Program-made: the position numbers and the translations under genes | Source of the DNA: Macrococcoides canis | GTDB lineage: Bacteria > Bacillota > Bacilli > Staphylococcales > Staphylococcaceae | NCBI RefSeq assembly: GCF_002119805.1 | Contig: NZ_CP021059.1 | Coordinates: forward strand, 1,984,001 to 2,048,000 | Direction: 5' to 3' | DNA length: 64,000 nt | Shown: positions 1-64,000 of the stretch, piece by piece | Position numbering within the stretch: the first letter of the stretch is position 1 | Layout of the letters: each line of letters starts with the position of its first letter | Notes under the pieces: model-generated | The model's input: the letters and a program-made list of their open reading frames with translations, nothing else | Databases searched by the model: none | What the model was told of the DNA's origin: nothing

Positions 1-317
1 TCCATGTTAACAATCTCTGATTTAGAAATTCTTGTGAAATTCGAGCTAATTATTTCTTCAAGCTGGTAAAGTCTCTGTTCCATTTTTAATACTTTAGTGT
101 TTGTAACTGCTAAGACTTGATTGTTCTCAACAATAAACCGGGCGACAGTTTCTAAGGCTATAGGATAAATATGATCTTCATGCTTTCCTGTTAACCGTGG
201 ATTATTAAAACGTTTCTCTGTGTCTTTCAGGAAATCTGAAAGCACTGGTGTTACTTGTTTTGCTGAAATCATAATTTTTTCTTCAGCATGTGCGTCGATG
301 TTTAATTCGATTTTCAT
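1..317 (-). CDS. LytTR-domain DNA-binding protein (partial, C-terminus cut by window edge)
   Basis: The ATG at 317 follows a strong GGGAGTGGGG ribosome site, and the frame stays open to base 1. The 105 visible residues start MKIELNIDAHAEEKI and later read VLAVTNTKVLKMEQRLYQLE, then ISSNFTRISKSEIVNM. That is the layout of a LytTR DNA-binding domain, with the typical phrase 'F.RISKS.IVN'. LytTR proteins bind imperfect direct repeats and regulate transcription. Small stand-alone versions often pair with a membrane protein (DUF3021) as an autoregulatory unit, but any partner would lie outside the window. No receiver domain is visible, so this looks like a stand-alone LytTR regulator rather than AgrA/LytR. 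Confidence 0.8.
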   Translation of the reverse strand, partial: MKIELNIDAHAEEKIMISAKQVTPVLSDFLKDTEKRFNNPRLTGKHEDHIYPIALETVARFIVENNQVLAVTNTKVLKMEQRLYQLEEIISSNFTRISKSEIVNM

Positions 318-427
318 AACCCCACTCCCTTTCCACACTTTTATTAAATCATGTCTGATGTAGATTGGATATAGTATTTGACTATGTGGTTGTTATACAG
401 TAGTAAGCGGCTGGAAATGCAACGTAA

Positions 428-465
428 AAAGCGATTCAGAAGTATGAATCCTTCTGAATCGCTTT
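428..465 (-). terminator. bidirectional hairpin terminator below histidine kinase gene
   Basis: Perfect 15-bp inverted repeat (arms 428-442 and 451-465, 8-nt loop) just past the kinase stop. The outer A/T bases give U-runs on both strands. Confidence 0.8.
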
Positions 466-467
466 AC

Positions 468-1358
468 TTATCCTTCAAACACGAGCTTCATCTTAAATGC
501 TTGGTCGTCCACTTCAATTTGTGCCGTGCCGTCCTGCAGTTCCATCAGTTTCTTTACGATATATAGCCCTAGTCCGTTATGTGTCCCTTGTCTGCTCGAA
601 TCTCCCATTACAGAACGTTCGAATAGTCTAGCTGGATTCGTTACTTTCTCTTTCGTGTCATTTTCAATCGTTACAATCAGCTTGTCCCTAGATTGCTCAT
701 AGTGTATGTGGATGTAGCGTTCCGCAAATCTGAGGGCATTGATAACAACGTTGTTAATAATACGGAGGGTTGCTTGTTTATCAATATAGATTTCGTGCGT
801 TGTTTCTGTAATTTGTATGTCGAGTTCTTTATGTTCTATTTCTTTGAAGTAGAGCAGCAGGACATCATTGATAATGCTATTAATCTCAATATATTCACGT
901 TCTAACTTAATACTTTCAGACTCTATTAACGATACATCATAGAATGTATTGATACGTTCTATCAGATCATCTACTTTACGTTCCATTATCGTTAAGTAAT
1001 GCGTGCGCTCCGCTTCAGTCAATGTCTCCTTCTGTATCACTTCCATATATCCACGAAGTGATGTCAGTGGTGTCCTAAGGTCATGTGAAACGTTCGCCCA
1101 CTCTTCTTTTTGAGCCTGCAGATCCTTCTGATAGCGTACACGTTCTGATATTTGTTTATCAATCAGTCCGTTAATACTATCTGTTACGTCGTTCACTCTT
1201 TTTAAATGTGTCTCTGTGCGGATACGTTCGTTTGTATGTGCTCGATTCCTTACTTCCGTTAACTGTCGTGCAATGCGCTTCAGGTCATAATGGTACATCG
1301 CATTCAATGCTACGGATGCGATACATACAAGCGTTATAATAATGAATGCGATGGCCAT
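468..1358 (-). CDS. sensor histidine kinase of an ABC-linked two-component system
   Basis: 296 residues. One N-terminal membrane segment (about 2-22) is followed by a cytoplasmic linker and a HisKA domain with the H-box SHDLRTPL (His92). The HATPase_c domain shows an N-box (NNVVINALRFAE) and a GLGLYIV G-box. There is almost no extracellular sensor, as in the intramembrane-sensing or short-input kinases tied to peptide-antibiotic ABC transporters. It is the last gene of a four-gene minus-strand operon (regulator, ATPase, permease, kinase) and starts 14 bp after the permease stop with an AGAGGGG ribosome site. Its likely partner is the response regulator at 3115-3774. The ligand is unknown; a cell-envelope antimicrobial is a family-based inference. 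Confidence 0.85.
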   Translation of the reverse strand: MAIAFIIITLVCIASVALNAMYHYDLKRIARQLTEVRNRAHTNERIRTETHLKRVNDVTDSINGLIDKQISERVRYQKDLQAQKEEWANVSHDLRTPLTSLRGYMEVIQKETLTEAERTHYLTIMERKVDDLIERINTFYDVSLIESESIKLEREYIEINSIINDVLLLYFKEIEHKELDIQITETTHEIYIDKQATLRIINNVVINALRFAERYIHIHYEQSRDKLIVTIENDTKEKVTNPARLFERSVMGDSSRQGTHNGLGLYIVKKLMELQDGTAQIEVDDQAFKMKLVFEG

Positions 1359-1372
1359 AATTCCCCTCTTTT

Positions 1373-2122
1373 CTAGAAGTCTCTTTTCTTAAAATAAAAA
1401 TATCCAATCAATAGACTTATCACCGTAATGATAACACCTGATATCCAGAAGTCAGCGCTTAACTTCACTGTTTCATCCATATATTCTGCAAGTACACGGT
1501 CTGCTAATACTTTCGGGCTGTATTCGTATAATACAGTAAATACTGAATTAATGCTTTTTAATAAATATGCAATCGTTGATAAATTCAGTAGTACAAATAC
1601 GAGGATAAATCCTGACATATATTCTTTTAGTGAAGACATGTTCAGTGCGTGACCGAATGTAAATCCTGCGAGTAGAATTGGTGCAAAATTAATTAATGCC
1701 TTTAAGAATTCCGATGTTGCTGTTTTATTTTCAGGCATCAAAAGGTGCGCTGCCACGACCATAACTGCTGTACTGATCAGGCAGATGAATACGAAGAATA
1801 GTAAGGAGACGATGTATTTCCCGAAATATATCGTCTGTTTTTCGATGCCAAATGCAATCGATTGTTTCATAATCTGCTTCGATTCTTTGTTTGTCAGTAA
1901 TAAGTTAATAATGACACCTATCATAATAATCAGCAGCCACATTCCAAACACATTATTATAGTAGAAATCTGCTCTATAATACGGGAAGTACTTCCCATTA
2001 TGTCCAAAATAGTAAAGTGTCAGTGCGGCAAGTATCAGCAGCGTAATACAGATTGCATAAGTGATATAGATACCTTTTGTCTTAAGTATCTTGTACGTCT
2101 CACTTCTCATATAGTTCATCAT
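1373..2122 (-). CDS. ABC-2 type transporter permease
   Basis: 249 residues with six predicted membrane helices. It begins MMNYMRSETYKILKTKG, the usual cytoplasmic N-terminus of ABC-2 permeases of the lantibiotic-immunity/bacitracin type. The start ATG overlaps the ATPase stop by 4 bp (ATGA), so the two are translationally coupled and should form one exporter. No large extracellular loop of the BceB kind is present, so it is closer to the small EpiE/EpiG or YcbO-like permeases. Substrate unknown. Confidence 0.8.
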   Translation of the reverse strand: MMNYMRSETYKILKTKGIYITYAICITLLILAALTLYYFGHNGKYFPYYRADFYYNNVFGMWLLIIMIGVIINLLLTNKESKQIMKQSIAFGIEKQTIYFGKYIVSLLFFVFICLISTAVMVVAAHLLMPENKTATSEFLKALINFAPILLAGFTFGHALNMSSLKEYMSGFILVFVLLNLSTIAYLLKSINSVFTVLYEYSPKVLADRVLAEYMDETVKLSADFWISGVIITVISLLIGYFYFKKRDF

Positions 2123-3027
2123 GGCGTCACCTCTAAGCTCAGGAAGTAATCTTCCAGACTATTGGTCTCGGTCATGATTTCTTTCACATCGATATCATGC
2201 TGCATCAATATTCTGTTAATCTGTGCTGCATCTTCTACATGATTATCCAGTTTTAATGTATTATCTGGCAGTACTGTATACTTTATGTCCGCGAAGCTTT
2301 CTTCTAATACACGTGCTGCGCGTGATGGATGATCGACTATTAGTTTCAGTGACTTACGGTTTCTATTATGCAGTTCTTCTCTCGTGATATCCTCAATGAC
2401 CTGACCTTTATCGATAAAGAGGAAACGCGTTGCGACGAGCTGCAATTCTGACAAGATATGGCTTGATATTAAAATCGTGATGTCTTGTTCTTTGTTTAGC
2501 TTGAGCAGTAATTTACGAATATCTGAAATCCCCTCAGCATCTAATCCATTTGTCGGTTCATCGAGTACAAGGCAGTCTGGACCTGTCATTAACGTAAGTG
2601 CCAAGGCAAGTCTTTGTTTCATCCCCATGGAATATTCCTTAAAGCGTGTCGCAGGATACTTTGCGAGGTCCACCGCTTCAATCGCGCGTTGAACCGCATC
2701 TTTACTGCTGATACCGCGTTGCAATCTAAAGTAATTTAAATTCTCATAAGCTGTTAAGTCTGCGAAGAATTCCGGACTTTCAATCATAAACCCCATACGT
2801 TTACGTGCACGATTGGACTCTTGAGCTGCATAATCAAAGAATGCCATCTCTCCACCGGACGGCTGTAACTGCCCTGCCAGCAGGTTGAAGAAAGTCGATT
2901 TCCCTGCACCGTTCTTACCGATAATCGCACAGATTTCACCTTTGAACAACTGGAAATCAAGTGGTTTTAAACCTTTATTCGTCTTAAATGTCTTCTCGAG
3001 CTGATGTGTTCTGATGATAGCTTCCAT
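2119..3027 (-). CDS. ABC transporter ATP-binding protein
   Basis: 302 residues. Walker A GKNGAGKST (37-45), signature YSMGMKQ (132-138), Walker B LVLDEP (153-158) and an SSHILSEL switch His follow in order. A C-terminal extension of about 90 residues is typical of bacitracin or lantibiotic-export ATPases. It powers the permease encoded directly downstream, with a 4-bp overlap. It is separated from the regulator gene by 87 bp that may hold an extra promoter. Probable role: removal of membrane-active peptides, by family inference. Confidence 0.88.
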   Translation of the reverse strand: MEAIIRTHQLEKTFKTNKGLKPLDFQLFKGEICAIIGKNGAGKSTFFNLLAGQLQPSGGEMAFFDYAAQESNRARKRMGFMIESPEFFADLTAYENLNYFRLQRGISSKDAVQRAIEAVDLAKYPATRFKEYSMGMKQRLALALTLMTGPDCLVLDEPTNGLDAEGISDIRKLLLKLNKEQDITILISSHILSELQLVATRFLFIDKGQVIEDITREELHNRNRKSLKLIVDHPSRAARVLEESFADIKYTVLPDNTLKLDNHVEDAAQINRILMQHDIDVKEIMTETNSLEDYFLSLEVTP

Positions 3028-3114
3028 AATACCCTCCTTAAAGATTGATTAATATCATTGTAATGAAACGACTTTTAAAATCCTTTAAGAAAAGTTTAAA
3101 GAAATCATAAAGAT

Positions 3115-3774
3115 TTAAACGAGCATGAATCCAATCCCCCACACCGTCTTAATGTAAGGGTCCTCAGTAATCTGACTGAATTTCTTCCGTATATTCGACA
3201 CATGCACACTGACGGTATTATCATCACCAACATACGTCCCATTCCCGAGTGCGTTGAATATCTTCTGCTTTGATAACGGCACTTCCGGATGCTTCATTAA
3301 TACGGTCAATATATCAAACTCAGAATTCGTAAGCTGAATAGCTTTATCATTTAAAGTCACTTCACGTTTCTCCGTGTCCAGCTTTAATGCTCTATGTGTG
3401 AGCACACTGCTGCCTTTCACAACACTCCGAAGCTGCACGATAACTCGCGCCAGCACCTCCTCCTGATAGAAAGGCTTAGTAATATAATCATCCGCACCAA
3501 GTGTCAGCAAGTTCACCTTATGTTCAAGTTCATGCTTAGCCGTAATAATAATCACTTTCGTATTTGTATGACGCTTTATCTCGCCCAGCAACGTCTCACC
3601 ATTCATATAAGGCATCATGAGATCCAGTAAGATCAGATCAAACGACTGTTCCTTAATATATGTATAACCTTCCTTACCATCATGTGCTACTGTCACATCA
3701 TAATGATTCCTTAAAGTAAGCGCTAATAAATCCGCAATATCTCTGTCATCCTCGATAATTAATATATGTGCCAT
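3115..3774 (-). CDS. OmpR/PhoB-family response regulator
   Basis: 219 residues from the ATG at 3774, chosen because AAGGTGA precedes it; an upstream in-frame ATG at 3804 has no ribosome site. The receiver domain has the acidic pair ED (8-9), phospho-acceptor Asp51 in LILLDLMMP, conserved Thr in IITAK and Lys in ITKPF. A winged-helix output domain ends in the typical VSNIRKKF...TVWGIGFML. It heads the operon with the ABC exporter and kinase and probably controls that operon. Confidence 0.88.
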   Translation of the reverse strand: MAHILIIEDDRDIADLLALTLRNHYDVTVAHDGKEGYTYIKEQSFDLILLDLMMPYMNGETLLGEIKRHTNTKVIIITAKHELEHKVNLLTLGADDYITKPFYQEEVLARVIVQLRSVVKGSSVLTHRALKLDTEKREVTLNDKAIQLTNSEFDILTVLMKHPEVPLSKQKIFNALGNGTYVGDDNTVSVHVSNIRKKFSQITEDPYIKTVWGIGFMLV

Positions 3775-3843
3775 GACTTCACCTTTTAAGTAAGTTTTAC
3801 TCATAGTTTACCATCAAAAACGATGATGCAAATAAAAAACTCC

Positions 3844-3859
3844 ACTTGTATTTACAAGT
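3844..3859. promoter_or_regulatory. palindrome overlapping the aquaporin promoter
   Basis: ACTTGTA-TT-TACAAGT, a perfect 7-bp inverted repeat. It overlaps a candidate -35 (TTGTAT, 3847-3852) that is followed 16 bp later by TATGAT (3869-3874). It looks like an operator; the regulator is unknown. The spacing resembles GntR-family sites, which is inference only. Confidence 0.5.
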
Positions 3860-3901
3860 TATTTGATATATGATGGACAAATCAGCTTTAGGAGGCAAAC
3901 A

Positions 3902-4567
3902 ATGAAAAAGTATTTATCAGAACTATTAGGAACATTTGTATTAGTATTCTTCGGAACAGGGACTGCTGTTATGGCATCACTTACTCCAGACAACAACGTC
4001 GGTATATTCGGCATCGCATTCGCATTCGGTTTAACTGTAATTGCAGCAGCATATGCAATCGGAGATATCTCAGGCGGACATTTAAATCCAGCAATCTCGT
4101 TTGCGATGTTTTTAGATAAAAGATTATCATTCAAAGACTTTGCAATCTATTCAGTCTTCCAGACAATCGGCGCATTACTTGCAACAACATTAATCTGGGC
4201 GATTCTTAAATCATTCAAAACTGAGATTCCATTCTCTTATGGTGCAAACGCGCCTGGCGATTTAACACTATGGGGTGCTTTCTTAGTAGAAGTTATCCTT
4301 ACGTTTGTATTCGTATTCGTCGTATTATCAGTGACGAAAACGAAATTTATCGCACCAAGCTTAGCAGTACTTGTAATCGGATTTACATTAACAATGGTCC
4401 ACTTAATCGGAATTCCGTTAACTGGAACATCAGTAAACCCAGCAAGAAGTATCGCACCAGCATTATTCACTGGCGGCGAAGCATTATCAACATTATGGAT
4501 CTTCATCGTAGCTCCATTAGTAGGTGCAGCAGTAGCAGCAGTGACGCATAACTACTTAGAATCATAA
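3902..4567 (+). CDS. aquaporin (MIP family water channel)
   Basis: 221 residues from the ATG that follows AGGAGG at 3890-3895. Six membrane helices and the two half-helix NPA motifs are present: NPA at 62-64 and NPAR at 179-182. Helix 5 carries His167 and the second NPA is followed by Arg182 and SIAPAL. That His/Arg selectivity filter is that of AqpZ-type water channels, not of glycerol facilitators, which have NPARD and no His. It stands alone between a divergent regulator operon and its own terminator. Role: rapid water flux during osmotic change. Confidence 0.88.
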   Translation: MKKYLSELLGTFVLVFFGTGTAVMASLTPDNNVGIFGIAFAFGLTVIAAAYAIGDISGGHLNPAISFAMFLDKRLSFKDFAIYSVFQTIGALLATTLIWAILKSFKTEIPFSYGANAPGDLTLWGAFLVEVILTFVFVFVVLSVTKTKFIAPSLAVLVIGFTLTMVHLIGIPLTGTSVNPARSIAPALFTGGEALSTLWIFIVAPLVGAAVAAVTHNYLES

Positions 4568-4572
4568 AAATA

Positions 4573-4606
4573 ATCCAGTACACGTAAATGTGTGCTGGAT
4601 TTTTTT
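4573..4606 (+). terminator. aquaporin terminator
   Basis: 11-bp stem (4573-4583 / 4590-4600, one G-T pair) followed by six T. Confidence 0.9.
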
Positions 4607-4806
4607 ATGATGATACATTTATATGTTTCTGTTAAAGTGTCTCAACGATTAAACGCTTCTTTCTTCTTATAAGTTTTAGTCAAAAAATACAGTATGACTA
4701 AACGTTCGCTCTCATCAACGGCATCAATGACTTTTTCCTATTTTGACAAGTATATTAGTCAAATTAATAATTATATTTGTCGATTATTTTACTTTTAAAT
4801 AGTAAT

Positions 4807-4843
4807 GTGATATATTTGTATCATAAAGAGATAAATATATCAC
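4807..4843. promoter_or_regulatory. 11-bp inverted repeat in the leader of the small membrane/HTH operon
   Basis: GTGATATATTT (4807-4817) and its exact complement (4833-4843) flank 15 bp that contain a -10-like TATCAT. It lies directly upstream of the AGGAGTGAG ribosome site. Candidate operator for the HTH protein encoded in the same operon. Confidence 0.5.
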
Positions 4844-4856
4844 TAGGAGTGAGAAT

Positions 4857-5213
4857 ATGATATCCAATAAACATTGGATGGTAAGTTTACTCGGATTTTT
4901 AGGATTTATGGGATTTGATGAGCCATTATTCTTTTTGTTCTTTTTATTCTTTGGTGGTTTTAGGTATTACTGGTGGCAGAAAATTGGATCTGAAACTGAT
5001 GAACGTTTGCTGGAAAATAAAAATACAGCAGCGGCAAAAGCGTTTAAAATCACATTTATTATAAGTATCGTTACAACGATTCTTATCGGACTTTTCATCA
5101 ATGATTCATTACTACTCTATAAAATACAGCTTGCTATCTTATCATTGTCCTTTGCAATCGGGATTAATTTATGGGCATATTATACGTATCAATTGGAATT
5201 TGGAGAAGAATAA
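4857..5213 (+). CDS. DUF3796-like small membrane protein
   Basis: 118 residues with four hydrophobic segments. The N-terminal part reads [19 protein letters not shown] then [12 protein letters not shown], the pattern of the DUF3796 family, whose function is unknown. It starts after AGGAGTGAG. Its stop overlaps the next start by one base (TAATG), so it is coupled to an XRE-type regulator. DUF3796 genes are regularly found beside such small HTH genes, which supports a conserved two- or three-gene unit. Confidence 0.7.
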
Positions 5214-5431
5214 TGTCTGTTAAATTTACAACACATATAAAAAAATATCGGCTAATGAATGAGATGACACAAGAAGAACTTGCAGCACGCGTTAACGTTA
5301 GACGTGAAACGATTATGAGATTAGAAAATGCAAAGTACAATCCATCACTTGAGCTTGCAATGCGAATTGCATATGTTCTCGATACTTCTATTTACAATCT
5401 ATTTGAATTTAATTTTGAAGGAGACGATTAA
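5213..5431 (+). CDS. small Cro/C1-type (XRE) transcriptional regulator
   Basis: 72 residues from the ATG that overlaps the previous stop. It is a single HTH_3 domain: [42 protein letters not shown], followed by [11 protein letters not shown]. It belongs to the YozG/YgzD-like small regulators that travel with DUF3796 or other small membrane proteins. Probably represses its own operon through the inverted repeat at 4807-4843 (inference). Confidence 0.85.
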
Positions 5432-5432
5432 G

Positions 5433-5597
5433 ATGATGCGCGGAATTAGTTTAATCATTATGGGGTTGATATGGTTAATTATCGGATTAGTTCAATGGAC
5501 GCCTGAAGACAATACATTCACAATTCTTTATGGTGCAATCGGTGTTGTGTTCTTGTTATTTGGCATAAAAGGTATCAGGAAAAGTAAAAATGCCTGA
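5433..5597 (+). CDS. 54-residue two-helix membrane protein
   Basis: ATG at 5433 (a second ATG follows at once) with a GAAGGAG ribosome site inside the end of the HTH gene. The sequence has two hydrophobic segments (residues 5-20 and 29-45) around a short polar loop QWTPEDN and a basic tail GIRKSKNA. It is the third gene of the operon, 1 bp past the HTH stop. Function unknown; not recognised. Confidence 0.7.
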   Translation: MMRGISLIIMGLIWLIIGLVQWTPEDNTFTILYGAIGVVFLLFGIKGIRKSKNA

Positions 5598-5609
5598 GGA
5601 TGAATTATT

Positions 5610-5639
5610 AAAACCACATGACGCGGGTCATGTGGTTTT
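5610..5639. terminator. bidirectional terminator
   Basis: Perfect 13-bp stem (5610-5622 / 5627-5639, loop GCGG) with A/T ends. It serves the operon ending at 5597 and the convergent gene ending at 5628. Confidence 0.9.
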
Positions 5640-5894
5640 CTTGTTATCAAAGTTTCTATATTCATAAAGCGCGAGCAATGAGATAGCAGCAAGTGCGATC
5701 GGGATTAGGCTGACGTAGCTGAAGAATATATTGTTATGCTCTAATAAGTGATTTAATCCATCTGCTCCATATTTAAAATCTACAATTTCGTTTACCAACC
5801 CTATTATAAACTGTAAGATCGTCATTGTTGAAATTACAATGATGTTGATAAACAATGCTGCTAATGAGATGACTAAATAGTTGTTTTTTGTCAT
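5628..5894 (-). CDS. small membrane protein of unknown function
   Basis: 88 residues with two hydrophobic segments (about 7-35 and 58-77) separated by a polar stretch. It ends in a short charged tail. The start ATG overlaps the stop of the upstream zinc-ribbon gene (ATGA), so they are translationally coupled. The convergent terminator hairpin overlaps its stop codon. Not recognised. Confidence 0.65.
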   Translation of the reverse strand: MTKNNYLVISLAALFINIIVISTMTILQFIIGLVNEIVDFKYGADGLNHLLEHNNIFFSYVSLIPIALAAISLLALYEYRNFDNKKTT

Positions 5895-6244
5895 CGTCTT
5901 CTCCCCTTCTGTCTATTTTCCATCTCTCTAAACTGTTCTTCCAGCAATCCATCTTTCTCTGGAACGAGTTTCAGCGTAAGCGGGAACAGTATGATAACTA
6001 ATACAATGGCTACTATCATAAATACGATTAGTGCTGGTATTGATAATTTAAATAACGGTGCCAGTAGTATAATGATAAGTTCTACTAATAGTAGGAACCC
6101 ATATGATTTTGCCGTACTTTTATTAGAGATGTATTGTTTACTCCCACAATTAGGGCACGTGACTTCATTATTCATAGACGGTTTCCATGTAGCATTCATA
6201 CGTTCCTGAAAACTAAATTTATGATTGCAATGTACGCAGTTCAT
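5891..6244 (-). CDS. CXXC-20-CXXC (TIGR04104-type) zinc-ribbon membrane protein
   Basis: 117 residues. The N-terminus has CVHC (3-6) and CPNC (30-33), two CxxC pairs spaced as in the TIGR04104 family of Firmicutes. Two membrane helices (about 50-70 and 72-92) and a basic tail ENRQKGRRR follow. The Cys pairs probably bind zinc in the cytoplasm. Function unknown in the family. Coupled to the small membrane gene downstream. Confidence 0.75.
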   Translation of the reverse strand: MNCVHCNHKFSFQERMNATWKPSMNNEVTCPNCGSKQYISNKSTAKSYGFLLLVELIIILLAPLFKLSIPALIVFMIVAIVLVIILFPLTLKLVPEKDGLLEEQFREMENRQKGRRR

Positions 6245-6265
6245 CTGAATCCCTCCTATTTAAAT

Positions 6266-7015
6266 TTATCTGCCACTTGTTAAACTATGTATACACATTA
6301 TTACAAGACCAAGCTTACCCTTATTAGTCTCAAGACTATTCATAATTTCATAAGTATTCATCGTTAACTCTTGAAATACTTTTGAGTTCTCTAAAGGGAC
6401 GTTTTTTTCACTTAGTCTAAAAACTTCTTCTAGATATAAATCATTTGTTAATACCTCTGACTTAACTAGGAAATTGTTATTATTAAAATTGATTTCATAT
6501 ACATAACTAAATGCTGATTTAAATATCTTTTGATTGATTTCAGCAATTTTTTCATCAAATTTATATATCAATATTCTAGGTTGTATCAATCCTTCAACCT
6601 TTATCAAACAAACTTCTTCTCCATTCGCATCTACTAATTCATAAGCTCCTGGAACCAAAATCTTATTCCCTAATAAAATACTTATAATAGCACCGTTACA
6701 TCGTTTAAATCTTCCAAGAAATTTACCCTCTACACTATAAATCAACAATTGATTTTTTAAACCAACTTCACGTTGGATAACAAAGTTTTGATAATAATAT
6801 ATATTGTCGTGTACTATATTCTGAGAAGACTGTTTTGTATTTTTATACTTAATGTAATAAATCAAAGTAATTCCAACAAATAATAAACTAAAAATCAAAA
6901 ATGAGATGCTATCAATAATATCTTTTTTACTGAATGTGTAAATTGTAAAGAGAAACATAGAGGTGGTTAATATAATCAATATAACCATCATCTTTTTAAA
7001 TTGACGATTAATCAT
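6266..7015 (-). CDS. membrane-anchored protein of unknown function
   Basis: 249 residues from the ATG at 7015, chosen for the AGGTG site 6 nt upstream; a GTG three codons earlier overlaps that site. Two N-terminal membrane helices (about 8-25 and 34-55) are followed by a beta-rich soluble part with NQLLIYSVEGKFLGRFKR and GAYELVDANGEEVCLIKVE. The repeated short strands recall tubby-like/LURP-one (YxjI) beta barrels, but that is a weak resemblance. Low GC compared with its neighbours suggests an accessory gene. Confidence 0.6.
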   Translation of the reverse strand: MINRQFKKMMVILIILTTSMFLFTIYTFSKKDIIDSISFLIFSLLFVGITLIYYIKYKNTKQSSQNIVHDNIYYYQNFVIQREVGLKNQLLIYSVEGKFLGRFKRCNGAIISILLGNKILVPGAYELVDANGEEVCLIKVEGLIQPRILIYKFDEKIAEINQKIFKSAFSYVYEINFNNNNFLVKSEVLTNDLYLEEVFRLSEKNVPLENSKVFQELTMNTYEIMNSLETNKGKLGLVIMCIHSLTSGR

Positions 7016-7033
7016 AATAATCACCTACTCCCA

Positions 7034-7540
7034 CTATATCGATTTCATCATAATATAGTCGATCTGCTGTTCATCTCCCATATAAAACGAATGCTGATCA
7101 ATCTTGTTGAATCCTAGCTGCTCGTAAAATGCAATCGCATTGTTATTTTTCTCCCAGACGCCCAGCCATATACGCTCACGTGACAAGTGTCGAGCGACTT
7201 CTAGCGCTTTATCATATAACTGTTTGCCTAATCCTTTTTTCTGGAATTGTTTTAATATGTATATACGCTCAATCTCCAGGTTCTCACCTTCAAAGCTTTC
7301 CGTCTGTGCTTCATTGATGTTCAGCTTTAAATATCCCGCCAATGTATCTTCATAATAAATAAAATAGAAAAACGAATCTGGATTCTGTAGTTCAGCTAGT
7401 ACTTTCTCGTCTGTAAATGCATTTTTTAAGTATTCATCAATGTTTTCTTTTTTATTATCTGCTCTAAAGGTTTCATCAAATGTCTGATACGCAATCTCCT
7501 TTAATGCGCTCTTATCTTCTACTGTACATGCTCTAATCAT
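7034..7540 (-). CDS. GNAT N-acetyltransferase, PaiA-like
   Basis: 168 residues. The acetyl-CoA binding motif is IYILKQFQKKGLGKQLYDKALE (Q/RxxGxG/A type), followed by RIWLGVWEKNNNAIAFYEQLGF, a phrase typical of the PaiA spermidine/spermine acetyltransferase group. The family transfers acetyl groups to polyamines or other small amines. It stands alone with its own start region and no clear terminator. Substrate assignment is by resemblance only. Confidence 0.8.
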   Translation of the reverse strand: MIRACTVEDKSALKEIAYQTFDETFRADNKKENIDEYLKNAFTDEKVLAELQNPDSFFYFIYYEDTLAGYLKLNINEAQTESFEGENLEIERIYILKQFQKKGLGKQLYDKALEVARHLSRERIWLGVWEKNNNAIAFYEQLGFNKIDQHSFYMGDEQQIDYIMMKSI

Positions 7541-7612
7541 CCTATCACCTCAAACATTCAATTCTTTTTTATATTTTAACAAATTCTTCCTATATTAAGC
7601 TATAACTTTAAC

Positions 7613-7643
7613 AAAAAAAGACCAGAACGTAATGTTCTGATCT
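7613..7643 (-). terminator. intrinsic terminator of the tRNA-like gene
   Basis: 10-bp stem with one mismatch (7619-7628 / 7634-7643), then a U7 run on the minus strand. It begins only 7 nt after the tRNA-like 3' end. Confidence 0.88.
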
Positions 7644-7650
7644 CGGTATA

Positions 7651-7741
7651 CGGAGGGAGAAGGATTTGAACCAACGCAAGCTATAAAGCTTCTAACTGAT
7701 ATAAATATCAGTCCCCTTAAACCAGGCTTGGGTATCCCTCC
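7651..7741 (-). tRNA. tRNA-Ser-like RNA gene with abnormal anticodon loop (possible pseudo-tRNA)
   Basis: 91 nt. Acceptor GGAGGGA pairs fully with TCCCTCC and the discriminator is G. The D-arm has CCC/GGG with the GG of the D-loop, and a long variable arm (AAGC/GCTT) gives a class II, serine-type body. The anticodon stem ACTGA/TCAGT closes an 8-nt loop, TATTTATA, instead of 7 nt. The T-stem GTTGG/CCTTC has two T-T mismatches, though the loop TTCAAAT is normal. No CCA is encoded. It is either a decayed tRNA-Ser or a tRNA-like RNA kept for another purpose; a full promoter and terminator argue that it is transcribed. Confidence 0.75.
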
Positions 7742-7761
7742 AAAATTTCAACTATTTTTAT

Positions 7762-7790
7762 ATTATATTATAAATACACAAAGAATGCAA
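7762..7790 (-). promoter_or_regulatory. SigA-type promoter of the tRNA-like gene
   Basis: On the minus strand TTGCAT (7785-7790), a 17-bp spacer and TATAAT (7762-7767). The tRNA-like 5' end is about 20 bp downstream of the -10. Confidence 0.75.
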
Positions 7791-7899
7791 GTTGTATTAA
7801 TAAAAGTATTTATCTTTTCATTCATGTTATGACTTTTCATAACGAATGATTAATGATAACATGACGTTGTTGGAATAAAATTACAAAAGGAGCAGTGTT

Positions 7900-8268
7900 A
7901 TGAAAAAATTCAGCCTGATTATATTGTTAAGCTTAATTCTTACAGCCTGCGGAAATTCAGAAGAAAAAAAGGCACCTGACGTGTCAGATAAAAATGTTAA
8001 AAAATATGACTTAGTCTACGCTGAAGTTCTGAATAATGGTAATGACAGCAATATGTCGATGGAAGTCGGTTATAAAGATAATAAGAAGTTAAAGTCTAAG
8101 CGCTTTGATACAGAGAATGTTACAGAACACATTCTTAAAGATGAGAATGCGAAACCCTACATCCTGATTAGAAAAGACGAAGTTCATATCTTCAGACAGC
8201 CATATATCATCTTTGATAACGAAGGTGAGTTTGACGCTAAAGTCGAGAAGAAATCCGTTGTGGAGTAG
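7900..8268 (+). CDS. small lipoprotein of unknown function
   Basis: 122 residues. Signal peptide MKKFSLIILLSLILTAC with lipobox LTAC (Cys17) is followed by a charged linker. The domain of about 90 residues ends HIFRQPYIIFDNEGEFDAKVEKKSVVE. An AGGAG ribosome site precedes the ATG. It is followed after 6 bp by the serine-rich secreted protein, so the two probably form a surface operon. Not recognised beyond being a lipoprotein. Confidence 0.75.
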   Translation: MKKFSLIILLSLILTACGNSEEKKAPDVSDKNVKKYDLVYAEVLNNGNDSNMSMEVGYKDNKKLKSKRFDTENVTEHILKDENAKPYILIRKDEVHIFRQPYIIFDNEGEFDAKVEKKSVVE

Positions 8269-8274
8269 ATATAT

Positions 8275-8823
8275 ATGAAATTATTAAAAGTATTGATCGT
8301 TTTTAGTGTATTGATCATGATTCCTGAAACAATGGATGCAGGTGGAACAACGAGTTCTTCGAGTTCGTCCTCAACGAGTTCAAGCTCCAGCGCAAGCAGT
8401 GCAGCACGCGCTTCAAGTACATCAAGAGCTGCAATCAATGCAACACGTATCAACACAATGAGCCGAATGAACAGTACATCGCGTCTTAGGACATCACAAA
8501 ATTTACAACGTGCGAAAGCCAATGCCGTAACACTCGCACCACCTGTACGCAATAAATTTACGAGTCCCTTAAAGTATCAGGCAGCGCATAATCAGTATGT
8601 GAACAACCAGATATTTTATGGCACGATGTATGGTCATTCTACTAATGTTAATAAACAGCAGGCATTAATTAGACGACAACTCGGTAACCGTAAAGCTTAC
8701 ACCATCAGCGTGAAACGTAATGGGCAAGAACGATTGTATGTTGTATCGAAAGAAATATACGACCGCATCGAAAGTGGCGATACCGTTCATATTAAAAATG
8801 GCGTGGTGACAGTGAAGGAATAG
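8275..8823 (+). CDS. secreted serine-rich protein of unknown function
   Basis: 182 residues. A signal peptide (about 1-22) leads to a low-complexity block of Ser/Thr/Ala (about 25-55), then a basic region rich in R, N and T, and a C-terminal domain with KRNGQERLYVVSKEIYDRIESGDTV. The C-terminal part may be a small beta domain. It starts 6 bp after the lipoprotein stop with a weak GGAG site. Surface or secreted location is likely; function unknown. Confidence 0.7.
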   Translation: MKLLKVLIVFSVLIMIPETMDAGGTTSSSSSSSTSSSSSASSAARASSTSRAAINATRINTMSRMNSTSRLRTSQNLQRAKANAVTLAPPVRNKFTSPLKYQAAHNQYVNNQIFYGTMYGHSTNVNKQQALIRRQLGNRKAYTISVKRNGQERLYVVSKEIYDRIESGDTVHIKNGVVTVKE

Positions 8824-8855
8824 GAATGTGGGTTGGAAGTGCAAGTCGGGAGTGT

Positions 8856-9073
8856 AGGTGGCGGACTTTTGCATAGTTCGCCACCTACAACTATTATCGA
8901 CCTCATCCACTTGTCCTAGGTGGCGGACTTTTACATAGTTCGACACCTACAGCTATTATCGACCTCATCCACTTGTCCTAGGTGGCGGACTTTTACATAG
9001 TTCGCCACTTACATCTATTATTAACCTCATCCACTTGTCCTAGGTGGCGGACTTTTACATAGTTCGCCACCTT
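8856..9073. repeat. tandem array of 62-bp hairpin units (three full, one partial)
   Basis: Units start at 8856, 8918, 8980 and 9042, an exact 62-bp period. Each opens with a hairpin of stem AGGTGGCG/CGCCACCT around a T-rich loop, followed by 31 bp. The last copy is only the hairpin. The array fills the gap between two convergent genes, so its hairpins may act as terminators, although no U-run follows the stems. Confidence 0.9.
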
Positions 9074-9077
9074 TATT

Positions 9078-9572
9078 TTATAAAAAGCCATTTCCATCTA
9101 AACAATCCAAAAAATATTGAAAATCAGAACTTTGAATATCTTCCGTCCTCGTTTCAAAAGGAATGTAGCAAAGTAACAATTCACTTAATTTCTGAGCTTG
9201 TCCATAAACTTTAAAATTTGATACCTTTTTTCCGTCTTTTGATTCTAAGACGATAGATACCCCTCTGCCAGAATTATGTCTTCCGATGAGTGAACGATAA
9301 GTAAGTTCAGATTCTGTAGGGTATGTATCGTCTCCTTTATCTTTATATCCAGCATCTATGATTTTATTAAGTGCATGTTTATCGCTAATATGAAATAGTT
9401 TATAAATATACTGCGGATCAACTTCTTCATCATTGTGATAATCATCTTGATGAATTGAACGAACTGGTATTTCATACGCCTTATATTGTTTCAATAATGC
9501 TTCAATATTGTCTTTATCATTAGATAACCGCTTCATCTTGTTATAACGTTCGAACATTTCTTCATAAGTCAT
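9078..9572 (-). CDS. protein of unknown function
   Basis: 164 residues from the ATG at 9572, chosen for the CGGAGGGAC ribosome site; an in-frame ATG at 9608 lies inside the upstream Nudix gene without a ribosome site. The sequence is acidic and soluble, with MTYEEMFERYNKMKRLSNDKDN, a central SGRGVSIVLESKDGKK and a C-terminus DFQYFLDCLDGNGFL. No membrane segment or signal peptide. It follows the Nudix gene by 19 bp and is probably cotranscribed. Not recognised. Confidence 0.65.
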   Translation of the reverse strand: MTYEEMFERYNKMKRLSNDKDNIEALLKQYKAYEIPVRSIHQDDYHNDEEVDPQYIYKLFHISDKHALNKIIDAGYKDKGDDTYPTESELTYRSLIGRHNSGRGVSIVLESKDGKKVSNFKVYGQAQKLSELLLCYIPFETRTEDIQSSDFQYFLDCLDGNGFL

Positions 9573-9591
9573 GATGTCCCTCCGAAATATT

Positions 9592-9969
9592 TTATAAGTA
9601 CTCTTCAATCAACTTGTTCACTGCCGGAGCGATTTTTTCTTTATCGTTAATATCCACATACTTCACATCAGTAATTTCACTGTTCATCTGAATATTTCCA
9701 ATGTCCCCAGTGTACTTGTAACAGCGTAATTCTACCGTTTTATCTGTATCCGGGTATGCGGGTCCGGTTACTGTGTATAAGTATTGCATGTTTTCTTTTT
9801 CAAGCTCTAAACTCAATTCTTCACGCAACTCTCTTTCTAACGAAGTTCGATCATCTTCCCCCGCTTCAATCTTCCCTCCTGGTAAATAGTAATGTTCATT
9901 CTCTCTTACTTTAACGAGCAGCAACTTCCCGTCTTTCATATGTACTAAATTTGCGCATGTGTAATGCAT
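9592..9969 (-). CDS. Nudix hydrolase
   Basis: 125 residues. The Nudix box reads GKIEAGEDDRTSLERELREEL, matching Gx5Ex7REUxEE; the usual final Gly is Ser. It hydrolyses a nucleoside diphosphate linked to another moiety, but the substrate cannot be read from the sequence. Its N-terminus HYTCANLVHMKDGKLLLVKVRENEHYYLPGG is typical of small MutT-like proteins. Upstream partner of the unknown gene at 9078-9572. Confidence 0.85.
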   Translation of the reverse strand: MHYTCANLVHMKDGKLLLVKVRENEHYYLPGGKIEAGEDDRTSLERELREELSLELEKENMQYLYTVTGPAYPDTDKTVELRCYKYTGDIGNIQMNSEITDVKYVDINDKEKIAPAVNKLIEEYL

Positions 9970-10038
9970 CTTACTCGCCTCCTAATTTTTTAAAATTATA
10001 TCATAATTGAAAAGTGAAAATAAAATTGTCTATATCAA

Positions 10039-10070
10039 TAGTTGACATTATCAACTAATTATTTTATTCT
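10039..10070 (+). promoter_or_regulatory. promoter and overlapping palindromic operator for the MarR/permease operon
   Basis: TTGACA (10042-10047), 17-bp spacer, TATTCT (10065-10070). The -35 lies inside TAGTTGA-CATTA-TCAACTA (10039-10057), a perfect 7-bp inverted repeat as MarR dimers prefer. Autorepression is the likely reading. Confidence 0.75.
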
Positions 10071-10090
10071 TGATTCAGGAGGTTGATCTT

Positions 10091-10546
10091 ATGAATAATC
10101 ATCAGTTCAGAAAATTAAGTCGTTCGGTTAGCAGAGGATTAGTTGAGATAGAAAAAGACGGCGTCAGCTGTTGTGGTTTACCCATCCTTCAAAGTCATAT
10201 ATTGATTGAACTCGGTGAAAACCCTAATCTTTCACTAAATGAAGTAGCTAAAAAGCTTTCATCCGAAAAAGCTAGTATCAGTCGTGCGGTTCAGTCTCTT
10301 GTTGAAAAGGGGCTGGTCGATAGACAAACCGAAACTCACGACAGACGCTCTGTAACATTATCATTAACAACTAAAGGTCTCGATAACTTTAACGATATTA
10401 ATAAAGAGATGAACGATTATGCAGAACAAATTATGTCGCATTTCACACCTGAAGAAACAGATTCATTGTTCTATTACTTGAACAAACTTGATGAAACCAT
10501 TCAACTTGTAAACAATAAACAATGTAATAAGGATGAATGTCAATGA
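10091..10546 (+). CDS. MarR-family transcriptional regulator with a cysteine pair
   Basis: 151 residues from the ATG after AGGAGG. A winged-helix domain with NPNLSLNEVAKKLSSEKASISRAVQSLVEKGLVDRQTETHDRRSVTLSLT is clear. The N-terminal helix has SCCGLP, and the C-terminus ends CNKDECQ. These cysteines could sense a metalloid or oxidant (inference). The stop overlaps the permease start (ATGA). It probably represses the operon through the palindrome at 10039-10057 until an inducer, perhaps an arsenical, is present. Confidence 0.85.
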   Translation: MNNHQFRKLSRSVSRGLVEIEKDGVSCCGLPILQSHILIELGENPNLSLNEVAKKLSSEKASISRAVQSLVEKGLVDRQTETHDRRSVTLSLTTKGLDNFNDINKEMNDYAEQIMSHFTPEETDSLFYYLNKLDETIQLVNNKQCNKDECQ

Positions 10547-11451
10547 GCATAGAATTATTAAAAGAAATTTTTAGATCATTCTTATCATTATCTCTAAATT
10601 TACTTATATTATTCTTTCTCATTTCGATTATTATCAGTTTCTTTGAACCATTTATTCCATTTAGTAAGCTGGAGAAAATTATGACTGATCGCAATATGTT
10701 ATTGGGTAATTTTGCGGGTGCACTATTAGGGTTTATCACCCCTTTTTGTTCATGTTCTACGATACCATTGCTTGTGACAATGATTAATAGAAAAATTCCT
10801 TTTCAGATCGTTATGACATACTTGTTCTCTTCTCCTTTACTTGATCCATGGATACTTGGTCTAATGTATTATATTTATGGTTTTAAAGTGACAGCAATTT
10901 ATGGGATTGTGACATTTTTATTCTCGATGTTAATTGGATATATATTAGACAAACTCAAATTTAGTAAATACGTAAAAAACGTAATTGTTGAAGGCGTTGA
11001 ATTACATGAAGATGCCTCAAGACGTACGAATATTCCACTTAATATCAAAGTCGCATTTATTGACACGTTAAATTTAATGAAATCTGTATTCACATACATC
11101 ATTTTTGGGGCTTTAATCGGTGCAATTATAAAAGAAGCTGTACCTACTTCACTTCTCACAGCTTTAGGTGACTTTAACCAATGGATTGTAATACCTATTG
11201 CGGCAATCATCGGTGTGCCTTTGTATATAAGACTATCAACAATGCTTCCAATTACTAACGTACTATTAGCAGGAGGGTTTCCTCTATCTCCAATGATGGC
11301 ATTATTAATTGGTGGTGCCGGTGCAAGTTTACCTGAAGTGATAATGCTAAAGAGCATATTTCATAATAGACTTGTCATTGCATTTGTTGTTTCTGTATTC
11401 ATTATGGCAACGTTCTCGGGATATTTGTTTTTATTATTAAATTTTAAATAA
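10543..11451 (+). CDS. ArsP-type permease (PF03773)
   Basis: 302 residues from the ATG that overlaps the MarR stop; the AAGGATG site is about 8 nt away. About eight membrane helices. The hallmark FITPFCSCSTIPLL (near residue 67) carries the paired cysteines of the family, and LPEVIMLKSIF occurs near 265. Characterised ArsP members export trivalent organoarsenicals. Regulation by a Cys-bearing MarR protein and a Cys-pair peptide downstream fits thiol-reactive metalloid handling, but the substrate is not proven. Confidence 0.82.
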   Translation: MSIELLKEIFRSFLSLSLNLLILFFLISIIISFFEPFIPFSKLEKIMTDRNMLLGNFAGALLGFITPFCSCSTIPLLVTMINRKIPFQIVMTYLFSSPLLDPWILGLMYYIYGFKVTAIYGIVTFLFSMLIGYILDKLKFSKYVKNVIVEGVELHEDASRRTNIPLNIKVAFIDTLNLMKSVFTYIIFGALIGAIIKEAVPTSLLTALGDFNQWIVIPIAAIIGVPLYIRLSTMLPITNVLLAGGFPLSPMMALLIGGAGASLPEVIMLKSIFHNRLVIAFVVSVFIMATFSGYLFLLLNFK

Positions 11452-11465
11452 GCGAGGTGACAGTT

Positions 11466-11570
11466 TTGAAGATTAAAGATTTATTTAAGAAGAAAGATAG
11501 TAAATGCTGTAATATAAAAGTTGTTAATCTAGACGATAAGAAAAATGAAAATCAAAAAGATAAAAAATAA
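11466..11570 (+). CDS. 34-residue lysine-rich peptide with a Cys pair
   Basis: TTG start at 11466 preceded by GAGGTG (11453-11458), 14 bp after the permease stop. It reads MKIKDLFKKKDSKCCNIKVV, then NLDDKKNENQKDKK. Both ends are strongly charged and the only cysteines are adjacent (14-15). Short 'KKK...CC.IKI' peptides beside PF03773 permeases occur in other Firmicutes as far as I recall. It might hand a thiophilic ligand to the permease or regulator (inference). Confidence 0.6.
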   Translation: MKIKDLFKKKDSKCCNIKVVNLDDKKNENQKDKK

Positions 11571-11605
11571 AGCTATCCCCGTTTTTCGGGGATGGCTTTA
11601 TTTTA
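11570..11605 (+). terminator. terminator of the MarR/permease operon
   Basis: Stem AAAGC.ATCCCCG / CGGGGATGGCTTT around TTTTT (11570-11599), followed by an A/T run. It also faces the convergent LctP-like gene. Confidence 0.85.
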
Positions 11606-11623
11606 ATCGTTCCATAATATTAA

Positions 11624-13090
11624 TCAAATTAATCTTATTATAAAAAATGTAATTGTCATAGTTAAAACGAGCGCACCTAAACATATTTTCAAAATATAAT
11701 TCATCAACCTACTTTCCTCTTTTTTAACATTACATATTTCTGAAGCAAGCCTTACTCTAGAAGGAGTTGCCATCGTAGCATTTGAGGCACTTACATTTTG
11801 TACTCCTGCTATTAACGTAGTATCCATATTTATCGTTTCAGCTGTCTGCACTTGAAGTTTCATAAACATTGCATTCGCTCCAGTATTACTTCCTGTCAAA
11901 AATCCACCTAAACTTCCTATCAATACTGAAAATAGTATATAGTACTCACCAAATGCATTGCCTAGATTACTAGAAATTTCATCGTTCATATTAGAAAAAT
12001 CCATTATCTGTGCAAGTGTAATAAACAATGTCGTTGTAATTACAAACAAATACCATTGAACGATTGTTTTAGAAATGCTTTTACGTATAATACGCCTATT
12101 TATTTTAAAGATAATAATTGAATATAAACATACAATCATTATCCAGAAGCCAGGTGAATATAATAAAGGCAACGAAAAGTTAAACTTTTGAATTTTCACT
12201 ACTAAAGTATTAGATAGATAATCTGAAATTCCAGGAACTACTCGCGTTACTAACACTAATAATGTAAGTAAAATATACGGCATCATTAACTTCAATAATT
12301 TAGTTATATCAGTAGAGTGCTGTTTATTCATTCTAATATGAAATAATCCAACCCCTATCACCGCTAATGAACTGAATACACCTGCCAGCTCAACATTAAT
12401 CCAATAATTAAACACGATATTAGAAGTTATAAATGTTATCAAGAATTTAGTAATCATATATTTATTATCGATAATCGCATTATAACCGTTCAATATATAT
12501 AAGATTGTCAACAAAAAATAACATATTGTCACTGATGATATGGCAGAAGAAATAAATCCTATATCATTTATATCAATGTCTACTAATTTACTTCCAATCA
12601 CAGTTCCTGTACTTAGTGCGCCCCAAGGTACAGCTAATAAACTTAAAATACCAATCAAAGCTGATTTAAATCGTTCTATCCCTAAAGATATGAGTATCGG
12701 AGCAACGACTAAAAACGCAGTTCCAAATCCGCTTGTACTTTCAATCAAAGGTGATACGCCGAGCACTAATATTATTACTTGTAAAACTTGATGATCTGTT
12801 ACGCACTTAAATTCCTCCGAAATTTCTGAAATCTTATCGGATTCATTCATTAAATGAAATAATAAAATTCCAAAGAACATGACATATGCTGCGATACTTG
12901 AAATTAATGTACTTTTAATCAATGCATCTAATAATTCTTGAATACTAAGATGAAACTCACTACTGCCAGATAAAAGTAATAGCAATGTGCTCGTTAAAGT
13001 AATTACTCCTGACTTAAAGGCTGAGTACTTAACTATAAAAAGTAACAGAAAAATCAGTAATATAGGAAAAATTGCAATTAATAGCGACAA
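11624..13090 (-). CDS. L-lactate permease family (LctP-like) transporter
   Basis: 488 residues with about 13 membrane helices. The internal motifs SPLIESTSGFGTAFLVVAPIL and GSLGGFLTGSNTGANAMF, and the C-terminal QNVSASNATMATPSRVRLA, match the LctP/GlcA family of proton-linked lactate or glycolate permeases. It is divergent from an XRE-cupin regulator, with paired palindromes in the gap. The family assignment is firm; the substrate could be lactate, glycolate or another hydroxy acid. No lactate dehydrogenase lies beside it. Confidence 0.82.
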   Translation of the reverse strand: MSLLIAIFPILLIFLLLFIVKYSAFKSGVITLTSTLLLLLSGSSEFHLSIQELLDALIKSTLISSIAAYVMFFGILLFHLMNESDKISEISEEFKCVTDHQVLQVIILVLGVSPLIESTSGFGTAFLVVAPILISLGIERFKSALIGILSLLAVPWGALSTGTVIGSKLVDIDINDIGFISSAISSVTICYFLLTILYILNGYNAIIDNKYMITKFLITFITSNIVFNYWINVELAGVFSSLAVIGVGLFHIRMNKQHSTDITKLLKLMMPYILLTLLVLVTRVVPGISDYLSNTLVVKIQKFNFSLPLLYSPGFWIMIVCLYSIIIFKINRRIIRKSISKTIVQWYLFVITTTLFITLAQIMDFSNMNDEISSNLGNAFGEYYILFSVLIGSLGGFLTGSNTGANAMFMKLQVQTAETINMDTTLIAGVQNVSASNATMATPSRVRLASEICNVKKEESRLMNYILKICLGALVLTMTITFFIIRLI

Positions 13091-13123
13091 AGTCTCTCCC
13101 CCTATTTCATTGAAGAATTAAAT

Positions 13124-13198
13124 CCACTATAGTAGAATTACAATAAGATTAAATGATTTAATAAAAATAATCAAGAAATTTTTCTACTATAGTAGAAA
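13124..13198. promoter_or_regulatory. paired CTATAG-centred palindromes between LctP-like permease and XRE-cupin gene
   Basis: TTTCTACTATAGTAGAAA (13181-13198) is an 18-bp perfect palindrome next to the regulator's ribosome site. CCACTATAGTAG (13124-13135) is a second copy whose centre is 60 bp away, near the permease start. Two sites facing two genes fit a shared operator of the XRE-cupin protein. Confidence 0.75.
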
Positions 13199-13210
13199 AA
13201 GGAGGTCACT

Positions 13211-13753
13211 ATGTTCGGAAATAACGTCAAGAAACTTAGATTAGAAAAAGGAGATTCTCTGGAGACACTCGCATTGAAATCAAATGTCAGTCGATCTATG
13301 CTTTCTAAAATTGAACGCAATGAAAAACAACCAACACTAAAAGTTGCAGCACAAATTGCAGAAGCTTTAAATACTACCATTTCATACTTACTCGATGAAA
13401 CTGTACAAGAAAACACTAAACTCATTCCTGAAGGAAAGCATTTAACGTATACAGATCCAAGTAGTGGATTTGTTCGTAAACTATTGTCTCCGAACACTAA
13501 TTCAAGTATAGAATTTGTGTATAATACAATACCTCCATATACGACTTCAGGAATTTTTCCTCCACATAATAAGGGGGTCAAAGAATATATATATATTTTA
13601 AGTGGGATGGTAGAAGTTTCGTTAAATCAATCATCCTCATATAAATTGTCAAAAGGGGATTCATTTTATTTTGAAGCACATGTATCACACGAATTCATGA
13701 ATAAATCGGATGACAATTGTGAATATATATTAATTATTGATTCTAAAGGATAA
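13211..13753 (+). CDS. XRE-family regulator with C-terminal cupin sensor domain
   Basis: 180 residues after AAAGGAGG. N-terminal HTH (about 6-60: LRLEKGDSLETLALKSNVSRSMLSKIERNEKQPTLKVAAQIAEAL) is joined to a cupin_2 barrel (about 105-178: FPPHNKGVKEYIYILSGMVEV ... KGDSFYFEAHVSHEFMN). This SutR/PuuR-like layout senses a small ligand in the cupin. It most likely controls itself and the divergent LctP-like permease through the CTATAG palindromes. Confidence 0.85.
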   Translation: MFGNNVKKLRLEKGDSLETLALKSNVSRSMLSKIERNEKQPTLKVAAQIAEALNTTISYLLDETVQENTKLIPEGKHLTYTDPSSGFVRKLLSPNTNSSIEFVYNTIPPYTTSGIFPPHNKGVKEYIYILSGMVEVSLNQSSSYKLSKGDSFYFEAHVSHEFMNKSDDNCEYILIIDSKG

Positions 13754-13756
13754 ACA

Positions 13757-13796
13757 AACAGCAACGGTTTAATAATTTAATCCGTTGCTGTTTTTT
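13757..13796. terminator. bidirectional terminator
   Basis: AACAGCAACGG (13757-13767) pairs with CCGTTGCTGTT (13782-13792), followed by T-run. It lies between two convergent regulator genes. Confidence 0.9.
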
Positions 13797-15216
13797 ATTC
13801 CACCATCAACCTCTCACGGTCAATGATTTCTCTTAGTCGCTTTATACTAGGTTCTATCATTTCTTCATCGATATAAGAATATGAAAATCTTATTTTATCT
13901 TTATCTGAATTTGAATAGATTTCTCCTGGGTTAATCAAAATATTTTCTTCTAAGGCGAGTTGAAATAGCTTCTTCATATTAATTTTCTTTCTAAACTTAA
14001 ACCATATATAAAATGACCCTTGTGGTTCATCCCAGTATCCAATGTCAGAAAAGTACTTATATAGTACTTCACACATTATATTTTTCCGTTTAAGTAGGGC
14101 CGTTTTCAAACTATCAATATGCGCTTCATGATATGACTCTAACCATCTAGCAGCTATAAATTGAGAAACAGAACTTGCACCATAATCATTCTGCATTTTC
14201 AAATCTGCTAAATGCTCAATTACATTTTCATTCCCGATAATCCATCCTATCCTTAATCCTGGACTGACTGTTTTAGACAGGCTGCCTATATAGATGACAT
14301 TGTTATTCTTATCTAATTGTTTTAGAGATTTTGGTATGTTATTACCAAACCATAATTCGCTATATATATCATCTTCCACAATCGGAATCCCTTTTTCTTT
14401 GCTTTGTTCGAGTAATTTATTTTTCTCAATTACTGTAAATGTATTCGATGTCGGGTTATGTAATGTCGGGTTACAGTACAAAATGCTGTTGCTATAATCT
14501 TCGTCTTCTTTAAATATTGCATTAATATTATTTTTTATATATTCAATTGGTAAGGCAATTAGTTTTGACTGTATAGCATGCCACGTTCTAATCGAGTTAA
14601 TATATGAAGGTGTTTCAACGAGTATTTTTGATTGCGGCGTCAATAAGCCATCTGATATTAGTTTCAATCCTTGTAATGCTCCAGACGTAACACATATTTC
14701 TTCAATATTACATTCAATACCACGTTTACTCATAAATTCTTTAATTTGATTTCTCAAATGAATATTACCTTTAGGTTCTTCGTAATTTGTTGTTAAATGA
14801 TTTCGATTATCTTCAGTAATAATATTTTTCAGAATTTCATTCGGGATTAAACGAGGTGATAGTTCTCCTGTACCAAGTCTCTGTATACCTTCAATAAATT
14901 CACAACGATTGATTTCTTGAATATAATATTGATTATTTTTCGATGCGTTATTACCGATGTAACTTTGCCAGCTTATATTATTTTGAATATATGTATTCCA
15001 TTGATTATCTGCTACATAGATTCCTTTTCTTTCTTTGCTTTCTAGAATACCTTTACTCTTTAATATTTCTAGTACATGAATTATTGTTGTTCTATTGACT
15101 TCATACTTCTCTGCTAATACCCGTTGAGACGGTAATTTCATACCCGCTTCTAAGATGCCGTCATTGATCGACTTTATAAGATCATCAATAATTTCTTGAT
15201 ATTTCGGCTTTTTCAT
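13795..15216 (-). CDS. MocR/PdxR-type regulator (GntR HTH fused to aminotransferase domain)
   Basis: 473 residues. A GntR winged helix (about 5-70: KLPSQRVLAEKYEVNRTTIIHVLEILKSKGI) is followed by a fold-type I aminotransferase domain. The PLP lysine is Lys315 in GSLSKTVSPG, with NPTLHNPTS and EDDIYSELWF at the expected places. MocR proteins use PLP or an aldimine as effector and usually control a divergent gene. Here that is a LysE exporter, so the effector may be an amino acid adduct. Direct repeats in the 91-bp gap (15229 and 15251) are candidate binding sites. Confidence 0.85.
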   Translation of the reverse strand: MKKPKYQEIIDDLIKSINDGILEAGMKLPSQRVLAEKYEVNRTTIIHVLEILKSKGILESKERKGIYVADNQWNTYIQNNISWQSYIGNNASKNNQYYIQEINRCEFIEGIQRLGTGELSPRLIPNEILKNIITEDNRNHLTTNYEEPKGNIHLRNQIKEFMSKRGIECNIEEICVTSGALQGLKLISDGLLTPQSKILVETPSYINSIRTWHAIQSKLIALPIEYIKNNINAIFKEDEDYSNSILYCNPTLHNPTSNTFTVIEKNKLLEQSKEKGIPIVEDDIYSELWFGNNIPKSLKQLDKNNNVIYIGSLSKTVSPGLRIGWIIGNENVIEHLADLKMQNDYGASSVSQFIAARWLESYHEAHIDSLKTALLKRKNIMCEVLYKYFSDIGYWDEPQGSFYIWFKFRKKINMKKLFQLALEENILINPGEIYSNSDKDKIRFSYSYIDEEMIEPSIKRLREIIDRERLMVE

Positions 15217-15228
15217 ATTAAATTTCTC

Positions 15229-15262
15229 CTGGTTGACCTATTATTTTTATCTGGTGGATTTA
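15229..15262. promoter_or_regulatory. direct repeats upstream of lysE-like gene
   Basis: CTGGTTGACC (15229) and CTGGTGGATT (15251) are 22 bp apart, two helical turns, in the divergent promoter gap. This is the arrangement expected for a MocR-type dimer. Inference. Confidence 0.45.
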
Positions 15263-15307
15263 AACGTATAACTTTTTCTTTATACTATCATAAAGGAGGA
15301 GATTCAA

Positions 15308-15922
15308 TTGACACAATCGATTTTACACGGATTCTTACTCGCATTCGGATTAATATTGCCACTCGGGGCACAGAATGTGTTTGTCTTCAATCAAGGTGCA
15401 AACCATAAACGCTTTAAAAAGATCATACCTGTCATCGTTACAGCGGGGCTTAGTGATACTTTACTCATCTTACTTGCAGTCTTTGGTGTTTCATTATTAT
15501 TAAATCAATATCCAACGCTTCAACTCATTATCTATGCTATAGGTTTCATATTTTTACTTTATATGGCATGGTCACTATGGCATGAATCACCAAGTACTAA
15601 TGCTGATAGCCCACCCATGTCTGCAAAGAAACAAATTAGCTTTGCACTTTCAGTATCTTTATTAAATCCTCATGCCATCATGGATACGATAGGTGTGATT
15701 GGTACAAATGCTGCAATGTACGCACATGCTGAAAAAATAGCATTCACTATAACAACCATCTCTGTTTCATGGATATGGTTTATATCGCTAGGTCTAATAG
15801 GAAAGCTTGTCGGAAACATCGATCAAGAAGGAAAATTCATCTTAATACTTAATAAAGTGTCGAGCATTATAATTATTGCTGTAGCAGTTCTGATAGCGAA
15901 AAATATTATCGAGATAATTTAA
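15308..15922 (+). CDS. LysE-family amino acid exporter
   Basis: 204 residues from a TTG start preceded by AAGGAGGAG. Six membrane helices. The LysE signature is visible in LAFGLILPLGAQNVFVFNQG (residues 10-29), a later helix has SVSLLNPHAIMDTIGVIG, and the order matches basic amino acid exporters such as LysE/ArgO. It is divergent from the MocR-type regulator. Its 3' end overlaps the convergent DMT gene by 17 bp, and no terminator separates them. Confidence 0.85.
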   Translation: MTQSILHGFLLAFGLILPLGAQNVFVFNQGANHKRFKKIIPVIVTAGLSDTLLILLAVFGVSLLLNQYPTLQLIIYAIGFIFLLYMAWSLWHESPSTNADSPPMSAKKQISFALSVSLLNPHAIMDTIGVIGTNAAMYAHAEKIAFTITTISVSWIWFISLGLIGKLVGNIDQEGKFILILNKVSSIIIIAVAVLIAKNIIEII

Positions 15923-16760
15923 TTTTATTGTTAATTAAAAATGTACCAATAATTACAAATATCAAGCCGATGATGGCATTGGGTTCAAGTATGTTTCTAA
16001 AAATCATATAATCTAAAATCGCTGTAATACCAGGAATAAAATAAAACAAACTCGTAACTTTTACAAGTTCACCTTTTCTAATCATGTAATACAGTAAGAA
16101 TGTTGCAAATATTGATATAACCACTGACATCCAAATTAACGCGATGATAAATTCATAATGCCATTCCACTTCATATTTTCCAAAGAAAACAATAAATACT
16201 GTATAAAACAATAAGCTGATTATACTTTGAATAAATAGATTCATAGGCATTGATATTGTTAATTTCTTTTGTGTTATCGTTCCGACTGTTATCGATACCA
16301 TCGCAATTACACCGCAAAATATTCCGAGAATTGAAATTTGATTATTAAATGCTGAAGTATATACTACAATGATTAAACCTGCAAATCCAAATAATAAACC
16401 AATCCATTGTACTTTACTAATATTTTTATTTGAAATTATTGCGGTAATAATAGGCTGTATACCTAAAATAATTGATAATAATCCTGGTGTAATCCCCTTA
16501 CTTAATGAAATAAAGAAAAAGGTTTGATATATCGTTTGTTGTAATAAAGCGGTGCCGATGACGATTGGTATATTTCTCTTATTGAATTCCAAAGGATATT
16601 TCCAGCAGATTAATATCATCATTATAAGAATGGTCGCGATTAAATATCTTAAAAATAAAAATGAAAATGGATTTGTATATTTTAATCCTAAATGAACAGC
16701 AAGTGTTCCACTACTCCATAACAACAAGAAAATTAATGGCATTATTCTACTTTTTTTCAA
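15906..16760 (-). CDS. EamA/DMT-superfamily transporter
   Basis: About 284 residues and ten membrane helices in two EamA repeats. Opens MKKSRIMPLIFLLLWSSGT. The TTG at 16760 is preferred because AAGGAG lies about 10 nt upstream; two GTG codons at 16769 and 16766 are too close to it. DMT exporters move small metabolites such as amino acids. It is divergent from a LysR gene, which likely controls it, and convergent with LysE. Substrate unknown. Confidence 0.78.
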   Translation of the reverse strand: MKKSRIMPLIFLLLWSSGTLAVHLGLKYTNPFSFLFLRYLIATILIMMILICWKYPLEFNKRNIPIVIGTALLQQTIYQTFFFISLSKGITPGLLSIILGIQPIITAIISNKNISKVQWIGLLFGFAGLIIVVYTSAFNNQISILGIFCGVIAMVSITVGTITQKKLTISMPMNLFIQSIISLLFYTVFIVFFGKYEVEWHYEFIIALIWMSVVISIFATFLLYYMIRKGELVKVTSLFYFIPGITAILDYMIFRNILEPNAIIGLIFVIIGTFLINNKIKLSR

Positions 16761-16795
16761 CCTCACCACGCTCCTTAATTAAATTATATTCATTT

Positions 16796-16808
16796 TCAAT
16801 CTATTTGA
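16796..16808. promoter_or_regulatory. LysR-type T-N11-A box
   Basis: TCAATCTATTTGA lies within a larger TTCAA-N5-TTGAA inverted repeat (16795-16809) in the divergent gap between the DMT and LysR genes. It is a candidate site for the LysR protein. Confidence 0.45.
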
Positions 16809-16858
16809 ATAATTGATAAAATTAATTAAAAATATCTATAATTTTGATAAGGAGATTT

Positions 16859-17713
16859 ATGGAATTAAGACAACTTATTACTTTCAAGACTATTGCAGAA
16901 ACAGGAAGCTTCACAAAGACATCCGAAAAACTCGGATATGCACAATCTTCGATAACTACTCATATATTGAATTTAGAGGAAGAATTAGGATTTTCATTAT
17001 TTGATCGTTTAGGGAAAAATATAATTTTAAATCATAACGGAGAAAGAATCTTGTCTCACGCTGATAAGATTATAAAAGAAATAGAGCTTATTAAAGCTCA
17101 TCAAATATCTCCCGAGGAAATTACAGGAACATTAAAAATAGGAGCACCAGAAGCCATATTAAGCTATCGCTTGCCATCTATATTAAAAAAATATAAATCC
17201 CTATATCCTAAAATAAAAATCGATTTAAAACATATTAGCCCAAATGATATTTTTCAAGAACTGTCACAAGGTCACTTAGATATCGCATTTATAATATGTG
17301 ACGAGCCTCAAATTAAAGATATTCAATCTATAAAATTCTGTGATGAAGAACTGAAGTTAATTTCTAACAGATCTATGGATATAAGTAACATCGAAACATT
17401 ATTAGAAACTAATAATATAATATTCACTGAAATTGGTTGTTACTATAGAAGCGCTTTCGAAAGAATACTAAACCAATATTCAATTATGCCATCTGAGACA
17501 ATGACACTTGATAATATAGAGAGCATTAAGCAATGTGTAATTAATGATCTCGGCATCTCAGTATTACCACTTATTGCGATTCAAAATGAAATTAATAATA
17601 AACAATTATATTCATTTACCTTGCCATCAAAGATATCAAGTCACATCCTATATCACAAAAACAAAACAATGACACCAGCCATACAAGCATTTATAAAGAT
17701 TTTAACAAGCTGA
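16859..17713 (+). CDS. LysR-family transcriptional regulator
   Basis: 284 residues from the ATG after AAGGAGA. N-terminal HTH (MELRQLITFKTIAETGSFTKTSEKLGYAQSSITTHILNLEEELGFSLFDRLGK) is followed by a LysR substrate-binding domain with the two-lobed pattern from about 90 to 280. It is transcribed away from the DMT transporter gene, the classical layout for a regulator and its target. Effector unknown. Confidence 0.88.
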   Translation: MELRQLITFKTIAETGSFTKTSEKLGYAQSSITTHILNLEEELGFSLFDRLGKNIILNHNGERILSHADKIIKEIELIKAHQISPEEITGTLKIGAPEAILSYRLPSILKKYKSLYPKIKIDLKHISPNDIFQELSQGHLDIAFIICDEPQIKDIQSIKFCDEELKLISNRSMDISNIETLLETNNIIFTEIGCYYRSAFERILNQYSIMPSETMTLDNIESIKQCVINDLGISVLPLIAIQNEINNKQLYSFTLPSKISSHILYHKNKTMTPAIQAFIKILTS

Positions 17714-17731
17714 ATATGTTATATCTCACCT

Positions 17732-17771
17732 AAAAGTCGGTAAATCTATATTTTAACCGGCTTTTCTTTTA
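17732..17771 (+). terminator. terminator of the LysR gene
   Basis: AAAAGTCGGT (17732-17741) pairs with ACCGGCTTTT (17756-17765), followed by CTTTTAT. Confidence 0.8.
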
Positions 17772-17789
17772 TATAAGATATATCAGTTT

Positions 17790-18418
17790 GTCTGGTTTAA
17801 TTTATTTATTTGGATTATCGGCGGGCTATTTTTTGGTTTATCTATGTATTTCATCGGAAAAATGAAGTTAAAAAAAGCTACTGAAGATGAGGTGGAATGA
17901 TGTATACAATAAACGAAAAATTAATGAAACGTAATGTAGGTTACGCTAATGCACGAGATGAATATCAGAAATCAGTAATCGTTAAATTTCTGGCTCAATG
18001 TACTGTTATTAGTTTTTATCTCTTACTTACGACATGTTTCATTAGTTTAATAAGTGATGTACTATTTAAACGATTATCTATTGCTACTCCTTTACTTTTT
18101 CTATTGTTTCTTTTTGTATTTATTTATATTGCGCTCTTAAGCAATAAACTGATTAAGTCAATGCATAGTCAATATGTGGAGGTTTATGACGCATCACAAT
18201 ATAATCTTTTCATTAAATCGTTAAAGTTAAAGAGTTTACACATATTTATTTCTCTAGTACTATCTAGTCTTATATATGAATTATATATCGGACATTTATT
18301 TTTTGAGAAACCAATTATGCTAGATTTATTTGATGTATTAGGAGCAGTTGCTCAAGCATCGATACTTACAATCGCACTCTACTTTTTAGGTAAGTTGATG
18401 ATAAGCAGAAAGTTTTAA
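17790..18418 (+). pseudogene. broken membrane-protein gene (DUF3169-like), N-terminus lost and frame shifted
   Basis: From about 17790 one frame without any start codon reads FVWFNLFIWIIGGLFFGLSM, then YFIGKMKLKKATEDEVE, and stops at TGA (17897-17899). A second frame opens at 17897 and gives 173 residues, MMYTINEKLMKRNVGYANARDEYQ..., with four membrane helices. Joined, they look like one DUF3169-type membrane protein whose first helix is missing and whose frame changes near 17895. No promoter or ribosome site serves the first part, although GAGGTGG precedes the second ATG. The 17897-18418 frame might still be translated. Confidence 0.55.
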
Positions 18419-18439
18419 TCAGGATAGAGAATGAACAAA

Positions 18440-18648
18440 AACAACGTGTATTGAATGAACATTCTAACGGGATACTTAGACGCAGTGGATTAGATAAAGA
18501 ATTAGACTTTAATTCAGTCACTGATGATCATATCATTAGTGTTGCACAAAATAATAATCATCGTCCCAGAAAATCGCTGGGCTATAAAACACCATTGGAA
18601 GTATTCATGAGTTTCATCGAAGATGAGAAATTGTCTAGCTTATTTTGA
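18440..18648 (+). pseudogene. IS30-family transposase, C-terminal fragment
   Basis: About 65 residues: NEHSNGILRRSGLDKELDFNSVTDDHI, then NNHRPRKSLGYKTPLEVF. These match the end of IS30 transposases, including the conserved Glu-Asn-NG region of the DDE domain and the 'RPRK.LGYKTP.EVF' tail. The first two thirds of the gene are absent, and no terminal inverted repeat was found upstream. It marks an old insertion and deletion next to the broken membrane gene. Confidence 0.75.
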
Positions 18649-18690
18649 CAAACGAAATTTAAATAAAAAATAAAAGAATACAGCACAATA

Positions 18691-18717
18691 CAAGAAAATT
18701 TTAAAATCATTTTCTTG
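18691..18717. terminator. weak hairpin after the siderophore permease operon
   Basis: CAAGAAAAT (18691-18699) and ATTTTCTTG (18709-18717), 9-bp A/T-rich stem 29 bp past the permease stop. Possible terminator or IS30 scar. Confidence 0.45.
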
Positions 18718-18745
18718 TCATTGCCCGGATTCCCCTAAATAACCC

Positions 18746-19735
18746 TTAAACTTTCTTAAATCTCTTACTGAATAATAAATACATAAAGAATGGCGCTCCA
18801 ATCAGCGCAGTAAATACACCTGCTGGTATTTCCACAGGCAGGAATAACGTTCTGCCTATTAAATCACTCATTAGCACTATCACGCTACCAATCACACCAC
18901 TCGTAAATAAAAATTCTATAAATGATTGATGCTTCACCTTCTTTGCGATGTGCGGTGCGATTAAACCAACGAACTGAATTCCGCCTACGAAGCTTACACT
19001 TATTGCCGTAAGGATACTGACACAAACAAGCGTCAATATTGTCATACTTTGATAACTTAATCCTAATCCATGTGACATGCTGTAACCTAACTGATGAATA
19101 TCCAGATGCCTCGTATAATATGCCATCACAATCATAACGATGATGATGATAAGCGTTATGACAATAACTTGATAATATTCAGCGAGATGTACAGAACCTG
19201 TAATCCATATTTGAGCCTGCGCACTTCTTTTATTAGAAGACATAATAAGAAACATTATTATCCCCTGAAAGCAGATATTCATGCAGATACCAAGCAGTAT
19301 AAGACGTTCCTTTAAGAACGTGCGCTTTAATGCAAAGCGATATAACACGAGTGTAACGATAACTGCACCAATTATAGACGCGATACTTTGAAACGCAATC
19401 GGAAATAATAATTGTTCAGTCGCAGTTGTCAGTATAATTAAGAAGAATAAACTACCGACGACCGCTCCTTGTGAAATCCCGATAACGTCAGGTGAAGCCA
19501 GTTCATTTTTAGTAATTCTCTGCAACAAACATCCGGCTACACCAAGCGCTGCACCTGCTATTATAGCAAGCAGTACTCTCGGTAAACGCAGCGAGCGAAT
19601 AATTAAATTCGTATACGTATCACTCTGACCCGCAAAACTTTTTATGATTTCAACCGGATGAATGAAACCATCACCAAACATCAGTCCAATCATCATTACA
19701 AGCAGCAGCAATATGATATTCACGATATATTTCAT
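18746..19735 (-). CDS. iron-siderophore ABC transporter permease (FecCD family), second subunit
   Basis: 329 residues, about nine membrane helices. The core motifs GLMFGDGFIHP, RLPRVLLAIIAGAALGVAGCLLQ and VSFVGGIQFVGLIAPHIAKKV are those of BtuC/FecCD permeases. Its start overlaps the stop of the first permease by 4 bp. Together the two permeases should form a heterodimer that imports Fe(III)-siderophore delivered by the lipoprotein at 20717-21664. No ATPase gene is in the operon; a shared FhuC-type ATPase elsewhere is expected, as for SirABC in Staphylococcus aureus. Confidence 0.88.
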   Translation of the reverse strand: MKYIVNIILLLLVMMIGLMFGDGFIHPVEIIKSFAGQSDTYTNLIIRSLRLPRVLLAIIAGAALGVAGCLLQRITKNELASPDVIGISQGAVVGSLFFLIILTTATEQLLFPIAFQSIASIIGAVIVTLVLYRFALKRTFLKERLILLGICMNICFQGIIMFLIMSSNKRSAQAQIWITGSVHLAEYYQVIVITLIIIIVMIVMAYYTRHLDIHQLGYSMSHGLGLSYQSMTILTLVCVSILTAISVSFVGGIQFVGLIAPHIAKKVKHQSFIEFLFTSGVIGSVIVLMSDLIGRTLFLPVEIPAGVFTALIGAPFFMYLLFSKRFKKV

Positions 19736-20727
19736 GACATCTGCTCCTTACGCTTAAGAATCAAATAGAAGAATATCGGTGAACCTATCATCGCTGTTGC
19801 AATTCCAACCGGTATTTCCTGAGGAAATAACAGATAACGGCTCAGTATATCACTTGTAACGAGTAATACTGCACCGATTAGTCCAGCAGCTGGTAACAGC
19901 ACAATATGATTATGGCTTGAAATCATCATTTTCGTAATGTGGGGTGTAATCAGACCAATAAATGCAATCGGTCCCGCAATTGCAACAGATGCCCCACTGA
20001 GTAAAGCGACACTCAGCATCGTAATAAACTTTATTCGGAGTATATTACCGCCGACCGATTTTAATGTCGTATCTTCCAGATAATACACATTCAAATTCTT
20101 AATGTTATAAATCGTAAGCATAAGTCCAATAACAATAAACGGCCATAAATGCTTGAGTATCGATAACTTCTTATTGCTTACCGCACCACTTAACCAATAG
20201 ATTACTTGTTCAATTGCTGATTCATTGTAAATGAGTAACCCTTGTGTTGCAGCCATACAAAAAGCACTAATACTTGCACCAAACAACGTAAGTTCCATTA
20301 TTGATAACGGTCTAACCGGTACTGTCGTTGCTCCGACAATCATCGCAGCAACAACACATGCACCGATAAATGCGATAGCACTTAATTGAAACGTTCCATT
20401 AATACTAAATATGACTATTGCAATAACAACAAATAAACTCGCACCACTATTCACACCCATAATCCCCGGACTTGCATATGGATTGCGTGTCACTGTCTGA
20501 ATGAGTACACCACTTATCCCGAGCATTAGCCCAATCAGTGCTGCTAGAAGCGTTCTTGGCAATCTTAAGCTCATAAGAATATTGTGTTCGTCAATGTGCT
20601 GTTTTTGAAAAAATACATGAAACACATCTGACACAGTAAAAACTTTATAACCAAACATTAAACTGCATATCATACTGACAATTAACAGCAATGAAAGTAA
20701 AACTAATTTTATGCCATTACTTTGCAC
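19732..20727 (-). CDS. iron-siderophore ABC transporter permease (FecCD family), first subunit
   Basis: 331 residues, about nine membrane helices. RLPRTLLAALIGLMLGISGVLIQTVTRNPYASPGIMGVNSGA and GPIAFIGLITPHITKMMI are diagnostic for FecCD permeases. The start lies 11 bp inside the binding-protein gene and the end overlaps the second permease, so all three genes are translationally linked. The order (binding protein, permease, permease) is that of sirABC. Substrate: a hydroxycarboxylate-type siderophore is plausible by resemblance of the binding protein. Confidence 0.88.
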   Translation of the reverse strand: MQSNGIKLVLLSLLLIVSMICSLMFGYKVFTVSDVFHVFFQKQHIDEHNILMSLRLPRTLLAALIGLMLGISGVLIQTVTRNPYASPGIMGVNSGASLFVVIAIVIFSINGTFQLSAIAFIGACVVAAMIVGATTVPVRPLSIMELTLFGASISAFCMAATQGLLIYNESAIEQVIYWLSGAVSNKKLSILKHLWPFIVIGLMLTIYNIKNLNVYYLEDTTLKSVGGNILRIKFITMLSVALLSGASVAIAGPIAFIGLITPHITKMMISSHNHIVLLPAAGLIGAVLLVTSDILSRYLLFPQEIPVGIATAMIGSPIFFYLILKRKEQMS

Positions 20728-21664
20728 TTAATATTTTGTCCTTTAAATCATCAAGCATCATATGTGCTGATAATACACCACCTGAAGTGTTCCAGATTGA
20801 GTCGTTAACTTTCATTGCATGGTTTTGTTTAGAAGCATTTAATGCTTTGAATGCAGGGTCGTTAACCCATTCTTTTTCTATAGCTGTAATATCTTCTTTC
20901 GGTGTATTAAAGGTGAAGTAGAATAAGTAATCACCATCCATCGCGCTAATACGCTCTTTCGTTAAACCTTTTTCTGCAAAATCATTTTTATCCTGACCTT
21001 TAGGACGCTTTAAACCTACTTCATCTAAAATAACGCCAAAGAATGTATCTTTATGATATATTCTTACATCACCCGGCATAAAACGAACCATCGAGATTTC
21101 TGAATTAACTTTGTCACCTAAAGCTTGGCGTGTTTTATCAACATGATTCGTGTAATCAGCTAACACTTCTTTACCTTTATCTTCTTTGTTTACAGCTTTC
21201 GTGTATAACTTGAAGTTCTTTTTCCAATCGCCACGTAATTCTTCAGAGAATACAGTTGGTGCTATCGCTGATAACTTTTTATATTGTGCTTCTTGTCTGA
21301 ATTTGTTACCTATAATTAAATCTGGTTTTAGCTTAACAATACGCTCAATATTGATTTCACTTTCATTGCCGACCGGTTCGATACCTTTATATTTAACCTT
21401 TAAATGATCATACCAAGGATCTCCAGCGTAAGAATTTGCTGCTCCGACAGGTTTTACACCTAATGCAACAAGCGCTTCAGTACCTTCATTCGTTAATACG
21501 ACCACACGCTTCGGATCTTTCGGTACTTCAGTTGTACCCATAGCATGTTTAATAGAAATCGTATCCTTTGAACTGTCTTTCTTCTCTTCCTTTGATGCAG
21601 ATGGATTACCACATGCAGCAAGTAATGTGATAAACGCGATGAATAATATGTATAGCTTCTTCAT
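20717..21664 (-). CDS. iron-siderophore substrate-binding lipoprotein (SirA-like)
   Basis: 315 residues. Signal peptide with lipobox LLAAC (Cys18), then a type III periplasmic-binding fold. The N-terminal domain begins ISIKHAMGTTEVPKDPKRVV, very like SirA (staphyloferrin B receptor) and related YfiY-type receptors. Other family marks are INIERIVKLKPDLIIGNKF and the long linker helix. It captures an Fe(III)-siderophore outside the membrane for the permeases downstream. A Fur box sits 20 bp upstream of its start. Confidence 0.85.
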   Translation of the reverse strand: MKKLYILFIAFITLLAACGNPSASKEEKKDSSKDTISIKHAMGTTEVPKDPKRVVVLTNEGTEALVALGVKPVGAANSYAGDPWYDHLKVKYKGIEPVGNESEINIERIVKLKPDLIIGNKFRQEAQYKKLSAIAPTVFSEELRGDWKKNFKLYTKAVNKEDKGKEVLADYTNHVDKTRQALGDKVNSEISMVRFMPGDVRIYHKDTFFGVILDEVGLKRPKGQDKNDFAEKGLTKERISAMDGDYLFYFTFNTPKEDITAIEKEWVNDPAFKALNASKQNHAMKVNDSIWNTSGGVLSAHMMLDDLKDKILSAK

Positions 21665-21683
21665 TCCTTAACCTCCTGTAATT

Positions 21684-21702
21684 GAGAATGATTATCATTG
21701 AT
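21684..21702 (-). promoter_or_regulatory. Fur box
   Basis: GAGAATGATTATCATTGAT matches the 19-bp Fur consensus GATAATGATTATCATTATC at 15 of 19 bases and lies just upstream of the siderophore-binding protein gene. It implies iron repression of the operon. Confidence 0.88.
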
Positions 21703-21832
21703 AACACTTCTCAAGTGTAAAGGTGACAAATCAAATTGTCAACGGATAATTGTACTTTTTTTAAGTACATGTTCATATGATTAGGCTGTACCTATATGGA
21801 AGTAGCTTTGTGCGTGGAAGATGTTAATCTAC

Positions 21833-22392
21833 TTGGCTCATGTTTTTATTTTATGAGCCAAATAGATTAACTTTGCTCCGATCTCAGGGGCATCTTGGCT
21901 CATGTTTTTATTTTATGAGCCAACTTGATTAACTTTGCTCTGATCTCAGAGGCATCTTGGCTCATGTTTTTATTTTATGAGCCAACTTGATTAACCTTAC
22001 TCTGATTTCAGGGGCATCTTGGCTCATGTTTTTATTTTATGAGCCAACTTGATTAACTTTGCTCTGATCTCAGAGGCATCTTGGCTCATGTTTTTATTTT
22101 ATGAGCCAACTTGATTAACTTTGCTCTGATCTCAGAAGCATCTTGGCTCGTGTTTTTTATTTACGAGCCACTTTGCTCATTTCAAAGGGGAACTCACACT
22201 TCAAGGTGGCTCATGTTTTTTATTTACGAGCCACTTCACTCACTTCAAAGGACTCTCACCTTTCAAGGTGGCTCGTGTTTTTATTTTACGAGCCACTTCG
22301 ACCTCTTCAAAGGACTCTCACACTTCAAGGTGGCTCGTGTTTTTATTTTACGAGCCACTTCAACCTCTTCAAAGGACTCTTACCCTTCAAGG
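21833..22392. repeat. tandem array of 62-bp hairpin units, left part
   Basis: Hairpin starts at 21835, 21897, 21959, 22021, 22083, 22145, 22208, 22270 and 22332, period 62 (one interval is 63). Type A units have stem GGCTCAT/ATGAGCC, type B units GGCTCGT/ACGAGCC, a compensatory change. The loop is T-rich (GTTTTTATTTT). The 37-bp spacers differ between types and hold a smaller palindrome (CTCTGATCTCAGAG in type A). The region is otherwise non-coding. Confidence 0.92.
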
Positions 22393-22400
22393 TGAAGTGC

Positions 22401-22438
22401 ACCCCTAAAGTTGAACCTTAAAATTCAACTTTAGGGGT
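22401..22438 (+). promoter_or_regulatory. IS left-end hairpin covering the orfA ribosome site
   Basis: Perfect 15-bp stem (22401-22415 / 22424-22438). The AGGGG that would serve the TTG start at 22446 is in the 3' arm. In read-through RNA from outside it should be hidden, a known self-protection device of IS elements. Confidence 0.7.
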
Positions 22439-22445
22439 GTTTATT

Positions 22446-22964
22446 TTGAATAAAAAGTATAATCTTGATTTTAAATTAAAACTAATCAAAGAATATAAAG
22501 AAGGAAATATTGGTTATGATTCATTAAGTAACAAATATGATATCGATCCTTCACAACTAAAAACATGGACTTACCAATTTGATACCTTCGGTATTGACGG
22601 CCTTATATCCAGTATGACCAGAAAGAAATATTCAACAGATGAAAAATTAAGAATCATTCAGTATAGAATTACTAATCAACTTTCATATAAAGAAACTGCT
22701 AGAATCTTTGAGATTACTAATCCTACTTTAATAGCTCAGTGGCAGATGAAATACAATCAATATGGTATCCTAGGTTTAGAATCAAAACCGAAGGGTCGTG
22801 CGTCTAAAACTATGAAAAATAAAGATGTTGATAACACTCGTTTAAACGAAAGTGAACGACAAGAATTAATACGCTTACGTGAAGAAAACAGGAGATTAGA
22901 AATCGCAATTGCTCTCGAAAAAAAGTTACAATCCTTAGCTCGAAAAAATCAAACAAAGAAATAG
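22446..22964 (+). CDS. IS150-group transposase OrfA (helix-turn-helix protein)
   Basis: 172 residues from a TTG start 8 nt after AGGGG; a GTG at 22437 overlaps that site. Two HTH units (YNLDFKLKLIKEYKEGNIGYDSL... and STDEKLRIIQYRITNQLSYKETARIFEI) are followed by a leucine-zipper-like helix (LNESERQELIRLREENRRLE) near the C-terminus. It binds the IS ends. A_AAA_AAG at 22919-22925 is in frame for a -1 slip into orfB to give the fused OrfAB transposase. Confidence 0.88.
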   Translation: MNKKYNLDFKLKLIKEYKEGNIGYDSLSNKYDIDPSQLKTWTYQFDTFGIDGLISSMTRKKYSTDEKLRIIQYRITNQLSYKETARIFEITNPTLIAQWQMKYNQYGILGLESKPKGRASKTMKNKDVDNTRLNESERQELIRLREENRRLEIAIALEKKLQSLARKNQTKK

Positions 22965-23029
22965 TAGCTGCTATTATCGAGTTATGGAATGAATCTAACT
23001 ATAAGTTAAAAGAAATATTATCAGTAGCT

Positions 23030-23839
23030 ATGATAGCGAAAAGTGTATACTATTATTGGAAATTACAACTTAGTGTCACTAAACATAAAGACAATTATTT
23101 AATTACTTTGATTAAAGAAATCATTAACAAACATAAAAATAGGATAGGTTATCGTACAGTAACCGACGAACTAAAAGAGTTAGGTTTTGTAGTTAACCAT
23201 AAAAAAGTTCTTAGAATAATGAGAGAAAATAATTTACTTTGTACAAAGTTTAAGCATAGAAATAGAACATATAAGTCGTACAAAGGCAAAGTTGGCAAAA
23301 CAGCTAAGAATAAATTAAATCGTAGATTCGTAACTAATCGCCCATATCAAAAATTACTTACTGATGTAACACAATTCAACATTAAAAATGGAACTAAGCT
23401 ATATCTTTCAACAATTTTTGATGTATGTTCGAAAGAGATTATTTCTTATTCAATTAGTAAGCGTCCAACATTGGAATTCGTTATGGAATCATTGTTAAAA
23501 GCAATTTGTGTAATTCCAGACCTTCCCTATAGAACTACAATCCATTCCGATCAAGGGTGGCAATATCAGCATAAATCTTGGGTACAAACCTTGAAAAAGA
23601 ATAGAATTATTCAAAGCATGTCTAGAAAAGGTAATTGTCTTGATAATTCTCCGATGGAGAATTTCTTTGGTATTTTAAAACAAGAAATGTTTTATGGAGA
23701 AACATTTGATTCTTATGATGAACTAGAAGAGGAGATTATTGACTATATGGAGTATTATAATTTAGTCAGAAAGAAGAGAAAATTAAAAAGCAAGACTCCT
23801 GTAGAATACAGAAATCTTGCTTTAATGAAAGTAGCTTAA
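23030..23839 (+). CDS. IS150-group transposase OrfB (DDE integrase domain)
   Basis: 269 residues from the first ATG, but the frame is open upstream through SNKEIVAAIIELWNESNYK, so the working product is probably the -1 frameshift OrfAB fusion. The rve/DDE triad is visible: Asp in LLTDVTQF, Asp in IHSDQGWQYQ, Glu in NSPMENFFG. An HTH_21 region (NRIGYRTVTDELKELGFVVNHKKVLRIMRE) precedes it. All catalytic residues are intact, so the element may be active. Confidence 0.9.
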   Translation: MIAKSVYYYWKLQLSVTKHKDNYLITLIKEIINKHKNRIGYRTVTDELKELGFVVNHKKVLRIMRENNLLCTKFKHRNRTYKSYKGKVGKTAKNKLNRRFVTNRPYQKLLTDVTQFNIKNGTKLYLSTIFDVCSKEIISYSISKRPTLEFVMESLLKAICVIPDLPYRTTIHSDQGWQYQHKSWVQTLKKNRIIQSMSRKGNCLDNSPMENFFGILKQEMFYGETFDSYDELEEEIIDYMEYYNLVRKKRKLKSKTPVEYRNLALMKVA

Positions 23840-23869
23840 TAAAAAGTTCAACTTTTTGGGTTCACTACA

Positions 23870-23960
23870 AGGTGGCTCGTGTTTTTATTTTACGAGCCAC
23901 TTCGCTCACTTCAAAGGACTCTCACCTTTCAAGGTGGCTCGTGTTTTTTATTTACGGGCC
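23870..23960. repeat. tandem array of 62-bp hairpin units, right part
   Basis: Two type B hairpins start at 23874 and 23936. Removing the IS and one copy of AGG restores the 62-bp phase with the unit at 22332, so this is the continuation of the array. Confidence 0.9.
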
Positions 23961-24005
23961 ACTTCACCTCAGCAACTACAACAGCATCCAATACTTCACT
24001 CAACC

Positions 24006-24050
24006 AAAAAAACACCATCCATCAATTCAAATGAATCGACGAATGGTGTT
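24006..24050 (-). terminator. groESL terminator
   Basis: Long hairpin AACACCAT... / ...ATGGTGTT (24011-24050) with minor mismatches; the minus-strand transcript then enters a U-run. Confidence 0.85.
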
Positions 24051-24060
24051 ATAAAGATTA

Positions 24061-25728
<1,668 letters not shown>

Positions 25729-26013
25729 TTATTCTACAATTGCGATAATATCTTCTTCTTTTAATACAATATAAGATTCTTCGCCAGTCTTAACTTCAGT
25801 ACCACCGAATGGTTCATACACTACACGGTCACCAACGTTAACACCAATCTCAACGCGTTCACCATTATCCAGGATGCGTCCTGTACCTACTGCAACTACA
25901 GTACCTTCATTTGTCTTCTCTTTTGCAGAGTCTGTTAAGACGATTCCGCTTGCTGTCGTTGTTTCTCTTTCAGTCTTTTCAATTACAACACGATTTCCAT
26001 ATGGCTTTAACAC
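25729..26013 (-). CDS. groES: co-chaperonin GroES (Hsp10)
   Basis: 94 residues: [37 protein letters not shown], with the mobile loop near residues 16-33, [15 protein letters not shown] and [13 protein letters not shown]. It caps GroEL during folding. First gene of the operon; a CIRCE element and a CtsR box lie 36-93 bp upstream, so HrcA and CtsR probably both repress it. Confidence 0.98.
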
Positions 26014-26048
26014 GATTGCTTCCTCCTTATAATCACATCAATGATTTG

Positions 26049-26075
26049 TTAGCACTCTCTTATATATAGTGCTAA
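26049..26075 (-). promoter_or_regulatory. CIRCE element (HrcA operator)
   Basis: TTAGCACTC-N9-TAGTGCTAA, one mismatch to the CIRCE consensus, upstream of groES. Confidence 0.93.
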
Positions 26076-26089
26076 TATAATTTTATAAT

Positions 26090-26106
26090 AATCAAAGAAG
26101 GTCAAA
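26090..26106 (-). promoter_or_regulatory. CtsR box overlapping the groES -35
   Basis: AATCAAA-GAA-GGTCAAA is a tandem heptad as recognised by CtsR (RGTCAAA-N3-RGTCAAA, one mismatch). Its complement supplies the -35 TTGACC. Confidence 0.75.
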
Positions 26107-26226
26107 ATTGCAAACATTTTAGTTTATCTTTTATTAATAATATTTGATTTCTCTCTTATTACTTTCTAATCACTGGATAGTTACGGTACAATGAGTAAGG
26201 ATATTATTTATTAGAGGAGTTTTAAA

Positions 26227-26982
26227 GTGAAGCATAACAGAAAATGGATTAACATTCTTACCGTATTACTTTATATCGGATCACAATTATTCGTGCTGAT
26301 ACCGACGAGTATCTTTTTAAAGCAAGGGCTCGATAACGATGCAGCGTTCTTAAAGGCCATCCCCTATTACGTCGGATCATTTGTCATAGCAAGTATTCTT
26401 GTTATTTATATCAATACGAAAATTAACAATAAAACGCGCGTTGAACGTTCCGTTAAGACAGATACATTATCAACAATCGGTTTAATCGTCGGGGGATTAT
26501 TCATCTCATTATTCACACAGATGATGCTCGGTATGATCAATACATATATATTAAATCAGCCACTTGAAAGTCAGAATACAAATCAGATTATGGATATCGC
26601 GAAACAAGCACCCATCTTCATTATATTGATTGCAGTTGTCGGACCAATACTAGAAGAGTTTGTCTTTAGAAAGGTCATATTCGGGGAAATCTACGAACTG
26701 ATCAAAGGAAATCGCGCAATTGCATTTATTATCAGTGTACTGATCAGCGGCTTTATCTTCTCAGCAGCGCATAGTGATTTCGATCATACGCTCATCTATA
26801 TGGGGATGTCTGTCGTATTTAGTGGACTGTATGTACTATCGAATCGCATCATCGTGCCGATCGCAGCACATATGCTGATGAATGGATTCGTTGTGTTGAT
26901 GCAGGTTGTGTTCGCTGATAAAGTGATTGAAGCACAGAAACAATTAGAGCAAGCAAACTTTATATGGCAATTATTTAATTAA
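26227..26982 (+). CDS. mroQ: CPBP-family membrane protease, MroQ
   Basis: 251 residues from a GTG start after GAGGAG. About six to seven membrane helices. The CPBP (Abi) glutamate motif is GPILEEFVFRKVIFG (EE near 145), with later His residues in SAAHSDFDHT and AAHMLMNGF. In Staphylococcus aureus the neighbour of groESL is MroQ, which helps process the AgrD pheromone. Position and family match, so the symbol is given by synteny. No agr locus is present in this window. Confidence 0.8.
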   Translation: MKHNRKWINILTVLLYIGSQLFVLIPTSIFLKQGLDNDAAFLKAIPYYVGSFVIASILVIYINTKINNKTRVERSVKTDTLSTIGLIVGGLFISLFTQMMLGMINTYILNQPLESQNTNQIMDIAKQAPIFIILIAVVGPILEEFVFRKVIFGEIYELIKGNRAIAFIISVLISGFIFSAAHSDFDHTLIYMGMSVVFSGLYVLSNRIIVPIAAHMLMNGFVVLMQVVFADKVIEAQKQLEQANFIWQLFN

Positions 26983-26989
26983 TTTAAAA

Positions 26990-27026
26990 GGACGTAACAC
27001 GAGTGCTCGTGTCACGTCCTTTTTTT
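26990..27026 (+). terminator. mroQ terminator
   Basis: GGACGT.ACACGAG (26990-27003) pairs with CTCGTGT.ACGTCC (27006-27019), then T7. It can also stop the convergent pap transcript. Confidence 0.92.
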
Positions 27027-27181
27027 ACGGCATTTCAAATGCTCGTGTCACGTCCTTTCTTTTACGGCGTTCCACTCACAGCCACTTCGGTAAAATCCTT
27101 GAAATGCCAGAAACAAAGAGCGTTTCTTTGGCATTTCATCGGATTTTACTCGTGGCTAAACGCTCGTGTCACGTCCTTTCT
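27005..27181. repeat. three copies of the terminator right arm
   Basis: GCTCGTGTCACGTCCTTT recurs at 27005, 27041 and 27162, each followed by a T-rich tail and TTTAC (except that the first has a longer T-run). Only the first copy has its pairing arm. The long hairpin element lies between the second and third copies. Confidence 0.85.
27080..27157. repeat. long hairpin element, copy 1 (conserved apex, variable stem)
   Basis: 78 bp that fold into about 29 bp of stem: AGCCAC/GTGGCT, GTAAAATCC/GGATTTTAC, GAAATGCCA/TGGCATTTC and GAAAC/GTTTC around loop AAAGAGC, separated by small internal loops. Related copies are at 57604-57682 and, more diverged, at 57459-57560; all are followed by AACGCT. Confidence 0.88.
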
Positions 27182-28621
27182 TTACCACAACTTCTTCACA
27201 TTCCACAGGCGTTCTTCACATGCGGAGATGATTGTTTTCAGCGCTTTGATTCTTGCTGCGCGTTTATTATTGGCTGGGATAATTACCCACGGTGCATGTT
27301 CAGTTGTCGTGTTATCAATCATATCCTTACTTGCTTCTAGATAAAGGTCCCACTTCTCGCGATTACGCCAGTCTTCATCTGTTATCTTCCATTGTTTCTC
27401 AGGTGTGACTTGACGTTCTTCAAAGCGTTTCAGCTGTTCTTCTTTATCCAGAACCAGGAAGAACTTGATGACAATCGACCCTTCTATCGTCAATGCTTTC
27501 TCAAATTTATTGATTTCATCATATGCACGCTGCCATTCTTTCTTCGTTGCAAAGCCTTCTACGCGTTCAACGAGCACACGTCCATACCAGCTGCGGTCGA
27601 AGATTTCAATATGCCCGCTTCTCGGTACATCTGTCGCAAAGCGCCATAAATAGTGATAGCTCAGTTCTGTTTCAGTTGGTGCACTGATGGCGTTCACTTC
27701 ATATCCTGTTGGATCCAGACTTTCACGGACACGTTTAATATTTCCGCCCTTACCTGCAGCGTCCATGCCTTCATATACGAGCATGAGCGGAATTTTACGT
27801 TCATACAGTGCGTATTGCAGTTCACGAATACGCGCCTGTAGTTTCGGTAATAGTTCTTTATATTCTGCTTTAGACATATCATCTGATGTATCCTCAAACA
27901 TGTCTGTAGAGAAGTTTTCTGTAAAGGCACCGTCTCGTTCATCTTGTTTTGATTTCTCTTTTTCTTTCAGCGCTTTTTCGAGTCGTTTAATGATGACTTC
28001 GTACATTTCATTGGCTGCTTTCCCACGTTCTGTATAGTCGATATGTGTCCATGGCGCAATCTCTTCTGTCGCTTTCATCAAATCAATCATACCGTCCTGA
28101 TAGGCTTCAGTCGTAATACTTGTTTCATATTCCTGCGCTTTCCAGCGTGTCAGCGGATTCTTCTTCGTCTGCTCTATATGCTCCTGACGCTTTTGTTCGT
28201 TCACTGATAGATAGAATTTAATAATCACATAGCCATCGTCTGAAAGCATCGATTCAAATCCTTTAATTTCCTGTGTTAATAAATCGTAATCTTTAATGAT
28301 GTCTTTCTTATGTCCATGTACTTCATAATCAAGCTTCTGCGCATACCAACTTCTAAAAAATAGGGTCACGCCCCCTTTTTTCGGAATATTGTTCCAATAT
28401 GGATATAAGAATGGATAGCGTAACAATTCTTCATCTGGGCGTTTCGTCGCATAGAAGTTTGTATATTTTGCATCGAGCGTAAGCAGTAATTCGTTGGATA
28501 GGCGTGACTTTCCTGAAGCTGGTATCCCTTCAAATACTACCATCACAGGTATGCCTGCTTCATGCGTCTGTCTTACAAGTTCTGCTGTTTTAAGCTGTAA
28601 CTGTTCATCTATTTTTGTCAT
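27182..28621 (-). CDS. pap: polyphosphate:AMP phosphotransferase (duplicated PPK2, class II)
   Basis: 479 residues made of two PPK2 domains. The first has Walker A GIPASGKS (32-39); the second has YEGMDAAGKGGNIKRVRESLDPTGY (about 285-310) and FDRSWYGRVLVERVEGF. The two-domain layout and length match Pap of Acinetobacter, which makes ADP from AMP and polyphosphate. The first-domain active site is altered, as in that class. It lies between mroQ and pepF, an insertion relative to Staphylococcus aureus synteny. Role: energy recovery from polyphosphate. Confidence 0.85.
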   Translation of the reverse strand: MTKIDEQLQLKTAELVRQTHEAGIPVMVVFEGIPASGKSRLSNELLLTLDAKYTNFYATKRPDEELLRYPFLYPYWNNIPKKGGVTLFFRSWYAQKLDYEVHGHKKDIIKDYDLLTQEIKGFESMLSDDGYVIIKFYLSVNEQKRQEHIEQTKKNPLTRWKAQEYETSITTEAYQDGMIDLMKATEEIAPWTHIDYTERGKAANEMYEVIIKRLEKALKEKEKSKQDERDGAFTENFSTDMFEDTSDDMSKAEYKELLPKLQARIRELQYALYERKIPLMLVYEGMDAAGKGGNIKRVRESLDPTGYEVNAISAPTETELSYHYLWRFATDVPRSGHIEIFDRSWYGRVLVERVEGFATKKEWQRAYDEINKFEKALTIEGSIVIKFFLVLDKEEQLKRFEERQVTPEKQWKITDEDWRNREKWDLYLEASKDMIDNTTTEHAPWVIIPANNKRAARIKALKTIISACEERLWNVKKLW

Positions 28622-28755
28622 ATTACCCCTCCTCAGTGTATTAGTTTAATTATACTATTAAATGGGATATTTTTAAGAAATTTTATATTTCATTATTTCG
28701 AATATTGAAGTATTATTAGAATAGTAAGAAAAATTAGATAATAAGGAGCGGTTAT

Positions 28756-30447
28756 ATGACAACATTCCAAAACTATAAATATGAAAGACCTGACCTACAT
28801 GCGGTTAACCAATCCATCGATCAGTTACTGGAACAATTTGAAGCAGCATCATCTGCTGAGGAGCAAATAAAGCTTATCGATGAGATCAACGTCGTAAGAA
28901 ATCATCTGGATACTGCGATGAATCTTGCTTACGTGCGTGCTTCAATTGATACGAATGATGAGTTTTATTCTGAAGAACGTGACTATCTGGATGCACATGG
29001 CGGAGAAGTCGTTCAGATTGAATCCAAGTTCTATAATGCACTTGCAAATAGTAAATATAAAGATGCTCTACGTGAAACTTATGGGGATCAGTTGTTTGAC
29101 CTGGCTGAACTGTTTGTAAAGCAGTATGATGATTCAATCAAGGATCTGTTGAACAAAGAAAATAAAATCTCTTCTGAATATAGTAAGCTCGTTGCTTCAG
29201 CTGAGATTGAATTTAAAGGTGAAACTTATACGTTCGCACAGATGGGACAATTTCTCGATTCTGCAGATCGTTCAGTACGTAAAGAAGCGAAACTTGCAAT
29301 GGAAGAATATCGTGCTGCACAGATAGAGCAGTATGATGAAATCTATGATCGTCTCGTTAAAGTACGTCATGAAATCGCAACAAAACTTGGCTTCAAGAAC
29401 TTTATCGAGCTTGGTTATGTGCGTATGCGCCGAGTAGACTACACACCTGACATGGTAAAGAAATATCGCGATCAAATACATAAGCATGTAGTCCCTGTTG
29501 CTGAGAGTCTGTATAAAGCTCAAATGAAGCGTAATGGATGGGATAGCTTAAAGCCATATGACGAAAACATCGTATTCCTATCTGGTAATGAGAAACCTAA
29601 AGATGACGGCAAGACAATTTTAGAGAACGGCCGTAAAATGTATAAAGCGCTCAGTCCAGAAACAGATGAATTCTATCAGTTCATGATGGACCGTGAACTG
29701 TTTGATGCAGAAGCTAAAAAAGGAAAAGAAGCTGGGGGTTACTGTACGTTTATCCAGGACTATAAATCGCCGTTTATCTTCTCTAACTTTAATGGAACAG
29801 ATCATGACATTACTGTACTTACGCATGAAGCTGGGCACGCATTTCAAGTATACCGTTCACAGGATTTAATCCCGGATTACTTATGGCCGACCCACGAATC
29901 ATGTGAAATTCATTCAATGAGCATGGAGTTCTTCACTTATCAATGGATGGATCTATTCTTCAATAATCCAGATAAGTTCAAATATAAGCATATCGGGGAT
30001 GCCATCAAGTTCTTACCTTACGGAGTTGCAGTAGATGAATTCCAGCATATCGTCTATGAACATCCAGAATTAACGCCGCAAGAACGTCGTGCCGAATGGA
30101 CGAAGCTTGAACAGAAGTATTTACCGCATAAAGATCATGACGGTATCACATCTTTAGAAAGCGGTGCATTCTGGCATCGTCAAGGTCATATCTTCGGCAT
30201 GCCATTCTATTATATCGACTATACGCTTGCACAAGTTTGTGCCTTCCAGTTCTTCAAACGTTCAACAGAAGATTTTGAAGATGCATGGAAAGATTATCTG
30301 CACATCTGTAATATCGGTGGTTCATTGCCTTTCAATAAAATTGTTGAAGCGGCAAACTTACGTTCACCATTCCAGGAAGGTACATTAGAAGATACGATGA
30401 CGTTCCTGGAAGATTATCTTGATGAAATTGATACGAGTCAATTTTAA
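28756..30447 (+). CDS. M3-family oligoendopeptidase (PepF-like)
   Basis: 563 residues after AAGGAG. The zinc motif is HEAGH (357-361), and the third ligand is in ESCEIHSMSMEF about 25 residues later. The helical N-terminal half resembles the oligoendopeptidase F/pz-peptidase group. It cleaves short peptides in the cytoplasm. Single gene with its own terminator. The exact subfamily (PepF or PepF/M3B-like) is not fixed, so no symbol is given. Confidence 0.9.
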   Translation: MTTFQNYKYERPDLHAVNQSIDQLLEQFEAASSAEEQIKLIDEINVVRNHLDTAMNLAYVRASIDTNDEFYSEERDYLDAHGGEVVQIESKFYNALANSKYKDALRETYGDQLFDLAELFVKQYDDSIKDLLNKENKISSEYSKLVASAEIEFKGETYTFAQMGQFLDSADRSVRKEAKLAMEEYRAAQIEQYDEIYDRLVKVRHEIATKLGFKNFIELGYVRMRRVDYTPDMVKKYRDQIHKHVVPVAESLYKAQMKRNGWDSLKPYDENIVFLSGNEKPKDDGKTILENGRKMYKALSPETDEFYQFMMDRELFDAEAKKGKEAGGYCTFIQDYKSPFIFSNFNGTDHDITVLTHEAGHAFQVYRSQDLIPDYLWPTHESCEIHSMSMEFFTYQWMDLFFNNPDKFKYKHIGDAIKFLPYGVAVDEFQHIVYEHPELTPQERRAEWTKLEQKYLPHKDHDGITSLESGAFWHRQGHIFGMPFYYIDYTLAQVCAFQFFKRSTEDFEDAWKDYLHICNIGGSLPFNKIVEAANLRSPFQEGTLEDTMTFLEDYLDEIDTSQF

Positions 30448-30466
30448 TTCTACTCGAACAAATAGT

Positions 30467-30501
30467 AACCCCCTATCGATGCACGGCGTCGATAGGGGGT
30501 T
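30467..30501. terminator. bidirectional terminator
   Basis: Perfect 13-bp stem AACCCCCTATCGA / TCGATAGGGGGTT between the convergent peptidase and LPXTG genes. Confidence 0.92.
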
Positions 30502-30514
30502 ATTATATATTATG

Positions 30515-31477
30515 CTACGGTCTTCTTAATAGTAGTATTCCTGATAATAATAAAATCATCGGAATCAATACATACATGAAGATACTTTCTCCTGTATCAG
30601 GGAGTATGGCATGTTTTTTTACTTTTTGTTTGGGCTTTGAAGTTGTCTTCGCATCCTTCTCATGAGATGTCTTCTTAGATTTACCTATTTCACGTGTCAC
30701 AAGATCACATACTTGCTTGTCAAGTGCTGCATAATACGCTTCACCATCTGTCGGCTTGAACTTTCCTGGCTTAATGCCTACGAATTCATCATTCTCTTCA
30801 AGAGAAGGTTGTTCTGGTTCACTAGGTTCTGCTGGACTCATTGGAGTTTCAGGAAGTTCAGGTAAATCGATTGTTCCTGTTGAAGGTTTACTTGACGAAG
30901 GTGGTTCACCATTAGATGGCACTTCAGATGTTCCCGGCATTCCACCACCTGAATGATCATCGCCATTACCTTGTTCATCCGGCGACACTGAATCTGTAAT
31001 ACCTTCATGTGACGGTTGTTCTATCGGTTCCTGTATTGTTGGATGTTCTGTTGTCGGACGTTCTATTGTCGGCTGTTCTGTAACTGGATATTCTACTGTA
31101 GGACGTTCACTCGGCTGATCAACTTCTACTGAAGGCATTTCAGTCGTAGGTGTCTTTTCTTCAGAGGGCGCTTCTGTTGTCGGACGTTCTGTTGTCGGTT
31201 GTGGCTCTGCTGTTTCAGTTTCTGTTATAATTTCAGTAGACACAATTTCAATGACCGGACTTTCTGAACTCTTGTCTTCATTTGATATCACTGATGATTC
31301 AGGACTTAAAGATTCTACTTGCTCAGTTGACGGTTGTTCCGTTGTTTCTATCTGTTCGCTTGAGGGCTGTTCCGTTGTCACTATCTGTTCTGCTGCTTCC
31401 GAAACTGCCGCATGATATGATGTTAAACCGAAGATACATAGCAATGTCGCAACAGTCTTCATCTTGAATTTGTGCAT
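30515..31477 (-). CDS. LPXTG cell-wall anchored Pro/Glu/Thr-rich surface protein
   Basis: 320 residues from the ATG at 31477 after TTGGAGGAA. A signal peptide (about 1-30, ending SEAAEQ) precedes a long low-complexity stalk of TEQPS, TERPTTE and similar units (about 32-160), then a Gly/Ser/Pro-rich part and a short charged domain with PTDGEAYYAALDKQV. Sortase signal LPDTG (about 292-296), hydrophobic span and RRP tail end the protein. There is no adhesin A-domain; it may act as a wall spacer. It occupies the place where sdrH lies in Staphylococcus aureus, but homology is not shown. Confidence 0.85.
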   Translation of the reverse strand: MHKFKMKTVATLLCIFGLTSYHAAVSEAAEQIVTTEQPSSEQIETTEQPSTEQVESLSPESSVISNEDKSSESPVIEIVSTEIITETETAEPQPTTERPTTEAPSEEKTPTTEMPSVEVDQPSERPTVEYPVTEQPTIERPTTEHPTIQEPIEQPSHEGITDSVSPDEQGNGDDHSGGGMPGTSEVPSNGEPPSSSKPSTGTIDLPELPETPMSPAEPSEPEQPSLEENDEFVGIKPGKFKPTDGEAYYAALDKQVCDLVTREIGKSKKTSHEKDAKTTSKPKQKVKKHAILPDTGESIFMYVLIPMILLLSGILLLRRP

Positions 31478-31619
31478 ATTTAATTCCTCCAATTTCCACT
31501 TAGCTTAATTATAATGGAGAATGTACACTTTTTCTATGAAGTCTATCGATTGTTACACACATTTAACATTTCATATATAACTGAAACATAATAAAACAAA
31601 ATATCAACACTTAATTTAG

Positions 31620-31668
31620 TTGCAATTTATATCAGCTTTAGTATAATTAATATATCTGATATATATTA
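31620..31668 (+). promoter_or_regulatory. promoter with A/T palindrome before the quinone-detoxification genes
   Basis: TTGCAA (31620-31625), 16-bp spacer, TATAAT (31642-31647). TAATATAT-CTG-ATATATATTA (31648-31668) follows directly and could be an operator; low sequence complexity makes this uncertain. Confidence 0.5.
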
Positions 31669-31699
31669 TATATAATATATTGTAAAGAGGGATAATATA

Positions 31700-32551
31700 A
31701 TGGAGACACAATTCTTTTCAAAAGATACACATATCGGTGCCGTACATCTCAATGTCAATTTCATGGATAACAGCGTAAAGTTTTATCACGAAATATTAGG
31801 TATGGATATTATTGAGCATACGCCTTCAATGTCAATACTCGGTGTGGGTGATAAAGCACTTGTCTATTTGTACCAGACGAACTATAAACGTATTCAGACT
31901 GCAGGACTATTTCATTTCGCTTTATTAGTCCCTTCTCGTGCAGCGCTCGGCAATATCTTCTATCATCTTATCAAGACGGAGTATCCTTTAGCGGGTGCCA
32001 GTAATCATGATGTTTCAGAAGCTATCTATTTGCAGGATCCTGAAGGGAATGGAATAGAAATTTATCGAGATGTCCCTAGCAATGAATGGCAGTTTCAGCC
32101 AAACGGGGATATCGTGATGGGGACGTATGAGATGGATTATGCAGCAGTTATTGAAGCAAATGACAATCGTGCGTTCAATGGTATGCCAAAAGAAACGATC
32201 ATCGGACACATGCATCTTTCAGTCATTGATTTAGAACAGTCCATCGCTTTCTATAATGATTTATTCGGATTTGATGTGATGACGCGTTATGGTAAAGAAG
32301 CTGCTTTCCTGGCGACAGCGGGATATCACCATCACCTCGGACTAAACACATGGCAGCATCAGACTGAGCGCGCATATCTCGATTATCCGGGTTTAAGGAA
32401 ATTTGACCTGAATATCCCGAACGAAGAAGATCTTCAGCACTTTACAAGAATATTATCAGAAAAAGGATTAACACAGTCCAAAGACGGGAATTCATATATT
32501 GTATATGACCCTAATGGCATCGGAATTAGAATTATGACTAAAAACAATTAG
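31700..32551 (+). CDS. two-domain VOC-family ring-cleaving dioxygenase (CatE/MhqE-like)
   Basis: 283 residues after AGAGGG. Two vicinal-oxygen-chelate domains begin GAVHLNVNFMDNSVKFYHEILGMDII (about 12) and GHMHLSVIDLEQSIAFYNDLFGFDV (about 170). Metal ligands are His15/His172-type and Glu in GIEIYRDVP. The size equals CatE of Bacillus subtilis, a catechol 2,3-dioxygenase of the MhqR regulon. Coupled to a nitroreductase 11 bp downstream, it probably detoxifies quinone or catechol compounds. No mhqR-like gene is adjacent. Confidence 0.8.
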   Translation: METQFFSKDTHIGAVHLNVNFMDNSVKFYHEILGMDIIEHTPSMSILGVGDKALVYLYQTNYKRIQTAGLFHFALLVPSRAALGNIFYHLIKTEYPLAGASNHDVSEAIYLQDPEGNGIEIYRDVPSNEWQFQPNGDIVMGTYEMDYAAVIEANDNRAFNGMPKETIIGHMHLSVIDLEQSIAFYNDLFGFDVMTRYGKEAAFLATAGYHHHLGLNTWQHQTERAYLDYPGLRKFDLNIPNEEDLQHFTRILSEKGLTQSKDGNSYIVYDPNGIGIRIMTKNN

Positions 32552-32562
32552 GAGTGGGAATT

Positions 32563-33180
32563 ATGGGATTATTTAAGAAAAATACAGCAAGTTTTTTAGA
32601 CACTATGAAAAAAAGACGTTCAATTTATCATATTGAGCCAACTTCACCAATTAGCGATAGCGAGATTGAAAGCATCATTTCAGATGTAGTAAAGCATACA
32701 CCATCTGCATTTAACTCACAAAGTACACGTATCGTCCTATTACTTGGAGATAATCATAAAAAATTATGGGACCTTACAGCAGACGCATTAAAAGAAATTA
32801 TGGGAGACCGTGATTTCAGTGCGACAGAACAAAAGTTAAATAGCTTCAAAGCAGGATATGGGACAATCCTTTTCTATGAAGATAAAGCAGTCGTAAAAGG
32901 ATTACAGGAGAAATTTGCTGCTTATGCAGATAACTTCCCAATCTGGTCACACCACACAAATGCAATGCATCAGTTTGCAATCTGGAGCGCATTCGCAGAA
33001 AAAGACTTAGGTGCATCATTACAACATTACAATGGTGTTATCGATGAGAAAGTGGATGCAGCATTTGATATTCCTAAAGACTGGGAGCTTGTTGCACAAA
33101 TGCCATTCGGTTCAATCGGTTCTCAAGCTGGACCTAAAGAATTCCAACCTGTTGAAAACCGTTTCATCATAAAAAAATAG
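32563..33180 (+). CDS. nitroreductase-family oxidoreductase (MhqN/YdgI-like)
   Basis: 205 residues from the ATG at 32563, with AGGAG about 8 nt upstream. The FMN-binding RRSIYHIEPTSPISDSEIESII (about 20-40), SAFNSQSTRIVLL and C-terminal MPFGSIGSQAGPKEFQPVENRF are typical of the HBN1/MhqN nitroreductase group. It likely reduces quinones or nitro compounds with NAD(P)H. Operon partner of the VOC dioxygenase; in Bacillus both types belong to the methylhydroquinone/catechol response. Confidence 0.82.
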   Translation: MGLFKKNTASFLDTMKKRRSIYHIEPTSPISDSEIESIISDVVKHTPSAFNSQSTRIVLLLGDNHKKLWDLTADALKEIMGDRDFSATEQKLNSFKAGYGTILFYEDKAVVKGLQEKFAAYADNFPIWSHHTNAMHQFAIWSAFAEKDLGASLQHYNGVIDEKVDAAFDIPKDWELVAQMPFGSIGSQAGPKEFQPVENRFIIKK

Positions 33181-33191
33181 TATCCTATTAA

Positions 33192-33240
33192 AAAAGCTGC
33201 ATGTATGGACCGAGTTATCGGTGTCATACATGCAGCTTTT
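33192..33240. terminator. bidirectional terminator
   Basis: Perfect 16-bp stem AAAAGCTGCATGTATG / complement (33192-33207, 33225-33240) between convergent genes. Confidence 0.92.
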
Positions 33241-33243
33241 ATA

Positions 33244-34101
33244 TTATAAGTTCTCTTGTTCGTGCGTGATTTTACGTGTTTCATTTAAGTTCTGCATATT
33301 CGATAACACTGTATCCTTTAAGTATGCACAGATTCTTAAATAAAGTACATCTACTATTGTAAGTTGTGCTGTACGCACTGTCATATAACCTAAATTGATT
33401 TCATTTTCTTCTTTCGCCATTGCAAGCACAATATTCGCCATACGAATCGCAGGAGATGAAAACTTTTGCGTTAATAATATAATCTTAATATCTTTCTCTT
33501 TTGCATACTTACAAATATCTGTGATGACTTTATTCTTGCTTGTCTCAGAAGTAATGAACAATACATCTCCTGCTTCAAAGTGTCCTAATAATGTAATCGC
33601 AGATAAAAGATCTGTTGCAAGAATGGCAGACTGGTCAATATTCATCAGCTTTACATGCAAATCTGTCGCAACAACTCTTGAGTTCCCGACTCCAAAGATC
33701 ATCACGCGTTTCGCACTTGTAATCGCCTGTGCTGCTTCATCAATCACTTTAGCAGAAATGACCTTCTCTGTATTATAAAGCGCCTGAATCGTGTTGTTGA
33801 ATACTTTCTCTTTCATTACTTCTTCATCATCAGTTAATTCAATCTTCGTCGGTACCTTTTTATCTGCAATCGTGTGCAGTTCACGTGCAAGCTCCACTTT
33901 AACCACTTTAATTCCAGATAATCCAAGACGTTTGCTGAAGCGTACAATGGCCGCTTCACTTGTATTTGATAGCTGTGCAATTTCTTTGATCGGTAAGTTG
34001 ACCACTTTTTCAGGGTACTCTATGACAACGTCAGCAATCCTTTTTTCAACTGGTGTAAAGCTATCGTACATCTTTGTAATTTGTCCTAATACTGAATACA
34101 T
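33244..34101 (-). CDS. RpiR-family regulator (HTH plus SIS domain)
   Basis: 285 residues from the ATG at 34101, chosen because GGGAGATG precedes it. N-terminal HTH_6 (about 1-77: YDSFTPVEKRIADVVIEYPEKVVNLPIKEIAQLSNTSEAAIVRFSKRLG) and a SIS sugar-phosphate domain (about 115-250, with IFGVGNSRVVATDL and LFITSETSKNKV). RpiR proteins sense phosphosugars. It lies just downstream of the sucrase-like remnant on the same strand, but the 114-bp gap and missing sugar operon leave its target open. Confidence 0.87.
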   Translation of the reverse strand: MYSVLGQITKMYDSFTPVEKRIADVVIEYPEKVVNLPIKEIAQLSNTSEAAIVRFSKRLGLSGIKVVKVELARELHTIADKKVPTKIELTDDEEVMKEKVFNNTIQALYNTEKVISAKVIDEAAQAITSAKRVMIFGVGNSRVVATDLHVKLMNIDQSAILATDLLSAITLLGHFEAGDVLFITSETSKNKVITDICKYAKEKDIKIILLTQKFSSPAIRMANIVLAMAKEENEINLGYMTVRTAQLTIVDVLYLRICAYLKDTVLSNMQNLNETRKITHEQENL

Positions 34102-34242
34102 AATTTCATCTCCCTGCATCTTATTCAATTATAAATTATATTATGCACTATTTAATTTTAATTTATTGATTTCATTGTAGTATAAATATACTATTTGTTA
34201 GAAACAATTAAAACAAAAATTTTGAATATTTGCAGATATTTT

Positions 34243-34944
34243 TTATGTATGACTTAAATCATATTTCCATAGCTTCAGATAAACATCACCGTGAACCGCT
34301 GATGTTCTGATCCCATCTGCTGTTTCTGAAGTATTTATAAGTGTCGACATCACTGCTTCTCCGTCATTAATAAATAGCTCTATCGTCTGTTTATGAACGA
34401 TACAATGCAGCTGTGTCAGTGGTTCGTGCAGTGTAATAAACTTTGTATATGGTTCATCAACTAAACCACTATCTGAACGATCGACAGTAAACCTTCTTTC
34501 GTCTGCTTCATAGATTAATACAGTGCGTTCTTTTCTTGAGACACGTAATTCAAGTATATATTCTAATGCATTATTCTCTATTATCTGAGCGATAAGTTCG
34601 TAATCATTTCCTTCATAAGGATGCAGACGAACATTCTTTTTAGTCGCATAACCTTCTGCTGTTTCGAGCGTGCCGCGTCTACTAGAATTCAATAGCGGAC
34701 GTTGTCTTAACTGTCCGTCCTCGATTGATATAATTCTTGGTGTCGCAAGTGCATCACCGATTCTGCCGATCAATAGACAACGTTCTTGTTCATCCAGCAT
34801 AAAAGCGACAGGTTGATAATCAAATCCATGATCGGCAATATCATAATTCAGCTGTGAGGGATACATATTTAATTTGCTGCCAACTTGCGCTTCAAGTTCC
34901 TTTAATTCCTGCTCTGTTAATGGCGCTATTTGTGATTCCTTCAT
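34243..34944 (-). CDS. truncated GH32 (sucrose-6-phosphate hydrolase) remnant, C-terminal beta-sandwich only
   Basis: 233 residues, one intact frame. The C-terminal part YILELRVSRKERTVLIYEADERRFTVDRSDSG ... HCIVHKQTIELFINDGEAVMSTLI is the GH32 beta-sandwich domain of ScrB/SacA, and ADHGFDYQPVAFMLDEQERCLLIGRIG recalls the last propeller blade (DxGxDFYAPQTF...GRRILIGWMG). The catalytic part with WMNDPNG, RDP and EC is absent. In Staphylococcus aureus scrB lies near rex, so this is probably a relic of scrB reduced by deletion. The intact frame leaves open a reused binding role. Confidence 0.65.
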   Translation of the reverse strand: MKESQIAPLTEQELKELEAQVGSKLNMYPSQLNYDIADHGFDYQPVAFMLDEQERCLLIGRIGDALATPRIISIEDGQLRQRPLLNSSRRGTLETAEGYATKKNVRLHPYEGNDYELIAQIIENNALEYILELRVSRKERTVLIYEADERRFTVDRSDSGLVDEPYTKFITLHEPLTQLHCIVHKQTIELFINDGEAVMSTLINTSETADGIRTSAVHGDVYLKLWKYDLSHT

Positions 34945-34990
34945 AGTAATTCTCCTTGAAATATATTACTTATATTTTATCAGAAAATAT

Positions 34991-35020
34991 AAAAAAAGAA
35001 GTAGCTTTGTCACTACTTCT
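34991..35020 (-). terminator. tatC terminator
   Basis: AGAAGTAG / CTACTTCT stem (34997-35004, 35013-35020) followed by U7 on the minus strand; it overlaps the tatC stop. Confidence 0.85.
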
Positions 35021-35768
35021 CAAGTTCTTCTTCAATCAATTTCTGTTCACCTTTTAAATATTGTCTATAGCCGATCTTGCTGATTTGAATACTCACTTCA
35101 TAGAGCAGCAGCATCGGCACAGCGAACATTAAATAAGTCATAAAATCAGCAGGTGCAATTAACGCTGCAAAGACAAATAAAATAAAATACGCATACTTAC
35201 GGTTCTTACTTAAAAACATCGGTGTGACAATACCAAGTCGTGTTAAGAAGAGTAAAAGAATTGGCAGCTGAAAGACAAATCCGAAAGGCAGCGTAAAACG
35301 CAGCATCTCGTTAAAGTACTCTCTGACACCGATCATCTGGTTGACACCAATCTCACTTGCAAGCCCTAATGTAAAGAAAATAAGGTACGGAAATACTAAA
35401 TAATAACTAAACAATAGTCCAGCAAGAAATAATATAATACTGATCGGAATATATGCTAACGTCGCACTTCTTTCTTTCGGATGCAGTCCAGGTGAGATAA
35501 ATGCCCATATTTGATACAGAATGACAGGCGAGATTAAGATAAGTGCAATTAACATAATCACTGTAATATAAATTGTCAGTGGATCACTCACTTTAAAGTA
35601 ATGTAATGTAATCTCCTTCGGCACATCATCTTTCGTCAAATACTTTGTCACCGGCTTTCCGAAGTAAAAACCGACGATAACACCCGCAACTAAAAAGTAA
35701 CAGACCGTCATAATGCGTTTACGTAGTTCTTCTAAATGCTCAACTACTGTTAAATCATCTTTATTCAT
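35013..35768 (-). CDS. tatC: Sec-independent translocase subunit TatC
   Basis: 251 residues from MNKDDLTVVEHLEELRKRI, the conserved TatC N-terminus; an in-frame ATG at 35789 is ahead of the AGGAGG site. Six membrane helices; SPVILYQIWAFISPGLHPKER and the Glu/Asp positions of the signal-peptide-binding pocket are present. TatC recognises twin-arginine signal peptides of folded exported proteins. A terminator-like hairpin separates it from tatA. No Tat substrate gene is visible in the window. Confidence 0.93.
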   Translation of the reverse strand: MNKDDLTVVEHLEELRKRIMTVCYFLVAGVIVGFYFGKPVTKYLTKDDVPKEITLHYFKVSDPLTIYITVIMLIALILISPVILYQIWAFISPGLHPKERSATLAYIPISIILFLAGLLFSYYLVFPYLIFFTLGLASEIGVNQMIGVREYFNEMLRFTLPFGFVFQLPILLLFLTRLGIVTPMFLSKNRKYAYFILFVFAALIAPADFMTYLMFAVPMLLLYEVSIQISKIGYRQYLKGEQKLIEEELEK

Positions 35769-35793
35769 GTAAGGAATTGACCTCCTCATACAA

Positions 35794-35817
35794 AAAGCGG
35801 CACTACATCGCCGCTTT
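35794..35817 (-). terminator. intrinsic terminator between tatA and tatC
   Basis: AAAGCGGC / GCCGCTTT (35794-35801, 35810-35817), loop 8 nt, followed by U5 on the minus strand. It probably lets only part of the transcripts reach tatC. Confidence 0.75.
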
Positions 35818-35827
35818 AAAATTTCGA

Positions 35828-36016
35828 TTATTTGATATCTTTGTTATCTTTGTCGTCATGATCCTTCATGATACCATCTGTTGCATCTTTGAATTCTTTA
35901 AGAGATGTCCCCATGGCACGACCAAACTCTGGTAATTTCTTAGGGCCAAAGATAATTAAAGCGATAATTCCTAGAAATATAAAAACTGGTCCTGATAATG
36001 CTAAACCTAAAAACAT
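35828..36016 (-). CDS. tatA: Sec-independent translocase subunit TatA
   Basis: 62 residues: one membrane helix (about 5-23), then FGPKKLPEFGRAMGTSLKEFKDATDG, the canonical TatA amphipathic helix with the FGPKKLPE hinge, and an acidic tail. TatA oligomers form the translocation path with TatC. It lies 12 bp after rex and is probably cotranscribed. The rex-tatA-tatC order is also known from Bacillus subtilis (ydiH-tatAy-tatCy). Confidence 0.95.
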   Translation of the reverse strand: MFLGLALSGPVFIFLGIIALIIFGPKKLPEFGRAMGTSLKEFKDATDGIMKDHDDKDNKDIK

Positions 36017-36028
36017 AAATTTATCCCC

Positions 36029-36661
36029 CTAATGATTTTTCATAAAGAAAATTAATGATTGTAATTCCACGCCGAGATCAATGTGATGGACATGTACTCC
36101 GCTCGGTACATTTAAACGTTCTGGTGTAAAGTTTAATATACCTTTTATTTGTGCTTTTGTCACTCTATTTGCGACGTCTTGAGCAACACTACCTGGAACC
36201 GTTAAGATAACAACCTGAATCCCTGTAGCTTCTACAACTTTCTCAAAGTCCTTTATATCCTGAACTTCAATCTTGCCAATCTTACGACCAATCGCTTCAT
36301 CATTCGCATCGAATGCTGCTGTTATCTTCATTCTATCATTAATCGAGAAGTTATAGTTCACCAATGCGGTTCCTAAATTACCGACACCGATAATCGCGAC
36401 CTTCGTAATCATATCTTGCTGTAACGTTGTCTTAAAGAAATTCAGCAGGAAGTTCACGTTATAACCGTATCCTTTCTTGCCAAGTTCTCCAAAATAAGAA
36501 AAATCTCTACGTATTGTTGCAGAATCAATCTGTAATCCTTCACTTAATTCCTTACTGCTCACTCGTTCAACATTTGAATTATATAACGTATTTACAAAAC
36601 GATAATATAAAGGAAGTCGTTTTAAAGTGGCTTTAGGAATCTTAATTTCGTCCTTCGACAT
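36029..36661 (-). CDS. rex: redox-sensing transcriptional repressor Rex
   Basis: 210 residues from [27 protein letters not shown]-terminal winged helix with [25 protein letters not shown] and a Rossmann domain with [14 protein letters not shown] for NAD(H). Rex leaves DNA when NADH is high and so derepresses fermentation genes. An upstream GTG at 36670 is less likely. A Rex-type operator lies about 25 bp upstream, which suggests autoregulation. Confidence 0.96.
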
Positions 36662-36682
36662 CCTATTCACCCGTTTCTATTT

Positions 36683-36700
36683 TTGTGATAACTTTCACAT
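36683..36700. promoter_or_regulatory. Rex operator upstream of rex
   Basis: TTGTGATAACTTTCACAT matches TTGTGAAWWWWTTCACAA at most positions with the 6-bp central spacing. Confidence 0.7.
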
Positions 36701-36812
36701 CGACATAATTATAACATCTAAATTAATAAATGACTATGTGAAATTATGAATTAATGGATAAAACATTCCCACTGATATCACACTACTGTACAATAAAAGA
36801 GAGGTGAACAAA

Positions 36813-38732
36813 GTGATACTATTACAAGCTAGTAATTTAACAAAATCCTACTCAGGTGAAAATATATTCTCAAATGTAAAATTTGAAGTTAAGTCCAATG
36901 ATCGCATTGCTATTGTCGGCAGAAATGGTGCCGGAAAGACGACATTAATGAAAATACTTGCTGGAACCGAAGACTATGATTCAGGTCATCTATCCATTGC
37001 CAAACATGTTAATGTAGGATATTTAACACAGCAGATGACTTTAAATGCTGAAGGTACAGTCTATGAGGCTATGAAGAAACCTTTCTTACATGTAGAGCGC
37101 ATGCAGCAGGAATTAAATAACATCGCTACTTACTTAAGTGAACAGAGTGAAAATGCGCATAGTGATGCATATCAAGAGAAATTAGCAGAATACGAAAGAC
37201 TACAGCACAAGTTCGAATCACAAGATGGCTATTTATATGAAACGAAGATCAAGTCTGTCTTAACAGGATTAAACTTCACTGAAGAAGATTTACATAAGAA
37301 GATAGATAGTTTCTCTGGCGGGCAGAAGACACGTCTCGCACTTGCTGAGATGCTGCTTCATAACCCCGACTTGCTATTACTTGATGAGCCCACGAACCAT
37401 CTTGATATGGATACAACTGCATGGCTGGAAAATTACTTGACGACGTACAGCGGTGCTATTGTCATTATCTCGCATGACCGTTATTTCTTAGATAAAGTTG
37501 TAAATACAGTATATGATGTCGCACTCGGACAAGTAACGAAATACGTCGGCAACTATTCAAAATTTATTGAGCTGCGCGATCAGTTCTATGATAAGATGCA
37601 GGCTGAATATGAACGTCAGCAAGCTGAAATTAAACGCCTGGAAACATTCGTACAGAAGAACATCACCCGTGCATCAACTAGCGGTATGGCAAAGTCTCGC
37701 CGTAAAGTATTAGAGAAGATGACGAAGATCGATATGCCAAAGCAAGACGACCACTCAATGAACCTGCGCTTTACTATCGAGAAAGAAACAGGAAACGACG
37801 TACTGCGCTGCTCTGACCTTGCAATCGGCTATACGACGCCACTTGCAACCAATATTAACTTTGATGTATCTAAACAGGACGCAATCGCATTTATCGGACC
37901 GAATGGCATCGGAAAGACAACGCTTATTAAAACAATCGCTAAATTATTAAAGCCTCTTGCCGGAGACGTTCATTACGGTGCAAACTTATCAATCGGTTAT
38001 TACGATCAGAAACAAGCTGAATTCTCATCCAACAATACCGTACTAGAAGAATTGTGGCAGTACTATCCTACAATGCCTGAGAAAGAAATCAGAACTGTTC
38101 TTGGCCGTTTCCTATTCGTACAAGATGATGTCAAGAAAATTATCAATGACTTATCCGGTGGCGAAAAAGCCCGACTACAGCTCGCAAAGCTCAGTCTTGA
38201 GAATCATAACGTCCTCATACTCGATGAGCCGACGAACCATCTTGACATCGATGCAAAAGAAGTACTGGAAGATGCACTTATTCATTATCCAGGCACATTG
38301 CTCTTTGTCAGCCATGACCGTTATTTTATCAATAAGCTTGCAACGAAAGTATTTCATATGGATGCAGCTGGCGGACGCATGTTCTTAGGCGATTACTCTT
38401 ACTTTATCGAGAAAGAAGAAGAACGTATGGCCATTCTCGCACATCAAGCAGAAGAAGAAACGAAATCCGTAAATAAAGAAAACGACTATGACGCATTCAA
38501 AGCGAATCAAAAAGAAATCAGAAAGCTAGAACGCCAAAAAGAAAAGCTGGAAACGCAAATCGAAGCAAACGAAGAGCGTATCAATGAAATCGAGCTCGAA
38601 CTTACAAAGCCAGAAGTATTCAGCGATATCGACAAAGCAAACACATTCAATGAAGAACTTATCAAGCTCAACACTGAAAATGAAAAGTTACTAGAAGAAT
38701 GGTCAGACATCGAAATGGCACTGGAAGGATAA
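36813..38732 (+). CDS. ydiF: ABC-F family ATPase (YdiF-type)
   Basis: 639 residues from the GTG at 36813, preceded by GAGGTG; the in-frame GTG at 36804 overlaps that site. Two ABC domains: Walker A GRNGAGKT and GPNGIGKT, signatures SGGQKTR and SGGEKAR, both with LLLDEPTNHLD-type Walker B. An interdomain linker of charged helices and a C-terminal coiled coil (about 570-635) follow. There are no membrane helices. ABC-F proteins act on ribosomes. The position beside rex and tsaD matches ydiF in Bacillus subtilis. Confidence 0.88.
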   Translation: MILLQASNLTKSYSGENIFSNVKFEVKSNDRIAIVGRNGAGKTTLMKILAGTEDYDSGHLSIAKHVNVGYLTQQMTLNAEGTVYEAMKKPFLHVERMQQELNNIATYLSEQSENAHSDAYQEKLAEYERLQHKFESQDGYLYETKIKSVLTGLNFTEEDLHKKIDSFSGGQKTRLALAEMLLHNPDLLLLDEPTNHLDMDTTAWLENYLTTYSGAIVIISHDRYFLDKVVNTVYDVALGQVTKYVGNYSKFIELRDQFYDKMQAEYERQQAEIKRLETFVQKNITRASTSGMAKSRRKVLEKMTKIDMPKQDDHSMNLRFTIEKETGNDVLRCSDLAIGYTTPLATNINFDVSKQDAIAFIGPNGIGKTTLIKTIAKLLKPLAGDVHYGANLSIGYYDQKQAEFSSNNTVLEELWQYYPTMPEKEIRTVLGRFLFVQDDVKKIINDLSGGEKARLQLAKLSLENHNVLILDEPTNHLDIDAKEVLEDALIHYPGTLLFVSHDRYFINKLATKVFHMDAAGGRMFLGDYSYFIEKEEERMAILAHQAEEETKSVNKENDYDAFKANQKEIRKLERQKEKLETQIEANEERINEIELELTKPEVFSDIDKANTFNEELIKLNTENEKLLEEWSDIEMALEG

Positions 38733-38765
38733 TTTTTCATTAATACACGCTATTTTCTGAAAAAG

Positions 38766-38902
38766 CTATTCACACAGTTATACACATTAAAAACGTTATA
38801 TTATAAGTAATCCACAAAGTTATTAGACTTATCCACAGATTTTAAGCAAAAACATATCGCTTTTAATGTGTAAAACGTACTATTGACATATAGTTATACA
38901 CA
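38766..38902 (+). promoter_or_regulatory. cluster of DnaA-box-like 9-mers
   Basis: Same-strand sites: CTATTCACA (38766), TTATACACA (38778), TAATCCACA (38808), TTATCCACA (38829, perfect) and TTATACACA (38894). Consensus is TTATNCACA. The stretch 38733-39028 has no other gene. Confidence 0.7.
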
Positions 38903-39028
38903 TTTTGTTAACAACTTGTGTACAAGTACGTATGTTCGTATTTTTTCAAACAATATATTTTATATGGATTAATTTATAATAACGAGGGTATAGAATGCAT
39001 ATATTAATTTATGATAAGGAGTTTATAT

Positions 39029-39133
39029 ATGAACAGATTTCCTCGTGGATGTATGGGAAGCATCATCATTTCGATTATACTTTCTGTATTGTTAACGATT
39101 TTATTAAATGGTTGTGCGATAATAATGCAATAA
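39029..39133 (+). CDS. 34-residue membrane or lipopeptide precursor
   Basis: ATG after ATAAGGAG. It reads MNRFPRGCMGSIIISIILSV, then LLTILLNGCAIIMQ. A short basic N-terminus and one hydrophobic helix end in LNGC, which resembles a lipobox and would leave the hexapeptide CAIIMQ. It may be a tiny lipoprotein, a membrane peptide or a peptide-signal precursor. It follows the DnaA-box cluster and precedes a terminator. Not recognised. Confidence 0.6.
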   Translation: MNRFPRGCMGSIIISIILSVLLTILLNGCAIIMQ

Positions 39134-39177
39134 AAAGGTCGTGACTCAAAGCGATCAGATACAACTTAAATAATATA

Positions 39178-39214
39178 AAAAGGCCAGGAAATAGAAAATA
39201 TTTCCTGGCCTTTT
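39178..39214. terminator. bidirectional terminator
   Basis: Perfect 16-bp stem AAAAGGCCAGGAAATA / complement (39178-39193, 39199-39214). It ends the t6A operon and the small peptide unit. Confidence 0.92.
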
Positions 39215-39232
39215 ATTACGAGAACAAATGCA

Positions 39233-40240
39233 CTACAAATTAATATTCGAACGTCCATTTAAATCCATTGCTCCAAATTTTCCAGCGATATATTCATAAT
39301 ACGCTGCTGCTCCGATCATTGCTGCGTTATCTGTGCATAAGTTCAATGGTGGTATCAACAATTTCACATCTTTGTCTGCACACATCTGCTCCATACGTGC
39401 ACGGATACCACGGTTTGCCGCTACGCCCCCACATATAAGGAGCTGCTTAATCTCATAGTCTTCTAATGCTTTAAACGTCTGCGTAGTTAATACATCAATA
39501 ACACTTGCCTGAAAACTTGCTGCAACATCTTCTTTCTTATAGCTGATTCCTTTTTGATTTAAATTGTGAAGTTTATTAATCACCGCACTTTTAAGTCCGC
39601 TAAAGCTAAAGTCGTAACCCTCCATGATTGGACGTGGAAATTCCAGTACATCTTCTCCACTCGCAGCAAGCCTATCGACATGTGGACCTCCTGGGTAAGG
39701 TAAGTCAATCGTTCTTGCTACTTTATCATATGCTTCGCCAACTGCATCATCTCGAGTCTCACCAATCACTTCAAAGTCCAGATGATCTTTCATGAGTACA
39801 AGTTCTGTATGTCCTCCAGAAATAACTAGTGCAAGCATCGGAAACGTTAAGCGTTCTTCAATATGATTCGCATAGACGTGGCCCGCAATATGATGTACAG
39901 GAATAAGGGGTTTACAGTGTGCAAGCGCTAATGCTTTCGCTGCATTTATACCGACAAGTAGTGCACCGATCAGTCCTGGCCCCTCGGTCACTGCTACTGC
40001 ATCAATATCATCCCATGTCATATGTGCTTCAACAATTGCTTCTTCAATGACCATCGTTATATTCTCGACGTGATGTCTACTCGCCACTTCCGGTACGACT
40101 CCACCAAATCGCTTATGTGATTCAATTTGAGAATTGATGACGTTACTTAACACTTCATAGCCATTACGTACAATACTTGCTGCAGTCTCATCACAGCTCG
40201 TTTCTATTGCCAGAATCGTTATATCCTTCTTGTTATTCAT
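39233..40240 (-). CDS. tsaD: tRNA N6-adenosine threonylcarbamoyltransferase TsaD (Gcp)
   Basis: 335 residues from the ATG at 40240, which overlaps the rimI stop (ATGA). It has [28 protein letters not shown] and the metal motif HxxxH (His117, His121) in PVHHIAGH. TsaD transfers the threonylcarbamoyl group to A37 of ANN-reading tRNAs together with TsaB and TsaE. Last gene of the tsaE-tsaB-rimI-tsaD operon. Confidence 0.97.
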
Positions 40241-40692
40241 CGTAATTTCACCCACATCACTTTCGCATCCTCACCAGGACCATAATAGTCGCGTCTAAGA
40301 CCACCATAAGTAAATCCTAGACTTTCGTATAATCCTCGTGCTGCGTTATTCTCTATTCTTACTTCTAAACTCATCATTTCACACGTTATTCGTGCATAGT
40401 TCATTACATACTCCAATAATAACTTGCCATAACCAAATCCTCTGAACTGTTCATTCACTGCAACAGTCGTAATTTGTGCCTGGTCTACGACGATCCACAT
40501 TCCTAAATAGCCAATCACTGATTCGTCTAATACAAGTACGAAGTAGTGTGCAAATTCATTTTTTTCCAGTTCATGATAGAACGCATCCAACGTCCACGAG
40601 CCACTTGGAAATGCTTTTTGCTCAATTTCGTATACCGCGGGAACATCTTCTAGTTCCATCTTTCTAATAACTAATCCTGATTGTTCAGCCAA
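40237..40692 (-). CDS. rimI: ribosomal-protein-alanine N-acetyltransferase RimI
   Basis: 151 residues, GNAT fold with the acetyl-CoA loop [19 protein letters not shown] and [33 protein letters not shown], which is the RimI tail. RimI acetylates the N-terminus of ribosomal protein S18 in Escherichia coli and is often embedded in the tsa operon. It overlaps tsaB by 22 bp and tsaD by 4 bp. Confidence 0.92.
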
Positions 40693-41336
40693 TTGCGTTC
40701 AGCCTCCGATATTCTTAAATACGTCGGTTCAAATGCATGTACATTCACTGGATGATCAATATCGATTAAACGACGCATTTCTGCACTTCTAGGGATACAA
40801 TAAAATACTGGACCCTTCAACGCATCTTCAAGCTTCACCGCATCCATACCTAAGAAGATATAAGGTAAATGCTGTGCTTTTAATTTAGCATTTAATTCAT
40901 CTATAGAAATATAGTGATCCTCTTCAATACGCTCTAATTTAACCCCTTTATAACGATAAATTCCTGCATATACATGATTTCTACGCGCATCAAATACAGG
41001 AATCAGCAGAAATTCATGCATTCTTACTGTTGCAGCTAAAGCGGCTAAGCTAGAAACTGAATATAAAGGTACATTAAGTGTATACGCTAACGTCTTAGCA
41101 GCAGTCACACCAATGCGTAAACCAGTATAAGACCCTGGCCCACAAGCAACGACGATACCTTCAATATCCTTCATCGTTAGCTGCGTATACTCCAGCAATC
41201 GCTCAATCTGACCCATTAACGTAATAGAATGATTAATACGCATACCACTATTAAACTCTGCAAGTACACTATCACCATCCGTAATACTCACGGATAGAGG
41301 TTGATTACTCGTATCAATATGCAGTAACTTCATCAA
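40671..41336 (-). CDS. tsaB: t6A synthesis protein TsaB
   Basis: 221 residues: LLHIDTSNQPLSVSITDGD, GIVVACGPGSYTGLRIGVTAAKTLAYTLNVPLYSVSSLAALA. It is an ASKHA-fold partner of TsaD without the HxxxH metal motif, as expected. It overlaps tsaE by 23 bp and rimI by 22 bp, so translation is coupled along the operon. Confidence 0.95.
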   Translation of the reverse strand: MMKLLHIDTSNQPLSVSITDGDSVLAEFNSGMRINHSITLMGQIERLLEYTQLTMKDIEGIVVACGPGSYTGLRIGVTAAKTLAYTLNVPLYSVSSLAALAATVRMHEFLLIPVFDARRNHVYAGIYRYKGVKLERIEEDHYISIDELNAKLKAQHLPYIFLGMDAVKLEDALKGPVFYCIPRSAEMRRLIDIDHPVNVHAFEPTYLRISEAERNWLNNQD

Positions 41337-41775
41337 TAATCTGCTCCTTTAAGCGATTTCCTCTAGAACCCATCGCCTGAATCTCTATTTCTCGTGCACT
41401 ATCATCAATATACTTAATATTGAGATCAATATAATCTTCTGGAAGGAATGCTTCAATCATCTCTGGCCATTCAACAATTGTCACACCATCTCCATAGAAA
41501 TATTCATCAAACCCAAGATCATCTTCCGCTCCTTCGAGACGATAGCAGTCCATATGATGAAACGGAAACTTACCTTCATATGATTTTATAATATTAAATG
41601 TAGGAGAAGTAATCTTCTGTTCTACACCCAGTGCTTTCCCAAAAAATTGACTAAAAGTCGTCTTGCCAGCTCCAAGATCACCATGCAGCAATAACACATC
41701 ACCAGGTGTCACAAGCGCAGCAATTACATTTGCGATACGCTCTGTATCTTCAATTGAATTTATTGTTATTTTCAT
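41314..41775 (-). CDS. tsaE: t6A synthesis ATPase TsaE
   Basis: 153 residues from the ATG at 41775. P-loop GDLGAGKT (32-39), then SPTFNIIKSYEG, HMDCYRLEG and IVEWPE, the fixed motifs of TsaE (YdiB/YjeE). It energises the TsaBDE complex. First gene of the operon, about 130 bp from the end of 5S rRNA and separated from it by a terminator. Confidence 0.95.
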   Translation of the reverse strand: MKITINSIEDTERIANVIAALVTPGDVLLLHGDLGAGKTTFSQFFGKALGVEQKITSPTFNIIKSYEGKFPFHHMDCYRLEGAEDDLGFDEYFYGDGVTIVEWPEMIEAFLPEDYIDLNIKYIDDSAREIEIQAMGSRGNRLKEQIIDEVTAY

Positions 41776-41847
41776 GTAACACACTCACTTCAATTTATTT
41801 TAAATATCTATTATTGTAACACATTTAATTTATTTAAATTAAGACAT

Positions 41848-41871
41848 AAAAAAAGAGACCTAACAGGTCCC
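41848..41871 (-). terminator. rRNA operon terminator
   Basis: Short stem GGGACCT / AGGTCTC on the minus strand followed by U7, 33 nt past 5S. Confidence 0.7.
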
Positions 41872-41904
41872 CAATGTGCGGCTCATCGCATCCATTTATA
41901 TATT

Positions 41905-42019
41905 GCCCGGCAACGTCCTACTCTCGCGGATCGTAAGACCAACTACCATCGGCGCTAGAGAGCTTAACTTCTGTGTTCGGTATGGGAACAGGTGTGACCT
42001 CTCTGCCATCGTCACCAGA
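41905..42019 (-). rRNA. rrf: 5S ribosomal RNA
   Basis: On the minus strand it starts TCTGGTGACGATGGCAGAG and contains CCGAACACAGAAGTTAAGCT, both typical of 5S rRNA. It ends ...GACGTTGCCGGGC. About 115 nt, last gene of the rRNA operon. Confidence 0.95.
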
Positions 42020-42044
42020 CAAATGAAAGAATAAATAATTTATA

Positions 42045-42090
42045 CTCTCAAAACTAGATAAAGTATAGAAGATATTAAAGTTTTACCCGG
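42045..42090 (-). other. pre-23S processing stem, 3' arm
   Basis: Complementary over about 45 bases to 45122-45166 on the other side of 23S (AAACTAGATAAAGTA... core). Together they form the RNase III processing stalk. Confidence 0.75.
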
Positions 42091-42116
42091 CAATCCCGAA
42101 TAAAAAATCTATAAAA

Positions 42117-46813
<4,697 letters not shown>

Positions 46814-46886
46814 AGATTGCTTGATAAAGCTCTTTGATTGCTTGAGGCAATCACTCTTGGGAGTGAACTTAATCACTCAAATTATT

Positions 46887-46926
46887 GGAATTAACGTTGA
46901 CATATTGTCATTCAGTTTTCAATGTT
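46887..46926 (-). other. pre-16S processing stem, 5' arm
   Basis: Pairs with 45184-45222 beyond the 16S 3' end (shared core GACATATTGT...CAGTTTT). RNase III stalk. Confidence 0.75.
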
Positions 46927-46942
46927 CATTTATAATAGTAAA

Positions 46943-47016
46943 TGGAGCGGGTGATCGGAATCGAACCGACAACATCAGCTTGGAAGGCTGAGGTTTTACC
47001 ACTAAACTACACCCGC
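46943..47016 (-). tRNA. tRNA-Gly (TCC)
   Basis: 74 nt with encoded CCA. Acceptor GCGGGTG/CACCCGC, anticodon stem CAGCC/GGCTG-type around CTTCCAA, anticodon TCC. Confidence 0.95.
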
Positions 47017-47041
47017 ATATAAAATTTAAGTTAAAAGTAAG

Positions 47042-47124
47042 TGCGACCGAGAGGATTTGAACCTCCACAGGAATACTCCTACTAGGCCCTCAACCTAGCG
47101 CGTCTGCCGTTCCGCCACGATCGC
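47042..47124 (-). tRNA. tRNA-Leu (GAG)
   Basis: 83 nt, class II with a long variable arm. Acceptor GCGATCG/CGGTCGC, anticodon loop TTGAGGG, anticodon GAG. CCA is not encoded. Confidence 0.93.
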
Positions 47125-47261
47125 GCGTTGGCATGTTTCACTTGTTCATCTCTTTTAACGACAAGATTTATTATATCTCGTATTTATTAATAAGTCAACA
47201 ACTTTTTAAAAGTTTTTTTAACTTTATTAATTTGTTATTAAGAGTGTTAATTATTAAAAAG

Positions 47262-47333
47262 TGACCCCTACGGGATTCGAACCCGTGTTACCGCCGTGAA
47301 AGGGCGGTGTCTTAACCGCTTGACCAAGGGGCC
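47262..47333 (-). tRNA. tRNA-Glu (TTC)
   Basis: 72 nt. Acceptor GGCCCCT/AGGGGTC, anticodon loop CTTTCAC, anticodon TTC. CCA is not encoded. First visible gene of the tRNA/rRNA cluster. Confidence 0.94.
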
Positions 47334-47439
47334 GTGTTTCAACAACGATATTAATCTTATAACGTTTTGTTAATAAAGTCAACACTATTTTATAATAAAA
47401 TATTAAAGTGTAAATCTTATGCTTTCAGTAATAGAAAAC

Positions 47440-47476
47440 GGTCCAATTTTGTGTAATATCTACATAAAATTGGACC
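47440..47476 (-). terminator. terminator of the tex-sprT unit
   Basis: GGTCCAATTTT (47440-47450) pairs with AAAATTGGACC (47466-47476), extended by partial inner pairing; U-rich tail on the minus strand. Confidence 0.8.
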
Positions 47477-47488
47477 GGTCATCCTTTA

Positions 47489-47935
47489 TTATCTTTCATT
47501 TATTACTTCTATCAACCGTCCACCGCACTTGCAACGATATTTATGAATCGACATTCGTCTCTTTCGCGGGTATTCATTATTGCACTTTTTACAAATATAA
47601 CGATACTTAAAACATATATCTGGCAAAGGATTGCAATAGCGCGGCGCTCCTACTTGCTGCGCTAACTGTTTAAAGTCTCTATCCCGATGTTTGTAACCTT
47701 TCCCTTCTATATGAAGATGGTAATGAACAAGTTCGTGTTTAATAATATCGATGATTGCTTCTTCTCCATATGCTTCAAACTGCTTCTTGCTAATTTCTAT
47801 ATTATGACTTTGAAGCATATACCTTCCACCTGTCGTACGTAGTCTATTATTAAATAGTGCCTGATGATGAAATGGTTTATTGAAGTATTCAAGAGAAATT
47901 CGCTGTACAAGAGATTGCAGCGCTTTATTTTCCAT
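47489..47935 (-). CDS. sprT: SprT-like zinc protein
   Basis: 148 residues. Metalloprotease-like motif HELVH (67-71) and a C-terminal zinc ribbon with CKKC and CKCGG. This is the small SprT family found next to tex in staphylococci; its proteolytic role is not established. The first codons overlap the tex stop by 11 bp. Confidence 0.88.
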   Translation of the reverse strand: MENKALQSLVQRISLEYFNKPFHHQALFNNRLRTTGGRYMLQSHNIEISKKQFEAYGEEAIIDIIKHELVHYHLHIEGKGYKHRDRDFKQLAQQVGAPRYCNPLPDICFKYRYICKKCNNEYPRKRRMSIHKYRCKCGGRLIEVINER

Positions 47936-50060
47936 CTGGATTAATCATCGTAAGTGCAACCTTACCTTTATCATGCATAATATCTTCAATCCATACATCT
48001 ACGATATCACCGACAGATACTACATCTGTCGGATGTTTAACAAAACGGTCAGAGAGCTTAGAAATATGTACAAGACCGTCCTGTTTTACACCGATGTCAA
48101 CGAACGCACCGAAGTCAACAACATTACGGACTGTACCTGATAACTTCATTCCTTTTCTTAAATCTTCTATAGAAAGTACGTCTGATTTTAGTAATGGTGT
48201 TTCAAAGTCTTCACGTGGATCTCGTCCTGGTGTCATCAATGCTGCAATGATATCTTCAAGTGTAGGCACACCGATGCCAAGTTCATCCGCTGTACTTTTT
48301 ACATCGATTTTATTAATACTTTCTTTTAGTTTATCACTTCCCAGATCCTCTGCAGTCAAAGATAGTTTCTTTAGCAATGCGTATGTCGCTTTATAACTCT
48401 CAGGGTGAATACCTGTATTATCAAGTGGTTCTTCACCATCAGGTATACGCATAAAGCCGATACTTTGCTCAAAGGTCTTCTTGCCGAGTCTTGGAATCTT
48501 TGCAATTTCTTTATGATGTTTTATTGGTCCATTCTCAATTCTGTAGTTGATGATGTTTTCTGCTACAGCTTTAGATAATCCGGATACATATTGTAACAAT
48601 GGTGCCGATGCAGTGTTCACATTAACTCCAACTTTATTCACCGCAGTTTCTACAACGAATGTCAGTGCTTCATTTAACGATTTTTGATTCACATCATGCT
48701 GATATTGACCGACACCTATAGACTTCGGATCAATCTTCACAAGTTCTGATAGCGGATCCTGTACGCGGCGGCCAATTGATACTGCACTTCGCTCTTCTAC
48801 CTGAAAGTCAGGAAATTCTGCTCGTGCCAAGTCACTCGCTGAATATACCGACGCGCCTGCTTCGTTAACGATGATATACTTCGTCTTTAAATTATTTTCT
48901 TTTATAATTTCAGCAATAAACTGCTCTGACTCTCTGCTTGCCGTGCCGTTACCGATTGCTACCAGTTCAACATTATGCTTTTTAATTAAGTTAAATACAA
49001 TCTTCTTCGCTTTTTCTTTGTCGCTTACCGGTGGGTGCGGATATACTACGCTCTTCTCAACAAATGTGCCAAACGGATTAATAACCGCCAGCTTACAACC
49101 CGTACGATATGCTGGATCTAACCCGAGAATCATCTTACCCTTTAACGGTGCTTGAAGTAATAAATTCTCTAAATTTACAGAGAAGATCTCAATCGCTTGT
49201 GACTCAGCTTTCTCTGTTAATTCATTTCGAACTTCTCGATAAATAGAAGGCAGGATCAATCGTTTTAAACTTTCTTCAATTGCACGTTCTATATATTTAC
49301 TTTCTTGTTTCATCATCTGTTTTTTTAAGTAGCGAACAATCGCCGTTTCATCAACAGTAATATCTACCTTAAGTACATTCTCTTTTTCACCGCGATTGAT
49401 GGCAAGAATTCTATGCGGCACAATTTTATTGATACGTTCACTATATTCGTAATACATTTCGAATATACCTTTTTCATCTTCTGCTTTTTTCTTCTTTGAA
49501 GTTACAATTTCCCCGTTCTTTTCAACATAGCCTAAAATAAAAGCTCGGTATTTTGGTTCATCAGAAATCATTTCTGCAATAATATCAATCGCACCGTTTA
49601 TCGCATCTTCAGCAGTGGTAACTTCTTCTGTAATAAAGTCATTTGCTTTTTTGTGGACATCTTCATAATTAAGCATTGCTTTCGCTAAAGGTTCTAACCC
49701 TTTACGCTTCGCTTCTGTTGCACGTGTCTTTTTCTTTTGTTTAAACGGTCGGTACAGATCTTCAACACGTTGCAGTTTCGTTTGTTCCATGATCTCTTTC
49801 TTTAAATCATCTGTAAGCATGCCTTGATCTTCAATCGAACGTATAACATCTTCTTTTCGCTTTTGTAAGTTTTCCATATAGCGATATTCTGTTTCAATTT
49901 CCTTTATTTCAACTTCATCCAGTTCGCCTGTCACTTCTTTACGATATCTCGCAATAAACGGGACAGTATTTTTCTCTTCCAGTAATTTTAGCACGGAAGT
50001 AATCTGATCTTTCTTGTATGGTAGTTTTTCTAGAATTAAATTAATGACATGTTGTTCCAT
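47925..50060 (-). CDS. tex: Tex, RNA-binding transcription accessory protein
   Basis: 711 residues from the ATG at 50060 after AAGGAGG; longer forms reach into sigB and lack a ribosome site. It has the N-terminal Tex helical region (LPYKKDQITSVLKLLEEKNTVPFIARYRKE), a YqgF-like domain (MILGLDPAYRTGCKLAVI), a helix-hairpin-helix region and an S1 domain near 640-705 (LSGTVRNVVDFGAFVDIGVKQDGLVHIS). It binds nucleic acids and affects transcription or RNA turnover. Follows sigB with a terminator between. Confidence 0.95.
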   Translation of the reverse strand: MEQHVINLILEKLPYKKDQITSVLKLLEEKNTVPFIARYRKEVTGELDEVEIKEIETEYRYMENLQKRKEDVIRSIEDQGMLTDDLKKEIMEQTKLQRVEDLYRPFKQKKKTRATEAKRKGLEPLAKAMLNYEDVHKKANDFITEEVTTAEDAINGAIDIIAEMISDEPKYRAFILGYVEKNGEIVTSKKKKAEDEKGIFEMYYEYSERINKIVPHRILAINRGEKENVLKVDITVDETAIVRYLKKQMMKQESKYIERAIEESLKRLILPSIYREVRNELTEKAESQAIEIFSVNLENLLLQAPLKGKMILGLDPAYRTGCKLAVINPFGTFVEKSVVYPHPPVSDKEKAKKIVFNLIKKHNVELVAIGNGTASRESEQFIAEIIKENNLKTKYIIVNEAGASVYSASDLARAEFPDFQVEERSAVSIGRRVQDPLSELVKIDPKSIGVGQYQHDVNQKSLNEALTFVVETAVNKVGVNVNTASAPLLQYVSGLSKAVAENIINYRIENGPIKHHKEIAKIPRLGKKTFEQSIGFMRIPDGEEPLDNTGIHPESYKATYALLKKLSLTAEDLGSDKLKESINKIDVKSTADELGIGVPTLEDIIAALMTPGRDPREDFETPLLKSDVLSIEDLRKGMKLSGTVRNVVDFGAFVDIGVKQDGLVHISKLSDRFVKHPTDVVSVGDIVDVWIEDIMHDKGKVALTMINPDGK

Positions 50061-50091
50061 AGCAGCCTCCTTGAAATCATATATTAATTTT

Positions 50092-50128
50092 AACATAAAA
50101 AATAAGCCGGAACAGTGCGTTCCAGCTT
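50092..50128 (-). terminator. sigB operon terminator
   Basis: AAGCCGGAAC / GTTCCAGCTT (50104-50113, 50119-50128) with U-run on the minus strand. Confidence 0.85.
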
Positions 50129-50136
50129 GTTGTATG

Positions 50137-50904
50137 TTAACTGTTTTGTACCGCATCTCGTAATTTCTTAATCGCGGTACGCTGTAGACGTGAGACATGC
50201 ATCTGACTTAAGCCTATCTTCTCACCCGTTTCTTTTTGACTAAGGCCATCAAGAAATGTGCATTGAATGATTTCTCTTTCTCTATCTGACAGAATCGGTA
50301 ATACTTTCTCAAGAATCATACGTTTCTCGGTCAAGTCATAACCTTCTTCAGTATTCCCCATCACATCAAGCAATGTGACAGTTGAGCCATCCTTATCCGC
50401 TTCAATCGAATGATCCACACTCAACGCATTATAGCTCTGACCCATCTCCATCGCTTCAAGCACTTCTTCTTCAATCGCTTCAATACGTTCTGCGATTTCA
50501 ATAATCTTAGGCGACCGACCAAGTTCATTCGTCAACTCATCGGTAGCACGTTTAATCTTCGGTCCAATTTCTTTAATGCGACGCGGTACATGGACACTCC
50601 ATGTCTTATCACGTAAATAACGTTTAATCTCTCCGATAACTGTAGGCACTAGAAATGCTTCAAACTTTCTTTCAAAGTTAACATCGAATCGCTTTATCGC
50701 ACCAAGCAATCCAACCATCCCTACTTGAACAAGGTCTTCATGATGACTTTGCCCTTTAGAATATCGATAAGCTAAAGATTCAACTAATTTCTGATAATGC
50801 AGCACGAGTTCCTGCTGTGCGAATTCATCCTGGGTATCTTGATATAACTTAATCCAAGCATTAATCTCTTCTGGTGTTACATCGTTATAATTCTCACTAC
50901 CCAT
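50137..50904 (-). CDS. sigB: general stress sigma factor SigB
   Basis: 255 residues. Sigma-70 region 2 (LVESLAYRYSKGQSHHEDLVQVGMVGLLGAIKRFD), region 3 (RRIKEIGPKIKRATDELTNELGRSPKIIEIAERI) and region 4 with the HTH LSQKETGEKIGLSQMHVSRLQRTAIKKLR. It is held by RsbW until stress frees it. The gene starts 4 bp after rsbW and is the last gene of the rsbUVW-sigB operon. Confidence 0.97.
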   Translation of the reverse strand: MGSENYNDVTPEEINAWIKLYQDTQDEFAQQELVLHYQKLVESLAYRYSKGQSHHEDLVQVGMVGLLGAIKRFDVNFERKFEAFLVPTVIGEIKRYLRDKTWSVHVPRRIKEIGPKIKRATDELTNELGRSPKIIEIAERIEAIEEEVLEAMEMGQSYNALSVDHSIEADKDGSTVTLLDVMGNTEEGYDLTEKRMILEKVLPILSDREREIIQCTFLDGLSQKETGEKIGLSQMHVSRLQRTAIKKLRDAVQNS

Positions 50905-50908
50905 CAGG

Positions 50909-51352
50909 CTACACCTGCTCCCCCGTTATATACTTCGTCATACTAATAGTGACTCCGCTGTCTTTTTTCACGTTCACTTCATCCATTAATGACTCAATCA
51001 AGAATAAGCCTAATCCACCTTCACGAATAAAATCGATATTCTCATTCTCTTCATAAGGTCCAAGTTCTGATTTTGCGCGTTCATAATCAAAGCTCGTACC
51101 TGAGTCAGATACAATGACTTCCACTTTATCATCAAAGATAACATAGCCCACAAGCACATCGCCTTGTACGTCACCTTTATATGCATGTTTAACAGCGTTT
51201 GTTACTGCTTCACTTACAGCAATCTTTGTATCTTCAATATCGTCGTAGTTTGCTCCTGCACGGTTTAATATCCCTGACAATGTCAGACGGACGAGCCCTA
51301 CATATTCTGCAGTTGCAGGAAATCTCATTTCAACATAATCATATCTTTCCAT
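50909..51352 (-). CDS. rsbW: anti-sigma-B factor RsbW (serine kinase)
   Basis: 147 residues, GHKL ATPase fold: N-box [25 protein letters not shown] and [15 protein letters not shown]. It binds SigB or phosphorylates RsbV on Ser57. Slightly shorter than the Staphylococcus aureus protein (159). Follows rsbV by 4 bp. Confidence 0.96.
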
Positions 51353-51356
51353 AAAA

Positions 51357-51680
51357 TTACCCCTCCACCGGTTGATTTACATGCATTAAATCTTTTAAAC
51401 CAGTGATGTCGAATAGTCTTTCTATACGTTTGTTCACACCTAATACATATAATTCTTTATTATTTTTATTAAGTTCTTTCAACGTTCCAACAAATAGACC
51501 CAGTCCAGTACTATCCATATAAGTTACTTCATCAATATGTAAATGAATATCATGTGTCCCTTGCTGTCTGATCGGTACTAAAACTTCCTGTAATTCTGGA
51601 ACAGTCGCAACATCCAGTTCGCCCGCTACATTAATTTTGTAATAAGTGTCATGTTGTGTTGTGTCTATCTTTAAGTTCAT
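51357..51680 (-). CDS. rsbV: anti-anti-sigma factor RsbV
   Basis: 107 residues from [11 protein letters not shown] after AGGGAGA. STAS domain; phosphorylation site Ser57 in [10 protein letters not shown]. When dephosphorylated by RsbU it binds RsbW and frees SigB. A SigB-type promoter lies about 50 bp upstream, so SigB amplifies its own operon. Confidence 0.96.
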
Positions 51681-51732
51681 AGCTTTTCTCCCTACTTTGT
51701 GCGATATTATTTTTGTATATTCTCTGTTAGAA

Positions 51733-51757
51733 ATACCCAAATTTAAAAATTATAAAC
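51733..51757 (-). promoter_or_regulatory. SigB-dependent promoter of rsbVW-sigB
   Basis: On the minus strand GTTTAT, 13 bp, GGGTAT; consensus GTTTAA-N12-15-GGGTAT. One mismatch. Confidence 0.9.
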
Positions 51758-51760
51758 CGT

Positions 51761-52768
51761 TTATTTTATTCTTTTTATGATTAATATCGTTAAATCGTCT
51801 CTTTTCTTAGGGTCTCCAATCTTCAGAAGTTCCTCGTATACAATTTGTACGATATCTTGTGGATGCAAATCCTTATATTTCCCGATTAACTTTAATAACT
51901 CATTCGTGTTAATAAATCCTCCATCTAACTTACGGATTTCAGAGACACCGTCTGTGAATACAATGACCATATCTCCAATTTCAATATCGATTTCTTCCTG
52001 GTCATAGCGTGTAGACGGATGAATGCCAAGCACAAGTCCTCGAGCAGACAACTCTTCAAAACTGTCAGTCTTACTTCGGTATAAATGACCTGGCTCATGA
52101 CCAGCAGATGCATAATAAAATTTATTATTCACTTCTTCGTACAGCCCATAAAACATCGTTACGAACATATTCTGGTTAACATTCTTCTCTACTACGCGAT
52201 TCAGCCGCTTCAAACCATCGCTCGGTAATTGAGAATGACCATACGAATCCATTCCAAACTTGATCATACTCATCGCAAGTGCGGCAGGAATGCCTTTACC
52301 GATAACATCTGCTACCGCGAAACTCATCGTTCCATCCTTATGATCGATTAAATTGAAATAATCCCCATTAACTCGGTGAGCTGGAACGCTGATCGCTCCA
52401 ATTTCAATCTTATTTAGATGCGGTATCTTCGTCTTTAACATTGTTGACTGAAGACTCGCTGCAACATCCATCTCTTTGTCATGTGCTTCCATCACTTTAA
52501 CAAGTGCTTTATAATCTCGATAAGTAAAACCAAACCCTATAATCATCTCTGTTAGTACATCCATAGCATATTGTTGTTCAACGGCATTATAAGACTTCTC
52601 GTTAATTAAATCTTTATGCAGCATCACAATTTCTTCTGGAGAGATATCGAGTTCGATTGCCTCAAAGCTCAGCGCTTGTAGTGGTTCTAAATCTTTTTCA
52701 TCACGTGACGTAATATAGGTCTCTAATATATCAACATATCTCGAGACTATCTTTTCAATTTGACGCAT
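51761..52768 (-). CDS. rsbU: phosphatase RsbU (PP2C-type)
   Basis: 335 residues. N-terminal helical domain (1-85) for stressosome-type control, then a SpoIIE/PP2C phosphatase domain from about 110, with GDYFNLIDHKDGTMSFAVADVIGKGIPAALAMSM and VIVFTDGVSEIR. It dephosphorylates RsbV. First gene of the rsb operon; a terminator separates it from mazF. Confidence 0.95.
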   Translation of the reverse strand: MRQIEKIVSRYVDILETYITSRDEKDLEPLQALSFEAIELDISPEEIVMLHKDLINEKSYNAVEQQYAMDVLTEMIIGFGFTYRDYKALVKVMEAHDKEMDVAASLQSTMLKTKIPHLNKIEIGAISVPAHRVNGDYFNLIDHKDGTMSFAVADVIGKGIPAALAMSMIKFGMDSYGHSQLPSDGLKRLNRVVEKNVNQNMFVTMFYGLYEEVNNKFYYASAGHEPGHLYRSKTDSFEELSARGLVLGIHPSTRYDQEEIDIEIGDMVIVFTDGVSEIRKLDGGFINTNELLKLIGKYKDLHPQDIVQIVYEELLKIGDPKKRDDLTILIIKRIK

Positions 52769-52787
52769 CCCATTCCCTCTCTTTCAC

Positions 52788-52818
52788 GAAAAAAGACTTT
52801 AGGCATTTCCTAAAGTCT
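52788..52818 (-). terminator. intrinsic terminator between mazF and rsbU
   Basis: AGACTTTAGG / CCTAAAGTCT (52794-52803, 52809-52818) with U6 on the minus strand. It overlaps the mazF stop codon. Confidence 0.85.
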
Positions 52819-53167
52819 ATTCACTATCGATTGATAACCCTAAACTAATTAAAAGTGCCACATCCACTTCTTTCATCTTTGCCTTATCAAGCACTGTCAG
52901 ATGATCAATTAACCTATTCTTATCAATAGTTCTAATTTGTTCAAGCAATATTACCGAATCCTTTTCCAGGTGATGCGTGGTCTTGCCAATTTCCACATGG
53001 GTGGGGATCTTTGCCTTATTAATCTTTGCTGTAATTGCGGCTACAATCACTGTAGGACTATGTTTATTCCCAATATTATTCTGAATAATAACGACGGGGC
53101 GTTTACCGCCTTGTTCAGACCCCTTCACTGGTGACAGATCAGCTAAATAAACATCTCCACGTTTCAT
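52817..53167 (-). CDS. mazF: endoribonuclease toxin MazF
   Basis: 116 residues: [49 protein letters not shown]. PemK/MazF fold with the catalytic Arg near GGKRPVV. It cuts mRNA at short sites; the staphylococcal enzyme prefers UACAU-type sequences. Begins directly after the mazE stop (TAGATG). Confidence 0.96.
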
Positions 53168-53308
53168 CTATTCACCATCAAGGGTATATGTCTGATGGTT
53201 ATCATTAACTTCACATTCTAATATATAATGTTCTGATGCTATCGATAAATTAATCTCTGCCATTGATTGATATCCTTCTATCAGCATTTGCTCCAGCTTC
53301 TGGCTCAT
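53168..53308 (-). CDS. mazE: antitoxin MazE
   Basis: 46 residues from the ATG at 53308 after GGAGGTAAAG: MSQKLEQMLIEGYQSMAEIN, then LSIASEHYILECEVNDNHQT. Short staphylococcal-type MazE: an N-terminal DNA-binding part and an acidic C-terminal tail that blocks MazF. Stop and mazF start are adjacent. Length is slightly below the 56 residues of Staphylococcus aureus. Confidence 0.88.
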   Translation of the reverse strand: MSQKLEQMLIEGYQSMAEINLSIASEHYILECEVNDNHQTYTLDGE

Positions 53309-53369
53309 ATCTTTACCTCCATCGTCCGATTACCTACATTTTATCAAAAAGTTATTAAATGACCAACAG

Positions 53370-54512
53370 TTATTTCATAAGTTCGTTATACACTTCTACA
53401 TCATCTCCGATATAGTAACGTTTCGGTAACCTACGACTTAAAGAAGTGAGTACTTCATAAGTAATAGTTCCAAGTTGCTGTGCAACTCGCTCTAACGACT
53501 GGTTACTATCTGCGTTATCATCAATAATGATACATTGCGCACCTAACTGGGTATCTTCTGGTACGCGTGCCATCATCTGATCCATACATACACGACCGAT
53601 AATCGGAACTTCATTACCTTCTAAATTTATATTGTAACCTTGCATCGCACGAGGCAGACCATCAGCATATCCAATCGGGAATGTTGCAACTACTTCATCA
53701 CCTTGTGCAGTGTAAGTAGCGCCATAGCTCACGGTATCACCCGCCTTAATTTGCTTAATGAAACAAGCAGTAGATACGAGTTGGGCTGCTGGCTGCAGTT
53801 TCACATTACTAATGGCTCTAATAAATTCAGACGGATAATAACCATAAAGACTGATTCCTAATCTTACAGCATTACATTCTGAACAGTCGTAACGCATTGT
53901 TGCTGCACTGTTCTGACAATGGATATATTGAGGTTTATTGTCAGAAATGATTCCGAGAAACTTAGTATACGCTTGTTCAGTAAGTGCATTCTCCTCATCT
54001 GCAGAGCTAAAATGTGTATACACACCTTCTAGGATAAATTGTTCAACCGCATTCACTTTATCTACAGCGGCATCATATGCCTGCTTCGTCTGCACACCGA
54101 TTCTACCCATTCCGCTGTCCACTTTTATGTGCAGCCAGACAGGCTTATCTTCCTCCTCAATATAACAGCTCGCCTCTTCGATCCACAACGCATCTGGTGC
54201 AGTAAGTGCTAATCGATGTCTGGAAGCCTGTCTGATGTGCTTCGGTTCTATTACGCCAAGCACTAAAATCTTTGCTTTAATACCATGCATGCGCAGTTCT
54301 ATCGCTTCATCCAGTGTCGCAACAGCAAAGAACTCCGTACCTGATGCCATCAAATGCTTCGCAATATTTACTGAACCTAATCCGTAACCATTTGCTTTAA
54401 TTACTGCAATTACGGTCTTATTTGGATGCAATTTTTCTATTTGTTTAAAATTATTGCGAATTGCATCCAGATTGACGTTTACAAATGTCGGACGATAATA
54501 CCTATCACTCAT
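53370..54512 (-). CDS. alr: alanine racemase
   Basis: 380 residues. PLP lysine Lys39 in VIAVIKANGYGLG; LGISLYGYYPS and the second catalytic Tyr in VSYGATYTA. It makes D-alanine for peptidoglycan, which MurF and Ddl use downstream in the pathway. Lies between acpS and mazE as in staphylococci. Confidence 0.96.
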   Translation of the reverse strand: MSDRYYRPTFVNVNLDAIRNNFKQIEKLHPNKTVIAVIKANGYGLGSVNIAKHLMASGTEFFAVATLDEAIELRMHGIKAKILVLGVIEPKHIRQASRHRLALTAPDALWIEEASCYIEEEDKPVWLHIKVDSGMGRIGVQTKQAYDAAVDKVNAVEQFILEGVYTHFSSADEENALTEQAYTKFLGIISDNKPQYIHCQNSAATMRYDCSECNAVRLGISLYGYYPSEFIRAISNVKLQPAAQLVSTACFIKQIKAGDTVSYGATYTAQGDEVVATFPIGYADGLPRAMQGYNINLEGNEVPIIGRVCMDQMMARVPEDTQLGAQCIIIDDNADSNQSLERVAQQLGTITYEVLTSLSRRLPKRYYIGDDVEVYNELMK

Positions 54513-54537
54513 ATGCTCACCTCTATTTATTGTACAT

Positions 54538-54894
54538 CTATAATATCATATTTTCATCGGTCACAATAACATAGGCTGTAGCAATTGTATCTGTATGCGC
54601 AATACTGACATGCGCATTCGTATCGCCCTTTATATACGGTTTCCCTGCTGCATCATTTAAACAGCATATATCACGAAAAGAAAGTTTACCAATTCCAGTC
54701 CCAAGCGCTTTAGCGTATGCTTCTTTCACACAGAAACGGCCAGCTAAATATTCAGCTTTTCTTTTGTCTGATTGGAACGTGTTAAATCGCTCTCGTTCCT
54801 CATGATGTAATATACGCGACAAAAACTTATCATTATCAATGTATCGACTCACCCTGTCTATCTCTAATATATCTGTGCCTATCCCCTTTATCAT
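54538..54894 (-). CDS. acpS: holo-[acyl-carrier-protein] synthase AcpS
   Basis: 118 residues: [19 protein letters not shown] and [23 protein letters not shown], with the Mg-binding Asp8 and Glu in KEA. It attaches phosphopantetheine to ACP. Its first 59 bases overlap the end of the upstream PH-domain gene in another frame. Confidence 0.96.
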
Positions 54895-55357
54895 CGTTCT
54901 CCACTTCTCTCATTTTTTGATTGATTAATGTTTTAAGTATAGATGCTTCATCTTCATGAATGAGCTTTATCGCAAGTCCGTTCTCAGCTGTATGTACGGT
55001 CAAAGATTTCAATTGATACCTTTTCATTATCGGTCCTTGCTCAGTTTCAACATTTTGTATCTTCACATATGGTACGATCAATTTCTCCTTATTCCAAATT
55101 CCCGTTAATATCACGATCTCATCATCGCCGATGTCATAGTAGTTTGCACGATAAACTAAGTTCGGCTTTAAGACGATATACCACACGATGTCAAGAATCA
55201 ACAATGCCGCCAAAACGATAAATACAATGTTTGAGATCGGTAAATTAAAGTACCACGTCACGCAGTAGAATATCGCAATTATAACAGCAAATATCATTGC
55301 TTGAATGAATGCACCTATACGCATGACCTTTATACTACTTTTATGCATCTGCTTCAT
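54836..55357 (-). CDS. bacterial PH-domain membrane protein (YdbS-like)
   Basis: About 173 residues; the ATG at 55357 has AAGGAG 10 nt upstream. Two membrane helices (about 15-32 and 37-58), then a bPH2 domain with [54 protein letters not shown]. The C-terminus extends through a basic tail [12 protein letters not shown] that overlaps acpS. Third of three adjacent PH-domain genes. YdbS/YdbT confer resistance to some antimicrobials in Bacillus; role here unknown. Confidence 0.82.
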
Positions 55358-56852
55358 ATTCACTACGCTCCTTCATCATAAACCAATCGTATATTTGCGC
55401 TGCATCATCAAGCTCTATGAAATCAAGCGAAGTCGTGCTCCCTAACATACCTGCAGCAACATCAACTTCGATATTACGCAGATTCGCTTTATTCATAAAT
55501 GGTGTACTCTTAACACTTAAACTTATAATATTTCGCTCTTTTATATACGTTGTAGTCATTGATAGTAAACCACCGTTACTTACTGAAAGTTCATCATCTA
55601 TAATTGCATAACCTGAATTTTTGTATTTAATGATGGCAGTAATAAACGTTAATACAAGGAGTAATAAGCCAATAATCCATGCATAATCAAACCAATAATA
55701 CTGAACTACACTCGTAATGATAATAATAAACAGCCAGGAAACTTGAAAGTATCTACGTATACTGCGCTTTGGTATCACATGATTTACGGCATTAAAGTTA
55801 TAAGGCAGAAGTCGATGGACAATCTCATATCCTTTATCACGTGAAATAAATGGCAATAACTCTATTTCGTCATTTCCGATTTCTTCTTCATCCTTCATCT
55901 CACTTGTAGTAACTACCGTAAACTTCGTCTTATTGAACAGCTTTCTGAAATAACTTTGTGTTTCTTTGACACTTTGAATATTCTTCCCGACGATATACTT
56001 ATCGATACGTTCAAACAAGCCATAGTTCACATTGATGACTTCACCATCATAGCGCACAGTGTATCGATGATACTTCATAGCTGTCACAAAGATACCGATA
56101 ATATAACTCATTATAAGCAATATAATAGACAGCCCGATCACATACACATAGCCTTCACCAATTAACACTTTAACAGGATTTAAGAAGCCATCGAGCGGAA
56201 TAATTTCATCGATTTGTGAATACAGTCCGAGTACAATTGCAATGACTGTAAACATACCGCTACTCGTTGCACTCATAAAGAGCAAGTCTTTAAACGCTAA
56301 TCGATATATCACTTCAAATCGATCATCCGCGTTCAATCGAGAATCAGCTGCAGCTGATTCTGATATAACAGCTTCATCACCGGCTGCCACATCACTTCTC
56401 AATTGACGTTTACGCTCGGTCAGGAAATTACTCAGGCGCTCAGCTTCACTTTTAGAAATGCTGTTCAGCTCAATACCATCCCCAGCTGTACGTACCTGCA
56501 TAATAACCCCACCGAGAATTTGATTGGCAACGCCGGCATTTGTGTCAATCGTCTGTATCTTTCCAATATAGATCTCTTTAATCTTCTTACTGATGAGACC
56601 TGTTTCAAGCATTAACTTATCATCTTCGATCCAGTATTGCGTAATACGTGCTTCAATAATACGAAGCACAACATTAATCAATGTAATAATCAGCATAAAT
56701 ACTGCAAACATATTATTCTGAATTGCATCTAGAGAAAATCCATCACGAATAATCCAGAACAACCCGATTCCAATCAGAAATAAATTCTCTTTAATCGCCT
56801 TTAATGCATTTGATAAATATGTCGAATAATGGAGTGTCTGTTTATTGTTCAT
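55341..56852 (-). CDS. bacterial PH-domain membrane protein (YdbT-like)
   Basis: 503 residues. Three bPH2 domains alternate with membrane helix pairs (first about 25-60, second about 180-245, third about 370-400). Phrases like YWIEDDKLMLETGLISKKIKEIYIGKIQTIDTNAGVANQILGG are typical. It overlaps both neighbouring PH genes, so the three are translationally linked and probably form one complex. Confidence 0.85.
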   Translation of the reverse strand: MNNKQTLHYSTYLSNALKAIKENLFLIGIGLFWIIRDGFSLDAIQNNMFAVFMLIITLINVVLRIIEARITQYWIEDDKLMLETGLISKKIKEIYIGKIQTIDTNAGVANQILGGVIMQVRTAGDGIELNSISKSEAERLSNFLTERKRQLRSDVAAGDEAVISESAAADSRLNADDRFEVIYRLAFKDLLFMSATSSGMFTVIAIVLGLYSQIDEIIPLDGFLNPVKVLIGEGYVYVIGLSIILLIMSYIIGIFVTAMKYHRYTVRYDGEVINVNYGLFERIDKYIVGKNIQSVKETQSYFRKLFNKTKFTVVTTSEMKDEEEIGNDEIELLPFISRDKGYEIVHRLLPYNFNAVNHVIPKRSIRRYFQVSWLFIIIITSVVQYYWFDYAWIIGLLLLVLTFITAIIKYKNSGYAIIDDELSVSNGGLLSMTTTYIKERNIISLSVKSTPFMNKANLRNIEVDVAAGMLGSTTSLDFIELDDAAQIYDWFMMKERSEYEADA

Positions 56853-57318
56853 AATGAATCTCCTTTATTCTCTCTATAATCTGTGATGCAATACGCTCTG
56901 CATCATGAACGTTCATCAGGGGCATCACATTACTATCACCACGCGTATATACCGTTACTTGCGCTAACTGGTACTTCTGCATTAGCCAGCCACGCTTAAT
57001 ACAAACAGACTGCATAATATCAATCGGAAGCGCTATACGTTCTGTAAAGTACGCACCACCTGATACTTCAAGAGTTACTCGATTCAATTGATACTTCGTA
57101 TACTTCTGGCGCAGTCGGACACCAATAATAAGCTTGTATAACGGATAAAGCAATAAAATAAAAATTAAAAAATCATATTTAACCGTTAAATATTTATGTA
57201 TTACAAAATATATTCCCCCGGAAATAACAGCAAACATCATCAATGAAATCACTGCTTTCACATATAAATATTTAACAGCAGCTTGCGGTTGAAAATTATT
57301 TAAATCAATCTCGTACAT
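56842..57318 (-). CDS. bacterial PH-domain membrane protein (YdbS-like, first gene)
   Basis: 158 residues from the ATG at 57318 after GGAGG; a TTG two codons earlier is unlikely. Two membrane helices (about 22-60) and a bPH2 domain with RVTLEVSGGAYFTERIALPIDIMQSVCIKRGWLMQKYQLAQVTVYTRGD. First gene of the PH-domain trio. It starts about 60 bp after the cshA terminator. Confidence 0.82.
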   Translation of the reverse strand: MYEIDLNNFQPQAAVKYLYVKAVISLMMFAVISGGIYFVIHKYLTVKYDFLIFILLLYPLYKLIIGVRLRQKYTKYQLNRVTLEVSGGAYFTERIALPIDIMQSVCIKRGWLMQKYQLAQVTVYTRGDSNVMPLMNVHDAERIASQIIERIKEIHYEQ

Positions 57319-57374
57319 AAGCAACCTCCATTCTTCAAAATTATACCAAAGATACAGAAAGACCTACAAACAAA

Positions 57375-57406
57375 CAAAAAAAAGCCAGGACAAAAGTCCT
57401 GACTTT
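57375..57406 (-). terminator. cshA terminator
   Basis: AAAGCCAGGAC / GTCCTGACTTT (57381-57391, 57396-57406) with a long U-run on the minus strand. It lies about 300 nt beyond cshA, after the repeat region. Confidence 0.85.
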
Positions 57407-57417
57407 ACTTGTGGCTT

Positions 57418-57609
57418 AACGCTTAAAATTCAGCCTCTACTATCCGCGTCTTGTGAGCAGCCACAAACGGCGAAATTTAAGCTGTCCCTTACGATAAAAC
57501 GCACACATCACAGAAAACAAAGAACATTTTCTTGGCGATGTGCGCGTTTTACTTAGGGCCAGAACGCTTAAATTTCAGCCTCTACTATCCGCGTCTTGTG
57601 AGCAGCCAC
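57418..57609. repeat. 145-bp tandem duplication with 47-bp flanks
   Basis: 57418-57464 and 57563-57609 are identical except for one base (AACGCTTAAA...AGCAGCCAC). Each is followed by a hairpin element. The hairpins themselves differ much more than the flanks. Confidence 0.9.
57459..57560. repeat. long hairpin element, copy 2 (diverged)
   Basis: TAAAACGC.CACATC pairs with GATGTG.GCGTTTTA around an apex GAAAAC-AAAGAAC-ATTTTC. It starts with AGCCAC and is followed by GAACGCT. About 100 bp because of an extra 25 bp near the left foot. Confidence 0.75.
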
Positions 57610-57682
57610 TTCGATAAAATCAAAAAATCGCCAGAAACAAAAAGCGTTTCTTTGGCGATTTTTCGTGATTTTACTTGTGGCT
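57604..57682. repeat. long hairpin element, copy 3
   Basis: AGCCAC/GTGGCT, TAAAATCA/TGATTTTA, AATCGCCA/TGGCGATT and GAAAC/GTTTC around AAAAAGC. It has the same plan and apex as 27080-27157, with paired changes in two stem segments. Confidence 0.88.
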
Positions 57683-57701
57683 TAACGCTCCCAAGACAGC
57701 T

Positions 57702-59327
<1,626 letters not shown>

Positions 59328-59361
59328 ATATTTTCAACAATCTCTGTCGCATAATACTCAT

Positions 59362-59390
59362 AAAAAAATGGCTGTAAATCATTACAGCCA
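59362..59390 (-). terminator. murF terminator
   Basis: TGGCTGTAA / TTACAGCCA (59369-59377, 59382-59390), then U7. Confidence 0.9.
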
Positions 59391-59435
59391 CTCACTTTAT
59401 AAACTTTTCAACTTGTATATAAATTTATTTTTTCG

Positions 59436-60773
59436 TTATAATAATTCATTGATTATCGTTTCGAGCTTCATTCCTCTGCTCGCTTTAAATAATACGCTCG
59501 TGCGTGCATTGAGCATACCTTTCAAATGATTGGTAAGCACCTCTTTCGAATCGAAGTGCTGAACTGTCGTATAGGCTTTTGCTGCTGTTGAAATATGGCG
59601 TGCAGCATCTCCGGTCGTAAACACATAGTCGATGTGCTTGTCTTTCAAGTATGCGCCGACTTGTTCGTGATACATGACTTCATCTTCTCCAAGCTCGAGT
59701 ACATCACCGAACACGATTATCTTCACTTCACTATCCATCTGTGATACCGTATCAATCGCTGCTTTCATACTTGTCGGACTTGCATTGTATGCATCGTTGA
59801 TAAGCATTGCACCATTTCTACCTTTAAGTTGTTCCATGCGCATTCCTGTTAGCTTCAGCTGCTGTAAATTGTGATATATTTGTTCGGACGTCAATCCTAG
59901 ATAACGGCCGATTGCAATGGCAATTGTTGCATTACGCGCATTATGGCTTCCTAAAGTCGGAACAATGTATGTATCACCATTTACTTTAAATTGTACATGC
60001 TTATCTTCGGTTATCATTTCATGAATATAGTATTCATTATCTTTATTAAATCCGATACGGTGTGCGTCTTTATTATCCTTTACGAGTGGTTTTAAGAGCG
60101 CTTCATCACCATCGTAGAATAATGGCCCATTCAACCCATCCGTTATTTCATATTTTGCCTTAGCGATGCCTTCTCTTGAACCAAGATCCCTCATATGACT
60201 TTCGCCGATATTCGTAATTGCAGCAATATGAGGCTCTGCAATATGTGATAGCAAGGAAATTTCTCCAAATCCAGACATCCCCATCTCCAGAATAGAAATT
60301 TCTGTATCTTCATCCAGCTGGCATAGTGTTAACGGTAAGCCAATCTCATTATTATAATTCCCTTGAGTCTTTTTCACTTTGAAGTGAGGTGCTAACACCG
60401 CTTCAATCATATCTTTAGTCGTTGTCTTACCATTACTGCCTGTTACTGCAATAACTTTAGGAGCAACCTCCTTTAAGTAAGCTTTCGATAATTGCTGAAG
60501 TGCTGTTAATGTATCTTCCACTACGACTACTGGAAGCCCTTGTGGTGCTTCTCCGGCATCGCGCTGCCATAATGCGGCATGCGCACCTTTGTCGATAGCA
60601 TCTGCTACGTATTTATGTCCATCCACATGTTCTCCTTTAAAAGGAATAAACAGTACACCTTCATGAATATTTCTAGAGTCGATTGATACTCCAGCAATCA
60701 TAACCTCTTCATACTTTACATCTAACGTACCGTTAGTATGCCTCTTTATCCAATTTAACGATCGGTTTATCAT
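59436..60773 (-). CDS. murF: UDP-MurNAc-tripeptide:D-Ala-D-Ala ligase MurF
   Basis: 445 residues: N-terminal Mur domain, ATP loop VTGSNGKTTTKDM (about 108-120), GNYNNEIGLPLTL and LINDAYNASPTSMKAAI. It adds D-Ala-D-Ala to the UDP-linked tripeptide in the cytoplasm. Follows ddl by 5 bp, so substrate maker and user are cotranscribed. Confidence 0.96.
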   Translation of the reverse strand: MINRSLNWIKRHTNGTLDVKYEEVMIAGVSIDSRNIHEGVLFIPFKGEHVDGHKYVADAIDKGAHAALWQRDAGEAPQGLPVVVVEDTLTALQQLSKAYLKEVAPKVIAVTGSNGKTTTKDMIEAVLAPHFKVKKTQGNYNNEIGLPLTLCQLDEDTEISILEMGMSGFGEISLLSHIAEPHIAAITNIGESHMRDLGSREGIAKAKYEITDGLNGPLFYDGDEALLKPLVKDNKDAHRIGFNKDNEYYIHEMITEDKHVQFKVNGDTYIVPTLGSHNARNATIAIAIGRYLGLTSEQIYHNLQQLKLTGMRMEQLKGRNGAMLINDAYNASPTSMKAAIDTVSQMDSEVKIIVFGDVLELGEDEVMYHEQVGAYLKDKHIDYVFTTGDAARHISTAAKAYTTVQHFDSKEVLTNHLKGMLNARTSVLFKASRGMKLETIINELL

Positions 60774-60778
60774 AGTTA

Positions 60779-61864
<1,086 letters not shown>

Positions 61865-62019
61865 CTATTAATAACATAATATTATCATGATATAATGATA
61901 CATGCACATTATTTCATGTGACACAAAGTTACATTAAACTCGGGTGACTTATCTATATATACTTTCAGATGATTTATGTATAATAAAATTTATAATTATT
62001 TATGGTAAGGAGTAATCGC

Positions 62020-63222
62020 ATGCCAACAAGTAAGACTCGCAATAAACCAAAACGTTCCTGGATTGAAAGAATTGACTGGTGGCTCATTATATTAGTATTA
62101 GGCTTCTTTACAATCAGCCTTGTAATTATCTCGTCTGCAATGACAGGTCAGCAATACGGAACAAACTTTGCCGTGAGACAAGTCTTCTATTATGTATTAG
62201 GATTTGTCCTCGCACTTTCCATTATGTTTATACATCCAAAGACGATAAAGAAGTGGACGTTCTTCATTTATTTACTAGGAAATATTGCTTTACTAGGGTT
62301 ATTGATTTTACCAGAATCTCCATTTACACCTGTAATCAATGGTGCAAAAAGCTGGTATGTATTCTTTGATAAGCTCAGCTTACAGCCTTCTGAATTTATG
62401 AAGATTATCCTTATGCTGACATTAAGTAAAGTAGTCTATGATCATAATCGCTTTACGTATTATAAATCATTTCAGACGGATCTCATATTACTTCTTAAAA
62501 TAGGATTGACTGCAATGATTCCAATGATACTTATATTATTGCAGAACGATCTTGGAACAACGCTTGTATTGCTCGCCATTATACTTGGGATCATCGTTGT
62601 TTCTGGCGTGACATGGAGAATACTTGCACCATTTCTCATTACGGTTTCATTGCTAGGGGCTTCCATCATTATGATGATTATCTATAGACCCTCTCTCATC
62701 GAGAAGCTGCTCGGTATACAGACATATCAGCTCGGCCGAATCAACTCGTGGCTAAATCCTGGTCAGTATAGTGATGGGGAAGGATTCCACTTGATGGAAT
62801 CACTGAAAGCAATAGGTTCTGGCGGATTATTTGGTAAAGGCTATAAAGGTGGAGAGGTGTATATCCCTGAAAATCATACGGACTTCATATTCTCAATTAT
62901 CGGAGAAGAGTTTGGTTTTATCGGTGCCATTATTGTTTTGATACTATTTTTAGCACTGTTTGCACATCTCGTTCGCTTAGCTCAAATTACGACTGCACCA
63001 TTTTCATCCATATTTATTGTTGGATTTATTAGTATGATCGCTTTTCACGTTTTCCAGAATGTCGGCATGACGATACAAGTTGTCCCGATAACAGGAATAC
63101 CATTACCATTTATCAGTTACGGCGGAAGTTCTTTATGGGCGCTCATGTGCGGCATCGGTGTTACACTTTCTATTTATTACCACTCTAACCCTGAACAACT
63201 AAAGAAATTAAAGTCTAAATAA
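62020..63222 (+). CDS. rodA: SEDS peptidoglycan polymerase RodA/FtsW family
   Basis: 400 residues from the ATG after AAGGAG. About ten membrane helices. SEDS marks: INGAKSWYVFFDKLSLQPSEFMKI, NDLGTTLVL, GEGFHLMESLKAIGSGGLFGKGYKGG, PENHTDFIFSIIGEEFGF and ITGIPLPFISYGGSS. SEDS proteins polymerise lipid II glycan strands. The position opposite ddl matches the staphylococcal RodA gene rather than ftsW. Confidence 0.9.
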   Translation: MPTSKTRNKPKRSWIERIDWWLIILVLGFFTISLVIISSAMTGQQYGTNFAVRQVFYYVLGFVLALSIMFIHPKTIKKWTFFIYLLGNIALLGLLILPESPFTPVINGAKSWYVFFDKLSLQPSEFMKIILMLTLSKVVYDHNRFTYYKSFQTDLILLLKIGLTAMIPMILILLQNDLGTTLVLLAIILGIIVVSGVTWRILAPFLITVSLLGASIIMMIIYRPSLIEKLLGIQTYQLGRINSWLNPGQYSDGEGFHLMESLKAIGSGGLFGKGYKGGEVYIPENHTDFIFSIIGEEFGFIGAIIVLILFLALFAHLVRLAQITTAPFSSIFIVGFISMIAFHVFQNVGMTIQVVPITGIPLPFISYGGSSLWALMCGIGVTLSIYYHSNPEQLKKLKSK

Positions 63223-63258
63223 GAAAACAAGCGTTCAATTATGAACGCTTGTTTTCTT
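63221..63258. terminator. bidirectional terminator
   Basis: Perfect 17-bp stem AAGAAAACAAGCGTTCA / complement with a 4-nt loop, between rodA and the small convergent gene. Confidence 0.93.
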
Positions 63259-63271
63259 ATTCTACTATGTA

Positions 63272-63406
63272 TTATTTCAACTTTGCAGGCGCAACATTTG
63301 GTAATGTACGCATAACATCAAGACGAGATTTAGTCTTTGTGATATTTACACCTAGTGAAGAAAGCAGAGTGACAACACTTTTGATCTTTTCTTGTGATTG
63401 TTTCAT
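63272..63406 (-). CDS. small Lmo0850-family protein
   Basis: 44 residues from the ATG at 63406 after TTGGAGTG: MKQSQEKIKSVVTLLSSLGV, then NITKTKSRLDVMRTLPNVAP. The LLSSLGV.ITKTKSR.DVM pattern is that of the short Lmo0850-type proteins of Firmicutes, whose function is unknown. Longer in-frame starts lack a ribosome site. Confidence 0.75.
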   Translation of the reverse strand: MKQSQEKIKSVVTLLSSLGVNITKTKSRLDVMRTLPNVAPAKLK

Positions 63407-63596
63407 AAAAATCACTCCAATCCATTTGTTAATACTAGTGTACCCGAAATCATAGCCGTTGACCATAGGCCTATAGTCTTATTTATGTTAATTTTTTGAT
63501 AACTTTATGAATTATTCGTTAACTATTTCCATGATACTCTACATATCATGCTTGTATCTATTCGTGTATAATAGATTTAATTAGGGGGGATTACGT

Positions 63597-64000
63597 TGGA
63601 GCAGTTATCTCAAATTGATTATTCACAAATTTTCTCGATTTTATTTTTTGTAGGATTTATCTTTAACATCTTTTTAGCTTTCGTAGTCATCTTTCTCGAA
63701 AGAAGACAAGCTGGTTCTACGTGGGCATGGCTACTCGTACTCTTTTTCTTGCCAATCATAGGATTCATCCTTTATCTATTGTTCGGACGTCAAATCAAGC
63801 ATCAGACCATATTTACTTTAAATGATGATGACCGATTAGATCTGGAAGGTATCGTCAATGCTCAACGTGAAGCTATAGACAAAGGTAATATAGAAGTGCG
63901 TTCCGGAGAAATCATCAAACATAGTCATATCATCAGAATGTTACTGCACAACTATGCCTCCTTTCTAACTACAGATAATAAAGTGGAAATCTTAACGGAT
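63597..64000 (+). CDS. cls: cardiolipin synthase (partial, N-terminal part)
   Basis: TTG start after AGGGGGG. Visible 134 residues: two membrane helices (about 12-33 and 43-63) with FLERRQAGSTWAWLLVLFFLPIIGFILYLLFGRQ, the conserved N-terminus of Cls, then the start of the soluble part. The HKD catalytic motifs lie beyond the window. It condenses two phosphatidylglycerols to cardiolipin in the membrane. Confidence 0.92.

What the first reader, a model, noticed from the sequence alone, without database searches (positions are those of the whole stretch)
7611..7790. Orphan serine-tRNA-like gene with 8-nt anticodon loop but complete promoter and terminator
The 91-nt RNA keeps a perfect acceptor stem, D-arm and serine-type long arm. 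Yet the anticodon stem ACTGA/TCAGT closes TATTTATA (8 nt) and the T-stem has two T-T mismatches. A pseudogene should not keep a TTGCAT-N17-TATAAT promoter about 20 bp upstream and a terminator 7 nt downstream. Candidate readings are a stop- or frameshift-reading tRNA (TTA or TTTA in the loop), a tRNA-like regulatory RNA, or a recent wreck. Bacillus cereus tRNA-Other is a known precedent for an expressed odd tRNA-like RNA.
Basis: partly seen in the sequence, partly recalled or inferred. Interest (0 to 1): 0.7.

Follow-up and report, generated by a model that had tools for sequence, protein, structure and literature searches.

The report
Anticodon-less serine tRNA for cell walls
A serine-tRNA gene whose codon-reading loop has been replaced by a plain capped hairpin is conserved across staphylococci and macrococci and often sits beside, and travels on plasmids with, the enzymes that put serine into the cell wall, so it is most likely a serine carrier reserved for wall building and not for making protein.

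Summary
In detail: window 7651-7741 (-) encodes a 91-nt serine-type tRNA-like RNA with a promoter-like site and a terminator. It is not a wreck. Homologues occur in 33 of 108 Staphylococcaceae genomes, in Aliicoccus, and on 22 plasmid records. Across 33 distinct sequences all seven pairs of the anticodon stem covary (98% paired). The "8-nt loop" is really a 7-bp stem capped by a tetraloop (UUUA, UUCG or UUUU in most), so there is no decoding loop. The two T-stem U·U mismatches (50-64, 51-63, in the EF-Tu-binding region) are unpaired in 33 of 33. Acceptor stem, G73, long arm and D/T-loop motifs are kept.

Fourteen of 35 chromosomal copies lie within 800 bp of a FemAB aminoacyltransferase gene (0.18 expected). 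On plasmids it sits beside lif, epr and related genes, including pACK1, the lysostaphin plasmid. The window genome lacks that linkage but carries an unlinked FemAB of the same branch; M. caseolyticus has a Lys-Gly3-Ser wall.

Best explanation: a non-proteinogenic seryl-tRNA, charged by SerRS without an anticodon, evading EF-Tu and the ribosome, donating serine to Lif/Epr/Fmh-type FemAB enzymes. Charging, EF-Tu evasion and donation are inferred. Nearest precedent: the S. aureus cell-wall tRNA-Gly set.

The parts
7651..7741 (-). tRNA-Ser-like RNA gene (91 nt, discriminator G at 7651, no encoded CCA)
7694..7711 (-). anticodon arm turned into a 7-bp hairpin with UUUA tetraloop (ACTGATA-TTTA-TATCAGT)
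   Evidence: all seven pairs covary in 33 homologues
7658..7674 (-). T arm GTTGG-TTCAAAT-CCTTC with U.U at 50-64 and 51-63 (coordinates within a base or two)
   Evidence: both positions unpaired in 33 of 33 homologues
7677..7690 (-). long variable arm AAGCT-TTAT-AGCTT (serine-type)
7762..7790 (-). sigma-70-type promoter-like site TTGCAT-N17-TATAAT, 20 nt upstream of the RNA
   Evidence: weak alone; position kept in homologues
7613..7644 (-). intrinsic terminator GAGATCAGAAC-ATTAC-GTTCTGGTCTT-TTTTT starting 6-7 nt after the RNA
   Evidence: kept in M. caseolyticum

Best explanation
It is a dedicated non-proteinogenic tRNA-Ser for peptidoglycan. SerRS, which reads the long arm, G73 and acceptor stem but not the anticodon, charges it with serine after the CCA-adding enzyme completes its 3' end. 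It cannot decode, because the anticodon loop is gone. It should bind EF-Tu poorly, because the T-stem pairs 50-64 and 51-63 are U.U. The charged RNA is therefore left free for FemAB-type aminoacyltransferases of the Lif/Epr/Fmh branch, which place serine in the interpeptide bridge. In the window's genome the partner enzyme is most likely the unlinked third-branch FemAB at G000:C1:219807-221018. In many staphylococci and plasmids the RNA and enzyme genes are neighbours, sometimes with the wall-cutting enzyme that the serine protects against (lysostaphin-lif-tRNA on pACK1). Shown: structure, conservation, covariation, loss of the decoding loop, constant U.U pairs, gene linkage. Inferred: transcription, serylation, EF-Tu evasion, donation to FemAB.
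For: Covariation: 7 of 7 anticodon-stem pairs with two-sided changes, 98.2% paired; score 0.339 against 0.132 shuffled (0 of 500) and at most 0.065 for slid structures. Arm always 6-8 bp with a 3-7 nt predicted loop. U.U at 50-64 and 51-63 in 33 of 33, while the genome's normal tRNA-Ser genes have paired T stems. RNA 97.8% identical to M. caseolyticum while flanks are 70-73%; its only two substitutions form one T-A to C-G change. FemAB within 800 bp in 14 of 35 chromosomal copies, 0.18 expected, P about 2e-23 if copies are independent. FemAB within 2 kb in 13 of 15 plasmid records examined, including lif with lss on pACK1 and epr with a metalloendopeptidase on pML7057-1. Neighbouring FemABs, Lif, Epr and the window genome's fourth FemAB share a branch apart from FemA, FemB and FemX (100/99; wider sampling 100/100). 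No copy in the 11 genomes with only three FemABs against 33 of 97 others, Fisher P 0.017. Lif uses seryl-tRNA (PMC11396672); FmhA/FmhC add serine (cited in PMC11394868). M. caseolyticus wall is Lys-Gly3-Ser (PMC6008420). Serine identity is anticodon-independent (PMC9976931). S. aureus cell-wall tRNA-Gly also weakens 49-65 and 51-63 (PMC4052509).
Against: No transcript, charging or binding data were available. In Macrococcus and in the S. hominis/caprae/epidermidis-like group no FemAB gene was found in the flanks read. Three Macrococcus genomes (G001, G003, G005) have the fourth FemAB but no tRNA-like gene, so the enzyme does not strictly need it. Third-branch FemABs also occur in genomes without the RNA. 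Published wall types are mixed: M. psychrotolerans, a close relative, is given as Lys-Gly3-4 without serine (PMC12016501); whether it carries the RNA is unknown here. Linked copies are partly related by descent, so the P values overstate independence.
Confidence: 0.8

Rival explanations
1. Decayed tRNA-Ser pseudogene (wreck), perhaps left by integration of a mobile element.
For: Odd anticodon arm, mismatched T stem, no encoded CCA, often on plasmids or near IS elements. A few copies do look decayed: L091 (54.8 bits) and G079 with an acceptor mismatch.
Against: 33 distinct sequences in several genera keep every other feature; compensatory changes in the acceptor, D and anticodon stems and in the outermost pair of the long arm; flanks 70-73% identical while the RNA is 97.8%; identical mismatches everywhere.
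Confidence: 0.02
2. A decoding tRNA with an altered anticodon that reads stop codons or shifts frame.
For: TTTA in the loop of the window copy.
Against: The loop is 3-7 nt on a 6-8 bp stem and its sequence varies (UUUA, UUCG, UUUU, UUUAU); no 7-nt loop with U33 on a 5-bp stem; T-stem mismatches would weaken EF-Tu delivery.
Confidence: 0.02
3. A tRNA-like regulatory RNA (base-pairing sRNA, decoy, or sensor of serine or SerRS state) that controls cell-wall genes in cis or trans rather than donating serine.
For: B. cereus tRNA-Other is a tRNA-like element in a regulatory RNA and its deletion changes wall morphology (PMC3399842); linkage to FemAB would also suit a regulator.
Against: Its own terminator directly after the 3' end, no long flanking conserved RNA; the conserved parts are those of a chargeable L-shaped tRNA (acceptor, G73, long arm, D/T loops); the exposed loop is not conserved; a T-box would need an anticodon.
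Confidence: 0.12
4. A dedicated seryl donor for another tRNA-dependent enzyme (lipid aminoacylation, a peptide or antibiotic pathway), with the FemAB linkage a by-product.
For: tRNA-dependent amino-acid transfer outside translation is known for several enzyme classes (PMC4052509).
Against: FemAB is the neighbour that recurs in unrelated contexts and plasmids; no other enzyme family was seen to recur as widely.
Confidence: 0.04

Closest known systems
Non-proteinogenic tRNA-Gly isoacceptors of Staphylococcus aureus (FemXAB donors)
   Same: tRNA genes set aside for the interpeptide bridge, with weakened EF-Tu pairs in the T stem (49-65, 51-63) (PMC4052509)
   Different: Serine instead of glycine; G18G19 kept here but replaced in the tRNA-Gly set; here the anticodon loop itself is gone; gene linked to and mobile with the transferase
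S. epidermidis serine incorporation into peptidoglycan bridges (Petit, Strominger, Soell 1968, seen only as a reference in PMC9142559)
   Same: Serine incorporated into staphylococcal bridges by a tRNA-dependent reaction (from general knowledge); S. epidermidis 1FSE05 carries a copy of this RNA
   Different: I could not read the 1968 paper, so any identity of its tRNA with this one is a lead only
Lif / Epr / FmhA / FmhC FemAB-family serine transferases
   Same: The enzymes whose genes flank this RNA or share its branch; known to put serine into bridges
   Different: They are proteins; a matched private tRNA is not described in the papers I could read
Bacillus cereus tRNA-Other (pseudo-tRNA)
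   Same: Expressed odd tRNA outside translation; deletion affects the wall and drug resistance
   Different: Carries a Trp anticodon, poorly charged, part of longer RNAs, flanks a pathogenicity island; no FemAB link reported
tRNA-Sec
   Same: Charged by SerRS; rejects EF-Tu through core pairs 7-66, 49-65, 50-64 (PMC9976931)
   Different: tRNA-Sec keeps an anticodon and has SelB; this RNA has no anticodon

Membership tests
Canonical elongator tRNA-Ser | 7-bp acceptor stem, G73, long variable arm, D/T-loop motifs | tested here: met
Canonical elongator tRNA-Ser | 5-bp anticodon stem with 7-nt loop, U33 and a serine anticodon | tested here: not met
   7-bp stem with tetraloop here; 6-8 bp with 3-7 nt loops in the family
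Canonical elongator tRNA-Ser | fully paired T stem able to bind EF-Tu | tested here: not met
   50-64 and 51-63 unpaired in 33 of 33; binding itself not measured
Non-proteinogenic cell-wall tRNA | conserved chargeable tRNA with features that bar translation (weak EF-Tu pairs, no decoding) | tested here: met
   sequence level only:
Non-proteinogenic cell-wall tRNA | genetic link to a peptidoglycan aminoacyltransferase | tested here: met
   14 of 35 chromosomal copies within 800 bp of FemAB and 13 of 15 plasmid records; in the window's genome the FemAB is unlinked
Non-proteinogenic cell-wall tRNA | aminoacylated and used by Fem enzymes, not by the ribosome | not testable with these tools
   needs biochemistry
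tRNA pseudogene | unconstrained drift, loss of pairing | tested here: not met
tRNA-Other-type regulatory pseudo-tRNA | tRNA-like element inside a longer conserved RNA, with an anticodon used in T-box regulation | tested here: not met
   terminator about 7 nt downstream, flanks not conserved, no anticodon

The most novel reading that the evidence does not exclude
A family of natural anticodon-less tRNAs: a tRNA-Ser whose anticodon arm evolved into a covarying tetraloop hairpin and whose T stem carries two fixed U.U mismatches, serving as the private seryl donor of Lif/Epr-type FemAB enzymes and moving between bacteria as the RNA part of a cassette of wall-lytic enzyme, immunity transferase and tRNA.
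Probability: 0.72. Interest if true: 0.9.

Novelty: new variant of a known kind. Interest (0 to 1): 0.85.

Why it matters
It would show how seryl-tRNA is set aside for the cell wall: the tRNA gives up its anticodon loop altogether and fixes mismatches in the T-stem region that binds EF-Tu. It may supply a gene for the tRNA-dependent serine incorporation studied in S. epidermidis in 1968. It would mean that lysostaphin immunity is an enzyme plus its own tRNA, with a copy lying on the lysostaphin plasmid itself. It also gives a natural tRNA-Ser scaffold kept away from the ribosome, and a possible genomic marker for serine-containing bridges, which affect lysostaphin susceptibility.

Tried and rejected
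A first covariance model (R1) had the D, variable and T arms off by one column; it was discarded and rebuilt (R2, then R3). Weak blastn hits (70-74%, L092-L098) turned out to be normal tRNA-Ser(UGA) with an encoded CCA and are not counted; R3 separates them (at most 81 bits against at least 85). A cis partner in the window was looked for: the neighbours are a GNAT-like gene and a lipoprotein-like ORF, no FemAB. A tRNA beside the window genome's fourth FemAB was looked for and not found. Phage origin: no match in 50,697 phage records. NCBIfam did not separate Lif/Epr from FemA/B, so trees were used. Three papers I wanted are not held.

Full report
What is there. On the minus strand of the window, 7741 to 7651, lies a 91-nt tRNA-Ser-like gene. 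It has a 7-bp acceptor stem, G73, a 3-bp D stem with GG in the D loop, a 5-bp long arm and a normal T loop. It has no encoded CCA, unlike the genome's two tRNA-Ser(UGA) genes. A terminator follows 6-7 nt later (1 found, 0.1 expected) and a promoter-like TTGCAT-N17-TATAAT precedes it by 20 nt. The promoter match is not above chance by itself, but most homologues keep a -35/-10 pair with a 17-nt spacer at the same place. The Rfam tRNA model gives 34.5 bits, above its cut-off.

The loop. Its outer bases pair, so the arm is 7 bp with a UUUA tetraloop. In 33 distinct homologues the arm is 6-8 bp with a predicted loop of 3-7 nt, most often UUUA, UUCG or UUUU. None has the 7-nt loop on a 5-bp stem that decoding needs. 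The nucleotide sequence of the arm is the most variable part of the RNA, yet all seven pairs show two-sided changes and 98.2% of cells pair. The whole structure scores 0.339 for covariation against 0.132 in shuffles (0 of 500) and at most 0.065 when slid. The arm is kept as a helix and its sequence is free.

The T stem. Pairs 50-64 and 51-63 are U.U in 33 of 33 sequences. Normal tRNA-Ser genes of the same genome have paired T stems. From the literature, T-stem pairs at these positions set EF-Tu affinity: 49-65 and 51-63 in the S. aureus tRNA-Gly case (PMC4052509), and 49-65 and 50-64 in tRNA-Sec (PMC9976931). Weak EF-Tu binding is therefore a reasonable inference, not a measurement.

Conservation. 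Between this genome and M. caseolyticum the RNA is 97.8% identical, with two substitutions that together change one T-A pair to C-G and one D-loop insertion, while flanks are 70-73% identical. The covariance model finds the family (at least 85 bits; normal tRNA-Ser at most 81) in 33 of 108 Staphylococcaceae genomes and in one genome of another family of the order (G124, apparently Aliicoccus). In a class-wide sample of 399 genomes every hit was in Staphylococcaceae. Named carriers include S. hominis, S. caprae, S. simulans, S. cohnii, S. simiae, S. pasteuri, S. massiliensis (two copies), Aliicoccus persicus and M. caseolyticum. S. epidermidis 1FSE05 carries a copy between an MFS transporter gene and gehC. 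One hit on an Enterococcus devriesei contig lies near a plasmid-relaxase-like ORF.

Company it keeps. In 14 of 35 chromosomal copies a FemAB gene lies within 800 bp, usually about 100 bp; 0.18 would be expected (one S. massiliensis case, L103, is read). One of these FemABs (G068) is split into two ORFs. Of 22 plasmid records with the RNA I read 15, and 13 have FemAB within 2 kb. On pACK1 the RNA (54392-54486) lies 205 nt after the lysostaphin gene lss, with lif on the far side of lss. On pML7057-1 it lies between a metalloendopeptidase gene and epr. On other plasmids a CHAP-domain protein and a FemAB lie beside it. The FemABs beside the RNA, Lif, Epr and the fourth FemAB of the window's genome (G000:C1:219807-221018) form one branch apart from FemA, FemB and FemX (confirmed with more sequences). 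That branch also holds FemABs of genomes without the RNA.

In the window's own genome the RNA is not beside a FemAB. Its neighbours are a GNAT-like gene and a lipoprotein-like ORF. All three Macrococcus genomes with the RNA have the fourth FemAB. Three more (G001, G003, G005) have the FemAB without the RNA. The other three lack both, though G007 has one further weak FemAB match. Across the family, no genome with only three FemABs has the RNA, against 33 of 97 others (P 0.017).

How it most likely works. [quoted passage not shown] Without an anticodon loop it cannot be used on the ribosome, and the U.U pairs should keep EF-Tu off. The seryl-RNA is then available to Lif/Epr/Fmh-type FemABs. Lif uses seryl-tRNA to put serine into bridges (PMC11396672), and FmhA/FmhC add serine (as cited in PMC11394868). 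M. caseolyticus has a Lys-Gly3-Ser wall, while M. goetzii and M. bohemicus have Gly1-2 (PMC6008420). Steps shown here: anatomy, selection, loss of decoding, linkage. Steps inferred: expression, charging, EF-Tu evasion, transfer.

Caveats. The linkage P values treat copies as independent and they are not; even so the linkage recurs with different FemABs, on chromosomes and several plasmid types. Wall types in the literature are not wholly in step: M. psychrotolerans is reported as Gly3-4 (PMC12016501), and I do not know whether it carries the gene. Serine incorporation without this RNA is possible. Locus-tag gaps at the RNA's place in several plasmid records suggest that NCBI's pipeline does annotate an RNA gene there (for instance PYH56_RS12265 is missing between RS12260 and RS12270), so I do not claim the gene is unannotated, only that I found no description of it as a family or of its function. 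Key older papers (Petit 1968; Thumm and Goetz 1997; Sugai 1997; Ehlert 2000) could not be read and may mention a nearby tRNA gene.

Known or new. The kind is known: tRNAs set aside for wall synthesis (S. aureus tRNA-Gly). What differs is the amino acid, the complete loss of the anticodon loop under helix-preserving selection, the fixed double U.U in the T stem, and the travel of the tRNA gene together with a bacteriolysin and its immunity transferase. I rate it a new variant of a known kind.

Noticed in passing
L129:23392-23486 and L122:8001-8092 (pACK1, NC_013944.2, record positions 54392-54486 and 39010-39101): The lysostaphin plasmid pACK1 carries two copies of the tRNA-like gene, one 205 nt after lss and one near an IS6 transposase gene without a FemAB beside it.
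   Followed up: partly
L123, L126, L187, L191 (plasmids of M. sciuri, S. epidermidis, S. warneri): A repeated small cassette of CHAP-domain protein, FemAB aminoacyltransferase and tRNA-like gene, which looks like a further bacteriolysin-immunity module.
   Followed up: partly
L091:1781-1867: A divergent or decaying tRNA-like gene (54.8 bits with model R3) 70 nt upstream of a third-branch FemAB in a genome of a sister genus (G012).
   Followed up: partly
L184:3501-3590, L104, L117: S. epidermidis 1FSE05, S. caprae and S. pasteuri share a copy beside a similar MFS transporter gene, with no FemAB next to it; in S. epidermidis an IS110 element (ISSep2) sits next to it.
   Followed up: no
L121 (NZ_JXKM01000023.1, Enterococcus devriesei): The tRNA-like gene with FemAB on a 10.9-kb contig with a relaxase-like ORF, nearly identical to S. 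aureus pMRSA_24 and S. epidermidis plasmids: transfer outside Staphylococcaceae or contamination.
   Followed up: no
L009:2020-3504 and L007:1-1480: In two Macrococcus genomes without the RNA (G001, G006) the DNA beside the GNAT gene is a different cassette with an XRE-type regulator.
   Followed up: partly
L063:1690-2825: The FemAB next to the tRNA-like gene in genome G068 is split into two overlapping ORFs, probably a frameshift.
   Followed up: no
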